NCBI RefSeq assembly: GCF_018143015.1
Contig: NC_054741.1
Span: 42,806,092 to 42,870,091, forward strand
Length of the DNA: 64,000 bases
Reading direction: 5' to 3'
From: Lytechinus variegatus
Taxonomy: Eukaryota; Echinodermata; Echinoidea; Temnopleuroida; Toxopneustidae
The position numbers and the translations under genes were made by a program. The notes beneath the pieces were generated by a model. That model saw only the letters and a list, made by a program, of their open reading frames with translations. It was not told the DNA's origin and did not search any database. Numbering within the stretch: the first letter of the stretch is position 1; every line of letters begins with the position of its first letter. This document shows positions 1 through 64,000 of the stretch, piece after piece.

Positions 1-985
1 GATATGCAGATGATACAAAGATGTACTATACCGTCAACTCATCTCAATTTAGGACTTCAGCGCATTGAATCCTGTGTAGCTGACCTCCAGGAATGGCTGT
101 CTAATAACTATCTCAAGATGAATAAGGACAAGACGTGATTCCTTGTCGTGGGATCTCGTCAACAACGAGCCAAAGTTACAATAAACCATCTAAGAATTGG
201 CAACTCTTTAATCAAGCCTTCTGATCATGTGAGAAATCTTGGAGTGGTGTTTGATTCCTCGCTTACAATGGAGCAGCATGTCACATGCACTTCCAAGGCT
301 GCCTGTATCTATATCCGTAATATTGGAAGGATCCACAAGCATGTAACTAAGAAAGTTGCTAAACTCCTTGTTCATGCCTTTGGAACAACCCGACTGGACA
401 TTTGCAACTAGATTTTGACTGGTTTGACTCAACATCAACTGCACAGACTTCAGCGTCTGCAGAACATGGCGACACGTCTTGTGTCCCCTCAAAGAAAGAG
501 TCCAGATTACTCCGATTCTGTGTGACCTACAATGGCTGCCTGTCAACCAGAGAATAGCCTATAAACTTGGGGTCCTTGTATTTAAAGCGCTTAATGATAA
601 ATCTCCACCCTATATATCAGAGCTCTTATCTCAGCATAGACCAACACGCAGTCTCAGATCAGCAGATCAAGCATTGCTGACAGAATCTCTCAGCCACACA
701 ACCTGGGGTGACAGAGCATTCTACATCTCTGGACCAAAGCTGAGGAATAGCCTTCCCCAATTTATCAGAAGAGCAGAGACCCAATCAACTTTTGAGTCTT
801 ACCTGAAGACCTTGTTACCCACTCCAACAGTATTGCAAGAATAATTCAATTGTAGCATTACTAGGACAGTACTTGAACTGAATGATGAAATGTGAGACAT
901 TCCAATTTTTGAGCAAGCGCCATGAGCGCCCAGCTGATGCAGATACTGGCGCTTTACAAGAACCCATCATCATCATCATCAGTAT
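1..985 (+). mobile_element. L2/CR1-type LINE, 3' end of reverse transcriptase ORF (broken)
   Basis: The window opens inside a reverse-transcriptase catalytic motif (YADDT, bases 3-17). It is followed by the palm/thumb sequence LQEWLSNNYLKMN and NLGVVFD, and then by the C-terminal block typical of L2/CR1 LINEs (LQWLPVNQRIAYK near 535, TRSLRSADQALL near 650, NSLPQFIRRA near 760). The frame changes near bases 40-55 and again near 480-510, and in-frame stops lie at 136-138 and 409-411, so it is a dead 5'-truncated or window-truncated copy. A short CAT/ATC microsatellite at about 966-981 fits the simple-repeat 3' tail of these LINEs. The copy extends left beyond the window. Confidence 0.85.
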
Positions 986-1000
986 TAGACCGTGGGTCAT

Positions 1001-2394
1001 ATATCAAATATGTGCCTCCTTTTTTAATTTTCCTGCCTCAACTCTTGTATCTACCTGATTTTTTGGTCACATTTTAGAGAAAAAATCACTGAACATTGTT
1101 TTATAACACATCAAGGTCAAAAGTTGCACAGTAATTAATTATTCAAATTTAATATCGACAGCACCCTCTTGTGTTCAAGCAGTTGTATCTGTATTGCTTT
1201 TACATGGGTTGCTAGTAGTAAAACTTAATTAGACTTGCTCTTCCTAATATTAGTTGTTTTCTACACATTCATCATGAATGACAGGGGCGGTGGGGCAAAG
1301 GTGGAAGTGAGGAGGGGGACGGTAGGTAACAAAATGGCATTTTCTTTTTAAAAGGGCATACCCCACTCTAATGATATGATGACATTTACAATCAGTTTTT
1401 TTTTTGTTTTTAATGGCTGTTTTTTCGTGGTCATTTCAATTTGACAAAACTTTGTTTTGACCGAGGAGATTTCTAATTATTAAATATAAAGATTATATGC
1501 TTGTGGGCCATATATCAAGCAAGCGAGCATAGCAAGCGAGTGTGCTAGTTGGAAGAGCGGTTAACACAAGCAACTTATAGAGAATAGGCACTTATAAAAA
1601 GGCAAAAGGGCACTCATTGACACATGACCCACGTCCTTCTATTTCTAAGAAAAAAATGGCCCAAGGAACGTCTGTAAGGGGGGGGATTTTTCTTTTGGAA
1701 AAAGGGGCACTTTGTTAGTCCTTCAATAAGTGTGGGGACACTGTCCCTTCCCCCAAGGTAATCACCCCTGATGGGCAGAATGTATAATGTCCTAAGAAAG
1801 AGAAAGGGAGGTTGAAAATCATATCTCCGTGTCTTATGCATACAAATGAATATTGCTATATAGGTTCTGCATTGAAATCAAACGATGGATATTAATATCA
1901 ATATTTTACCATTCACCGCGGAATGGGCTTTGTTGTCTTCCTTCAACTTTTTATATTAGGATCATCAGTTCATCACACTCCCTGAAATCCTCTGAATCCT
2001 CCACCATTGAAGCAAGGGCCATAAAACCAAGCATTGTTTATGTTGGGATTTAGAGTAGCCTGATAACGAAACTGGTCAATGAACGAATTTAGTTTAAGTG
2101 TTTTATTACCGTAATAGCTCAACGCCCTATCGTACCCTTGGGACGGACAGCCTTGTTGGTGGCGGGGAAAGTGAGAAAAAGCTAGATGACAGCAAGAAGA
2201 GTGAAAGAGAGACGGAAGAGATATGATGTGCAAAAAAAGGAATGGTCTGCCCAGGGTCTCCTTTTCCAACTAACTGGTTTGCCATCGTGGTGGACAGCAT
2301 ATGTGTTATGTAATATTAGCCAAAATCCACTCCCTGGAAAGTGTGTGAGGTCTATATACCTAATATACCTACTCTAAATGTTCGCACTTTCACC
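1001..2394. other. No gene recognised; sequence upstream of the hAT-derived gene
   Basis: AT-rich sequence with short G-runs near 1310 and 1680. No open frame shows a recognisable protein. It would contain the promoter and 5' UTR of the gene starting at 2395, but no core promoter element can be assigned with confidence. Confidence 0.4.
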
Positions 2395-2666
2395 ATGGCT
2401 TCCTTTATGGATAAATGGCTGAAGCGCAATAATCAGGATGAGGATAATGAGGATTCAACAACAGACCCCGCAACAGACAATGTTGACCAGGAAGACATCC
2501 AAGATGATCAAGACTGCGACCCCCCCTTCCAGTAGGCCTAAAAAGGCCAAAAGACAAAAGCAAACATTCTCTTCTCAGTGGCAGGAAGATCGACCGTGGT
2601 TGAAGAGGCTGCCGAGTGGAGATGGTAAAAAGAGCAACATGAATTTTACTATTTTTGGACCACGTG
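2395..2666 (+). pseudogene. Exon 1: leader MASFMDKWLKRNN and PWLKRL block
   Basis: The ATG at 2395 (context caccATGG) starts MASFMDKWLKRNN, the usual opening of this family, then an acidic linker. After the C7 run the frame moves to RPKKAKRQKQTF, SSQWQEDRPWLKRL, matching the family's basic patch and W..D.PWL motif. The exon end is uncertain: GT at 2667 gives the phase needed by exon 2, while GTATAA at 2672 is the more usual donor but leaves a stop. Confidence 0.7.
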
Positions 2667-3246
2667 GTCAAGTATAATAAGGAGATGGGATTCGTAGTTA
2701 AGACAAGCATTGCGCTTTGAAATGAATTATCGAATAAAGGACATTTGTTTTTACGAGATGATTATTTTGTGAAGTTATGCAAAACCTTGGCCTTCCCTCA
2801 TCCTTAACGTTTGAAATCATAAAGAGCAATATTCCCTGCCTCCCTGGTTCATAAAGCATGTCTGGGAGGGCCGGGAGGAAGGTGACAGGGCCGTATGCAG
2901 ATTTATTTTTCCTGCCCGGGGTGGGGGTTGGTAATATGCTTAAAAATTTCGAAGTAACTTGAAAGCGAGATAGTGAAGCGATCGAGTTGGTCACGAGGGC
3001 GCTTTTGCATTTTAAAAGTGAAGTTGAAAGATTTGGTGCAGTTTTTGGTGGATTTTATGAAAATTGGCGATAGAAAGATGTGTTGTCAACCCCCCCCCCC
3101 CGCTGCGTACGCAGACGGAAGGGGGTTAGGTGGCCGGGGGGGGGGGAGAGACTGACCATAGGGATGGAAAGTTTCCGCACGGGTCCGCTCAATATAAGCC
3201 TTCCATTTTGTCTACATTCGCTAACAGGGAAACTTTCATCTTACAG

Positions 3247-3598
3247 GTATGATTTGTGATTGGTGTACGACCCACACAACAGATGAAGCAAAAAACAAAC
3301 ATCCAATTTGGACGCAAATCCCTTGCTGCACCATGCGTCTCGAGAGTGTCAAGCAGCATGAGCGTACCTCACAGCATAAGTTGGCAGCCAGGGCACAAAC
3401 GGAGATTGCCTCTATCGTGCAATCAGGAGGGGGGATAAAAGAAGCGTTCCAAACATCTGTAACTCTCAATCGAATGGCACTAATCGGTGCTCTGAGAGCA
3501 ATGTATTGGTTGTGTAAAGAAGAAGTCCCCCACACGACGAAGTTCATTCCTCTACTACAATGAGCAGAGTTGATGGGTTGCCAGTACATTTAAGAGCG
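3247..3598 (+). pseudogene. Exon 2: zinc-finger start and N-terminal helix region
   Basis: Acceptor TTACAG ends at 3246 and donor GTAAGC begins at 3599. It encodes MICDWC, then SVKQHERTSQHK (the Cys/His spacing of a TTF/BED-like finger) and CKEEVPHTTKFIPLL, which in relatives precedes the transposase core. Two in-frame stops, TGA at 3561-3563 and a TAA near 3591, lie where relatives have sense codons. Confidence 0.75.
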
Positions 3599-4009
3599 GT
3601 AAGCAATATATATTATAATTGTTATATTATTATTATCATTATCATTATTTTATTATCAATATCACTATATAATGTAGCCCAAAATCAAATTAGTCACATT
3701 ACTTAGCAAAAGCACGATTTTATGGTCTTAGTCATCGGAATTCTGTTTGCAAATCTTACATTGTCTTCCATTTTCTGCAATTTCCTCCTTGAACTTCATT
3801 ATTTTTTTTTCCGTTGACGGAAATGAAATCTAAAAATTTAAAGCACCTATGTGAATCGTGAAAAAGACATTTTATTGCCCGGAAAGCAATCATACAGAAA
3901 CCATATGACGTAACATTTTGATTTATTTTGCCTTTCAAAATCAGCCCTTTATCTTGTATTTCTTTCTTTTCCTTCTTTTCATTGAGGCTGGAAATGCTTC
4001 TTTTAGCAG

Positions 4010-4177
4010 TGAACAGGCAAAGCAAGAATTCATTACGAACTAGCAACGGTTATCATGGAAGAGAGAATGACGGAGATAAGAAGTCCTTGTTTCGGGATAC
4101 TAACTGACGAAACCACAGATATCAGCAACACAAAGCAACTGATCGTGTACATACGATATCTTGTGGATGATGGACAG
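4010..4177 (+). pseudogene. Exon 3: DETTDIS catalytic-type motif
   Basis: It encodes EERMTEIRSPCFGILTDE and TTDISNTKQLIVYIRYL, which holds the first conserved Asp block of hAT RNase-H-like domains. The exon ends DDGQ before GTAGTT at 4178. The start is less sure: the two nearby AG acceptors are both out of phase with exon 2, and the frame also changes near 4036-4041. Confidence 0.75.
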
Positions 4178-6175
4178 GTAGTTCTATCAATCTTATCATT
4201 TCTCTTAAAATTCAGCATGAAACTTTGTTTTGAATGGGGAAGGGGGTTACAAGGGGGAAAAACAGCTATAGCACTTTAATGTAAGTCACTGCATCGATGT
4301 TTAGGTGTTTGATTATGATGGCCGGTGATCGCAGATCTATACTTTTATCTTTGCACGTATAAGGATCAGCTATCATGATGCCATTACACCCCACCCATTC
4401 TTTCTTTTCTTTTTGTCGTAGTTCGGAATAGGTCACTTCCAAGAAGTACAAGGGGCACAACAGATTCATGTTCACTTGTCTTTATTTGTCCATCACAAGA
4501 CAAAAATAAAAGAAAAAAACCCTGCAAGATATAAAGCAAGGCCATCATAAGTATACAATCAAATAATGGCATTAATACATGAGTCTTCTTATTCTCAATT
4601 ATTAAACATATGACGAAGACACCAGATGATGCCAATTACACTATAAAAGTTAAGTGTCTATCCTTTAGCAAATATCCTACAAAATGAGCATACTGTTGAA
4701 GTGTATATTATAGATAATGCTATAAAAACAGCATTACAAAAATAGGAATGCATTTCTGAATTCAAAATTATATTAAATGCGTCAAATTATAATTCAAGTT
4801 ATGGATGCTTAATTCCTTGCAGCTAGCCTGCCTAACCATCCTTATCCTCGAATGTTTGTAACACTAACCAAACCTGAAGAATGGCAGACAAAGAGACCAT
4901 CGTCATTATCCTCTCAATCAAAAATGACATACAAATCCCCTCAAATTGTAAAGCCTCACTAACTACACTCTTCAATGGCATCTCAAAATACCTCAATCAA
5001 AAGGACAGCATCCATAAGTCAAATCGGTTTCCGCACAAGAATTCATTTAAAGTTTTTGAAATGTACTCTATATTTATCTCAATTCTGATTTCAATTTAAA
5101 TCAATAAAATCAATACAGTACAAACATAATATTGTACACCATGCACATAATTAGAATGTAGATCTTAGACCACGCCCAAATATAATGCAACAGCTTACCC
5201 AGGATCAACACCCACTCGTCCGTGATCGTAAACCAACACTCCACACTGGCTGGATTCAGTTCCAGTGTAGAAATTACTTGTACTGCTGTTAAACAAAGAA
5301 CAAATCCAAAATTACTAACTCGTCTTACATACTTATATTACTTTTTTTCATGCTAGCATTCCATTAAAATAATTTTCTCTGTATCAAGATAAAGACTTCT
5401 ATCAGTTTCAACTTGATAAAATCCAACAGTTAACATTAGAGACTGAAAGTAAGACAACTAACCATTCCAGTTATTTATCCATAATTGAAATTACCATAAC
5501 AATTGTCCTAAAATTATATCAATCCTCATGTCTCAAGAGCCATAACTCATTAATCACAATATGCTCAATAGCTCTTTCAATAATTTTTAACTAAACAATT
5601 CATACCACAGGCCTTTCCAAATCTAACATGTTTGTGTACATGTCCCACATATACAAATCTGTGTTACTTAATAATACTTGTTTGGAAATCAGTGAGTCTT
5701 GTCACAAAATAATTCCATCCTGATACTCTAATATGACTAACATTCACTACCAGTACAAATAACATTTCAAATTAAATGTACGTACCATACTTCGGAAGAT
5801 CTAAAGTGTTGGGAATCACCGGCAACGAACTTTCACCCACAAAATGTGATGCTACGCTGATGCAAGCTCAAGAAGGAATGAATCCCGATAACCTGCCCGA
5901 TGCTACAGATATTCTGCTCACATCACCAACCTAACCGTATCACTACGCCTTGCATCATTAAGACCTTCAATCTTTCACCTTCAACAGTCTTTCTAGATAC
6001 CTATTTACAATGTACCTTTTAGCTAATTTGCATATCTTCCGACCATTAATTGGTTAACAAAATAAAAGTGCCTACGCTGTTGCTAAGTGGAACTAATTTA
6101 TCTTTTACAGGAGTATCGCTCACTGATTAGTCTTCAGTCATGAACACGAGACAAAAGTCCAGCTGTGACTAATAA
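4178..6175. other. Intron 3, left part; nothing recognised
   Basis: AT-rich intron sequence without coding, RNA or clear repeat signals, apart from short A/T runs. It ends where the HINE-like copy begins. Confidence 0.45.
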
Positions 6176-7296
6176 ACAAGTGGAATGCCTCTGGCCGTCT
6201 CACCTGCATCACGCGGTTCAATATAGCAGCAATGCTGACTTTGAATACTACTCTAACTCGCACAAGATGTTCAGTGATACATGGTTACTCTTATGTCCAC
6301 TTTTTATGAACTAGACCAATAAACTTACAGAGATATGATGGTTATTCACCAAAAAACCCCAACATGGCCAAAGTTCATTGACCTTACATGACCTTTGACC
6401 ATGATCATGTGACCTGAAACTCAAACAGGATATTCAGTGATACTTGATTACTCTTATGTACAAGTTTCATGAATCAGATCCATAAACTTTCAAAGTTATG
6501 ATGGTAATTCAACAGATACACCCAATTCGGCCAAAGTTCATTGACCTTTGACCTTGGTCATGTAACCTGAAACGTGCACAGGATGTTCAGTGATACTTGA
6601 TTACTCTAATGTCCAAGTTTAATGAACTAGCCCAATAAACTTCCAAAGTTATGATGGTAATTCAACAGATACCCCCGATTCGGCCAAAGTTCATTGACCC
6701 TAATGACCTTTGACCGTAATCATGAGACCTGAAACTTGCACAAAATGTTCAGTGATGCTTGATTACTATTATGTCCAAGTTTCATGAATCAGATCCATAA
6801 ACTTTCAAAGTTATGATGGGAATTCAACAGATATCCCCAATTCGGCCAAAGTTCATTGACCCTAAATGACCTTTGACCTTGGTCATGTGACGTGAAACTC
6901 ATGCAGGATGTTCAGTGATACTTGATTAACCTTATGTCCAAGTTTCATGAACTAGGTCCATATATTTTCTAAGTTATGATGACATTTCAAAAACTTAACC
7001 ACAGGTTAAGATTTCGATGTTGATTCCTCCAACATGGTCTAAGTTCATTGACCCTAAATGACCTTTGACCTTGGTCATGTGACATGAAACTCTAATAGGA
7101 TGTTCAGTAATACTTGATTAACCTTATGGCCAAGTTTCATGAACTAGGTCCATATACTTTCTAAGTTATGATGTCATTTCAAAAACTTGACCTCAGGTTA
7201 AGATTTGATGTTGACGCCGCCGCCGCCGCCGCCGTCGCCGCCGCCGTCGGAAAAGCGGCGCCTATAGTCTCACTTTGCTTCGCAGGTGAGACAAAA
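6176..7296 (+). mobile_element. HINE/pearl-like non-autonomous element, copy A
   Basis: Complete copy inside intron 3. It starts ACAAGTGGAATGCC, has GTCTCACCTGC at 6197-6207 and its inverse GCAGGTGAGAC at 7282-7292, and ends in a hairpin (GTCTCAC 7267-7273 with GTGAGAC 7286-7292) before an A-run. The core is five tandem units (TTCATTGACC at 6374, 6537, 6690, 6852 and 7044; spacing about 153-192 bp), followed by a (GCC)n microsatellite at about 7214-7250. Subterminal inverted repeats, a tandem core of about 160 bp, a microsatellite and a 3' hairpin are the plan of Helentron-derived HINE/DINE-1 and bivalve pearl elements. No ORF. Assignment to Helentrons is inference. Confidence 0.82.
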
Positions 7297-7557
7297 AAGG
7301 AATCCAAAGAACCCTAAACTGATTTGTTTTCATTCATAAAAACCAGATGGATGCGATTCTTAGTCATGTTTAACAAAACAAGGAATCCAACAACCTCGCA
7401 ACCCAGATGACACGTCCTATTGAAAACAAACTTTGCATAGCCAATCCCTAAAATTTCTTTAACTAAGAGGACGCCAAATCGAGCTTCAAATATTTTTATC
7501 TATAGAAGGAAATACTTTGGCTAAAACTCAACTTTCCACATTTTATCGTTACATTAG

Positions 7558-7719
7558 GCGAAGACGTCATTTCTGACAATCAAAGATCTGAAAGACGGCC
7601 GCGCCGAGACAGTACATGGAGCACTTCTTGATGTTTTAGAAACCAAGGGTCTGTCTGTAGTCAACGTTGCAGGATTTGGTTCGGACGGTGCCAGTGTCAT
7701 GGTCGGCAGAGAGAATGGG
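7558..7719 (+). pseudogene. Exon 4: GFGSDGASVM motif
   Basis: 162 nt, intact frame, phase 0 at both ends, acceptor ATTAG and donor GTATGT. The product AKTSFLTIKDLKDGRAETV continues exon 3's DDGQ, as in relatives, and carries GFGSDGASVMVGRENG, the second conserved acidic block of the hAT fold. Confidence 0.88.
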
Positions 7720-8144
7720 GTATGTTGTGAATAATTATCTATCTTCAACTCTCTAAATTCTTTGATTGCAGTGAGGGACCAATCCAAAATTCTATTTCTT
7801 TTTCTCAATCTGATATTGGATTGGTCCCCAACCACAACAATCTTATAGATTGATTTCCAATGGAAGGAATTTAGAGAGAATGGTTTATTCATAGTGATAC
7901 AAAGAGCCCTGCAAACAGCGATATATTTATAATGGAAAGAGAACACATAAAATACGACATAAAATGGCCTATTGTCCTGATGTTTATTTCCGTAGGCTAC
8001 TCTATAAATTCAGTGTACATGAATTCCAATTCTTTTAAATGGAGATTAAGTGGTTTAGGGTGAGGTTTTAATATTAAGCAAAATGATGTTTGTTTTGTTT
8101 TTTGCTTTGTTTTATTTTTTGTTTAAACTGTCCTCATCCCTCAG

Positions 8145-8324
8145 GTTGCAGCAAAGCTGCAGCAGAAAATCCCAAAATAATATCGGTTCATTGTGTCGCT
8201 CACCGCTTGGCCCTAGGAGTTTCTCAGGCAGCAGGGGCAGTTCCGTACGTCGTCAAGTACAAACGGTTGCTGCAACAGTTGTTCGCCTTCTACAGCAAGA
8301 GCTGCAGGTCTACGAGAGATCCAG
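8145..8324 (+). pseudogene. Exon 5: HCVAHRLALG motif, two opposite frameshifts
   Basis: Acceptor CTCAG, donor GTGAGC, length 180 nt (60 codons). The first codons read VAAKLQQ in phase 0. The frame then shifts near 8165-8170 to ENPKIISVHCVAHRLALG and KRLLQQLFAFYSKS, and shifts back near 8300-8305 to AAGLREIQ, which joins exon 6 in phase. The two shifts cancel, so exon length is unchanged. Confidence 0.8.
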
Positions 8325-8537
8325 GTGAGCGCATTGATGGTTTGCCACTTGTCACTCAAATGCTATAAGGATGTATTTGATATTTAAATTGTAACGATAT
8401 TGTCCACTTACAAGTGAAACAATCTTAATTACATCCAATTTCATAAACAAGTTTTATTGATGTTCATGAAGGCATTTAATCGTAATGTGTATGAATGAAT
8501 AACTTCATTTCCTTGTATATGCAATCTAATTTATCAG

Positions 8538-8792
8538 AAATTAATAGACGACCCACAGCTAAAACTGAAGGAGGCGAAGGACGTACGATGGCTCAGTCAT
8601 CATGGGGCTGTGCTGACGGTGAAACGATGCATGGCCAGTCTCCTAACCAGCCTGGATAGAGAGGCAGAGGAGAGGGCAGAACCAACTGCTCGCGGGCTGG
8701 CCATCTTGGTCAAGAGATTCAATTTCTTGGCCAGCACAGCGATGATGGCGGACGTTCTATCGCAAGTAACTACGCTGTCGAAACTCTTCCAG
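8538..8792 (+). pseudogene. Exon 6: KDVRWLSHH and LDREAEERAEPTARG block
   Basis: 255 nt, uninterrupted, phase 0 to phase 0, acceptor TATCAG and donor GTGAAG. KLIDDPQLKLKEAKDVRWLS followed by MASLLTSLDREAEERAE is diagnostic of the ZNF862/C17orf113-like family. Confidence 0.88.
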
Positions 8793-9388
8793 GTGAAGCT
8801 TAAAAATGAATAAATAATCTGATATCATTATAGTGTTTTTCGCCCCCTCCTTTTGAATTTTGATAGAATAGCAGGCACAATAACTACGCCATAAAGTTGT
8901 GTAAATCATTCCACGAACATGCGAACGATATGCAGAGGATGCAAATGTCCGAAATATGACAAAGTCCATCAATTGCATTTTCGACACTAAACATTCGCTA
9001 AATTCATACAAAGGTTCAGATGCGTCGGTGATATTATTTGTTTTATTTTCTTTTAAATAATATAGTTTAACAATTTAAAAAAAAAGTTACAATTTTTTCT
9101 TGCGAGCGGTTCCCGCATTCTGCGAATAAATTATGGCAGTTCCGAACCCCCGCACATGTTTGGAGACGTTTGACAGCATAAAATGCGAATGTTGGACTTA
9201 ACTATTATTTTACAGTCATATTCTTTGCGAATCGTACCCATGACCGTGAAAACTGTGCGTAAGTTGTAATGCAAAATGAAAATAACTTCGTTAAGTACCA
9301 CTGTACCAGTGCTGGCACATTTTCCCCCATCTTACTTCGTCGATGTTAATGTTAATGCCTTTTTATCATGCTTATTCCATCCTTGCAG

Positions 9389-9562
9389 AAAGCCGACATC
9401 GACTTTACCTGCATCTCAACTCACGTGACAGCTACGAAATCTAACTTGGTCAAGTGTAAAGGTGGCAAGGGCAAGAACATGGCAGAGCTTAGAACTTGGA
9501 TGGAAACTCTTACGGGCATGGAGGATTACTCCGACAAGAAATTCACCAGCTTCGTAGAAAAC
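9389..9562 (+). pseudogene. Exon 7: insertion-domain segment
   Basis: 174 nt, uninterrupted, acceptor TTGCAG and donor GTAAGT. It encodes KADIDFTCISTHVTATKSNL and a lysine/glycine-rich stretch. The position and phase match the helical insertion of hAT proteins, though the sequence is less conserved. Confidence 0.82.
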
Positions 9563-9735
9563 GTAAGTCACAGCGTATTGAAATACTACCAAATAACTGA
9601 AAATGTAAAGAAATAATCGGCTTCGTAAACATGTCGATTGTACTCGAGAATTACAGTCGATAGGAACTCGGAAGTCACAAATATTCCTGTCTGCTGATCA
9701 TTTTCCTTGTTTTCTTTTCTATGATCTTTGCACAG

Positions 9736-9876
9736 ATCAACGACAAGTTCATCGACAAGCTAATTCATAACCTGGAGGAGCGATTCCAAGATTCCGAAAT
9801 CTTGGAATTGTTCCAAGCTTTCAGGCCTGGTACTGAAGACGAGGAGCCGATTCAGCCCTTTAACGACGATCTTGAG
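9736..9876 (+). pseudogene. Exon 8: FIDKLIHNLEERF segment
   Basis: 141 nt, uninterrupted, acceptor CACAG and donor GTGTGT, phase 0. INDKFIDKLIHNLEERFQDS is the family's conserved helix before the C-terminal half. Confidence 0.82.
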
Positions 9877-10142
9877 GTGTGTAATATTTGTTCCTTGCTC
9901 GATATCAATTAAAGTTAGGCGTCGTTTGTTTTAATTCTGCTATTTTTATCCTCTCAGTATCAATACCGCAACCAAAAAAAAAAAATATTGTTAACTTTAT
10001 CAGGATCTTACGGTTCTGGAGCGACGCCGCGACGGGGTAAAAAAGTTCCCTTTCAGTTCAAAACAGATGACTCGTGATATGATACATGATTATAAAATTA
10101 GAAAACGCTCGGTGATGTTATCTGTTTCTTCAATAATTGCAG

Positions 10143-10337
10143 ACACTCTGCCAACACTTCGACGTTGACTTTCAGCAGGCGGAAACCGAGATGATTCACA
10201 TGAGAGAAGTTGCTCCCAGAACAACTCAAAGAGCGTAAGAGAATATCTACAGCTCGTCGCAAGCAGCTACAACGATGTGGCACCTCTCATGGCCAGAATG
10301 GCTTCTGCTGCCTTGGTTGTACCCGTCACCACAGCAG
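10143..10337 (+). pseudogene. Exon 9: segment before the dimerisation domain, one net frameshift
   Basis: Acceptor TTGCAG, donor GTGAGT. It starts TLCQHFDVDFQQAETEM in phase 0 and ends YNDVAPLMARM...VVPVTTA in phase 1, with the frame change between about 10200 and 10235. The phase-1 end is the one exon 10 needs. Confidence 0.75.
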
Positions 10338-10561
10338 GTGAGTACTTGCAAGGTTTGATAATTGTGATTTTACAAAGCAAAGTATCGTTTGATACGGAGC
10401 TGCGTCTTCATTGTTGAAATAGATATCAGCTTACGTCTGATTCAATTGGTCGCGAGTTTATGAAATATTGTTGCATAACATAGCCAGGATTCATTGAAAT
10501 TGTCCTTGAATATGACAAAAGTTGAAAATATGACATTCAAATTTGACTTATTGCTTTTCAG

Positions 10562-10869
10562 ATTGCGAACGTGGGTTCTCCTGTTTGAACCGCATCAAGA
10601 CAAAAAGTCGGAACAGAATGAGCCGGATGCTTGAGCCACTCCTCTGGCTGTCCTTAGAAGGGAAGGCGTACAACGAATTGCCGGATTCCTTTTTCGAAGC
10701 GGTGGCTGATAGCTGGGCTCTTGCTGCCCTACCATCTCATAACTGTTTTTGTTTTGCCATTAACTTATACCAGGACTGCTCCTACTACGATTCCACGCGG
10801 ACTTTTCCCTCTCAGACTTTATCGAATGAACCACATCATGAGCAAGAACGGGATTGTCTTCAACAATGA
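10562..10869 (+). pseudogene. Exon 10: C-terminal hAT dimerisation motif
   Basis: The acceptor TTTTCAG gives DCERGFSCLNRIKTKSRNRM, the hallmark of the hAT C-terminal dimerisation region, then LEPLLWLSLEG. The frame stays open to TAA at 10867-10869; the last 60 residues do not resemble the family and may be a drifted tail. Confidence 0.82.
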
Positions 10870-11219
10870 ATCAACCTATTATGTGAATTACTTTGTGGCC
10901 GTAAAGTCAGTCCCAAGTGTTTTTCCCCCAGTAAACAAGAAAATATTCCATTAGTTTTTTACTTTCTAGATATAAAAGATGCGAACTTGGTAGTTTTGGA
11001 TATTTCTATAAAAAAAGAGAGTTGTGACACTTGAAATCATTGGATTAATTTACGTTCCTTGTCTTAATCTTTAAAAATATGATTCACTGTTTGTGGCATA
11101 TTAACTTTGTGTATAGGTTCTCGTAAATCTGAACTGAAAGCTTTAATATTCTTCAATTAGTCAAATTCTGTCAGAAATGGCTACAACGAAGAACGAAGGT
11201 TTTTTTTATTAATTCATAA
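10870..11219. other. 3' flank of the hAT-derived gene
   Basis: AT-rich, no ORF or repeat recognised. It may hold the 3' UTR of the gene ending at 10869, but no polyadenylation signal stands out. Confidence 0.35.
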
Positions 11220-11228
11220 ACTCTCGTC

Positions 11229-11747
11229 CCGGGGGGGGGGGGGGGGCCACTTCCATTCACGAGTGGATACCATGCGCGACCATGGGGTCTCGAAAAGCAC
11301 CCTAAACACGTAATTTCCATATTCTGAAAATGCACCCCTTAACAAGTATTGGAAACAAAACGATACTCTTGGAAAATATTCATTGAAATGAACCCCTAAA
11401 CAAGAACAGGAATGTTTTATTGTTGGTCCTTTCGGTCGTCGGCTTTACCCTTTTTGGTTTAGTACGACCCACCTTCTACACCTCGCGCAAATCGGACTCT
11501 AAACACGAAGTGTTGGGGCAAAAAGGACATCCTTTATAAAACATTTTAATTTTGTTTTATCATCCCCGCAAATTCGACCCTAAACACGTAATTTTCTAAG
11601 CGAAATAGATACCCTTTTTTCATTATTTTTGTGTTTTTGACACCCTTACGTAGGTAACGTGCCCTATCGTGAAAAAGACATCCTTTTTACGTGTTTTTTG
11701 GTCGCGCATGGTATCAACTCGTCAATGTAAGTGCCCCCCCCCCCCGG
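11229..11747. mobile_element. MITE with G-run/C-run ends and 9-bp target duplication, copy 1
   Basis: The ends are long inverted repeats: CCGGGG plus a G-run (16 G, 11231-11246), then CCACTTCCATTCACGAG...CCATGCGCGACCA, mirrored at 11700-11747 by TGGTCGCGCATGG...CTCGTCAATG and a run of 12 C. The 9-bp sequence ACTCTCGTC occurs at 11220-11228 and again at 11748-11756 as a target duplication. No coding capacity. A 9-bp duplication is typical of Mutator-like elements and also allowed for Merlin; which one is not decided. A second copy lies at 34666-35225 in the opposite orientation. Confidence 0.85.
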
Positions 11748-11756
11748 ACTCTCGTC

Positions 11757-12242
11757 AAAGGTGCACTGCAAAAATATGGTTCACTTAATTACGTGGACGG
11801 TTCAAGAGTTTGAGAAAATTGAGTTCTCTTCATCTGTAAACTTTAAATACAGGTGATATACTTACCAAACTTGCATTGATTTGTGAATGTGGATTATCAT
11901 AACGGTTGTTCCTCAATTATTGTGTCTTGTGTGAGTTTGTGTCCAACCTTCCTTTTTTTTAAAACTTTATAATTTTTTTTACTATAAACCAGTCATTAAA
12001 ATCGTTGCTTTATGAACAGTATAACTTGTATGAAGTGATTTATTATTGATTCAGTGAATGCTGACATAATGTTTCATAACGTTTTTATAGAAAAAAAATA
12101 TTGAGTACAGTGGGTTGTAGAAGTGTTCACGAAAAGAGTGAAAAATAAAAGAAAGAAATAAGTGAGTAGTGACGGAGAAAAAGAAAAGTTGGAGCGGGGT
12201 ATGATAGGTGTATGATAGGCTCTTTTGTTCGTGCAAATATCG
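11757..12242. other. Nothing recognised between two MITEs
   Basis: AT-rich sequence without ORFs of note. Confidence 0.35.
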
Positions 12243-12467
12243 TTAACCCATTCATGACAGGAATTATTTAAAGCCTAATTTAATCAGCTTTCTTCTTCAA
12301 ATTGGCAACACCAACATTTTTATTTTATTGCTACATTTTTCTTATAAAACTTCATGTATCTGAAATAAATTGATTCGGCATGCAATCGTAGAGTGCGGAC
12401 TTGTTCAATTTCAGCTCTCAATTCTTAATTGTGTGAGAGGTAAAATCTCGATCTTTCGAACCAAGAC

Positions 12468-13553
12468 ATGAGTAAAGAGCGTTCTTACAACCTACGATCT
12501 AATCTTTCTACAAAGTCGAAGACCAAAAATCTGAAAAAAGTGGATAAAATGGCTTCACAGTCTAACATTTCTGTATCTGGAAAAGCCCAACCTTCGCCAG
12601 CCAGAAGCAACCCATTTCCTGAAGGTACTCACGCGAGCGGAGACGCCAGCAGCGATCACGTGACTTCACCAGCCGCCAACGCCCAAGGCGCCGCTTCTAA
12701 CGCTAGTACAGCAGGTGGGTCTAATGACATGTTAGCTGAAATGAAGCAAATGTTTGCACAACTTTCTCAAGAAATGAACACAAGATTTGACTCTATGGGG
12801 AATGATATCCATATGATCAAAGTGGAGTTAACCCAAACTAGAAGAGCAATCCAGGATCTGGAGACCACTGTGAGTTTTAATTCGGATAGAATTAAGGTGT
12901 TGGAGAAGGATACTATTCCTCATATTCGAGGGGAAATTGATCGCAAAACGGCGGATTTGGAAGAGAAAATTATCCTACTTGAACTTCATCAGAGGAAGCA
13001 GAACTTGCTTGTTTATGGTGTACCAGAAAACCAAAAGGAAAATGTCTACTCAACTGTATATGGTATCATCGCTCACTTTCTTAAAGTGTCATCGGATGTA
13101 GCTACCAAAACGCAGTTAGTAAATGCACACCGACTACCGGCCCCTAAACAAGCAACAGGGGCACCTCGACCCTTGATCATCAGATTTGCCAACATGGCTG
13201 ACCGTGATAGTCTACTTAATGCTTTTGAGCAAGTAAATCGTCAGCGCCGCAATGATGTTCCCGGTCAGCAACATCGTCAACAGCAAGCCACGCAGCCCCA
13301 ACAACAACCCACGGAACCCCAGCAAGCAACACCCGTCACCTGCTTTGATCGCGTCACCATTCGCTCCGACTTGCCACCTGTAATGAAACGCGAACGAGGC
13401 CGACTAGCATCTATTGCCTTTAAAATTCGTCATGAGAAGAAGCTCTCGACCAGAATCCGCGTAAACGGCACCAAAGTATTTCTGCAAACTCGCCAACCAG
13501 CACGCAACGGATCGCCGCAGTCGAATTGGGTCAACTGGTCTGACAACGCCTGA
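12468..13553 (+). CDS. LINE ORF1 protein (coiled coil, RRM-like, C-terminal domain)
   Basis: 361 aa. ORF1 proteins bind the LINE RNA as chaperones in the ribonucleoprotein particle. A basic, Ser/Ala-rich leader (1-85) precedes a heptad-rich coiled coil (about 86-175) with regularly spaced hydrophobic residues. Then comes an RRM-like segment opening with QRKQNLLVYGVPE (about 176-188), running to RPLIIRFANMADRDSLL near 235-250. The C-terminal domain follows (FDRVTIRSDLPPVMKRERGR to about 345). A Gln/Pro-rich stretch at about 267-288 splits the RRM-like and C-terminal parts and is probably a lineage-specific insertion. The ATG at 12468 is the first in frame and lies about 95 bp into the element. 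The order matches L1-type ORF1 proteins, though the family is not L1. Confidence 0.82.
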   Translation: MSKERSYNLRSNLSTKSKTKNLKKVDKMASQSNISVSGKAQPSPARSNPFPEGTHASGDASSDHVTSPAANAQGAASNASTAGGSNDMLAEMKQMFAQLSQEMNTRFDSMGNDIHMIKVELTQTRRAIQDLETTVSFNSDRIKVLEKDTIPHIRGEIDRKTADLEEKIILLELHQRKQNLLVYGVPENQKENVYSTVYGIIAHFLKVSSDVATKTQLVNAHRLPAPKQATGAPRPLIIRFANMADRDSLLNAFEQVNRQRRNDVPGQQHRQQQATQPQQQPTEPQQATPVTCFDRVTIRSDLPPVMKRERGRLASIAFKIRHEKKLSTRIRVNGTKVFLQTRQPARNGSPQSNWVNWSDNA

Positions 13554-16500
13554 TCACAACACCATCACCAACAATTTGTGACCTCTGCAACTCGTTCACC
13601 AATATACTTGTCGTGCAACTCTTTACACCTATCTACGTTATTCATTGATTTCGGGAAGTAATCAACCACCATTCCTATCACCAACACCTAGACGCATGAT
13701 CAAAGTAAGCTCGCCTCACCAATTACCATTGCATTAAACAATTATTAATCCTTGTCTATCATTTAATCATTATGCCATTCTAAATTCATCTGTGTATAAG
13801 CCTGAATGAAGTTATTATTGTGCAACATAACGTAAATTATGTTACAGAACATAAAAGTATGCATTGCTCTGTACCATCTTTCCATTTCTTCTTCAGGTTA
13901 AAATAATCTGGTCTTGGGGACGCGATGGTGATTGCTTTTGGCAGGCTGACATGTACTTCTTAATCATTGACAATGATGAAGAGGTGTATGTCGGTTTGTA
14001 GGAGGTGGTCGATGCGTCCTCGGGACTAGGTTTAATCTGTCTCCTTCATGATTGAAGATTCTTGCAGATTTATACACTGAAAAAAAAAACATTGAGCAAT
14101 ACATAACATTCTTACTTTGTTAAAAGCTATGAAAATAAATAATGGAAGAGCCGAAATTTATGGATTAATTCTGGCCTATTATATTTCTCATGAGAAAAAC
14201 AGTGCCTGAAAGAAATGTTTTTTTAACCTACCTTAAAAATCCTACCTTTTATGATATATTCACCATATTTTGGTCTTTTTTGTGATTGATATCAGCTATT
14301 AAAATCATTCCTCTCCTTGATTTCTATATGATGCATGTTCGATCATGTAGTAAATTTCAGGGAGTGACATTTTGATAGCCTTCGCTTTTGCACTTTACAA
14401 ATGTGCAACTTCAACAAAATGATTTTTTGTTCTCTCTATAAAACGATACAAGCCAGAATAGTACCAAAAATGGATAGGAAAAATGAACATAACATCTTGG
14501 ACAAAAATGAATCTAGGCTCTAAATTATTTATATTCAAATTTTTCTCAAAAAAAAATTAAAAGATTTGTATATGGCCTGAATTGTATTTTCTTCTCTCAT
14601 TACAAAACGATGCAAGCCAGTATGATATCGATAACGACAAAAAAAATGAGTAAAACGTTTTTGACAAAACTCAATCTAGGCTCTTATTTGTTTCTTTTTT
14701 TTCCTTTTTTTTATATTGTTCAAGTCTTTGTCATGTAAAAAATGTATATGGCCTGAATAATGCCACTCATGCGACATACTTTATTAATTGTTGCTAATTT
14801 TATTATGTCTGAAGCGATTTTCATGGTATCCAAAACTTTGTGTTTTGTCTTCCTTTTACTTAGAAGAGCCATAATTTATAAATTGGAGACCAAAGTGGAG
14901 TGTGTTATTATATTATCCCATGATAGAAAGTAACAGTTTGCTACGGCTGTTTACTTACATCTTTGGAAATAATTTAAAATATTATGTTGAAGACAGAACT
15001 TTACACTTCAGTAATTTTATTTAAGAAAAAAAAAACTAATAAACAATTGTCATATTTCTTAGGTTTACAGGTATACTTTTCTTTCATATACCGATCTGGC
15101 TATGAGGTAACCTGTGGAATCCTATATAGCACTTGTCTTTTTTGATGATTTGTGCTCATATCATCACTGTTTGACATATTTACACAATTTTAATGATCAA
15201 ATTTGAAACCCTACCATATATTGTCTGGTCACTATCTCCTTTTCAAAGCAAGATTTATTGATGGAATATAGGATTTTCCTTTCCTTTACCAAGCCAGCTA
15301 CTCTGTAAAATGGTCTTGGTTATTCATGTTTGCATTAATGTTTGCATTAATGTTATTCAGGTATATTACCTGAAAACATGACGACATTGAATTTAATATA
15401 AGCCGACAGTTCATGCCTTGTATTGTACGTACACAAATTTATTTTTTCATACTCTCAATAATTTTCTTGTATAACGCCCAACATATTTCACATAAGCATA
15501 AGCAGCGAATATCATGGTTGCCTGTTCAAACATAACTTAAAACTTAAAGTCCCAGGGCATGAACTGTGGGTCTCTGTCTCCATTGTTTGTCATATATACA
15601 TTTTGCTCTCGGAGAAAGAGATTAAGAATCACTGGGCTGGTTGGGGTATGAAACTGCCCAATTGTTGGTTGAAAAGAAATTCCATTTACTTCACATGCAT
15701 AATTTGGTTCGCATGACGTTTTGTGCGTTCATGGTTTGACCGGCCCAGTGATTTGAAGAAAAAAATAACAAGAAAATATAAAATAACTCATTTGTTGTCA
15801 CAATAGCACCAGATCTTGATGGTTGAAAGCATGTGTTCATGTTTTCGACATACCGGTAACCAATTTCACTTTAAATGAAAAATTTGAGTGTAATGCTGGA
15901 TATGGCCCGGTTGATGCGGCGTTTTCCGGGGGCCCGCTTTGTTTAAGTACAGTACATTGACGTGCACCTGGAATGAGCTGTGTCTGTCCTCGCCAGGTCT
16001 ACCAAGACCAGATTCTTTTTTTTTAATAGAAATTTGAATACCTGTTGTACGTCATGTATTCACTATTCCAATCCTTAAATTCTTGCATACTTTTGTTATT
16101 GAATAGTGTTCGTTGACTGGGCTCTGACCTGCTCACTTATTTATTTAGTTGTTTTCATTTTTCCAGCTTGTACAAGAATGAATGCATTTTCCAGTTGCTT
16201 GAACTCTTAATTGATGTCATGATCATCTCCGTCAATTTCACTGTTGTCAATTTCACTGTTGTCAATTAATCCCAGCTTCTGTATATAGCTTTTTTTATAC
16301 AAGGAATGTAAACGCCAGTGCGTAATCTTTCTTTCTTTACATTCAATTTTCCAATGTTTATTAGGAGCAGTATCATTAAGGTTATTTACGTAATACATAT
16401 GCTTTTCATCGCAAAAAGGGTTTTGTCTTTTTGTTGATCGATATATTAGGATGGCATTAATTTCTTTATCCAGAGATTTCCTCGACCTCAAACGATTTTA

Positions 16501-16804
16501 TTTCTGATGCTGATAATGTAATGAATTATGAAATCTAAATCTTACGATTGCTTTCACAAAATCACAATGCCAACAGAGCCTCATTTTATATCTTCACTTT
16601 TTCATATCTTTATTGTGTTTACTCCCTATGTTTTTTCATATTCTTGTTACTTGTCGATGTTTTTCACTTTCTCATTTTCCAAGCTGCATATGGATTCTCT
16701 ACTCCTCTTTCCTCATTTCCTCCCCTCTTTGGTAGTGCCAAAATTATTTTCATATTTCATCCTACACGGTCGATCTACTGTGATCTGTTACTGTTATCCA
16801 ATAC
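13554..16804 (+). other. Inter-ORF region of the LINE with a distant inverted repeat
   Basis: No ORF of recognisable protein. AATCTGGTCTTGG at 13905-13917 recurs inverted as CCAAGACCAGATT at 16002-16014, suggesting that about 2.1 kb may be a separate insertion, although no clean target duplication can be seen. Even without it, more than 1 kb separates the two ORFs. A 94-aa minus-strand frame at 16207-16491 is unlike any known protein and is not called. Confidence 0.5.
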
Positions 16805-19800
16805 ATGGTAGAAATCCAATACATGGTAGAAAGCCCATATAAGCAGTTACCTTTTCATAACGTAAGTGATGATGATTTTTTTGGATTACATAGCCATATT
16901 CATACCGTAAATAGGGATATTTCAGTTAATTCGTATGACAATCTTGTCATGGATAACCTCAATTCCTCATTTGATGAACTTGAGTTTGATTTTGATTTCG
17001 ATGATCCTGCTCATCGCACCTTTTCCAATTATGTTTCTGTCAATAAGTTTTCAGATATTCTCAAAAATTTAAAAAATAATAGCATCTCTCTTTTCCATGC
17101 AAACGTTAGAAGTTTAAATAAACATTTTGACGATCTACTTTCGCTCATAGATAACCAGTCGCAAAATCCTATATCAATAATTGGCTTAACAGAAACTTGG
17201 CTCAGTAGTGATTCATGCCTCCCATTTCATATTGGTAATTACGAATTCATTCATAAAAATAGACAAAACAGGGTGGGTGGCGGTGTTGCCTTATATCTTT
17301 TTAAGACTTTGGATTTCACTGTGCTGGACGAGATTTCGTTATGCAACCATTTATTTGAATCTCTTTTTGTTGAAATTGCTATCCCTGGTAACCGTAATAT
17401 AATTGTCGGTGTTATTTACAGATGTCCAAATTCAAATGCTCAAGAATTCCTCCTACATTTAAGTGACTTGTTACATAACACTCATCTTAACAACAAAGAC
17501 GTTTTTGTAATGGGGGATTTCAATATCGACTTGATGAAACATAATTACAATACTGTTGCACAGGATTTTCTAGAATTAATGCTATCTGCCTCATTCTTGC
17601 CACGTATATCGAAGCCAACTCGTGTTGCAAACGCGTCTGCCACGTTAATCGATAACATTTTTTCTAATGTCACCTCACATACCGATTCCTACATCGTCCT
17701 CTCGGATATTTCCGACCATTTTCCCATTCTAGCTGACTATCCAATTGTTCAAACACTAAACAATGGCAACAGTCGAAGTAAGCGTAAAGTCACTGTAGAA
17801 AATTTAGCTCGTCTCGGGATTAGTCTTGAGAATATTGATTGGTCCAATGTCTATTCTAACAATGATGTTGATAGTTCATTTAATTTGTTTTCAGATATAA
17901 TTACCTCTCAACTAGATCTAAACTTACCTAAGCAAAAAATCAAGTCAAATTATAAAAAAACACCTAAACTTCCCTGGATTTCGAAGTCTCTACTCAGGTC
18001 AATAAATAGAAAAAATAATCTCTATTACAAATTCAAAATAAAGGGTACTGAACAGTCTAAACAAAAATATACAAACTACAAAAACACATTAACTAGACTT
18101 ATTCGTTTAGAAAAGAGAAATTATTTTGTTACTCGTTTAAAAAGTTTCAAAAATGATACGCAAAATACCTGGAAAGTAATTAAGCAGGCAATGAATCAAG
18201 TAAATAATAATTGTGATATTACTAAAATAAACCATGAAAATAAGATAACAGAAGACCCCAAAGAAATTGCAAACATTTTTAATGATTATTTTTCTTCAAT
18301 TGGAAATAATCTTGCTAAAACTATTCCACCAACAAGTAAAAATTTTAAAGACTTTCTTGGTAATCAAAATCCCAATTCCGTTTTCTTTTTACCAACAAAT
18401 AAACAAGAAATAATAAAGATTGTTTCGGATTTGAAAAATAAAACCAGTTCAGGATATGATGAAATCAACAATGTTATATTTAAATCCATAATACCGTTTA
18501 TCGTCGATCCTTTGGTCCATATTTTTAATCTTTCACTATCGTGTGGTCAATTTCCCAATGCAATGAGAACTGCGAAGGTCATTCCACTTTTTAAAAAAGG
18601 TGATAAGCTTGATGTTGGAAACTATAGACCTATCTCTTTATTATCTTCGTTTTCTAAGTTATTGGAAAAGATTGTATATACTCGTGTAATTTCGTTTTTT
18701 ATAAAGTTTGATATATTTTCTCACTTTCAGTTTGGCTTCCGTGAAAAGCACAGTACCGTACACGCTTTATTGTCTTTTGTTGAGAAAGTCTCTCACTCAA
18801 TGGATTTATCGTCCCACACTATAGGTATATTCCTGGACTTCTCCAAGGCCTTCGACACCATTAACCATGACATTTTACTTTATAAACTGTCGCACTATGG
18901 TGTGCGTGGGAAGGCCTTGGAGTGGTTCAGGAGTTATTTACTGAATAGGAAGCAATATGTATTTTTAAACGAATATGAATCTGAACTACGAAACACCAGT
19001 TGCGGTGTACCTCAAGGAAGTTTACTTGGCCCTCTTCTTTTTGTTTTGTACATAAACGACTTCTATAGATCATCAAACTCTCTATCTTTTATATTATTTG
19101 CTGATGACACCAATATTTTCTTTTCACATAAAGATCCAAATATTTTAGTTGATACAGTTAATACTGAGTTATTAAGTATATCGCAATGGATACATGCGAA
19201 CAAACTTTCACTTAATTTACAAAAGACAAATTACATGCTATTTAGCAACTCTTTAGATTCATTACCTTCGGATATTATTCTAAACAACACACCATTAAAA
19301 CAGGTTTCTCATACTAAATTTTTGGGGGTCACAGTTGATAGCCATCTTACATGGAAAGTGCATATTAACAATGTATGTAAAATTATATCAAGAAATATTG
19401 GTGTTATCAACAGAATGAAATTTCTTTTACCGCAATCCTCATTATTTATGCTTTATTCGTCATTGATTTTGCCATACCTGAATTACGGTCTCTTGATTTG
19501 GGGGAATACCCATCAAACATTGATAGAAAAGATTTTTATACTGCAAAAGAAGGTTATCCGGATTATTTGCAATGCTCCAATACGCTCTCATACTAATTCT
19601 TTATTTCTCGAAAACAAGATTTTGAAAATTAAGGATTTATATTCATTTCAATTAGGTCAATTTATGTATCAATATAATAGCAATAATTTACCCATTGTTT
19701 TTCATGACATGTTTCATAAAAATGAGAGCATTCATAAATACCCAACTAGGCAATCAGATGAATTCCATTTACCGCTCTTTAGGACGTTCAAAGCCAAAAA

Positions 19801-19927
19801 TACTTTCATTTATGAAGGCCCAAAATTTTGGAATTCCCTTCACAATGATTTAAGAAATTCCCCCTCTCTGTTCACTTTCAAAAGAAAGTTAAAATCTTTC
19901 TTACTGAAATCTTATAATCAAGTCTGA
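16805..19927 (+). CDS. LINE ORF2 polyprotein: AP endonuclease plus reverse transcriptase
   Basis: 1040 aa, uninterrupted. The endonuclease (about 94-312) shows HANVRSLNKHFDDL, GLTETWL (127-133), GDFNID (237-242) and the catalytic SDHFPIL (Asp304, His305). The reverse transcriptase (about 530-830) shows PLFKKGDKLDVGNYRPISLL, QFGFREKHST, FLDFSKAFDTINHD (Asp678), GVPQGSLLGPLLF and FADD (Asp767-Asp768), so all catalytic residues are present. The C-terminal region contains RSHTNSLFLE, KYPTRQSDEF and GPKFWNSLH, shared with copies at 61.6-62.1 and 63.7-64.0 kb. It nicks target DNA and reverse-transcribes its own RNA there. The first ATG is used; the 90 residues before the endonuclease are acidic and have no known domain. 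Confidence 0.9.
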   Translation: MVEIQYMVESPYKQLPFHNVSDDDFFGLHSHIHTVNRDISVNSYDNLVMDNLNSSFDELEFDFDFDDPAHRTFSNYVSVNKFSDILKNLKNNSISLFHANVRSLNKHFDDLLSLIDNQSQNPISIIGLTETWLSSDSCLPFHIGNYEFIHKNRQNRVGGGVALYLFKTLDFTVLDEISLCNHLFESLFVEIAIPGNRNIIVGVIYRCPNSNAQEFLLHLSDLLHNTHLNNKDVFVMGDFNIDLMKHNYNTVAQDFLELMLSASFLPRISKPTRVANASATLIDNIFSNVTSHTDSYIVLSDISDHFPILADYPIVQTLNNGNSRSKRKVTVENLARLGISLENIDWSNVYSNNDVDSSFNLFSDIITSQLDLNLPKQKIKSNYKKTPKLPWISKSLLRSINRKNNLYYKFKIKGTEQSKQKYTNYKNTLTRLIRLEKRNYFVTRLKSFKNDTQNTWKVIKQAMNQVNNNCDITKINHENKITEDPKEIANIFNDYFSSIGNNLAKTIPPTSKNFKDFLGNQNPNSVFFLPTNKQEIIKIVSDLKNKTSSGYDEINNVIFKSIIPFIVDPLVHIFNLSLSCGQFPNAMRTAKVIPLFKKGDKLDVGNYRPISLLSSFSKLLEKIVYTRVISFFIKFDIFSHFQFGFREKHSTVHALLSFVEKVSHSMDLSSHTIGIFLDFSKAFDTINHDILLYKLSHYGVRGKALEWFRSYLLNRKQYVFLNEYESELRNTSCGVPQGSLLGPLLFVLYINDFYRSSNSLSFILFADDTNIFFSHKDPNILVDTVNTELLSISQWIHANKLSLNLQKTNYMLFSNSLDSLPSDIILNNTPLKQVSHTKFLGVTVDSHLTWKVHINNVCKIISRNIGVINRMKFLLPQSSLFMLYSSLILPYLNYGLLIWGNTHQTLIEKIFILQKKVIRIICNAPIRSHTNSLFLENKILKIKDLYSFQLGQFMYQYNSNNLPIVFHDMFHKNESIHKYPTRQSDEFHLPLFRTFKAKNTFIYEGPKFWNSLHNDLRNSPSLFTFKRKLKSFLLKSYNQV

Positions 19928-20246
19928 AAAATACATCATCACAGATTTTTATCTTTATTCACAGTTCCTTTTCAGTCATGCGCTACTTTGCTTCTTGTCT
20001 ACACTTTTCTCTCTTTAGGCCTAGTTCATATGCAGTTCTCACATTCCTTCCTCATCCCCCCCCATTCTTCTCTCCCTCTCTCTTTCATTCATTCGCTTTC
20101 TTTCTATATTTTCTCATTCCTGAGTTTTTTGCGTAATTTTCACATTTGATTATTTGATATTTTCTTTTAATGATGTCTCCTGTTGGCTCTCATGGTTATT
20201 GATTTGATTTGAATATATAAAATTAATTTCTCGTTTGTCAGATTTT

Positions 20247-20290
20247 GAGGAGCCCACAACATACAAGCCTAGCTTTTTAGTGGGATCCTC
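20247..20290 (+). ncRNA. LINE 3' UTR two-tier stem-loop, copy 1
   Basis: Outer stem GAGGAGCCCAC (20247-20257) with GTGGGATCCTC (20280-20290), 10 of 11 pairs. Inside the 22-nt loop lies an inner AAGC-CTA-GCTT stem followed by TTTA. The same arrangement with different outer-stem bases occurs in three other LINE 3' ends in this window, so it is probably an RNA structure recognised during reverse transcription. Confidence 0.7.
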
Positions 20291-20756
20291 CATTTTCACA
20301 AATTATAGATCACAATTTCTTTACACATAATTATTTTATATGTAACTGTTTTATAGCATGTCTTTCTCAAGTTGATTTTATGACATTGATATATATTTTT
20401 ATGATGTTGACTTGTTATGATTGTATTTATTTGATTTATATTTTGTTGAAAATGAAATAAATGAAATGAAATATAAATTGACGGAAATTATGAGAAGTCA
20501 AAAAGTTGCCAATTTGCAGGGGAAAACGGTGATTTTAAACTTTCTATCACATTGCCAATTTAAGGATTTCAATGCTTATTTTCCTTTTAAAAAATTTCAG
20601 CATCAAACAACGAATATTAATGCAACCAAAATGGGCCCAGTTTGGGTAGAATTCTTTGCTCTTTCTGATCATGTATTTGGTATGATTTTTAGGGCTTTGC
20701 ATCAAAAGATATTAGACCAAACCACAAAATGTGGACCTCTGTCATGAATGGGTTAA

Positions 20757-21619
20757 TACTGTGTAATCCTCAACGTTGCCTTTGCAATTCAATGTAAACA
20801 TTAAATCGCCTATTGTCAGGAAATCACGGTTTTAGGTTATTCGAGTATTCAGGCCTACTTCAGTTGTTGTCCGTTCTCCTTTTTTTTGCTTTTCAGAATC
20901 AGAAGATAAGGGCGCAAAGCCGCGCAAGTGTATAGACGATTGCATGAGTTTAGTGAGTGCAAAAGGAGATACAATTACTGTGAAAACCAAACTACTATAA
21001 CGAATAACGATCATAAAAAATAAAGCTGATGAATGGCCGGCTTTAGATATTAGGTCCAAACGAGAGCGAGCTATCTGAAGTCAAGCATACTGTGCACGTG
21101 ATTGACAGGGGTGCCGCGCCGGTAGAGAATATAAAATGAACTTTCGCGCCAGCACGCACAGAACTTGCATTGCATGCACAACACGCGCAAAATAATTGCA
21201 AGATTAGTGGTAATCAAGGAGGTGCATGCACGATACGCGCACGCTATATAGACGGAGCGGCGGACATGTCTTGCCGATCCAGCCTAAATCTAGAAACACG
21301 ACAAAGCCCTTTGACTTCTCATGTCTGGTCCGACCAGGGCCCGACTCTTTTTTTTTTTCTCGAAAATATTAACAATTCATAAGCTGGAAAGCTGCACTTC
21401 TCTTTCTTTGGACTGAACGGCAAGTATCTGTGCATTTATGTGCATTTGTGTGGGCTTAAAAATACGCCACAATGGGGCTTCCTTAGCGTCTCTATTTGAT
21501 GAAAAGGCCGTCGCTTCCGCACTCCGCGAGGGAGGGGTGAACCCCCCCTCCCGCACCCACCCCCCAGGAGTGGCAGCACAAGTCCCCAACATGCGTGAAT
21601 TTTTTTCTGGCGAGAACGC
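20757..21619. other. Nothing recognised; moderately GC-rich around 21.05-21.35 kb
   Basis: A patch rich in CG and GCGC between about 21080 and 21270 contrasts with AT-rich flanks. The frames at 21170-21382 and 21438-21674 have no recognisable product. Confidence 0.35.
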
Positions 21620-23310
21620 TGTGTGCATCCATAGACATATGTTCGTCAAATACGACTCCAAGATTTCGAACTGATGACAAGGTTTTAATCAAGGAGTCCC
21701 CAACCTGTATAGTCCTGTTCTTAATCAAATGACTTTGTGATTTAGAACTAATAATCAACAACTCTGTTTTACTTTCATTTAATTTCAACTTATTGTTTAG
21801 CATCCATGACCGCATATCATCTATTGTATTTTGTAAACGAAGCCTGGCAGACAACTCACTAGCAGGGTCAGTTGGATCAAACAAGACATACAACTGTGTA
21901 TCATCTGCATACATATGAATGTTTGTGCCATGTTTATGCGCAATTTTTGCCAAAGGACTGGAATAGATGGCAAAAAACAACGGCCCGAGGACTGAACCTT
22001 GGGGCACTCCGAAAGGAAGTTTAACAGGAGACAACATATTTTCACCGATCTTGACAACCTGTGATCTAACTCCTCCTATGCCACAATATTTCAAACGATC
22101 CAATAACAAATCATCGTCAACAGTATCAAATGCTGACGAAAGATCAAGCAGGAGGAAAACAGCCTTCTTGTCATCAACAACACGAAGAATATCATTTGAT
22201 ACACGAACCAAAGCAGTTTCTACCCCATGACATTTCCTATATGCAGATTGAAAAGGTTCAAACAATTATCCAAGAAATAGTCGGTGAGACGCACAGCCAC
22301 AACCTTTTCTAATATCTTTGACACAAAGTTTAAATTCGAGACAGGTCTATAGTTTTTTAATTTCTCTGAGTCTAACAATGGATTTTTCAAGAGAGGAGTG
22401 ACAAGTGCTTGCTTGAAATCATGAGGAAAATTACCAGTTTCAAGAGAAATGTTGACAATTTTTGTGATTATTGGAAGCAACAGGTTCATATGTTTCTTAA
22501 GAACCCAAGTTGGAACTGGATCTAATGAGCACGATTTAGCAGGATAAGAGGTCACAATATTCTTAACTTCTCTATCAGTTGTCATTTCAAATGTTTTCAT
22601 TATAGGAGTAGCTGTATGTGAGGAGTCACATTCTTCAACACTAAGAGATAAGGTACCCTGCATTGAGTCTAAATTATCCCGGATAGTGGATATTTTTTAT
22701 ACAAAGAAATTACTGAAACGTTCTGCTAGGTCTAATTGAGATATATGTTCCGGCAATTTTGGTTTGTTCTTTTGATGAAGAGCACTATCAATAACTCTGT
22801 AAAACTGTCCGCTATCTTTACAATTGGACAGCTGTTCCTTCAAGTACTTTGCTTTGGCATCTTTTATCATATTCCAAACTAAGAGGCGCTGTTTAGTAAA
22901 TTTTTCTCTATTTATGTCTGTTCTCTCAGCTCGCCAACGACGCTCAAGTCGTTTACGTAAGCGTTTTGCTTCCACTATGTCAGATGTATACCAGACATCC
23001 CCTACCGAAATTTAAGCGTGCCGCTTGCTAGTAACTAGCATGCGACTAGCAGGGCACTCGCTTAATAAGCGAGTGCATGCTAGCGAACAGTCCCTGCTCG
23101 CTAAAAGATCGCTTAACTATTACTCTGCACGCATATCACACGCTTATTAAGCTAACCGCATGCTAGTTACTAGCATGCCGCAAGCTTGCGCAAGCTAGTC
23201 GCACGCTTCCCGCAAGCTTGGAAATTTCTGTAGGGGATTCCTTGGTCGGATTGTTACTTTACTTTTTGTTAATGGAGCATGTTTGTCCCAGATGGACTGA
23301 AGACTAGCAT
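21620..23310 (-). mobile_element. L2/CR1-type LINE, minus strand, broken, lacks its 3' end
   Basis: Read from right to left it gives the linker DKHAPLTKSKVTIRPR and AKRLRKRLERRW (endonuclease-RT linker). The RT domain follows with SCSLDPVPTWVLKK, LKNYRPVSNL, LLLDLSSAFDTVDDD, FGVPQGSVLGPLFF, MYADDTQLY and SSVRNLGVVFDEHMSMDAH. About ten residues appear deleted between the finger and GVPQGS parts, the frame changes near 22240, and homology stops at about 21620. A 238-bp MITE (22999-23236) is inserted in it; removing the MITE and one AT restores the reading R-P-R-N-V-W-Y. Confidence 0.85.
22999..23236. mobile_element. 238-bp MITE, copy 1 (inside a LINE)
   Basis: Ends CCCCTACCGAAATTT and AAATTTCTGTAGGGG form a 15-bp inverted repeat with one difference. 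Flanking AT at 22997-22998 and 23237-23238 is a 2-bp target duplication, confirmed because the host LINE reads through once the insert and one AT are removed. The interior is full of short palindromes on CTAGCATGC, CGCTTAATAAGCG and CGCAAGCTTGCG. No ORF. Two further nearly identical copies lie at 23511 and 41816. Confidence 0.88.
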
Positions 23311-23510
23311 CATATTGATTGATTGATTGATAGGAGTAGGATCAGAGAGTCAGTAAGACTTTCATTTCGGACTTTTTAAAGACTTTTTTAAAGTTTTATT
23401 TCGTGATTCGTCATCATAGACTATTTGATGAACCCGTCTGGAATGTAGAAGCAAATTTTTGAGCCACATCTTGCCAGGTCTACATGATTTTATTTGCAGT
23501 TCTCGGTACC

Positions 23511-23748
23511 CCCCTACAGAAATTTAAGCGTGCCGCTTGCTAGTAACTAGCATGCGACTAGCAGGGCGCTCGCTTAATAAGCGAGTGCATGCTAGCGAAC
23601 AGTCCCTGCTCGCTAAAAGATCGCTTAACTATTACTCTGCACGCATATCACACGCTTATTAAGCTAGCCGCATGCTAGTTACTAGCATGCCGCAAGCTTG
23701 CGCAAGCTAGTCGCACGCTTCCCGCAAGCTTGGAAATTTCTGTAGGGG
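23511..23748. mobile_element. 238-bp MITE, copy 2
   Basis: Same length and nearly the same sequence as copy 1, with ends CCCCTACAGAAATTT/AAATTTCTGTAGGGG (perfect 15-bp inverted repeat) and flanking CC on both sides (23509-23510, 23749-23750). Near identity implies recent movement or local conversion with copy 1, only 275 bp away. Confidence 0.88.
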
Positions 23749-23964
23749 CCACAGGAAGTTGGATGATTGTGTACAGTCCCACGTACACATAATTTTGCTG
23801 GAACTCGATGTTTAGTTTAATCTAGATTAGATCTACATAGACTATCACACATTGTTGTTGAACTGTGACCGTAAGTGTTATTTTTTTACAATCACTATTC
23901 TGGTGTGGAACTTTTATTGCTGTACTGGGGCTCTCCAGCTCGGTTTTTTGTGTGATATGAGCTA

Positions 23965-24146
23965 ACAAGTGGAATGCCTCTGGCCGTCTCACCTGCATCA
24001 CGCGGTTCAATATAGCAGCAGTGCTCACTTTGAATACTACTCTAACTCGCACAAGATGTTCAGTGATACATGGTTACTCTATGTCCACTTTTTATGAACT
24101 AGACCAATAAACTTACAGAGTTATGATGACAATTTAAAAAACCTTA
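23965..24146 (+). mobile_element. HINE/pearl-like element, copy B (5' fragment)
   Basis: Starts ACAAGTGGAATGCC with GTCTCACCTGC following, then the 5' module. It jumps to the last-unit sequence (TTATGATGAC...AACCTTAAC), suggesting internal loss by recombination between tandem units, and is then cut by the MITE at 24147. Confidence 0.75.
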
Positions 24147-24596
24147 ACCGCCTCGATCACAAGAATCCCTGTTAAATTACGAGAACTTTTTAAGGCTAAA
24201 AATGCCCGTTAATTATTCCTGCATTCACACCGCCCCGAAACACATCCTTCGGGATAAGTTCCCGAAGTTATGAGCATGCACAGTATGGTCTGATAAGCAG
24301 GCAAGGCGCGAGATTCAAAATCACTAGCCCAGCAGCCACCCACGCCGCCACGCCCAACGACACGCTGGGATAAAAGTTCCCGTAATTTGCTTTCACATCG
24401 CCTAAATACCTGCGACCTTGGAAAAATCCCCACGAAAGTTCTCGTAATTTCGCCAAGTACCTACTATTTAGCGGGTATTTTCTTTCGGGGAAATTACGCG
24501 TAGTTTGCTTTCACATTACCAAAATACCTGGTATTTTCTGATCGGGGTAAATTTCCCGATCAGAGAATACCTGGAACTGGCGAACTTCGAGGCGGT
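24147..24596. mobile_element. MITE of about 450 bp with ACCGCCTCGA ends
   Basis: ACCGCCTCGA at 24147-24156 is mirrored by TCGAGGCGGT at 24587-24596. The interior repeats short blocks on TTCCCG and CGTAATTTGC. No ORF and no certain target duplication. Superfamily unassigned. Confidence 0.55.
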
Positions 24597-24626
24597 CTGA
24601 AACCACCTAGTGATACATGGTTACTC

Positions 24627-27210
24627 CATGGAGCTAACAGAGAAGGAGAACCATCTTCCAATTCCTCTGTTAATCCTTTGTTATTGCTTCCTTCGGGCGA
24701 AGGAACGATATCTAACATCAATCGGCGAGCCGCCAGGCGAAAGTTAGGGCACGCTTACATAACGCGATAAGCCCCCTCGTAAAATCTGAGGTCAGAGATT
24801 TTTTGAAGGACCCTGCGAGGCACCGCCGTAAACAACGTTCTCCCACATAACTTCCCCCAGCTCAGTTTTTTTTTCAAAATTGAAACACGACTTGCTGTTC
24901 TTCTAACATCCATATCTCTTTGTACGGATTCCTGATGTACGTCTTTTATGTATGGTTGAACTTCTGAGATGATCCCCTTTGCATACATACCAAATACGTA
25001 GCAATCTGAATTGACTCAACAAAATTACAAACGGAGGAAGTTGGAGATTGGTCATTTTAAGTATGTCTGTCTTTCTTCCGTAGTTAAATCTTTTCCTACC
25101 CGTACCTGTTTTAGAAATTATAATACAGAGAAAAAGCATACTTTGAGCTTAATTTTGATGCAAAGATCATTAGTGAGATTACAATGGAATTGATAATATA
25201 ACGACGAATCTGCGGGGCATTTCTCTGGCGATTGTCGCATCGTGGAGTACTCTCCGGTGCCCCACGCACTCCTATTTGTGTAAGTTGAAAGTGAGGGTAA
25301 TGAATGACGGTCAGCTCTTGTCTCTGTAAAAGGCTCTGTATCGTTTTTGGAAAATAGCAGGGGCCGCGGAACGAAGAGATTCAATTTACAAACCAGTAAA
25401 AAGGAGAACAAAGTATAAAAATTGTAATTCTACATAATAAAGAACTTAAAAACAACATGTTTGGGACCACAAAGAAGTATACCCAGTTCTATGTCAGGAC
25501 GATTCATTTTAAGTTCCAAAGTCATTTGGAAAAAATTACAAGCAAAGTTTTACAATTTTTAGGACAAAAAATAATCATGATTTAAAAATATTATAGAGAA
25601 CAAAATAAGATGATTACAACTATTGAATTCATATTTTTAGTTTAATCTAAAGAAAAAAAAGGCTTCCAAAATATAAAGTGTCCGGACACCTGACCCCCCC
25701 CCCCCCCCCCCTCATTTCTAAAACATTCTATTTCTGTTCTAGATATATCTAGAAACACCGAATATCATTATGATTTTTGTTAGATTATGAGATTTTTTGT
25801 TTAAGATTGTGCTTTTTTCTTTCATATCCTCTTTCTGGCATCATTCTATCCTTCCTCTTTGCCCCTTTTTTATTCCATCCTATCTTTCTTTCCTGATCTT
25901 CTCTCTCTGTTCATTTTTCTTTCCTTCCTTGTTTGTCTTACCCTCCGTCCTATTTTAAATTTCCTTTTTTCCTTCATTTTTTCTTTCCACTTTTCTTTGC
26001 TTCCTTCTCCCTTTCTTTTCATTCTTTCTCGATCCTTCCATTATTTTCTTTTTAAATTCTCTCCTTCATTTTTTCCTCCCTCTCTTTCATCCTTTCTTTC
26101 ATTTCTTTTTTCTTTCCACTTTTCTTTGCTTCCTTCTCCTTTTTCTTTTCATTCTTTCTTGATCCTTCCATTATTTTCTTTTTAAATTCTCTCCTTCATT
26201 TTTTCCTCCCTCTCTTTCATCCTTTCTTTCATTTCTTTTTTCTTTCCACTTTTCTTTGCTTCCTTCTCCCTTTTCTTTTCATTCTTTCTTGATCCTTCCA
26301 TTATTTTCTTTTTAAAATTCTCTCCTTCATTTTTTCCTCCCTCTCTTTCATCCTTTCTGTCATTCTTTATTATATTTTTTCCTTCTAATTTGTGTCCCTT
26401 TTTCTTTATTTCCCTCCCTCCCTTCCTGTTTTTCTTCTTTCTTTCAAAGAATAAAGGAAGCATTTATTCTTTTATTCCCTCTTTTCTTTCCTCATCCTTT
26501 TTTCTTGCTTCTTTTCTTTCTCTCCCTTATGTTTTCTTTCACACATCTTCCCTTCCTACTTTTCTTTTTCTTAATTCATTTCAAATGATTACGGAAACGT
26601 TTTTTTCTTTTATTCTATCTTTCATCATTTTATTCTAAAATTCCTTTTTTTTCTTTATTTTTTCCTTCATTTTCCCCTTCATTTTTTTCTTTCTATCCGT
26701 TCTCAATTCAACTCTTTCCTTTCGCCTTTCCATTCCCTCCTTCATTCTTTCGTTCACCCCCCCCACCTTCCAATTCTGTAAATTTTTTCCCCAAGTCGAA
26801 CACCGTGTAGCCTCCTTTGTTGATCTTTTTTTTAAGACCTGGCTCGGTCGATCCGCTCATGCAGCGTACTTTGTCGATTGTCCCGTATTTCTTTTTGTGA
26901 AATCTGGTCAGGCCTGCATTCAGCTGGTTCCAAAACCAGATTTTCGTCTTCGAAATCACGACGTTCGAAATCGTGAGCCACCATGTTTGCATAAAATTCG
27001 TGAAGCCGATGTGAAATGCATTATGGGTGAAAACACTACTGCGCAAGCGCAAACCCGAGCTGTTAATCGCGTCGATCAACTTTCCTTATCTGATTTACGA
27101 GCGGCCTCTGTAATGCGCCGTGAGGGACCCTGCTGTGAGGGGATTAGCGGTGCCGCGCATGGGGCAAAGCGTTTGAGAGAGTCAGATCTCCTTCTGTTAA
27201 TAGCTCTATG
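24627..27210. mobile_element. 2.58-kb inverted-repeat insertion splitting a HINE-like copy
   Basis: The flanks 24609-24626 and 27211 onward join to give the normal HINE 5' module (GTGATACATGGTTACTC then TTAT...). GTTACTC on both sides (24620-24626 and 27211-27217) is a 7-bp target duplication. The ends CATGGAGCTA...AACAG..AAGGAGA and their inverse (27185-27210) are imperfect inverted repeats. A CAnnG start and 7-8-bp duplication suggest a non-autonomous hAT element. No transposase ORF; it contains the pyrimidine tract at 25.84-26.76 kb. Confidence 0.6.
25840..26760. repeat. Polypyrimidine tract with 130-bp higher-order repeats
   Basis: About 0.9 kb in which the plus strand is almost all C and T. 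Within it TCTTTCCACTTTTC begins at 25982, 26111 and 26241, giving three units of about 129-130 bp. Open frames across it (25859-26185 plus, 26182-26463 minus) are low-complexity artefacts. Confidence 0.85.
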
Positions 27211-28209
27211 GTTACTCTTATTTCCCTTTTTTATGAACTAGACCAATAAACTTACAGAGATATGATGGTTATTCAACAAAAAACCCCAACATGGCCAAAG
27301 TTCATTGACCTTACATGACCTTTGACCTTGATCATGTGACCTGAAACTCGAACAGGATGTTCAGTGATACTTGATTACTCTTATGTACAAGTTTCATGAA
27401 TCAGATCCATGAACTTTCAAAGTTATGATGGTAATTCAACAGATACACCCAATTCGGCCAAAGTTCATTGACCTTTGACCTTGGTCATGTGACCTGAAAC
27501 GCGCACAGGATGTTCAGTGATACTTGATTACTCTAATGTCCAAGTTTAATGAACTAGACCAATAAACTTTCAAAGTTATGATGGTAATTCAACAGATACC
27601 CCCGATTCGGCCAAAGTTCATTGACCCTAAATGACCTTTGACCTTAATCATGAGACCTGAAACTTGCACAAAATTTTCAGTGATGCTTGATTACTATTAC
27701 ATGTATGTTCAAGTTTCATGAATCAGATCCATAAACTTTCAAAGTTATGATGGAAATTCAACAGATATCCCCAATTCGGCCAAAGTTCATTGACCCTAAA
27801 TGACCTTTGACCTTGGTCATGTGACGTGAAACTCATGCAGGATGTTTGGTGATACTTGATTAACCTTATGTCCAAGTTTCATGAACTAGGTCCATATATT
27901 TTCTAAGTTACAATGACATTTCAAAAACTTAACCTCAGGTTAAGATTTCGATGTTGATTCCTCCAACATGGTCTAAGTTCATTGACCCTAAATGACCTTT
28001 GACCTTGGTCATGTGACATGAAACTCTAATAGGATGTTCAGTAATACTTGATTAACCTCATGGCCAAGTTTTATTAACTAGGTCTATATACTTTCTAAGT
28101 TATGACGTCATTTCAAAAACTTAACCTCAGGTTAAGATTTGATGTTGACGCCGCCGCCACCGGAAAAGTGGCGCCTATAGTCTCACTTTGCTTCGCAGGT
28201 GAGACAAAA
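27211..28209 (+). mobile_element. HINE/pearl-like element, copy C (3' part)
   Basis: Continues the 5' scrap at 24609-24626. It has five tandem units with TGACCTTTGACC, then GTTGACGCCGCCGCC and the terminal hairpin GTCTCAC...GTGAGAC before an A-run. The (GCC)n stretch is shorter than in copies A and D. Confidence 0.8.
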
Positions 28210-28327
28210 ATCAGCTAAATCTGTATTATTAGTACATGTACTGTAGATCTACCAGTCTTACGGCTTAGCTTCTACAGGGGTTCTGAATCTGAATTACGAA
28301 TTGTCACCTTGAGTTTTAGAGCTTATC

Positions 28328-29084
28328 ATGCCTAGAGAAAAGAAAGCTACACCATCCGAGCTTGCACAAGATGTTATTGTAGAACTTCTGAAAAATGAGG
28401 AATTCAAAAGTTACCTAAAAACAACAGTGAAAGAAGCCATCAAAGAACAAATAGTGCCAGAAGCATTGGTGAAAACAGTTGAAGAACAAGAAGGAAAGAT
28501 TATGGATCTAGAGGCTAAGGTTGAATCCAAATCCAATGAGATTAAAAATATGAAGAAAACCATTGCTTCTGCTTCTAACAATGTTTCTTTGACCGATCGT
28601 AAGCTAAACACTCTTGAACACTACACAAGGAGAAATAGTATTCATGTTTATGGAATCCAGGAAACGCCTAATGAAGACACAGACGCCCTTATCATCGATC
28701 TTGCTCAGAAGAAGCTAGGAGTTAACTTAAAGACAGACGAAATTGATCGTTGCCATAGAGTTTCTTCTCCAACTGCGCTAGGAATGACCCTAATGACAGA
28801 TAAGCTGCGCGTAACACACAGAATCTCCCCCGTCCAAGAAGCTCGCCACATATCGCATTCGCTCAAAACTCATCGCAGCTCGGAAGAATCTGAAAGGAAC
28901 AGGAATTTTCGTTAATGAAGACTTAACTAGATCGAACGAGTCACTATACCACAAGGTTCGAAAGCACAAGAAGGTCTCGCGCTATTGGACATTAGATGGA
29001 AGAATTTTTGCTGGTGTTCCTACATCATCTGGCAACATCGTGAAGAAGCTCATCACATGCGATGAAGATTTAGCGAGACTGTGA
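28328..29084 (+). pseudogene. LINE ORF1 relic
   Basis: MPREKKATPSELAQDVIVEL and a coiled coil (about residues 30-95) lead to YTRRNSIHVYGIQETPNEDT (RRM-like start) and DEIDRCHRV. The frame breaks near 28800-28880, and the C-terminal domain continues in another frame as GIFVNEDLTRSNESLYHK, YWTLDGRIFAGVPT and stop at 29082-29084. This is the RNA-binding partner of the following ORF2. Confidence 0.78.
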
Positions 29085-29478
29085 TCGACTTTGCTTTGTT
29101 CCTTACAGGAAAGTCATTCTGTTTTGTTTGGACATCTTTTAACTTCTATACCTATGACATCCTATGTACTGAGGTTGTACTACTCGATGTACATTGTGTG
29201 CATGTGCAGAGTTTCTATTGCTCTCTGCTCTGCTCTCCACTTGTACACGTACAGTACCAGTCACACATCTTTAATGTCTGTTTGCCTGGCTCAGCCAGGA
29301 ATCAGTGAATTACCATACATGTATCTATTGTTCTCTGGTTTGAGGCAGGTAGGCAGTGTCGGGGATGTGTGACTGGTGGTGTTACTTAATTGCACCTGGC
29401 AAGCTTTTTTATATTCTGTCAAACAAGTCTTAAGCATTAAAAAAAATCTTACATCACTTTTTTATATTTTTCTTTCTA

Positions 29479-32400
29479 TTGAATAAGTGTAATTTGTGTA
29501 TGTATAATCTTGAGAGCCAATATCTAAATGATATTACAAGATTAAATAGTTTTTTATCACCTGATGTTTATACCGAAGATGCTACTTTTAACTTATCTAA
29601 CAATGTTTTTTCTATTTCTAAATTTAACACCAAATTGAATGATTGTGTGTCAAATAATGATTGTATAAATGATAAACATTTTCATATATACATATAAACT
29701 GTCAAAGTCTTTCTAAGAACCATGAGAATTTGATTTCATTCTTAAGCTGTTCAGATATCAAACCTACAATTATAGGCCTAACAGAGACTTGGATTTCAGA
29801 ATCCACACCAAGTGCAATATTTAATATTGATGACTATAAATCTGTTGGTTTGAACGTAAGAATAAAAGAGGTGGAGGAGTTGGTTTTTACATTCGTAATA
29901 ATGTTGAATACACCCATGTAAGTTGTAACAGAGTTTGATATCAATGAATGCCACGTAGAAGGTATGTTCTTGGAATTGAAACTTTGTAATAATTCTATAT
30001 ATGTCGCATCTATTTACAGACCACCTGGTCAGCCCGTTGGTTTGTTAATTCATTATGTGCAATACTGGATAAAATGAATATATCTTGTAAAAAACTGTTT
30101 TTACTAGGGGATTATGATATCGACTTGTTAAAAGTGAATAGGAATTATGAGGTTAATATTTTTTAGACACTTTGATATCTTATTCCCTGAACACTTTAAT
30201 TTGTTATCCAACAAGAGTCACTGATCACTCTGCGACTCTGTAACATCTTCACCAATGACGAAAGTGTCCTTTTGTCAGGTGCATTGTTTCCAGACATAAG
30301 TGATCACTTTCCTTTTTTTTAAGTAACACCATTCTTAACTGTAATAAATATAACAATATATTTGGGAAGCGGCATAACATCTCAGATCAAAACATTGCTA
30401 AATTTATTCTTGAATAAATAAAGTTGTTTGGAATGTTGATCATGAAGATCCTAATAAGTCTTATAAGTTTTTAGACAAATTTTTATATGCGTACAATGTA
30501 TGCTTTCCATATTCCTCTTGTTCCGTAACCAATAAGAATAGGAGCTATAAGCCATGGATGACAAAAGAAATACAAAAGTTAACTAAGAGAAAATGTAAGA
30601 TGTATAAACAATTTATTAAGAATCCATCTGAATATAGGAAATGTGCTTATAAGAAATCAAGAAATAAACTCACAAATTTAATTTAAAAAACAAAAAAAAA
30701 GAATATTAGCGATTACCGTTCCAAAATGCCTCGGGTGATATGAAACAAACATGGAAAGTGATTAATAAAACACTTGGTCGTTCTCAAAAGAAAACTGGTC
30801 TTGATAAAATTATTTACCAGGATCAGGTCATAACAGATAATAAAGTGATATGTAATACAATAAACAAATACTTTAACATTGGTCCGAAGTTACATTCTGA
30901 ATTTACAACTAATATAAATACTCAATCTGATTTATTAAAGTATATTAATAAAAAATTAATAAAAAATATTTTTGTCCCCAATAACTCTTAAAGAAATATT
31001 GGATATTGTAACTGGTTTTAAAAATAATGTCAGTGCTGGATTTGATGGTATTGATGTCAAGGTTGTAAAGAAGTCAATACATGTAATTGTTGAATTACTA
31101 TGTGATATATTAAATTCTTCTTTTGTTACTGGGATTTTCCCAGACCAGCTTAAGATTGCAAGAGTGGTCCTTTTTTTAAATCTGGTTCTCCTGACATTAT
31201 TTCAAATTATCGTCCAATTTCCGTTCTATCCATTTTTTCAAAAATTATTAGAAAGATGTATTTAATCTCGTTTACATAGTTTCATTTCTCAGTGCAATAT
31301 TCTTAACAATAATCAGTTTGGTTTTAGAAAGGGACACTCCACATCTTCGGCCTTAGCAGAATTTGTATATAAAGTCACAAGTGCATTAGATAAACAGGAA
31401 ACAATGATTGGTCATTTTATTGATTTGAGTATTAAAAGCTTTTGACTCATTTGATCATGATTTATTATTACGTAAATTAAGTTATTATGGAATTAAGGGG
31501 GTTGCACTCAGTTTATATGACAATTATTTTCATAATCGTAAACAGTTTGTTTTGATTGATAATTTTTCTTTCTCGATGCAAGGTATAAGATGAGGAGTGC
31601 CTCAAGAGTCGATCCTCGGCCCACTTCTGTTTATAATTTACATTAACGATTTAAGTAATGTCTCCAAAATTGTGGACTCTATTTTATATGCAGATGACAC
31701 CAGCTTGTTCATGTCCCATAAAAATGTACAAACTTTACAAAATATTTTCAATAAGGAACTGAAATATGTATCAAACTGGCTTACTGTTAATAAATTAACC
31801 TTAAATGTTAAGAAATCAATTTTTTTGTTTTTACAAATAAAAATAGATCACAATTCAAATTTGAGGTTTGTTTAAATGAGATGCCTGTTAATGAAGTAAC
31901 ATTTACTACCTTTCTAGGTGTTAATGTTGATAAGTTAACTTGGAACGAACATGCTGGTGTCATCTGCAACAAAGTTGCCAAAATCGTTGGTGTTATGTAT
32001 AAACTCCACACACTGCCGAAGAATATTTTTCTTTTATTGTATAATACCTTGATTTTACCATACTTGAATTATTGCAATATAACCTGGGGTAATGCCTTCC
32101 AAACACTTATTAACAGAATATTTCTTTTGCAGAAAAAAAGCCATGAGAATTATAACTCAGTCTTCTTATCTCTCCCATTCTCGACCATTGTTTACATCTT
32201 TTAAAATTTTGAATATAATGGATTTGAATAGAATGAATATTGCACTTTTCATGTTTTTCTATAAAAAGGATCTCTTGCCAATTCCCTTAAGAATTATTGT
32301 TTATTTAACACATCTGTCCATACTTATTCAACAAGAAATGCCCAAAATATCCATATTCCACAGTGCAGTACTTCCATCTTCAAAAACAGTATATTTTATC

Positions 32401-32540
32401 AAGGACCAGTTATTTGGAACTCAATCCCTTCTGACATTCAATCAAGCCCTTCGGTATCTGTTTTTAAAAGGAAATACAAAACATTTTTATTGTCTAAGTC
32501 TTAGATTTATTTTTGGTTCTCCCCCCCCCCCATTCTCATT
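29479..32540 (+). pseudogene. LINE ORF2 relic (endonuclease and reverse transcriptase)
   Basis: Pieces in several frames: GLTETWIS near 29780, VASIYRPPG near 30010, LLGDYDIDLL near 30110, TWKVINKTLG near 30750, NNVSAGFDGIDVKVVKKS near 31040, NNQFGFRKGHSTSSAL near 31310, LGPLLFIIYINDLS near 31620, YADDTSLFMSH near 31690 and LPYLNYCNITWGNAFQTL near 32060. Numerous stops and shifts; GDYDID replaces the usual GDFNID. Confidence 0.82.
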
Positions 32541-32665
32541 CGGTTAAGGTTTAGTTAGGTGTTTGTTATGTTTTTTGTGGTTTTTTTCCTCATTGAATTG
32601 GTGATTATATGATGTTTGTTATATTTCTTGATCTCTTGAGAAATAAATGAAACTTGATTGACAAG

Positions 32666-33790
32666 AATTATACATCAGGAGGATGTAAGAGAAGATTTGA
32701 AGCAAGAATATCAACAGCTAAGTTATCATGATCAATGGCTTTGAGCTTTCTGTATGAAATAACATTTCTATTTCTCATAGGATTAGTTAATTTAAAATTA
32801 CAGTGTATTGCAGCATGATCAGTGAGAAAAGATGACACCTCCAGAGCTCTGATAAGCTCGTCATCGGTACGCGTAATCACAAAATCTATAATGTGACCAG
32901 TTTCATGAGTAGATTCATTTACGTGCTGTTTTAAGTTAAAAGACTCAAGTCAGAAAACTTTTTGTTCTCTTGATTAGCAGGATTATCCCAGTGAATATTA
33001 AAATCACCAACAATCAACTTACTTGAAGTTGACAATAAGGACGTTAGAAAATCAGAAAATTCATCAAAAAAGTCATAAAAACCCACTTTATTCTTTTGAC
33101 TATACGGTGGTCTATGAATAACAACAAGCATAATAGGAAATTTCGTTCCATCAAACTTCATAGAAACACTCATACACTCAAAACTGGATGCAGTGTGTTC
33201 CATTTGCATATATGTACTCTTGATTGAAGAATGGTGTATAATGGCAACTCCTCCACCGCTACGAATGGAGCAAGGTACATGAATTTTATTAAATCCAGGT
33301 GGTGTAAATTCACCGATTGTCTTTTTATGTTTTTCTGTGTCTGATAACCACGTCTCTGTTAAACACATAATGTTGATATCATGTTCAAATAGGTGATCAA
33401 TAACAATATTTGTCTTTTTACACACTGATCTAGTCTTAACTAAGCATAACTTACATTCAACAACCCCTAAGGTTGGAGCTTCTCTTTTCTTTTTTGCCTT
33501 GGTCCCACCTTTTCTTCCACGCCTTGTATAGTTACAAGAACGCTCCAAACCAAGGGAACAAATGTTTGCCCAGACATCATTGGGGAGTCGATAAGCACAA
33601 TTCAACTCTAAAAGATTGTCCCTAGTATACACATACTGACACTTATTAGGAATCAAAGTCAGATTTATTTCTGTGTTACTTTCACCACCCTTGTTCATGT
33701 TGTTACTAATGGGAAGAGGATGAGGGCCTGGGTTTGGGTGAATATCACCTGCAAGGAGCAATATTCTCAAAGAAGCACAAGAACTTAGTT
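32666..33790 (-). mobile_element. L2/CR1-type LINE, 5' part, minus strand, with 2A-like peptide
   Basis: A frame at 33770-32931 (279 aa) runs MRILLLAGDIHPNPGP, a basic linker, then an AP-endonuclease start (VIDHLFEHDINIMCLTETWL), RSGGGVAIIHH, VVIHRPPYSQKNK and VGDFNIHWDNP. The endonuclease end (SSFLTDHAAIHC) continues in a shifted frame at 32880-32668, and homology ends near 32666, so the RT domain is missing. Related to the LINE at 21.6-23.3 kb, whose homology begins roughly where this one ends. Confidence 0.82.
33723..33770 (-). other. 2A-type ribosome-skipping peptide at LINE N-terminus
   Basis: Codons 1-16 of the frame read MRILLLAGDIHPNPGP. The 2A core is D-(V/I)-E-x-N-P-G-P; here D-I-H-P-N-P-G-P has His for Glu. 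AP-endonuclease LINEs of sea urchins and other animals are known to carry 2A-like sequences at this position. Whether the His variant still skips is not known from sequence. Confidence 0.7.
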
Positions 33791-34657
33791 AATTGACTTT
33801 CCAATATATTTGCACTTCACATGCCCTCCTGACAACCATTCAGTCCTCCCACAAAGACTGAACCTGATCTCTTTAGAATTATGATCTGGTGGACGGACAC
33901 TGAATGGCAATATCACCAACAATAGAAGACCATGCAGCTTCTGGTCATTTAGCTGCTCCAACCTTCCATTCATGTCTGGATCTTAAATACTACTTGAATA
34001 ACTACATACCTTGAATGAAGTACAGGATAAGATGTCTACCATAGTACACACAGCAAGAAAGCCAAATAATCAAATTTGAAAAAAGATCATCAAAACAGCA
34101 CCAGAAATGCTCAATCTTGGTCTAGTTGAATCTAGGGCACATAATAACTTGACACTTGAAAAGGAACACTCATCCGTAAAGAAGAAATGAAGTAGAATTC
34201 AGATGAATTCAGAGAAGGTTGTGCAAGCTGCCTCTCAGCGCTAAGCCTAAATATATGCTTAAGTACACTAAGGTTTGATAGAATACTGTAATTATTTTTT
34301 ATTTGCTTTGTTATGTTTTATTTTAATTCATGAATTTGTACATTCGCCCCTTCAGCGTGTGCTGCTGGTTAATATTTATGTATACACCAATAAAATAAAA
34401 TTAAAAACAAATTCATACCCAATTTTTTCTTTTGCATTCATCTCTCATCTGTGAACGTTTGATGCATTTGTGAGTTAGTTTGTATGCCATTGTGTGTCTT
34501 CTTGATTTGATGTGTTATGATTGTTAATTAAACTGGCTTGTTCTTAAATGATTGATCAATATGTGATGGTGAAATGTATCAGCTACAAAGACTTGGTCTA
34601 TATGGATATACATGTATCAGTACATTTTTATCAATGACTCTACACATGAATTAAAGA
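33791..34657. other. Probable 5' flank/UTR of the minus LINE, then nothing recognised
   Basis: The first 150-200 bp may be LINE 5' UTR. The rest is AT-rich without recognisable genes. Confidence 0.35.
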
Positions 34658-34665
34658 CCCACACT

Positions 34666-35225
34666 CCTAGGGGGCCACTTACATTGGCGAGTGGATACCA
34701 TGCGCGACCAAAACAACACGTAATAAGGATGTCCTTTTCACGATAGGGCACGTTACGTACGTAACGTGATAAGGGTGTCAAAAACACAAAAATAGTGAAA
34801 AAAGGGTATCTATTTCGCTAGGAAAATTACGTGTTTAGGGTCGAATTTGCGGGGATGATGAAACTAAATTAAAATGTTTTATAAAGGATGTCCTTTTTGT
34901 CCCAACACTTTGTGATTAGAGTCCGATTTGCGCGAGGTGTAGAAAGTGGGGTCGTACTAAACCAAATAAGGTAAAGCCGACGACCGAAGGACCCGTAACA
35001 ATAAAACATTCCTGTACTTGTTTGGGGGTTCATTTCAGGGAATATTTGCCAGGAGTATCTTGTTTCCAATACTTGTTAAGGGTAGGGTTTCACGGCCCAA
35101 TACTTGTTAAGGGGTGCATTTTCAAAATATGGAAATTACGTGTTTAGGATGCTTTTCAAGACCCCATGGTCGCGCATGGTATCCACTCGTGAATGGTAGT
35201 GCCGCATATTGTAACCCCCCCCGGG
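34666..35225. mobile_element. MITE with G-run/C-run ends, copy 2 (inverted relative to copy 1)
   Basis: Begins CCTAGGGGGCCACTTACATT and ends ATGGTAGTGCCGCATATTG then AACCCCCCCCGG. The interior (GATGTCCTTTTCACGATAGG, GGGTCGAATTTGCGGGGATG) is the reverse complement of copy 1 at 11229-11747. CCCACACT on both sides (34658-34665 and 35226-35233) is the target duplication, 8-9 bp. Confidence 0.82.
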
Positions 35226-35233
35226 CCCACACT

Positions 35234-36001
35234 GCACTTTTACTGCCACATATAACACTCACAATGAGGAATGAATCACAGTGGTGCTAGGAAGTTAGAA
35301 AACCCCACCAGACAATGAATATATTTCAAGTGTTTAAGTCTGCCATGTTTTGATACAATATTACATTCAATAAAGTTTGTTTGTCTGGGCTCACCAAACA
35401 CTGTAGTGTTGTTGTCTCCACTTAACACTCCGCATGCAGGAGTGCTTTTTCTGGTGGAGTTCACTAACTTTTTAGAATCACCGTACATGTATACAGTATT
35501 AATAAATTACAAAAAATAAAATTCATCAAGACAATGCATTTAATTCTCACACCACAGTGATTGATATTTTCAAACCGGTTGTCAAAAGACAAAAACATTT
35601 CACATTAAATCGATAGTTATTGTCTTTCATAAGTCAGATACACTGCACTGAAACTTATGGTAAATGGGAATACAAAATGGCTGAAGGTTTGCAACAAGGC
35701 TATGCAATAATATGAGGGAAAAAAAACTAATTATTAGAAAGGAATAAAAAAAAATATAGTAATCAATATTGCAATAAACAACATAAAATGTGGAAAAACA
35801 CCAGTGCATTACACAAATCTTTTTAATTTCCCCATTATGATTCTGAATTAGTGATTTCAGTCTCCCTTGTAGAGGTAGAATCTCTGTAGTTATCAACATG
35901 AAACAATGTACATGTTATCTGGTTCATAGTTGTCTGAGAATGATAATTGAGGTTTTTTTTCCTTCATTATGAAAGCAAAAGGAACAGAAACTTATGAGAT
36001 A
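35234..36001. other. Nothing recognised
   Basis: AT-rich; the frames at 35276-35488 and 35627-35899 on the minus strand show no known protein. Confidence 0.35.
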
Positions 36002-36299
36002 TAAACCCCTCAAAAAAAGTTTTGCAACTCAGTTTTGGGGATGATATCTTTTTGTTTAATGAAGTATAAAAGATGAAGCTGGTATCATTGGAAAGTGGAA
36101 TTATTCCTCTTTACAATGACATGCCATTTGCTGTGATTATGTAATCATGGAATGTGTAATCAGACTAATCACCCTGAACATTGAGAAAAGTCAGAAGTGA
36201 AATGTTGCAAAATGCATTGATTTCTAACAAGAGTCTCCGTTTCTATAGAATTTCCACTATGCAGGTGACAGTGAATGTACTCGGTCCATCCTTTTTAAA

Positions 36300-36745
36300 A
36301 ACTAGTTGTCTTGTACTGTCCTGTCTCTTGTTTTGTCTTGTCTTCTACGTCTTGTCATCCCCTCTCTCTGTTTTTTCCTGTCTTGCGCAACATATCCTTT
36401 ACAAGGAAGACCTCTTTGTGTGAAAAGCTTTGCATTTGTTCAGTTTTTATGTTTCCGTCAATATGATTTCTTTTTCTCTTTTTCTTTCCTGTAATACATG
36501 CATGTACGCATATAGTAAGTCGACTATAATTTCTTCTTTTCCAAGGGGATCCACAATTTTACAAGCTTTGCTTTTTAGTGGATCCCCCTCATTTCCATAT
36601 CCATTTATGCTCTATATTATACTGTGTTTTTTTTACGAAGTAAGAATGCCCTTCTGTAAAATTGTATTTGATTTATATTGTTTTATATTACTTTGTATTA
36701 TGTTTTGAATGGAAATGAAATAAAAGAATTGAAATTGAAAAAACA
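36300..36745 (+). mobile_element. LINE 3' end fragment inserted in the TA MITE
   Basis: Contains the 3' UTR stem-loop (36545-36587) and ends GAATGGAAATGAAATAAAAG, like the 3' end of the LINE at 12.4-20.5 kb. The 5' limit is approximate; no coding sequence remains. Confidence 0.65.
36545..36587 (+). ncRNA. LINE 3' UTR two-tier stem-loop, copy 2
   Basis: Outer stem GGGGATCCAC (36545-36554) with GTGGATCCCC (36578-36587), 10 perfect pairs. Inner stem AAGC-TTT-GCTT, followed by TTTA. Outer-stem bases differ from the other copies but pairing is kept. Confidence 0.72.
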
Positions 36746-37076
36746 ATTGGAAATTCGCTATTGGAAACGACGCATTTTGCAACATTTCATTTCTAGGATT
36801 GCTGCGTATTATCATGTCTGTGTATTTCATGATAACACTAGCATTACAAATGACACATGATTGTAAAGAAGAATAATCTTCTTTTCTAAAGATATCACTT
36901 TTACACATGATGATGGCACATTTAAAAAATTATTAGCACTCAAACTTGAGTTGCAAAACTTTTTTTGAGGGGTTTACAATAAACAGAATTTTCAAATTTT
37001 TGCTCTTCATAAATTTAGAAAAGAGTTAGAATGTGTTGGAAAATAAACCTGATTTTGAAATACAGGCCATAGATTC

Positions 37077-37700
37077 AAAATACAGATAAAGTGGGGGTAG
37101 ATTTGACATGTTCCTTTGAGTTGTGTATTGATGTGTCAGAACTTCATCTCTATTACCAGCAGTGCAAGTGTATCTTATAACTGTTTCCAAGAGACTTCAT
37201 TGAATAAATTTCTTTATGATGCAACAGAAACACCTTATTTGCCTTTACATCCTTCTGAATCAGATACATTTCTATTACCATGCACATTACATACTGTACA
37301 TTACGGTGTGTTAGTCATACCAACACGATCGATACGAGAGGCTGATCCAAGCTATTGTATTATTTGAATGACAATCCATTCATCACTTTGCAATCGTTTT
37401 CATGGGTGTGACTGCCACACTGAGGTTGCTTTTTGGCCTCACTTTAGCGCAAAATCGCTAAATATATTCAGCATATTTTCCTTATATCTGAAGCAAATGA
37501 AGATACTTATGGTGGCATGAAGCCTGCCAATATTCTCGTTGATACATCCTCTTTCATATCAATGTTGAGATTGTGCATTTATTACTGATATTCATAATAA
37601 ATCTGATCAATAACAGTGTATGTGCAATTTTTTTTACCAAAAACATACAAATTTTGGCAAAAAGTCTCAATTCTTTCAAAAGCTATATCAACCGACTTTA
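37077..37700 (+). mobile_element. Relic related to the inverted element at 52.4-54.1 kb
   Basis: An 83-aa frame (37116-37367) ends VLVIPTRSIREADPSYCII, resembling the TPTKAIREADGSYCVEIV end of the small ORFs at 52.5 and 54.0 kb. Downstream sequence (GGGTGTGACTGCCACACTGA, CACTTTAGCGCAAAATC) also aligns with 54.06-54.12 kb. The function of the peptide is unknown. Confidence 0.55.
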
Positions 37701-39100
37701 AATCGAAAAATAAAGGGATTGTAGTAAATTCTACCGACAAAATAATAGATAATTTCGCATTTTATTAAGGCCTATTTCCATTTTCTGGGTTGAAAATGTG
37801 ACAATATACATCATTATATCCAAGTCTCCGATATGCAGTAAAAAAGCTATATTTCTGAAAATTGAATTTTCAAGTTTGAGACATTATAAGTTTGTGACTG
37901 AAAAATGATGTCAATTTGCAATTTCGTCCACTTAATAGTTGTACATTAGGAAAGTTTTCTAGAAATTTTTGAGGCGATTCCACTAATTTCTTTGGATTTA
38001 TGGTAAATCATGTATTCCGCCAATTTTCAATTTTTGGGAAAAAATATCAAAATTACAGTTTTCTTATTAAAATCTCAGCCAAATTACCTTTTCATCACCC
38101 ATGAATAGTATCAACTTGTAGAAAATTTATTTATCTTTCATATGACACTAATTTCGTGGCTCATGAATGTTTGTGTCGGAATCTATGTACGAAAATCCAA
38201 ATCCCATGAATATGGCAGCCATTTTGGACGTTATCTTGAATTTGAACCCCATGGAAAAACATTTCGTTTTGGGAACATCAAAATTCATTCACTAGACATC
38301 TTACGGATTACAAAAATGTAGGTTAAAAAAAAATATCATTCGGGTGCATGGGAACCCTATCTCTCTACCAGATTAGAATTATGAACTTTAACACAGCCTT
38401 TCGAGAAAAGCCCCCCCCCCCTCGGTTTTACAAAAGGGTGGGGCCATCCCCGTTCCGCGAACGCAGACGATTGTCATAAGCTGGTCAGGGAGATGGGTTA
38501 CTGTGCAAGAATTTTGTGTTATTGTCTTCGGTTAGTCATTCATGTGGATGAATATCAATATTTATATGGATGTATCCCAGTTATTAAAATAAAAAACATG
38601 CCTGGCGTGTACACCGTTGGATAACGCAGAGTTCTAAGGTAAAGTAAAACAAATATTGCAGTGCAGAACTACATTATGCAAGTGCACAGTGAATGTTTTG
38701 TCAAATCTATATTTTTATTCTCTTCTAGGCCAAATTCTCTACACATTCACAAGGTAATTATGCACTGGTAAGCGAGAGCTGGCATAGCAGAATGGCATGC
38801 CGGCCCGCATCATTTTATAGCAGGCTGGTCGCTACTTGCTTTTATAACAAGGGATTGAGTGACCATTGGTTGATCTCTGGCACGAAGTGTCAATTACACT
38901 TAACAAATGGCAAAACATTCACATACCAACACACAAAGCTTGTGACAAAAATCACAGCACCCGAAAACATAACACAATGTGCTCTGGAGTGAAATTTGGA
39001 TGTCTACTCTTTGTAACTGCTGGAAATGGCACGCCATGTATTACTCATACTCAAAGATTGCTGTCTGAAACAAAGTCAGGGAGGTCATTCATATAGACCA
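37701..39100. other. Nothing recognised
   Basis: AT-rich with a C-run near 38410. The frames at 38792-38992 and 38866-39096 have no recognisable product. Confidence 0.35.
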
Positions 39101-40214
39101 ACAAGTGGAATGCCTCTGGCCGTCTCACCTGCATCACGCGTTTCAATATAGCAGCAGTGCTGACTTTGAATACTACTCTAACTCGCACAAGATGTTCAGT
39201 GATACATGGTTACTCTTATGTCCACTTTTTTATGAACTAGACCAATAAACTTACAGAGATATGATGGTTATTCAACAAAAAACCCCAACATAGCCAAAGT
39301 TCATTGACCTTACATGACCTTTGACCTTGATCATGTGACCTGAAACTCGAACAGGATGTTCAGTGATACTTGATTACTCTTATGTACAAGTTTCATGAAT
39401 CAGATCCATAAACTTTCAAAGTTATGATGTTAATTCAACAGATACACCCAATTCGGCCAAAGTTCATTGACCTTTGACCTTGGTCATGTGACCTGAAACG
39501 CGCACAGGATGTTCAGTGATACTTGATTACTCTAATGTCCAAGTTTAATGAACTAGACCAATAAACTTTCAAAGTTATGATGGTAATTCAACAGATACCC
39601 CCGATTCGGCCAAAGTTCATTGACCCTAAATGACCTTTGACCTTAATCATGAGACCTGAAACTTGCACAAAATTTTCAGTGATGCTTGATTACTATTGTG
39701 TCCAAGTTTCATGAATCAGATCCATAAACTTTCAAAGTTATGATGGGAATTCAACAGATATCCCCAATTCGGCCAAAGTTCATTGACCCTAAATGACCTT
39801 TGACCTCGGTCATGTGACGTGAAACTCATGTAGGATGTTCAGTGATACTTGATTAACCTAATGTCCAAGTTTCATGAACTAGGTCCATATATTTTCTAAG
39901 TTATGATGACATTTCAAAAACTTAACCTCAGGTTAAGATTTCGATGTTGATTCCTCCAACATGGTCTAAGTTCATTGACCCTAAATGACCTTTGACCTTG
40001 GTCATGTGACATGAAACTCTAATAGGATGTTCAGTAATACTTGATTAACCTTATGGCCAAGTTTTATTAACTAGGTCCATATACTTTCTAAGTTATGACG
40101 TCATTTCAAAAACTTAACCTCAGGTTAAGATTTGATGTTGACGCCGCCGCCGTCACCGCCGCCGTCGGAAAAGCGGCGCCTATAGTCTCACTTTGCTTCG
40201 CAGGTGAGACAAAA
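39101..40214 (+). mobile_element. HINE/pearl-like element, copy D (complete)
   Basis: ACAAGTGGAATGCC start, five tandem units with TGACCTTTGACC, a GCC-rich microsatellite near 40140-40165, then GTCTCAC...GTGAGAC and an A-run. Very similar to copy A, so the family has been active fairly recently. Confidence 0.85.
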
Positions 40215-40215
40215 A

Positions 40216-40480
40216 GAGCAGAGGCCCAAGGATAGACCCCTAGGACACTCCAGAAGATAGAATTGATGTGCCACTCTTGGCTTCCTCTAGTGCCACTTGT
40301 TGGATATGTCCTATGAGGAATTCACAGATCCAGGACAAGAGCTGACCTCCGATACCAGAAAGCGTTCATGTGGTACCCAGTTGAAGGCCTTCGAAAAATC
40401 AATCAGGATTACATCAATCTTTTGCTTGTCCCATAAGCCTGCGGCAAGATTTTGGACTGCTTTTTCTTTTAACAAAAAGA
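40216..40480 (-). mobile_element. LINE reverse-transcriptase scrap
   Basis: On the minus strand: KQKIDVILIDFSKAFNWVPH (motif A), then GGQLLSWICEFLIGHIQQVA and GSILGPLLF after frame changes. A Jockey/CR1-superclade RT piece of about 85 codons abutting the 3' end of HINE copy D. Confidence 0.75.
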
Positions 40481-41039
40481 TAGCTTGAAAATATTTATAG
40501 TATGAAGGTAAAATAAAAAAATGCACTGTGAAGTACTGACTGTTCATATAGAGTTTAAATTTCAATTTGCTTTTTTCTGAAAAGCTTTACAAATTAAACA
40601 AGTTAAAAACAACTGGGGGTCCATGAACTAAAGCATTGGAGAAAGTAAAATGATGAGACATACCTGAAGATATTCCTTGTGGTCGAAAAGAGAGTGGATG
40701 TCTGACTGTGCTTGTTTCATCAATGAAGTTTAAGGATGCACAGAAAAGTCCAGAGAGAGCATTCACAAGGTCACCCCATGCCCAGTCAATACTAAAGAAA
40801 AAAGGAAGACATTTTCATCTGGTAAATCTGAATTTTGACAAATGTACACTAAAATCTTCCCCATGACTGGCCAATACTACAACAAACCCTTTTATCGTTA
40901 TAAATTTAATTGGATAATGCAGTGACAGTGCAATTCACTGCCTTTCAATAATGCTGAAACTAAAATTGCATGTTTATGTTACCTCATACATATCAAATAG
41001 AATATGAAACAAGGCAAAAGCGATTTGTGTCTCACCTGG
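40481..41039. other. Nothing recognised
   Basis: AT-rich sequence without ORFs or repeats that can be assigned. Confidence 0.35.
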
Positions 41040-41352
41040 AAATTATGAAAATACTTACCTGATTTTCTTATTTACGAGATAACTCATACATCTACTTGAT
41101 TTGCTAGTTCAGCCCTCTGGACTGCCATACCCGAATAGAACTCCCAAGGATTTAAAAAGCGCGAGCGCGCCCTCTCCCGTTCAGGCTTACTACCCATGAT
41201 CACCGCGCAACTAGCGTCCATCTTCCTCACCTTTCGCAAGCCCATACGTTGAAACATGTTGCTACGCAAGGCGGAGGGTCGGTGGGAGGGTATCAAGTAG
41301 ATGTATGAGTTATCTCGTAAATAAGAAAATCAGGTAAGTATTTTCATAATTT
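41040..41352. mobile_element. Fold-back element of 313 bp, relative of the adjoining 6.5-kb element
   Basis: The left 60 bp (AATTATGAAAATACTTACC...) is repeated inverted at the right end (...GGTAAGTATTTTCATAATT). The interior at about 41095-41230 matches, in reverse, 47695-47830 at the right end of the neighbouring large element (GCGCGAGCGCGCC and ACCGCGCAACTAGCGTCC). It abuts or overlaps the left terminus of that element by a few bases. Confidence 0.7.
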
Positions 41353-41815
41353 ACTTCAATAACTCCATACATCTACTTGATTTGCTAGACCAGCACGGAC
41401 TCAAACCGTAGGGAGGCATGTTTTCAATTGTAAGCCTAAGAAAATTTAAAAGAAAAAACAAAAACAACGAATTTTAGGGAGAGGGGGAAAAAGCCGCAGC
41501 TGCTTTAAGCGCCGAAGCAGCAAATCTCGCCTCGCTGGACGGAATGTCCTTCAAGTAGAAAGAAGTGAAGGAGTTAGTTGAGCGCCAAAAGGCGGCCCTC
41601 AAAAATGTCCTCGAGAGGAATGCCCTGTATACTCAGGAATACTAAGTATCATGGGCCCTCGGCCTAGTGTCAGGAGAACAACATCACCTGCTGACTAGAG
41701 CGTAAGAATTGAAATTTGTTGAAAATTTCAACAAGAATCGTGATCGGAAAACTGAAGCTTTTAAGGCTCAGTAAGTGATCAATCGACCAATCTGAGAAGG
41801 CGAGATATCTCAGAA

Positions 41816-42052
41816 CCCCTACCGAAATTAAGCGTGCCGCTTGCTAGTAACTAGCATGCGACTAGCAGGGCACTCGCTTAATAAGCGAGTGCATGCTAGC
41901 GAACAGTCCCTGCTCGCTAAAAGATCGCTTAACTATTACTCTGCACGCATATCACACGCTTATTAAGCTAACCGCATGCTAGTTACTAGCATGCCGCAAG
42001 CTTGCGCAAGCTAGTCGCACGCTTCCCGCAAGCTTGGAAATTTCTGTAGGGG
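41816..42052. mobile_element. 238-bp MITE family, copy 3 (inside the 6.5-kb element)
   Basis: 237 bp, nearly identical to the copies at 22999 and 23511, missing one T in the left end (GAAATTAAGCG). AA on both sides (41814-41815, 42053-42054) is the 2-bp target duplication. It is younger than the element it sits in. Confidence 0.88.
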
Positions 42053-44884
42053 AAGCCTCCGCGTGGGAGAAAGCGCCCAGAATTCGATATCTGTCTCAAA
42101 TGCGTGAGGGCAGAAATCTGCAGAATTCTGATAGAGAGCTGTGGTAAAAAGTTACTAGCGGTCCGAAGGGGACTAGGAACGACGGAGAGTAGGGATTTAG
42201 GAAGAAAACCACTCGTAAGGCAGACAAGGGTCGAGAAAGCGACTGAGTGCCATCCTGTTAATAAGGAATGCCGCGGACATGTTGCCTATGTAGAATAGAG
42301 CAGTCTGGTCAAAACAGCTCAACCGGGCGTGTCAGGGATACAGCGCGGTACACATCACGACAAAAGTGTGTTAGACCGAGTGATCGAGAGAGAACTCAGG
42401 ATCCCCTTTCTCCCATACTGATTGAAGCACCCATCTGAGGGTGCAGTGCCCGCGGTGGAAGAGGTGGCTTGGCTCAAGCCACCATCGCCGAGAGAGCCCG
42501 TGAGGCTAGGCTGCGATGGCTGTCCGCTGGGCGGGGGAATCCCTAGCAGCAGCAAGTGTACGCCAGAGGGAGCTGGCGAAAAAAAATCTGTCACGATATT
42601 ACGTGTAAACGACCATCAAGAGATGCTCTAAACGAACAGACATCGCCAGATATGATACCTCAACCGTTACATTCCCAACGGAATCGAATGAGGTAGCAAC
42701 GGCCCTGTCCTATCAAGTTAGGGACGGAAACTGGCTAAGAGTGTCGAAGTCCTCGCTTGAAGAAACAAGCGAAGGAGACTTGAGGAAGTAAACACAAAAT
42801 TTCCATCAGTCTGCGGTGAGAACCAGTTGTTTATGAAAACAGTCACAAGGCCTGTTTCTCAGGTGATCGTAAGAGCGAGCACCGCCGGCGCCGGTTGCGG
42901 CAGCGTGGAACAGTCCGATATCGGTAAGATAAGGAGCTCCAAAAAGCTGCGGGGGGGCGGCAAAAATGACGCCCTAAGCAGCGGGGGATGAGAATCTAAA
43001 TTTCTAAGAGGAACTCCAGTGAAGTAAATCACTTACATGGAGAGGCTCATCCACAGTCGGCCCGAGAGAAGGCGGGTCGTAGTGATCGTGGTTAGGAAGG
43101 CATAAGCATACATTCATCCACTGTTACATCATCCTCGGTCGTGCGGTGACCCTGGCCACATGCCTTGCATGGAAGGAGGATGAAAGCAGCATGCGGGGCG
43201 ACTCGAGTGTGCCGTGAAAAAATTTCTAAGAAAGAAGCCGATTCGACTAACGGGCACGGTAAAGACATCCACCGTAGACCACTCCGCACAAGGAGGGAGC
43301 GGCGGAGACGCCCGCAAGATTGACCCACATAGAGGGCAGTCTATAAGATAGACAGTTAGAGCTCGACCGATGGTCTGGCGGTGTACAGTTTGGTGTGAAC
43401 TCGCCGACCCGGTACGGTGGGTGTGCCCAGAAAGTAGGCATAGAATGCCGACAGAGAATCCTGGGGCTTTAAACAAGTTTGAACGCGCGTACATAGCCAA
43501 CAATCTCATGAGATGTACGGCGGTTACTTTCCTCCGAGATGATGTTTACCCAACCGGGAAAGACTCGGGGAACAGCTGTGAATGTCAACAGGAGGGATAT
43601 CTAGCATATGAAAAGCTGATTCCTTCCACGTATTCGGTGCGGGTGCTGCCGGCGGTGTCCGGGGGACGACCGGTGATGGCAGCTCGGGCAGGGTTCGTAC
43701 GAGCCGCCCGAATACGAGACAAATAGGTTAACATAACCATAATGCACCGGGTGGTGAAGGCATAGCGATTATTAAGCACAGGAGAACTTTTAATCGCCGT
43801 GACATTCAGATCCGATATACATACTCATAAGCTCAGAGAGCTATGAGATAGTGAGACATACCGCTGAGCGGTGATGGTGCTCATATCAGAGTCGCCCTCT
43901 CTTCAGCGGCGATCGCTGGAGAACGGGTGTCTGTACTAGCCCTGACTCTGGCGTTGCAAGGGTAGGAGCTAAGTAAGACAGGGCACCCTTACTTTCGAAT
44001 AGAAAGTGAGGTTCAGGCCAGAAAAGCGACGGTCCCGTCGCCTGGGCGGACGGTCCGCGGACGTGATAGGTTGTCCTCTCAAAGCAGCCAAACATTCTCA
44101 TGAGAGAAGTGCGGCATGCGGTATGTAAGAGATTCATACCTCCAATCTACGGGCCCGCTTAGGGGGAAGAATGGAGAGAGTTACCGCTGAAGGAGTCGTC
44201 GCCGTATGTGAGCTTGACGTAGAGGGCGAATTCGGGAGTACCTGCATAATAATCGCCCCCCCCCCCCGCCTCTGCCTTCTCGCTAGCCTCGAGAGGCTTG
44301 AAAAATTTCGAGACGGCGGCGCCGGAGCCTGGCGCTTCCGGGCAGCAGCAGAGCGGGGGTGGGTTTACACCCACGGAGCTGGCGGCTTCCTCGTCGTAGG
44401 AGCCGCCTCGTCTAGAGCGACCCCGTCACTCTCCGAGACCCCCAATTCGGCCGATTGAGCTCGGAGCGCCTGAAGAGGCGGGGCGAGAAAATATGGACTC
44501 CCTTGCTTCATCAATACCCCCGCTCGGAGGGTAGATGTGAGGTAGATACTTGTCAAGCAGCGCCTGAGCGCTTACTGAAAAGTCGACCGCGGGATAGGGG
44601 TTGTCCTCGTAAAGGGAGTCTCGCTCTATGGACTGAACCGGGGGGTTGTCCAGTAAGCGCCGGGGTGGCCCCGCGTGTCGGCTGGGACACGTGCTCTGAG
44701 ATCGACGAAAATGCTGGAAAGCACACGCGATCTTGGGGCACCCGGTTAGTCGGTGCACTGGCTGGCGATTTAACAGAATCACTCGAGGATTTCCCGGGTG
44801 TCTGGTGGTTATTGCCCACTTGTCTCGCTTGATGCTCAGGGGCATCAGCGGGGTGAGTAGACGTCGAGGGTGGGGTGAACCCGC

Positions 44885-45725
44885 ACTACTCGAAAGCAGA
44901 ATGTAGCAGCATGAATAGCTGTAACATCTGACCACCAACACAAGGGTCTGAAGGAGGGACGCCCATGGCAACAGGGCTGGCCGACCTCACCTTCGACCTC
45001 TTCTTCTTCGCGGCCTCCGCCGGTGTGGCCGGGGCAGAAGAAGGCACAAGAGGCACGGGTGATTTCTTACGATTTGCCGCCCCTGGCAGGGCGGCCGTCA
45101 ACAACGAAACTTCACCCGAATCTGACGGGGTCAGATTGTGGTCACAGACTGATGTGTGACGCCTCTCGCGGTAGCAGAATGTAGCAGCATGAATAGCTGT
45201 AACATCTGACCACCGACACAAGGGTCTGAAGGAGGAACGCCCATGGCAGCAGGGCTGGCCAACCTCTCCTTCGACCTCTTCTTCTTCTTCTCTTTCTGCG
45301 GGCTCCGCCGGCGTGGCCGGGGAAGAAGGCATGAGAGGCACGGGTGATTTCTTACGATTTGCCGCCCCTGGCAGGGCGGCCGCCGACAATGAAACTTCAC
45401 CCGAATCTGACGGGGTCAGATTGTGGTCACAGCCCGATGTGTGATGCCTCTCGCGGTAGCAGAATATAGCAGCATAACATGTATGACTGTAACATCTGGC
45501 CACCGATAAGAGGGTCTGAAGGAGGAATGCCCATGGCAACAGGGCTGGCCGACCTCTCCTTCGACCTCTTCTTCTTCTTCTTATTTTGCGGGCTCCGCCG
45601 GCGTGGCCGGAGCAGAAGAAGGCACAAGAGGCACGGGTGATCTCTTACGATTTGCCGCCCCTGGCAGGGCGGCCGCCAACAACGAAACTTCACCCGAATC
45701 TGACGGGGTCAGATTGTGGTCACGA
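44885..45725 (-). repeat. Three tandem units of about 280-290 bp, coding-like on the minus strand
   Basis: GGGTCTGAAGGAGG recurs at 44944, 45222 and 45512. Each unit, read on the minus strand, includes SDSGEVSL, LPGAANRKKSPVPL and a run of acidic or basic residues. The units differ by scattered substitutions and short indels, so the array is not a sequencing artefact. Confidence 0.75.
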
Positions 45726-46379
45726 TCAGATTGTGGTTACAGTCTGTGTGACGCCTCTCGCGGTCAGGGGCTGGGCGATCTCTCCCGATGCTGTCAACGG
45801 AGGACGACTTATACGGCAGAGATCCTGACCTGTGCCGGGGGGAGAGAACCGCACTCTCCCTCCGGACTTCTGGTGACCCGGTAGCCGGTGGGTCGCATAG
45901 CCCTATGGGTGCTGCGGCGGCAGGACCTAGTTTAGGCTTGGAAGCCTTGGCTACCACTTTTTCCTTTGTCCGAGACCGTGGCACCACAGTCTCGGCCTTC
46001 CTTCTCTTAGCATCCGACCGCAAATTCGGAATGCTGATCGACGCACCCTCATACTCACCGCCGCTGGGCGCTCACCGCGGCGTCCCTCCTGCTCGCCTGG
46101 AGGCGGCCGACTTCTGTAACTTGCAATCGGGGCGGTCCCCGTGGAGGGCACCAGGTATTCTGGGGCTGTGTTAGTCCCATTCAAAGATACCTCTCTCTAC
46201 CCTGAAAAAGGAATAACAAGAATTTTTCTTTTTCTTTTTTTTTTTTTACAAAGATCTCGCTTAGATTAAAAGTGGAGACCGGAGTGGTCTTTCCCTCCTC
46301 CTAAAAGGAGTTTGTTTGAGCAAACAGAACAAAACAAGAGGGGAGGGGTAGGGAGGAAGAAGAACCTAAGAATAGTTTA

Positions 46380-47280
46380 GGTATCTGCCTGTAAGAAAAA
46401 GGAGGTCGGAGACTTTGAAAAAAGAAACTCCTACAAGGTTCCCCTACTATATTCTCTTTTTTTTGTGCCCGAAGGAAAAATTCGAAACAAAAATTCAAAA
46501 ATGAATGCAAGTTCAGAAGAGAACGAAGTTTCCACCTGCGAAGAAACACAAAAACAAGCATTTCAGAGCAGGAAGAAAAGGGATTGAGAGACAAATAATT
46601 CCAGATAAGAGAAATTTTACGATAATTTCCAAGAGGAAAAAAAAAAGTAACCTCCTGTGGAAAGGTAAAGAAATTCAGAACAGGAGGAAGGAGGAACGTC
46701 TCTAGTAACGATTCCAAGAGGAAGAACGACCCAGTAAATCCTCAAAGGGAATCGTAGAGCCCGCCTGTCGAAATAAAAAATATATAAGACTAGGAGGGAA
46801 GAGGGAATTGAACGAAGAAAACAATTCCGGGACAGGTCAAAAAAAAATTTCTAACAGGAAGGAGACCCCACCTGTAAAGAACAAAAATTTTTTTTTTTTT
46901 TTTTTTTTTTTAGGGGGGATTGAATAACCAAACAATCATCAGGTATAATTGCGTAAGCCGAATTAAACAATCCCCGAAGCGTCTGTGAATAAAATATTAA
47001 TCAAGAATTTTATTCAGAACAGAAAGGAAAAGGAATTGACCTTTAGGATGCGCCTGTGAATAAAATATCAATCAAGAAATTTATTCAGAACAGAAGGAAA
47101 AAGGAATTGAGCTTTAAGATCCGCCTGTGAATAAAATATCAATTAAGAAATTTATTCAGAACAGAAAGGAAAGAGAATTGAAGAATTAATCAATCAATAA
47201 TCAATCGAAAATCTTAATAAATCAATTCCAGAAAGCAAGGAAGGAACAGAGTTGAAGATCCCAACCTGCAAAAAGAAATA
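46380..47280. repeat. Degenerate quasi-periodic array with CCTGTGAATAAA-type motif
   Basis: The motif CCTGTGAATAAA or variants occurs near 46384, 46533, 46653, 46764, 46871, 46980, 47053, 47126 and 47263. The units at 46980-47200 are clean (about 73 bp, three copies, with TTTATTCAGAACAGAAAGGA). Earlier ones are longer and decayed. A T-run of more than 20 lies at about 46886-46911. Confidence 0.6.
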
Positions 47281-47849
47281 ACAATAACACCCTCGACAAC
47301 AAAGTGTAGAGGCTGTCTAGAATTTAATTCAAAAACGGCACCAAAAGCCACCACGCTTTGAACGTGAAGAACAATAACCATGACAGGTGGTGAAGGCTTG
47401 CTGCCACGTAGGCAGGCCAAGCCCGGTGCCTCGCGAACGCGCTAGCGATGCGGCGCGACGAGAACTCAAACGTTAGAAAAACAATTTAAGTGTCTTCCAA
47501 AAACACGTCTAAAAAGTCACGCCAAGTGTAAATTCTGAACACAATCTTACACACAAATGGAAAGATTGAAATTAAAAGGGAGAATGCACCACAGATAAGC
47601 GAAAATAATATACCAAAGCTCAAAAAGATTTGAGCTCTTAGGAGACTTATCTGAGCACGTCTTGACAGGTGGCTTGCCGAAAGCAAAAGAGGAAGATGGA
47701 CGCTAGTTGCGCGGTGATCATGGGTAGTAAGCCTGAACGGGAGAGGGCGCGCTCGCGCTTTTTAAATCCTTGGGAGTTCTATTCGGGTATGGCAGTCCAG
47801 AGGGCTGAACTAGCAAATCAAGTAGATGTATGGAGTTATTGAAGTAAAT

Positions 47850-48972
47850 ATTGTGATTTGCAAGGGCATGCAACAGAATTGTATCAAAACTTCATAGTAA
47901 AATGACTGGGATGGGATAACACTTGTCATAAGAGTCTTGCACATAAACTCCAATGTTGATCTGAAAATGACTGTCACACCCAAGTCAACCCAAGATGACG
48001 TACAATCAATTCTCGCAACCAACAGTCACACCCAAGTAACTCAAGAGGACATAAAATGAAATAATTACATGCACAATAAAAATACAGTTCCAAGAATTTA
48101 TTAAAACTGTATTCAGGTTCTTGTAGAACAATGATTCAAAGGCTTTGTTTCAGAGTACAAATCACAATATAATATAAAATAAAAGTCTTTGGAATAACAT
48201 ACAAAGTAATCCACTTTATAAGGTGATATAATCACTCCAGTTCAAAGTTCATTGATACTGACGAATCGTTACATAATTACATCATCTGACGACGGAACTG
48301 TCTTCCCTTTGACTCTCTTTACAAATCTTGTCCATAGCGAGATTTGACAGTCATAATCATGGTGGATCTGGATACGGAGATGGGACCGGAACGGCTACTG
48401 TAATGGCGGTTGAAAACAAACTCAGAACCAGAATTGAAATAACCAGTGGAACGAGTGGAATCGGAATTGGAACCCATCTAAAAACAAACATTACCCAAAC
48501 TATAAATAATCTAAGGAATAATAATATCTTCAAATCTTCACAATTTTAATATACTTCCCTAGATTAATTCTCGACTGGTAAACTATAAACAATCTAAGGA
48601 ATAGTATCTGTAAAACTTCACAATATTCATACAGGTGATTCCCTAGATTAATTCCAGTATTCAAAGGAATAATTTCTTCCAATCTTCATAATACTCATAT
48701 GTCTTTAATCTCACGAATGATTAATAAGCATGATCAGTCCTCAAAATGTTTTACATATAACAAGAAAATGACTCCTTCCTAAAAAGCATTCCTTTTAGTA
48801 CAAAATCTTTCTGATTTCTGAGATTCAAAAGTTACTCAATCTTTGTCCTGGAATAACTCAACTCCTTCATATTAGTTATTAATTAACATGACATTAATTA
48901 AATTGGAGATAGTTTTAGTATAAACTAACACTCTTCTCTTTTAAACAGAATTCAATGGTCCTTTTTAATGAC
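47850..48972. other. Nothing recognised; shares a short repeat with 59.9 kb
   Basis: AGAGTCTTGCACATAAACTC near 47930 resembles sequence near 59930 just before HINE copy F. Otherwise AT-rich, non-coding. Confidence 0.35.
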
Positions 48973-49790
48973 CAGGGGTGGTATTCTGAGGTCATTTTAA
49001 CTTTAAAATATTTTATTTTATCTCTTAAAATGAAATTGGTATTCTGAGATGAGATTTTATCTCTCAGATAAAATTTTAGATTTTATCTTGCGTATAAATT
49101 TTATCTTGCATTTCTACAAATGATACGCAACAGAACAATGCCTGCGTACACATACCCATCGCGTATCTGGCCATTGCAACGCGGATATGCTTGCGCCCAA
49201 GTTACTTTGAAGAACAAAATAAAATAAACTTAAAAGAGGGTAGAGGCTATTTTATCTCTGCGACGTTGATTTCACCAGTATTTCTAGGTGAATTAACCCC
49301 ACATGGTGACATGAAAATGAAGAAAAATTATATACTTATTAGAATAACACCTTAACGTTGTTCCTGTACAATCATAGAGTATTTCATAAGACTTTTCTTT
49401 ACTAATATTGTCTTTGAAAAGATGTTTGAAAAGATGCGATATAGACTTCGAAAAAAGATGAGAGTATTGTCCTTTTTGTTAAAAAGAAATCTCCGTAAAG
49501 ATGCACAAGCGTATTTGAAGTCAATAAATTGACGCAATCTGGCCCCTTTCACACCTCCTGGCGGAATAGATTTTAATTGGTTGAGTGATATGAGAGAGCT
49601 ATAAAAGCGCGTTTCTAATTGGATATTGATTAAAAAATAGGTGTGTCTTACAGAGATAAAATGAAGATAAAATGGTTCTCAGAATACCAATTCGGAGAGA
49701 TTTTAAGGGTATTTTATCTCACCGATTTTAACGGAGATAAAATATTTTATTTTATCTGAGATAAAATGGATCTCAGAATACCACCCCTTG
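48973..49790. mobile_element. MITE of about 0.82 kb with doubled terminal inverted repeats
   Basis: AGGGGTGGTATTCTGAG at the left is mirrored by CTCAGAATACCACCCCT at the right. A second, inner pair TTGGTATTCTGAGA (about 49032) and TCTCAGAATACCAA (about 49678) lies some 55-110 bp inside. GATAAAATTTTATC-type palindromes fill the ends. No ORF; the target duplication is unclear. Confidence 0.7.
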
Positions 49791-50189
49791 ACTTTCTCAA
49801 TGACACAATCATAATACCAAATGAACAGTAGTCAAAAATCATTTTCACTTACAGTTTGACTTCTGTGACTAAAGGCAGGAAATCATCAGGAAGGCCTCAA
49901 TTTTCAGCAGTCATGTTCTTGATGCTTGAAATGGAAAATGCAGCGCTATCTGCCCTAAATCCAAGTCTAAAAACTTCAATTTCTAATAGCATTTCTCAAC
50001 CAATGACCCATAGGTCCTCCCTGTTTGACTGTTTCGAACTGCAGCGTTACACGTTATTGTGAGTATGTATTATTTTGAACAGGTATTTACACTGCTACTT
50101 TGATCATATCATTTTTTTAACAGAAATAAATAAATTTATATCTAACATGCAGGTCGCCTAAGTACATCTACCATCCAAGTTTGGTTCAA
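49791..50189. other. Left flank of the RTE LINE; nothing recognised
   Basis: No recognisable coding sequence; the 68-aa frame at 49856-50062 is not like any known family. Confidence 0.35.
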
Positions 50190-51899
50190 ACTTCAAACCA
50201 ATGACGATGAAATCAAGGATGCCTTCTATTAGCAACTTCAGCGTGAGATTGACAGTATCCCTGGACATGACATGAAGGTTGTGATGGGGGATCTACATGC
50301 TAAGGTCGGAAACAACAGCGGTTACGATATGACTATGAGGAAGTATGGATGTGGGGTGAAAAACGAAAATGGGGAATGCCTCATGGAATTCTGCTCTATT
50401 AACAACCTTGTTATTGGGGGACACTCTTCCAGCATAAAGACATTCACACTGTGACACGGTACTCACCAAATGGAAGGGACAGAAACCAGATTGATCAGAT
50501 TTCTTGTGGAGCGTTGTGGCCCAGTGGATAAGTCTTCTGACTTTGAAACAGAGGGTCGTGGGTTCGAATCCCAGCCATAGCGTAATTTCCTTCAGCAAGA
50601 AATTTATCCACATTGTGCTGCACTCGACCCAGGTGAGGTGAATGGGTACCCGGCAGGATTAATTCCTTGAATGCATGAGCGCTGAAAGGCAGCTCGAGCT
50701 AAAGCCGGGGTAATAATAACAACGCGCCTCGGAATAGAATATTTCTAGATTGATGGCAATATATAAATGCCTATTATTATCATTATTATCACATCATGAT
50801 AAATGGTGCGCGGAGAAGATTGCTCCAAGATGTTAGAGTCCTGAGGGGGGCAGATGCTGCTAGTAACCACCATCTTGTGCTGGCAGTAATACAAGTTAAG
50901 CTCAGAAAATCAGGTGCAAGTAAAGTTAAACAGCCAAGATTTGATATTGACAAACTAAAGGACCCCAGAGTCAAAGGTGCATTTCTACTAGAGCTTCAGA
51001 ACAGTTTTCAGGTTCTAGCAGACCTTGAAGAAACTCAGACAGAACAGGACAAGATCAATGAAGAGTGGCAGAGGGTCAAAACAGCATACCAGAAGTCAAG
51101 TGAAACATGTCAAGGGAAAAAAAAGAGGGAGAGAAAGGAGTGGATGACTGAAGACACATGGCAAACTGTAGTGAAACGTAGGGAAGCGAAAAAACTTTAT
51201 TTGAGTGCAAAGTGGGATAGGCTAAAAGAGACATTTAAAGGTAAATATCAAGAAGCAAACAGATTAGTTAAAAGAAAGTCAAGAGCTGACAAACGAGCCT
51301 TCATGGACAACCTAGCTAGCCAGGCAGAAGAGGCTGCAAAGGCTGGTGAGCACGGCAAAGTATAGAAGTTGACCAGAATAATTAGTGGCAGAGACAGTAA
51401 AAACTCAGACTGACCAATAGAAGACAAGGATGGTAGGCTACTTACTACTGAAAAAGAACAGGATACTAGATGGGCTGAACACTTTGAAGTTCTCAATAGA
51501 CCACCTCCTGCCACTGAAGCTAACATTCTAGAAGCAGAAACTGACCTAGATATCAATACAAATCCACCAACTCGAGCTGAGATCGTCCAGGCAATCAAAT
51601 TTAACAATGGTAAGGCACCAGGACCAGATAACCTTGATACTGAGCTTTTAAAAGCAGATCCAGATCTGGCCGCGAATATATTGCATCCTCTCTTCACTGA
51701 CATATGGGAAGGTTAAAAAGGTTCCAGATGATTGGTTACAAGGGGTCATCATCAAACTACACAAGAAAGGTTCCCTCCGCAAGTGTAGCAACTATAGTAA
51801 TTTGTCTATCCCAAGCAAGATTCTAACAAAAGTTATTATCCAGAGACTAACAAGGGCTGTCGATGGGCAACTGAGACCAGAACAAGCTGGTTTTCAAAG
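50190..51899 (+). mobile_element. RTE-type LINE, 5' half (split by SINE and fold-back element)
   Basis: Endonuclease part: DDEIKDAFY, QLQREIDSIPGHDMKVVMGD, GCGVKNENGECLMEFC and NRDRNQID-like end. After the SINE it resumes as IMINGARRRLLQDVRVLRGA, then the linker, KFNNGKAPGPDNLDTELLK (RT finger) and EQAGFQ, where the fold-back element begins. The domain order and motifs are those of RTE LINEs. Stops (for instance after GEHGKV near 51363) and shifts show it is dead. The second half is at 58730-59885. Confidence 0.85.
50498..50787 (+). mobile_element. tRNA-derived SINE inserted in the RTE LINE
   Basis: Pol III A box TGGCCCAGTGG (50517-50527) and B box GGTTCGAATCC (50561-50571) are well formed. 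The anticodon-arm-like segment CTTTGAA would read TTG. The acceptor stem does not pair, and a body with a 3' TTATTATCATTATTATC tail follows, so it is a SINE and not a tRNA gene. ATCA on both sides (50494-50497, 50788-50791) may be a target duplication, and the LINE reads QIDHIMING once the SINE is removed. Confidence 0.85.
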
Positions 51900-52469
51900 T
51901 AGTAGACTTGTTAAGAGGTTGAACGCTGCATTTTTTAGTACAAATGTCCCACTTGGCACAAATGTTCCTTGAGTCAAAAGAAAAAGATTCATCCAAAGAG
52001 ACACGCTGTATCTATGCAAATAAGCAAGTAATTTGCATAAATTTGCATATTATGTCGATATAGTATAAACAAGTAATTTAGAATATATATTTCACCAGAA
52101 CTGCCCTAAAATTGGAAATAAAGACTTAGGGTAAGACAGGGAAGAAAATTGTCATAAAATAATTGGGATATCCTTGTTTATTATTATCTAATTTACATAA
52201 ATTATGCAAATTATAATTTGAAAAGAGTATTTTTTCAAGAATCCTGAACTGTTTTATAAATAACAGCAATTAACACAAAATGTAAACATTCTACATGAAA
52301 GAGAATATATTAGCGAAAAGATCGATATGCTTCATGACAGTATTATAGTGTCTTAATTTGCTTAGAAAGAGGGCAAATATGTCAAAATGTATGACATGAT
52401 CTTGCGCTAAAACAAGACCAAAACAAACTCTATGTCACAGTCACACTCACGAATCGGACAATAAAGCGA

Positions 52470-52796
52470 TCAATGGTATGTCATTCGAGATAACACAATC
52501 TCAACACAATAGCTTCCATCGGCTTCTCGTATCGCTTTTGTTGGTGTGTCTGCCACACTGTAATCTATGATATATACGGGCAAAATGCATTTCGGTATCG
52601 GTAAAACACTATTAATTTCGTTTTTTGTTTCTACTTCGTTTCTCTTGGAAAATTTACAGGAGACATTGCTTTGCAGGTTACTGCTTAAATGAAGCTCTGG
52701 CACATGAATCATGACGAATGCACCCCACCTCAATCCATATACTAACTTTGTTAAAAATATATATCTTTTGGAGACCCCAAAGTGGCAAAACTGCAT
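52470..52796 (-). CDS. Unknown 108-aa ORF in nested element, left arm
   Basis: Begins MQFCHFGVSK, contains CKFSKRNEVETKNEINSVL and ends TPTKAIREADGSYC then VEIVLSRMTYH. Nearly the same protein is encoded in the right arm (53741-54058), with mostly conservative differences, and a distant relative ends the frame at 37116-37367. No known domain; it may simply be open by chance within the inverted repeat or be a remnant of a host exon. Confidence 0.35.
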   Translation of the reverse strand: MQFCHFGVSKRYIFLTKLVYGLRWGAFVMIHVPELHLSSNLQSNVSCKFSKRNEVETKNEINSVLPIPKCILPVYIIDYSVADTPTKAIREADGSYCVEIVLSRMTYH

Positions 52797-53740
52797 CTCC
52801 CCAGCATTCCCGCTACTTTACAAAACCAGTTTGACTTGTATTATCGACTAGGAAAACACAGATGTATGGGACATCAGACAACATGATTCCTGAAAAAAAA
52901 TTATTACTATTATTATTATTATTATTATTGTTCTGCCGTTTGTAATAGTGCTCCAGCACAGTAAAGGCTATAACCCAACAGGAGCATGCCTAGGATACCC
53001 TTTCCCTTTTTGGTTTTATGTATTAAAAAATAGTGTATTGTCTTTAGAACTCTTAAAAGATTACTTTTGTTTGTATTGATACCTTGGAATAGATTGAGGA
53101 GAAACTCTTCAACTGACATGTAGAGGAGCTGTGGTAAATTGAAGAACAGCCACACGGCCCTTTATTGATTCCACTCTATGTTGAATTTTAATATTTTGAG
53201 AGCCCAATCGGAAGATACATTTCTACTACACACAGTAAAGCCTCCTTGCGTTCTCCTCTTGAAAAAAAAAAACATTGAAGGCATTGTTTTTATACATCAT
53301 AAAATAAGTTCGTGTACGTGACGGTGGCCTGTCGAATTTGCCAAAACCGTTTATTTTGTTTTGACAATATATATTTAGAATATATATGAAGCCCTCATCT
53401 GGAAAAGGGCACTTATTAAAGGCAGCATCTACATTATATAGAGGAGGCCTTAGCCTTAATAATATTAATATAGATAAATATGAAATATAGAAATAAAAGC
53501 TGCTTTATTATACCAAAAACGCAATTTACCTTGCCGGTGGCTTTTAAACACGATATTTTTTTTTTTAGTGTCGAAATACAGAGAGGGGATGGAGTTAGTT
53601 GGGAGGGCTACTGTGGACGTAGGCTTAAATAAACAAAAAAAAAACTTCAGGAAACATGTTAACTGATGTCTCATACATCTGTCTTTTCCAAGTCGATAAT
53701 ACAAGTCAAACTGGTTTTGTAAAGTAGGGGGAATGCAGTT

Positions 53741-54058
53741 TTGCCGCTTTGGGGTCTCCAAAAGACATATATTTTAACAAAGTTAAAATATGGATTTAGG
53801 TGGGGTACATTCGCAATGATTCATGTGCCAGAGCTTCTTTTAAGCAGTAACCTGCAAAGCAATGTCTCCTGTAAATTTTCCAAGAGAAACGAAGTAGAAA
53901 CAAAAAACAAAATTAATAGTGTTTTACCAATACCGAAATGCATTTTGCCCGTATGTATCATAGATTACAGTGTGGCAGACACACCAACAAAAGCGATACG
54001 AGAAGCCGATGGAAGCTATTGTGTTGAGATTGTGTTATCTCGAATGACATACCATTGA
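53741..54058 (+). CDS. Unknown 105-aa ORF in nested element, right arm
   Basis: Mirror copy of the ORF at 52470-52796: FAMIHVPELLLSSNLQSNVS, KRNEVETKNKINSVLPIPKC and the same READGSYCVEIVLSRMTYH end; its first dozen residues are in a shifted frame relative to the left copy. No recognisable function. Confidence 0.35.
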   Translation: MPLWGLQKTYILTKLKYGFRWGTFAMIHVPELLLSSNLQSNVSCKFSKRNEVETKNKINSVLPIPKCILPVCIIDYSVADTPTKAIREADGSYCVEIVLSRMTYH

Positions 54059-54539
54059 TCGCTTTATTCGTGAGTGTGACTGTGACATAGAGGTTGTTTT
54101 GGTCTCGTTTTAGCGCAATATCACGTCATACATTTTAGTCCAGTAGACGGTCTCATAGGCCATGTACAAGACCTGGAAAAGTTGTTAAGTACAAGGTTTT
54201 TTTGTTGATTCGTGTTCTAGATGGGCATTGAAGTAAATTCAGCTTGGTTGCCACCTTGGCAACCTTGAGCAATTTTTTTAATTAGCCTAATTAGCATAAT
54301 CATCTAATTAGCATATGCACGATATGTAATATACTAGTTCTCTTAAACCAGAAAGACTAAAAACATAAGCAATATAATTTTTCTAAGAGGTCCTGTGACA
54401 TTGAATCCATGCATAATAATATTTTTAATATCTAAGATATGCAATTTTCGCAATCAGCCTAATTAGCATAATTAGCTAATTAGCATAAGTGTAATACACT
54501 GTATATATGTATTTGTGGATGTCTATCCAGAAAATTTCC

Positions 54540-55550
54540 AATACGTAAATAATACAACCCTTTTATGGTTTTCTATAGCGAGGAATTCATTTATGACATT
54601 ATTTTTCCATTTTAACCAATTTAATCGCTGCAATTAGCATAATTAGCATATTGCACTAATTAACATATATGTGTGTAATAAAATGCATATTTCTTTGTCA
54701 TTTCATATCGAGAATGTCCAAAAAAATGAATAATACAGCTGCAGCTATCTTATGGTTTTTTATGGCGAGGAATTCATTTATGACATTATTTTTCCATTTC
54801 AACCAATGCAGTTGCTGTAATTAGCATAATCAACCTAATGCACTAATTAACATATACACATAGATTTATTTGTCAAAATACTACAACAGCCTGAAAGCAT
54901 AAATAATACAGCTATCCTATGGTATTATTCTATGAGGAATTCTTTTGTGAAATTATTTTTCCGGTTTAAAAAATGTTATTTATAATTAGCGTAATTAGCG
55001 TAATTAGCATAATGCGTTAATTAACCTATGAGCAATATTTTACATATGAATATACATTCCTTTGTCATTTTTTATCAAGAATGCCAGAAAACAGGAATAG
55101 TACAGCTCTCCGATGATTTCCTATGACTAGGAATTCACTTATGACATTATTTTTACCTTTTACCAATGTAATTTGCGTAATTAGCATAATACACTAATTA
55201 ACATATATATATTCCTTTTTCATTTTATATTGAGAAAGCCTGAAAACAAACAATTACAGCTATCCAATTGTTTTCTTTGATGAAGAATTCTTTTGTGACA
55301 TTATTGTCCCCGTTTCACAAATGTTATTGTGTAATTAGTGCAATCAGTATACTGCGCTAATTAACATAATAAACAATATAATTACAATATATATATTTAT
55401 ATTCCTTTGTCATTTTATAATAAAAAAATGTCAAAAATATGAATAATACAGCTATTTCATAGTTTTCTATGACGAGGAATTCATTTATGATATCGTATTT
55501 CACTTTAAACAATGTTAATGGTGTAATTAGCTTTATTGGCATAATGAGCT
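54540..55550. repeat. AT-rich tandem units in left fold-back arm
   Basis: GAGGAATTCATTTATGACAT or variants start at about 54580, 54767, 54933, 55127, 55283 and 55474, so units are about 160-195 bp. Each also holds TAATTAGCATAATTAG-type palindromic runs and CAGCTATC. The units are diverged from each other. Confidence 0.75.
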
Positions 55551-55553
55551 AAT

Positions 55554-56413
55554 CAAAGTGGAACGCCTCTGGCTTTCTCGCCTGCATTAAGCGATTTTAT
55601 ATAGCAGCAGTTTTGACTATGAAAACAGGTATTGCATAAAATATTCACGTAAGAACAATTCATATGACGCCCATTGATCCAAAATGGTCTTAGACCATCA
55701 TCAAATTACCTAACATGTGTGCAAAACAATCCTTCATCCTTGATTACCCACATGTTTGTTTCATGAACTAGATCCATAAACTTTCTAAGATATGATGCCA
55801 AGTTAAAAAATACCCCTAACATGGCCAAAGTTCATTGACCTTACCTTTGATCTTGGTCTGACATGCGCACAGGATATACAGGGATAGGCCTACATGGTTG
55901 CATTTACATGTGTATGTCCAAGTTCTATTTACATGTGGATCCATTAACTTTTAAAGTTATGACAATTCCACAAATACCCCAACTTGGCCAAAGTTTATTG
56001 ACGCAAAGTGACCTTTGACCTAGATCATGTGACCTGAAACTCAAACAGAATATTCAGGATTACTTGATTACCCTTATGTTTAAGTTTCGTGAACTAGGTC
56101 CATAAACTTTTTATGTTAAGACGACATTTCAAAAACTTATCCTTGGTTAAAATTTCGATATGTATTCCCCCAAGAGTTAATTGGCCGTAAATGGCCATTG
56201 ACCTTAGTCATGCGACCTGAAACTAAGGCAAGATGTAAGTAATGCTTGATTACTTTATGTCCCAGTTTCATGAACTATCTTCATATTCTTTCTAAGTTAT
56301 AATGACATTGACGTTGCTTGATGTATATGATATCAATGTTGACGACGCTGCCATCGCCGCCACTGTCGGAAAAGCGGCACCTATAGTTTCCCTCTGCTAT
56401 GCAGGCGAGACAA
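55554..56413 (+). mobile_element. HINE/pearl-like element, copy E (diverged) at the fold-back centre
   Basis: Starts CAAAGTGGAACGCC, CTCGCCTGC replaces the usual CTCACCTGC, and it ends CACCTATAGTTTCCC...GCAGGCGAGAC. The two subterminal repeats changed together (CGCCTGC and GCAGGCG still pair), so this is an older subfamily rather than random decay. It has about four degraded tandem units. Confidence 0.75.
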
Positions 56414-56576
56414 TAACTTCAGTGACAACGAAATATATGTATTGCACCTGTATTTTAATTACCACTAACCATAGGACAGCTGTATTTTTCATGTTTTCAG
56501 GCACACTTGATATAAACTAACATAGAAAAAAAATGAAAATCCATAATTTATTGTTCGAAATAGACATGAAATGAAA

Positions 56577-56788
56577 ATTTGGTTTGCCCAATTGATCGTG
56601 GGCCCGGCAGCCGCTGAGCAGGGCCAGATCGACGAGGCTCTATCCCTTTAATCGTTGAACGTCAAACAGGGTAGCAGTAACTCCCATCTTTTAACGTCTT
56701 TGGTCTGACGCGGCCGGGGTTTGAACCCCTGACCTCCCGGTTGTGAGACGGACGCTCTACCAACTGAGCCAACACACTGGTCATAGGA
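56577..56788 (-). mobile_element. tRNA-derived SINE in right fold-back arm
   Basis: On the minus strand the A box TGGCTCAGTTGG (56771-56760) and B-box region GGGGTTCAAACCCC (56729-56716) are present, with CTCACAA where an anticodon loop would be (CAC). The would-be acceptor ends do not pair, so it is not a functional tRNA gene. The left arm has no counterpart. Confidence 0.8.
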
Positions 56789-58000
56789 ATATATACTTGA
56801 TATATTGCACATAGATATTAATTAGTGCATTGTGCCAGTAATTCTTAATGGTTAAAATGGAAAATTACTGTCATGAATGAATTCATCAACATAGAAAACA
56901 TTAGAAGAGCTGTATTATATGTTTTCAGGCCGATGTAGACAGTACTTTGACACAAAAAATTATTTATTGTAAATATATATTAATTAGTGCATTATGTATA
57001 TTAAGCTAATTATAATAACAATAACATTGTTTAAAGGAAAAGATAATGTCACAAAAGAATTCCTCATCGAAAACTATAGGATAGCTGTATTATTCATGTT
57101 ATCGGGAATTCTCACTCAGTATAAAATGACAAAGGAATATATATATTGCACATTATGTTAATTAGCGCATTATACTAATTATACTAATTACGACAATTAC
57201 ATTGGTATAAATGGGAAAAAATAACGTCAGAAATTAATTCCTCGTCGTAGAAAACCATGTGATAGATGTATTATTCATGTATTCGGGCATTTTTTTTATA
57301 TAAAATGACAAATGAATATATGTATTGCACATATATGTTAATTAGCGCATTATGCTAATTATACTAATTACGACAATTACATTGGCAAAAGGGGGAAAAA
57401 ATAATGTCAGAAATTAATTCCTCATCATAGAAAACCATGGGATAGCTGTTTTATTTATGTATTTGGCTTTTTCGATAAAATGACAAAGGAATGTACATAG
57501 GCCTATTGCACATACACTGTATGTGGTAATTAGCGCATTGTGCTAATTATGCTAATTACGACAATTACATTGGTAAGAAGGGAAAAATAATGTCATAAAT
57601 GAATTCCTCGCCATAGAAAACAAGCATAGGGTAGATTATTAATCATGTTTTCATACATTCTCGATATGAAATGACAAAGAAATATATATCTTTATATGTA
57701 TTACACATATACATGTGTATGTGTTAATTAGTGCATTATGCTAATTAATTTAATTACAGCAATGACTTTGGTTAAAATTGAAAAATAATGTCATAAATGA
57801 ATTCCTCGCTATAGAAAACCCCCAAAAAGATGCATTATCTACATATTGGGCATTTTTCGGATAGACATCCACAAATACGTATATATTACACTTATGCTAA
57901 TTAGCTCATTATGCTAATTAAGCTGATTACGATAATTGCATGACTTAGATATTTAAATTATTGCTATAAATCGATTCCTCGTCACAGGACCTCTTAGTAA
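56789..58000. repeat. AT-rich tandem units in right fold-back arm
   Basis: GAATTCCTCG(C/T)(C/T)ATAGAAAAC recurs about every 160-210 bp (for example near 57414, 57601 and 57798), the inverse of the left-arm units, with TTAGTGCATTATGCTAATTA blocks between. Confidence 0.72.
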
Positions 58001-58729
58001 AACGACATTATTTATGTTTTTTAATCCTTCTGGTTTAAGAGAAGTAGCATATTACATATCGTAATATGCTAATTAGATGATTATGCTAATTAGGCTAATT
58101 AAATAAAATGCTCAAGGTTGCCAAGGTGGCAACCAAGCTGAATTTACTTCAATACCCATCTAGAATGCAAATCAACAAAAAAACCTTGTACTTAACAACT
58201 TTTCCAGGTATGAAAAATATCTACTGGACTATTTTGACATATTTGCCCTCTTTCTAAGCAAATTAAGACAATAATACTGTCATGAAGCATATCGATGTTT
58301 CCGCTAATATATTCTCTTTCATGTAGAATGTTTACATTTTGTATTAATTGCTGTTATTTATAAAACAGTTCAGGATTCTTGAAAAAATACTCTGTTTTAA
58401 ATTATAATTTGCATAATTTATGTAAATTTGGTAATAATAAACAAGGATATCCCAATTATTTTATGACAATTTTTCTTCCCTGTCTTACCCTAAGTCTTTA
58501 TTTCCAATTTTAGGGCAGTTCTGGTGAAATATATATTCTAAATTACTTGTTTATACTATATCGACATAATATGCAAATTTATGCAAATTACTTGCTTATT
58601 TGCATAGATACAGCGTGTCTCTTTGGATGAATCTTTTTCTTTTGACTCAAGGAACATTTGTGCCAAGTGGGACATTTGTACTCAAAAATGCAGCGTTCAC
58701 CCCTTTTTTTGCAGTTAACAAGTCTACTA

Positions 58730-59885
58730 AAGAGGAAGAGTGTGCATTGATCAGATTTTTGTCCTGCGCAACATTATTGAGCAATGCACAGAATGGCAAA
58801 GGCAGTTCTACATTAATTTTGTAGACTTCAAAAAGGCCTTTGACAGTTTACACAGAGACAGCTTATGGAGAATTTTGCATAGTTATGGCATTCCCAAGCC
58901 TGTAGTAGCTATTATCAAGAGCTTCTACAAAACAATTTAATTTGCAGGGTTGGGAATAGTGACTTAAGTTTCCTAGTGAAAACTGGAGTGAGACAAGGTT
59001 GGGCTATGTCTGCATTACTGTTCAACCTGGCCATTGATTTGGTAATGAGCGAGGCTACTGCAGATCAGAAAAGGGGTATTAGGTGTTCACTCTTTTCAAC
59101 ACTTGAAGACTTTGCAGGTGATCTAGCTCTGGTGTCTCATACTCACCGGCACATGCAGGAGAAGACGTCCCGCCTTACAAGCTTTGCACATCAAATTGGG
59201 CCGAGGATCAATCAGAAGAAACTGAAGTAATGACACTCAATGTTGAAAACCCCTCAAATATACAAGCCAAAGGCAAAGACCTTCCAACAACAGATAAATT
59301 CACATACCTTGGAAGTATTGTAACACATGATGGACGTGCAGGAGTAGATATAATGAAAGAACATAATGAATGCTTGAACAATCAAGGACTGCATTCTCTA
59401 TGCTGAATCCTATTTGGAAGTCACAACAGTTGAGTATCAAAACCAAACTAAAGATTTATCAAAGTTGCGTCCTTTCAACTCTCTTGTATTAATGCTGGAG
59501 AATTACAAATGAAAGACCTTTATAAGGTATCAGTTTTCCACAACAAATCTCTAAGGAAAATATGTCGCATTTTTTGGCCGAATATAATATCAAACGAAGA
59601 ACTATATGATAGATGCCAACTGGGATGCATGGAAGGCATTATACAAAGACGCTGGAGCTAGATTGGCCATGTGCTAAGAAAGCAGGATGGTAGCATTACC
59701 AAAATGGCACTTTATTGGACTCCAGAAGGGAAGAGGAAGAGGGGGAGACCCAAGAACACCTGGAGGACTGTAGAGAGAGAAACAAGGGACCTGACCTGCA
59801 CCTGGAGGATACTACAGTGCCTGGCTTTGGACAAAGTGGAGTGGAGGACTTTTCTTGCTGCCCTACATGCCCATCCAGCATAATG
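58730..59885 (+). mobile_element. RTE-type LINE, 3' half
   Basis: Continues the LINE from 51899: CIDQIFVLRNIIEQCTEW, INFVDFKKAFDSLHRDSLW (motif A), KTGVRQGWAMSALLFNLAID (motif B), FAGDLALVSHTHRHMQEKT (motif C with G for the first catalytic Asp, normally FADD), KFTYLGSIVTHDG, and the C-terminal KRKRGRPKNTWRTVERE ending in a stop at 59881-59883. Frame changes and stops lie between the pieces. The FAGD change alone would abolish activity. Confidence 0.85.
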
Positions 59886-59970
59886 GGCAGTAAGTAAGCT
59901 GACTTACGGTTGCAGAAATAGGTGTCATTTGAGAGTCTTGCATGTAAACTTTAACGTTGACCAGAAAAAA

Positions 59971-61034
59971 ACAAGTGGAGCGCCTCTGGCAGTCTTACCT
60001 GCATCACGCTATTCAATATAGCAGTAGCGCTGACTTTGAAAACTACAATATAATTATTCACAAGAAACACCATTCATAATGATACAATACATTCATTAAC
60101 AATAAATGACATTTGACCTTGATCATGCGACCTAAGACTTGTCGGTGATACTTGATTACACCTACATCCACATCTTATAAACTATATCTATAAACTTATA
60201 AACAGCAATCTAATAATTACTTCCGAAATGGCCAAAGTTCAATGACCTTAAATGACCATTGAGTTTGGTCAAGTGGCCAGAAACTCGCATGAGATGTTCA
60301 GGGATCTACTTGATTACTCTTATGTCCAAGTTTTATAAACTAGATCCATGCACTTTCAGAGTTATGATGGTTATTCAACAAATACCCCCAATATGGCCAA
60401 TGTCCATTGACCTTTGACCTTGGTCATGTGACCTGAAACCTGCACAGGATATTCCGTGATACTTGATTACTCTTATGTCCAAGTTCTATAAACTAGACTA
60501 ATACATTTACAGTTATAATTGTAATTCAACAAATAGCCCCAACATGGCCAAAGCTCATTAACCTTTGACCTTGATTGTGACCTGAAACTCACACAGGAAT
60601 TTAAGGGATACCTGATTACTCATATGTCCAAGTTTCATGATTCAGATCCATAAACTATCATTTTATGATGGTAATTCAACAGATACCCGAGGTCAACATG
60701 GCCAAAGTTCACTGACCTTTGACCTTGGTCATGTGACTTGATATTCTCACAGGATGTTCAATGATACTTGATTACTATTATGTCCAATTTTAATGAACTA
60801 GACCAATAAATATTCATAGTTATGATGGTAATTAAACAAATACCCCAACTTGGTCAAATTAATTGACCTTAAATTTCCTTTGACCTTGGTCATGTGACCT
60901 GAGACTCGCACAGGATGTTTAGTGATACTTGATTACTCTCATGTCCAAGTTCTATGAACAAGACCAATACACTTACAGAGTTATGATTGTTATTCAACAA
61001 ATACCCCAACATGGCCAAAGTTCATTGACCTTAC
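59971..61034 (+). mobile_element. HINE/pearl-like element, copy F (diverged, 3' end lost)
   Basis: Starts ACAAGTGGAGCGCC; about six to seven tandem units, more diverged than in copies A, C and D. It stops in TTCATTGACCTTAC where the LINE tail begins. Confidence 0.78.
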
Positions 61035-62095
61035 ATTTCATTTCATTTATTTCATTTTCGACAGAATATAAATCAAATAAATACAATCATAACAAGTCAA
61101 CATCATAAAAAAATATACAAATGTTATAAAATCAACTTGAGAAAGACATGTTGTAAGAAAGAAAGTTACATACAAAATAATCATGTGTACAGGATTTGTG
61201 ATTTATAATTTGTGAAAATGGAGGATCCCACTAAAAAGCTAAGCTTGCATATTGTGGACTCCTCAAAAATCACAAACGAGAAATCAATTTTATATTTACA
61301 AATCAAAATCGAAACCAAGATAGCCAACAGTAGACATTATTAAAAGAAAATATCTAATAACCAAAATATACGAAAATTACGGAAAAAACTCAGGAATGAA
61401 AACTATGGAAAGAAAGCGGATGAATGAGAGAGGGAGAGAAGGGGGGTGAGGAATGAATGTGAGAACTGCATATGAACTAGGCCTACAGACAGAGGAGTGT
61501 AGACAAACAGAAGCAAAGTAGCGCATGAGTGAAAAGGAACGGTGAATAAAGATAAAAATCTGTGATGATGTATCTCTTAGACGTGATTATAGGATTTCTG
61601 TAAGAAAGATTTTAACTTTCTTTTGGAAAGTGTACAGAGAGGGGGAATTTTTTAAGTCGTTATGAAGGGAATTCCAAAATTTTGGGCCTTCATAAATGAA
61701 AGTATTTTTGGCTTTGAACGTCCTGAAAAGCGGTAAATGGAATTCATCTGATTGCCTAGTTGGGTATTTATGAATGCTCTCATTTTTATGAAACATGTCA
61801 TGAAAAACAATGGGTAAATTATTGCTATCATATTAATACATAAACTGACCTAGTTGAAATTAATATAAATCCCTAATTTTTAAAATCTTGTTTTAAAAAT
61901 TAAAGAATTAGTATGAGAGCGTATTGGAGCATTGCAAATAATCCGGAAAACCTTCTTTTGCAGTATAAAAATCTTTTCTATCAATGTTTGATGGGTATTA
62001 CCCCAAATCAAGAGACCGTAATTCAGGTATGGCAAAATCAATGACGAATAAAGCATAAATAATGAGGATTCTGGTAAAAGAAATTTCATTGTCAT
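61035..62095 (-). mobile_element. 5'-truncated LINE of the 12.4-20.5 kb family, minus strand
   Basis: The tail ATTTCATTTCATTTATTTC abuts HINE copy F. The encoded C-terminus (MFHKNESIHKYPTRQSDEF and NTFIYEGPKFWNSLHNDL) differs from the intact ORF2 by only a few residues. The 5' break is near 62095, at AATGAAATTTC. One frame change lies near 61870. Carries the 3' UTR stem-loop. Confidence 0.85.
61221..61264 (-). ncRNA. LINE 3' UTR two-tier stem-loop, copy 3
   Basis: On the minus strand, outer stem GAGGAGTCCAC (61264-61254) with GTGGGATCCTC (61231-61221), one mismatch and one G-U pair. Inner AAGC-TTA-GCTT, then TTTA. Confidence 0.7.
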
Positions 62096-62439
62096 TGATC
62101 ATCATTTGAAAGGAATAAGCGGTAACTGCGGTCTAAGGTATAATATTTCTGAATTTTAAACATTTTTTCGTAAATATGGATGTGATTTCTTTTTTTCATA
62201 ATGTGACAATTTATTTAAAAAAAAACGATCGGAAATTCGGGTTTCCGCCGAATATTAGATCTAACGTTACTGCTAATACGTTGTCTGTACGTACGGGCCT
62301 CCAAGCTCTTCAGTCTATGTATTGGTGAGTGAGCCAACGCAGTTCCGCGGAACAACCAAAATACAGAGACTGAAGCTTTTGGTCTAATCAGCAATTACCT
62401 TTTGACATTCCGAGACTCACTGTGACGCCTAAAACTTAA
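62096..62439. other. Nothing recognised
   Basis: Not part of HINE copy F or G and with no ORF. The expected remainder of copy F is absent here, so a deletion accompanied or followed the LINE insertion. Confidence 0.4.
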
Positions 62440-63227
62440 ACAAGTGGAATGCCTCTGGCCGTCTCACCTGCATCACGCAGTTCAATATAGCAGCAGTGCT
62501 GACTTTGAAAACTACTCTAACTCGCACAAGATGTTCAGTGATACATGGTTACTATTATGTCCACTTTTTATGAACTAGACCAATAAACTTACAGAGATAT
62601 GATTGTTATTCAACAAAAAACACCAACATGGCCAAAGTTAATTGACCTTACATGACCTTTGACCTTGATTGTGTGACCTGAAACTCACACAGGATGTTCA
62701 GTGATACTTGATTACTGTAATGTCCAAGTTTCATGAATCAGATCCATAAACTTTCAAAGTTATGATGGTAATTCAACAGATACCCCCAATTCGGCCAAAG
62801 TTCATTGACCCTAAATGACCTTTGACCTTAATCATGAGACCTGAAACTTGCACAAAATGTTCAGTGATGCTTGATTACTATTATGTCCAAGTTTCATGAA
62901 TCAGATCCATAAACTTTCAAAGTTATGATGGGAATTCAACAGATACCCCCAATTCGGCCAAAGTTCATTGACCCTAAATGACCTTTGACCTTGGTCATGT
63001 GACATAAAACTCATGCAGGATGTTCAGTGATACTTGATTAACCTTATGTCCAAGTTTCATGAACTAGGTCCATATACTTTCTAAGTTATGACATTATTTC
63101 AAAAACTTAACCTCAGGTTAAGATTTTGATGTTGATTCCTCCAAAATGGTCTAAGTTCATTGACCCTAAATGACCTTTGACCTTGGTCATGTGACATGAA
63201 ACTCTAATAGGATGTTCAGCAATACTT
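62440..63227 (+). mobile_element. HINE/pearl-like element, copy G (3' end cut by LINE)
   Basis: Starts ACAAGTGGAATGCC with GTCTCACCTGC; four tandem units with TGACCTTTGACC. It stops in GGATGTTCAGCAATACTT where a second minus-strand LINE begins. Confidence 0.82.
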
Positions 63228-64000
63228 TTCATTTCATTTCATTTATTTTTTCCATTTCCAACAATCATTTACATTTACAATAGTTTTGTTACATACATCT
63301 TGATATAATTATAATCAATAAAACAAAGAAACTTATTATGTATAATACTCAAGATAACAGGTCGGAAACGGAGGAGGCTGCTAAAAAGCGAAGCTTGTAG
63401 GATGCAGCCTCCTATAACATACGTATGAAGAATATAAACAAAACACAAACACAACATGGTAGAAATTTGAACGTAAAACTATCTGAATGAATAGTTTAAA
63501 AGAATAAAAAGAAAGAAATAGAAATGAGAGAAAATAGCAAGATCAGTGGTCTCCAGATTCTTGCCCCAACACTCACAGCGAATTTACGGATCAACAGGAA
63601 AACGAAAAATATCATATTTCACAGCTCGTAGTGCTGAGTATATATATGAAAAGTATAATGTATGAGTGATGAAGAGTTAAAAAAACTAACGAGTATCTTG
63701 GAGAAACTTTTTCAACTTAAATTTAAAAGAATTTAGGCTTGGGGAATCTTTGATAGTATTATCAAGAGTGCCCCAAAGTCGAGGGCCTTCGAAAGTGAAG
63801 ATGGATTTGGCAAGAATTGTCCGGGGTAGAGGAAAATGAAATTCCTCGGATTGACGTGTAGGATATTTATGAATAGTTTTGTTTTTATTAAATGAAGAAT
63901 CAAAGATTGATGGTAGCATATTATTATTTAATTGATACATAAATTGACCCAAGTTATATTGATATAATGTTTTTACTTTTAAGATTTTATTGTCAATAAA
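63228..64000 (-). mobile_element. LINE, related subfamily, 3' UTR and ORF2 C-terminus, runs out of the window
   Basis: The tail TTCATTTCATTTCATTTATT leads to a 3' UTR with the stem-loop. A frame at 63952-63686 (88 aa) follows, with MGQFMYQLNNNMLPSIF, KTIHKYPTRQSEEFHFPL and GPRLWGTLDNTIKDSPS, clearly homologous to the ORF2 end at 19.65-19.93 kb but a different subfamily. Confidence 0.85.
63372..63413 (-). ncRNA. LINE 3' UTR two-tier stem-loop, copy 4
   Basis: On the minus strand, outer stem AGGAGGCTGC (63413-63404) with GCAGCCTCCT (63381-63372), 10 perfect pairs. Inner AAGC-TTC-GCTT then TTTA. The outer stem differs at several positions from the other copies with pairing kept. Confidence 0.75.

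Follow-up and report, generated by a model that had tools for sequence, protein, structure and literature searches.

Only for a few elements, R2 being one, is it understood at the structural level how a LINE enzyme chooses its own RNA. The window analyzed here (the whole 64-kb stretch of DNA, from the sea urchin Lytechinus variegatus) raises this question through four stem-loops in LINE 3′ UTRs. The original prediction, made from the window alone, held that these stem-loops covary among four LINE copies and form the template-recognition structure of their family, with the invariant inner stem plus a U-rich side as the part contacted by protein. Is this hairpin what the reverse transcriptase reads, and is it all that is read? 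Our data indicated that the hairpin is one of two adjoining helices, P1 and P2. Judged from position, covariation, and analogy, this two-helix 3′ UTR module is probably (roughly 80%) the stringent-type template-recognition structure of a large endonuclease/reverse-transcriptase LINE clade.

Four hairpins of three LINE families

Re-reading of the window sequence confirmed the coordinates of all four hairpin copies:

20247-20290, + strand: P1 hairpin, copy 1, family A, stems GAGGAGCCCAC/GTGGGATCCTC
36545-36587, + strand: P1 hairpin, family B, stems GGGGATCCAC/GTGGATCCCC
61221-61264, - strand: P1 hairpin, second copy of family A, stems GAGGAGTCCAC/GTGGGATCCTC
63372-63413, - strand: P1 hairpin, family C2, stems AGGAGGCTGC/GCAGCCTCCT

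Pairing is kept as predicted, but the supposed four covarying LINE copies come down to three families, with the 20247 and 61221 copies belonging to the same one, so that the window alone yields few independent changes. Within the 64-kb window, the exact sequence CAAGCNNNGCTTTTT was found at just these four sites, and matches to it with up to three mismatches (76) were not above shuffles (mean, 87).

The window hairpins are parts of LINE 3′ ends. Copy 1 starts 319 nt downstream of the stop (19927) of a reverse-transcriptase ORF, and its element is laid out as follows:

16805..19927, + strand: intact ORF2 of the copy-1 element, 1040 aa, with endonuclease (PF03372) and reverse transcriptase (PF00078)
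20247..20257, + strand: P1 5′ strand, family A (GAGGAGCCCAC)
20264..20279, + strand: core CAAGC-CTA-GCTT (inner stem AAGC/GCTT) with TTTA
20280..20290, + strand: P1 3′ strand, family A (GTGGGATCCTC)

The window ORF2 matched no Pfam family other than PF03372 and PF00078 at E 0.001 and is thus one ORF with no RNase H domain; its closest relatives of solved structure are L1 ORF2p and then R2. From its tail type and domain make-up, the window LINE is probably of the CR1/L2 type. A search of positions 20200-20500 against Rfam gave no match up to E 1.

Genome-wide occurrence and family sampling

The exact 17-base core (CAAGCNNNGCTTTTTAG) occurs at 2053 sites in the 870-Mb host genome, about equally on the two strands (1011/1042), versus 2 sites for the reversed pattern; with two mismatches allowed, the counts were 9754 genome-wide and 3352 for the reversed control. 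One hundred of the 2053 sites, all on contig C1, were listed and 70 of these fetched, a non-random sample in that the last 20 were picked for varied inner-loop letters. A similarity search brought eight more loci, one of which was the window copy itself. The core-selected and similarity loci together comprise about 13 families with differing flanks and outer stems. ORF2-like sequence lies upstream of the core in many, not all, copies; it ends about 180-610 nt from the core and is mostly 46-71% identical to the window ORF2 between families.

A further 48 loci were chosen via the ORF2 C-terminus with the hairpin ignored, being hand-picked from lists of the 150 best matches to span identities. 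The pattern CAAGC-N3-5-GCTT was present downstream on the sense strand in 47 of them and on the antisense strand in none (0/48), with a mean of 0.19 of 48 in the base-shuffle control; as the three ORF2 queries came from hairpin-bearing elements, the figure of 47/48 speaks for their relatives and not for all genomic LINEs, and several of the 48 loci share a family. The only ORF2-selected locus without the hairpin (L101) has a 68%-identity ORF2 match and no recognizable 3′ end downstream. In loci L114, L115, L116, and L118 the loops have diverged, with 4- and 5-base inner loops among them; these loci escaped the 17-base template, whose best match there had four mismatches and lay at another place.

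Comparisons between families were made on 30 families, each represented by one copy and all from this one genome. Family M (L056) was excluded, being a single decayed copy with no clear terminal motif. Families J and L lacked an ORF2 row, which left 28 families for the tree test; one extra row, A2, was present in the tree only and pruned before the test. Among these 28 families, ORF2 C-termini are 39-83% identical (median, 49%; 91% is reached when row A2 is counted), so that most families are well apart.

A variable stem around a conserved core

The P1 stem measures about 7-11 bp, and its sequence varies between families. Across the 30 families, cognate P1 duplexes averaged -18.37 kcal/mol versus -11.14 kcal/mol (sd 0.58) when partners were permuted, a value reached in 0/20000 permutations, and the own partner ranked first of 30 in 16 families (worst rank, 13, in family L). 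Shared descent was modeled with a tree null, which started from a perfectly paired ancestor, let each arm change along the ORF2 tree irrespective of the other, and re-optimized the register in each run. This null retained 6.55 of 9 pairs, or 7.01 at half the rate, versus 8.61 observed in the 28 families (0/300 runs in each case). As many as five standard pair types occur at a single P1 position (A-T, C-G, G-C, G-T, and T-A at position 7). P1 thus shows compensatory change across the 30 families, and covariation in a larger set, which had been named beforehand as the test that could overturn the original prediction, was borne out. Chance origin of the hairpins is excluded by the genome count, the permutations, the tree null, and the ORF2-selected loci.

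The core behaves differently from the stem. The A and C preceding AAGC are invariant in all 30 families, although they were not used for locating copies; the invariance of the eight bases of AAGC and GCTT in the 30-family table is by construction, since copies were located with AAGC-N3-5-GCTT. Equal conservation of the unpaired flanks, the other outcome named beforehand as refuting, was not seen, the T-rich columns upstream of P1 reaching just 0.37-0.70 versus the invariant AC. As for the part thought to be contacted by protein, AC-AAGC...GCTT holds as invariant, whereas TTTA on the U-rich 3′ side is only common (0.87/0.87/0.70/0.77 per position). Invariance of the whole U-rich side was rejected, as TTTA is replaced in several families, the variants being TTCA, CTA, TACTT, CACTT, and TCCA.

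A second, long-range helix next to the terminal motif

A position of the hairpin at the very 3′ terminus was rejected, since a terminal AAATAAA-like motif and short repeats follow 102-273 nt after the hairpin core in the 30 families. The stretch straight after P1 is complementary to the one straight before this motif and its short-repeat tail, forming a second helix, P2, typically of 7-13 bp. In the window, P2 lies as follows:

20291..20298, + strand: P2 5′ strand, family A (CATTTTCA), immediately 3′ of P1
20447..20454, + strand: P2 3′ strand, family A (TGAAAATG), immediately 5′ of the terminal motif
20455..20461, + strand: terminal AAATAAA motif, then a tail of ATGAA-type short repeats
36590..36598, + strand: P2 5′ strand, family B (CATTTCCAT), read from the sequence
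36709..36717, + strand: P2 3′ strand, family B (ATGGAAATG), read from the sequence, with AAATAAA next at 36718-36724
61213..61220, - strand: P2 5′ strand, second family A copy (CATTTTCA), read from the sequence
61053..61060, - strand: P2 3′ strand, second family A copy (CGAAAATG), with one end pair lost and AAATAAA next, read from the sequence
63361..63371, - strand: P2 5′ strand, family C2 (CCGTTTCCGAC)
63252..63262, - strand: P2 3′ strand, family C2 (GTTGGAAATGG), with AAAAAATAAA and ATGAA-type repeats next

In the 30-family pairing test, family B was represented by locus L014, not by the window copy. Besides CATTTTCA/TGAAAATG of family A, the strand pairs include CATTCTTC/GAAGAATG (family P), CCATATCCA/TGGATATGG (Q), GTCTTTCT/AGAAAGAC (V), and CCACAATA/TATTGTGG (AB). 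Cognate P2 strands averaged -13.45 kcal/mol versus -8.36 kcal/mol (sd 0.48) when exchanged between the 30 families, and -11.36 versus -5.78 kcal/mol (sd 0.44) in tight windows (0/20000 in both). The own partner ranked first in 10/30 families (worst rank, 14, in family L), and the 5′ strand paired better with another family's 3′ strand than with its own in the other 20. The cognate advantage of 5.8 kcal/mol at the anchored offset fell to 0.3-1.7 kcal/mol at 8 nt and was gone from 16 nt on when either window was slid. Under the tree null (28 families), 7.57 of 8 pairs were observed versus 6.75 expected, or 6.85 at half rate (0/300 each). P2 stands out less when ungapped 8-mers are counted, a cruder measure (7.57 versus 7.14 permuted; 1/5000 as good).

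P1 and P2 adjoin each other: 22 families have no nucleotide between them, 6 have 1-2 nt, and families L and H have 6 and 9 nt, respectively. P2 ends at most 4 nt from the terminal motif in 28/30 families and 11 nt (H) or 14 nt (L) from it in the others; the motifs were marked by eye in each family, so that their presence is by construction, which does not apply to their distance from P2, and the motif of family L is not AATAAA-like. The inner stem, P1, and P2 were all present in the unconstrained minimum-energy folds of 30/30 families under our script's counting rule. P2 thus covaries and adjoins P1. It was also unexpected: the original prediction was right about a covarying stem and an invariant core, but the hairpin that it took for the template-recognition structure is half of that structure, and P2 was overlooked.

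Could P1 alone be functional, with P2 a side effect of stretches rich in U and in A at the two ends? The P2 strands are indeed pyrimidine- and purine-rich, their non-cognate partners pair moderately well (-5.59 kcal/mol, tight windows), and the helix is poor in families J (-7.2 kcal/mol), X (-8.1), H and AE (-8.3 each), and L (-9.0); the ungapped count, too, with one permutation in 5000 as good, leans that way. Composition of this kind is nonetheless a very unlikely explanation, as cognate strands pair with twice the stability of non-cognate ones (0/20000), their advantage is lost 16 nt off the anchor, and specific strands such as GTCTTTCT/AGAAAGAC, CCATATCCA/TGGATATGG, and CCACAATA/TATTGTGG are paired.

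The strand test separates folding of the sense RNA from a role as DNA. For P1, G-U exceeded A-C (12.9 versus 3.5 cells, with the register set by Watson-Crick pairs alone, and with registers tied and cells shared out in 21 of 30 families), as expected if the sense RNA folds. The P2 result was neutral (6.9 G-U versus 6.9 A-C cells, with registers tied and cells shared out in 22 of 30 families), which leaves some room for the inverted repeats to act at the DNA level, as a cruciform, recombination, or integration site, and perfect inverted repeats can extrude in DNA. A DNA-level role is rejected for P1 by its strand test, and the element is sense-oriented 3′ of ORF2 (47 sense and 0 antisense of 48); overall, we regard action as DNA instead of RNA as extremely improbable.

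The insertions end in short repeats that differ by family, not in poly(A), as read from the copies, so that poly(A) is not the shared signal. The terminal repeat types seen among L014-L126 were ATGAA, GAATT, GAATC, TTCAA, ATCAA, GAACT, CATT, and TATCT; P1, P2, and an AAATAAA-like motif were present throughout.

A tRNA-headed SINE with the same two-tier hairpin

The same two-tier hairpin design occurs in a tRNA-headed SINE. Of two B-box pattern searches, the first gave 1 match versus 35 for the reversed control and the second 11 versus 0; 8 loci from the second were fetched, and the SINE was noticed on reading them. There were 1974 first-look candidates genome-wide, of which 40 were scored and listed and 12 of these fetched. 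The 12 copies (L135-L146) represent at most 11 insertions, since L138 and L141 share 5′ flanks. The 3′ end CTGGTTGCT-TGCTTAC-AAGC-ATTCAT-GCTT-TCTT-AGCAATCAG, followed by a GTAAAAA..ATCACC tail, was seen in 12/12 fetched copies, which were all found by likeness to L130, hairpin included; two of them (L139 and L146) deviate in the last arm. The outer stem of 9-10 bp surrounds the AC-AAGC/GCTT core and stands directly at the tail, without P2. By folding energy alone, the SINE hairpin (-15.2) was only about 2.5 sd better than base shuffles (-8.7, sd 2.6). The absence of P2 from a hairpin already next to the tail is consistent with a role of P2 in carrying P1 there. In L127-L134, ARAGORN detected no tRNA genes, and among the LINE families examined, one with a tail sequence matching the SINE was not identified. 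Loci L127 and L128 are relatives of this SINE with other 3′ parts.

Relation to known recognition structures and proposed role

One study reportedly concerns L1/Alu 3′ stem-loops. In layout, the module resembles the tag of the distant R2 element. According to the available part of the R2Bm report, the protein-bound core of the 248-nt 3′ UTR consists of P1 (5′ strand, nt 33-38), a single-stranded J1/2, and P2 (nt 131-137 with 236-242), with binding and activity demonstrated and the structure solved by cryo-EM; a 43-nt tag of just the core parts was used as well as the full 3′ UTR, and a basic helix on the N-terminal side of the reverse transcriptase binds the core (PMC10499050). The sea urchin module resembles it in having P1, a short junction, and then a P2 whose 3′ strand lies far downstream near the RNA 3′ end, and in combining freely varying stem sequences with a few sequence-specific bases, as far as R2Bm is described there (PMC10499050). 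The long-range half, P2, is what makes the layout R2-like. For R2, however, the same part of that source describes a P1 that encloses a large loop and a conserved, single-stranded J1/2 in which two adenosines matter for activity (PMC10499050), whereas in the LINE module J1/2 is 0-2 nt in 28/30 families and the invariant bases lie in a compact hairpin inside P1. The endonuclease type also differs between R2 and the host elements of the module. The LINE module is alike to the R2 core in topology only and does not belong to the R2 RNA family.

Among LINEs, the available text of PMC4176376 describes UnaL2, ZfL2-1, and ZfL2-2 of the L2 clade as stringent-type elements with a 3′ hairpin, whose stem is recognized generally and whose loop specifically. 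Our elements have two features of stringent-type LINEs, namely, a 3′ hairpin with a covarying stem and a conserved loop, and terminal short repeats instead of poly(A). By analogy, the mechanism is most likely of the UnaL2/ZfL2 type, in which the 3′ tail is recognized; that part of the source describes no long-range second helix for the UnaL2/ZfL2 stem-loops (PMC4176376). Avian CR1 has a hairpin upstream of its terminal microsatellite, hypothesized to be a reverse-transcriptase recognition site, and is similar in this position upstream of short repeats; unlike in our module, the portion of that report available describes one hairpin and neither an AC-AAGC/GCUU core nor P2 (PMC8665684). The 3′ stem of plant L1-clade elements likewise shows compensatory stem changes with conserved loop and flank bases, yet it belongs to another clade, with UCU as the loop and CGAG as the flank, and no P2 is described in the accessible part of PMC3747384. 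Neither a P2-like helix nor an AC-AAGC/GCUU core for such LINEs was found described in the available portions of the literature examined (PMC4176376, PMC3747384, PMC8665684, PMC7245038, and PMC10499050).

The window ORF2 has a basic segment (PWISKSLLRSINRKNNLYYKF) from aa 390, between the endonuclease and the reverse transcriptase. The pattern PW[IV]..S.L[RK]SIN[RK]KN.L in this place is common to eight sequences: the window ORF2 (family A); families R, Q, S, V, and X (L147-L151), taken as the stretches upstream of their ORF2 matches; the AB-like L152; and a fragment at L051, which sits beyond the hairpin of that locus and therefore belongs to another copy. In the available part of the zebrafish ZfL2-2 study, a segment with P324, W325, and R334 is tied to binding of the tail stem-loop; it has a general portion that serves the stem and a variable portion that serves the loop (PMC4176376). 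Our sequences have PW and basic residues between the two domains and may by that description be likened to ZfL2-2; the distance between PW and the arginine is possibly not the same. By this analogy, we infer that the conserved basic segment is the predicted ORF2 binding surface for the P1/P2 module.

P1 closes over an internal loop and the invariant AC-AAGC-N3-5-GCUU inner hairpin. In the mechanism that we propose, as P2 starts where P1 ends, the two could stack end to end, and P2 would bring a hairpin from the middle of the 3′ UTR to the end where reverse transcription begins, presenting the core beside the tail. The cognate ORF2 protein would then bind the module, presumably reading shape on P1/P2 and sequence on the AC-AAGC/GCUU core; through this binding it would pick out its own transcript and position the tail in the active site of the reverse transcriptase, so that target-primed reverse transcription can begin. 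With P2, a hairpin lying 102-273 nt short of the terminal motif could still act where reverse transcription starts.

A host protein might instead read the module before reverse transcription, in nuclear export, stability, translation, or 3′-end formation at the AAUAAA-like motif. The nearness of P2 to an AAATAAA-like motif (at most 4 nt in 28/30 families, with motifs marked by eye) would suit such a role, and a host factor would also account for an invariant core across a wide range of ORF2s. We nevertheless consider it unlikely: the insertions end in family-specific short repeats and not in poly(A), a SINE with a different promoter has the hairpin beside its tail, and the ORF2s of the clade retain a basic segment where ZfL2-2 binds its tail. 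Moreover, P2 is anchored to the extreme 3′ end, just as initiation of reverse transcription requires, which argues against a role in host RNA processing.

If the module is indeed a template-recognition structure, a single genome holds about 30 natural variants of one predicted recognition module, in which the parts defined by shape only (P1 and P2) are clearly separable from the part fixed in its letters (AC-AAGC/GCUU), and P1, P2, and the tail make up a short tag. The common core raises the question of whether co-resident families can use one another's templates. On a broader and more tentative view, which we consider less likely than not, a local stem plus a long-range helix ending at the RNA 3′ end might be a general architecture of template choice in target-primed reverse transcription, common to R2 and this LINE clade and built here round one AC-AAGC/GCUU hairpin kept by dozens of families; SINEs with the hairpin at the tail would then need P1 alone, P2 being a distance-shortening device.

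Short 3′ ends and other features of the window

Some LINE 3′ ends are very short. L129 begins at the P1 5′ strand and stops after P2, as if copying had halted just past P1, and the family J copies L020/L030 also start at P1. For L129, fusion of a LINE tail to a tRNA-headed SINE was considered and rejected: CCAATCAATGAAA is present before P1 and after P2, and its presence on both sides is read as a 5′-truncated LINE inserted into a SINE end. The 70 core-selected copies, 69 of which share a stretch with another copy, give no ground for claiming a pile-up of 5′ truncations at P1; the shared stretch begins at most 30 nt from the core in 3 of the 70, and the spread is 3′-weighted but smooth.

The window holds several other repeats. 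The ORFs at 12468-13553 (+) and 28328-28915 (+) had no Pfam match; they look like LINE ORF1 proteins, probably of other LINE types. A LINE fragment at 21492-22265 (-) matches RVT_1, and another at 32931-33770 (-) presumably corresponds to the endonuclease part. The sole gathering-score match of 4227 Rfam models to the window was tRNA-like (56715-56771, -; 31 bits) and looks like the head of another SINE, as does a tRNA-like B box (GGTTCGAATC) at 50561 (+). At 44426-45539 (-), two overlapping ORFs with similar starts (MPWA[SF]LLQTL...) form a tandem-like duplication. In the similarity search, the family A 3′ end had further matches on this contig, located about 80.6 and 81.5 kb upstream, and L001 and L002 have 3′ flanks in common, which at the sequence level suggests a segmental duplication taking in the window.
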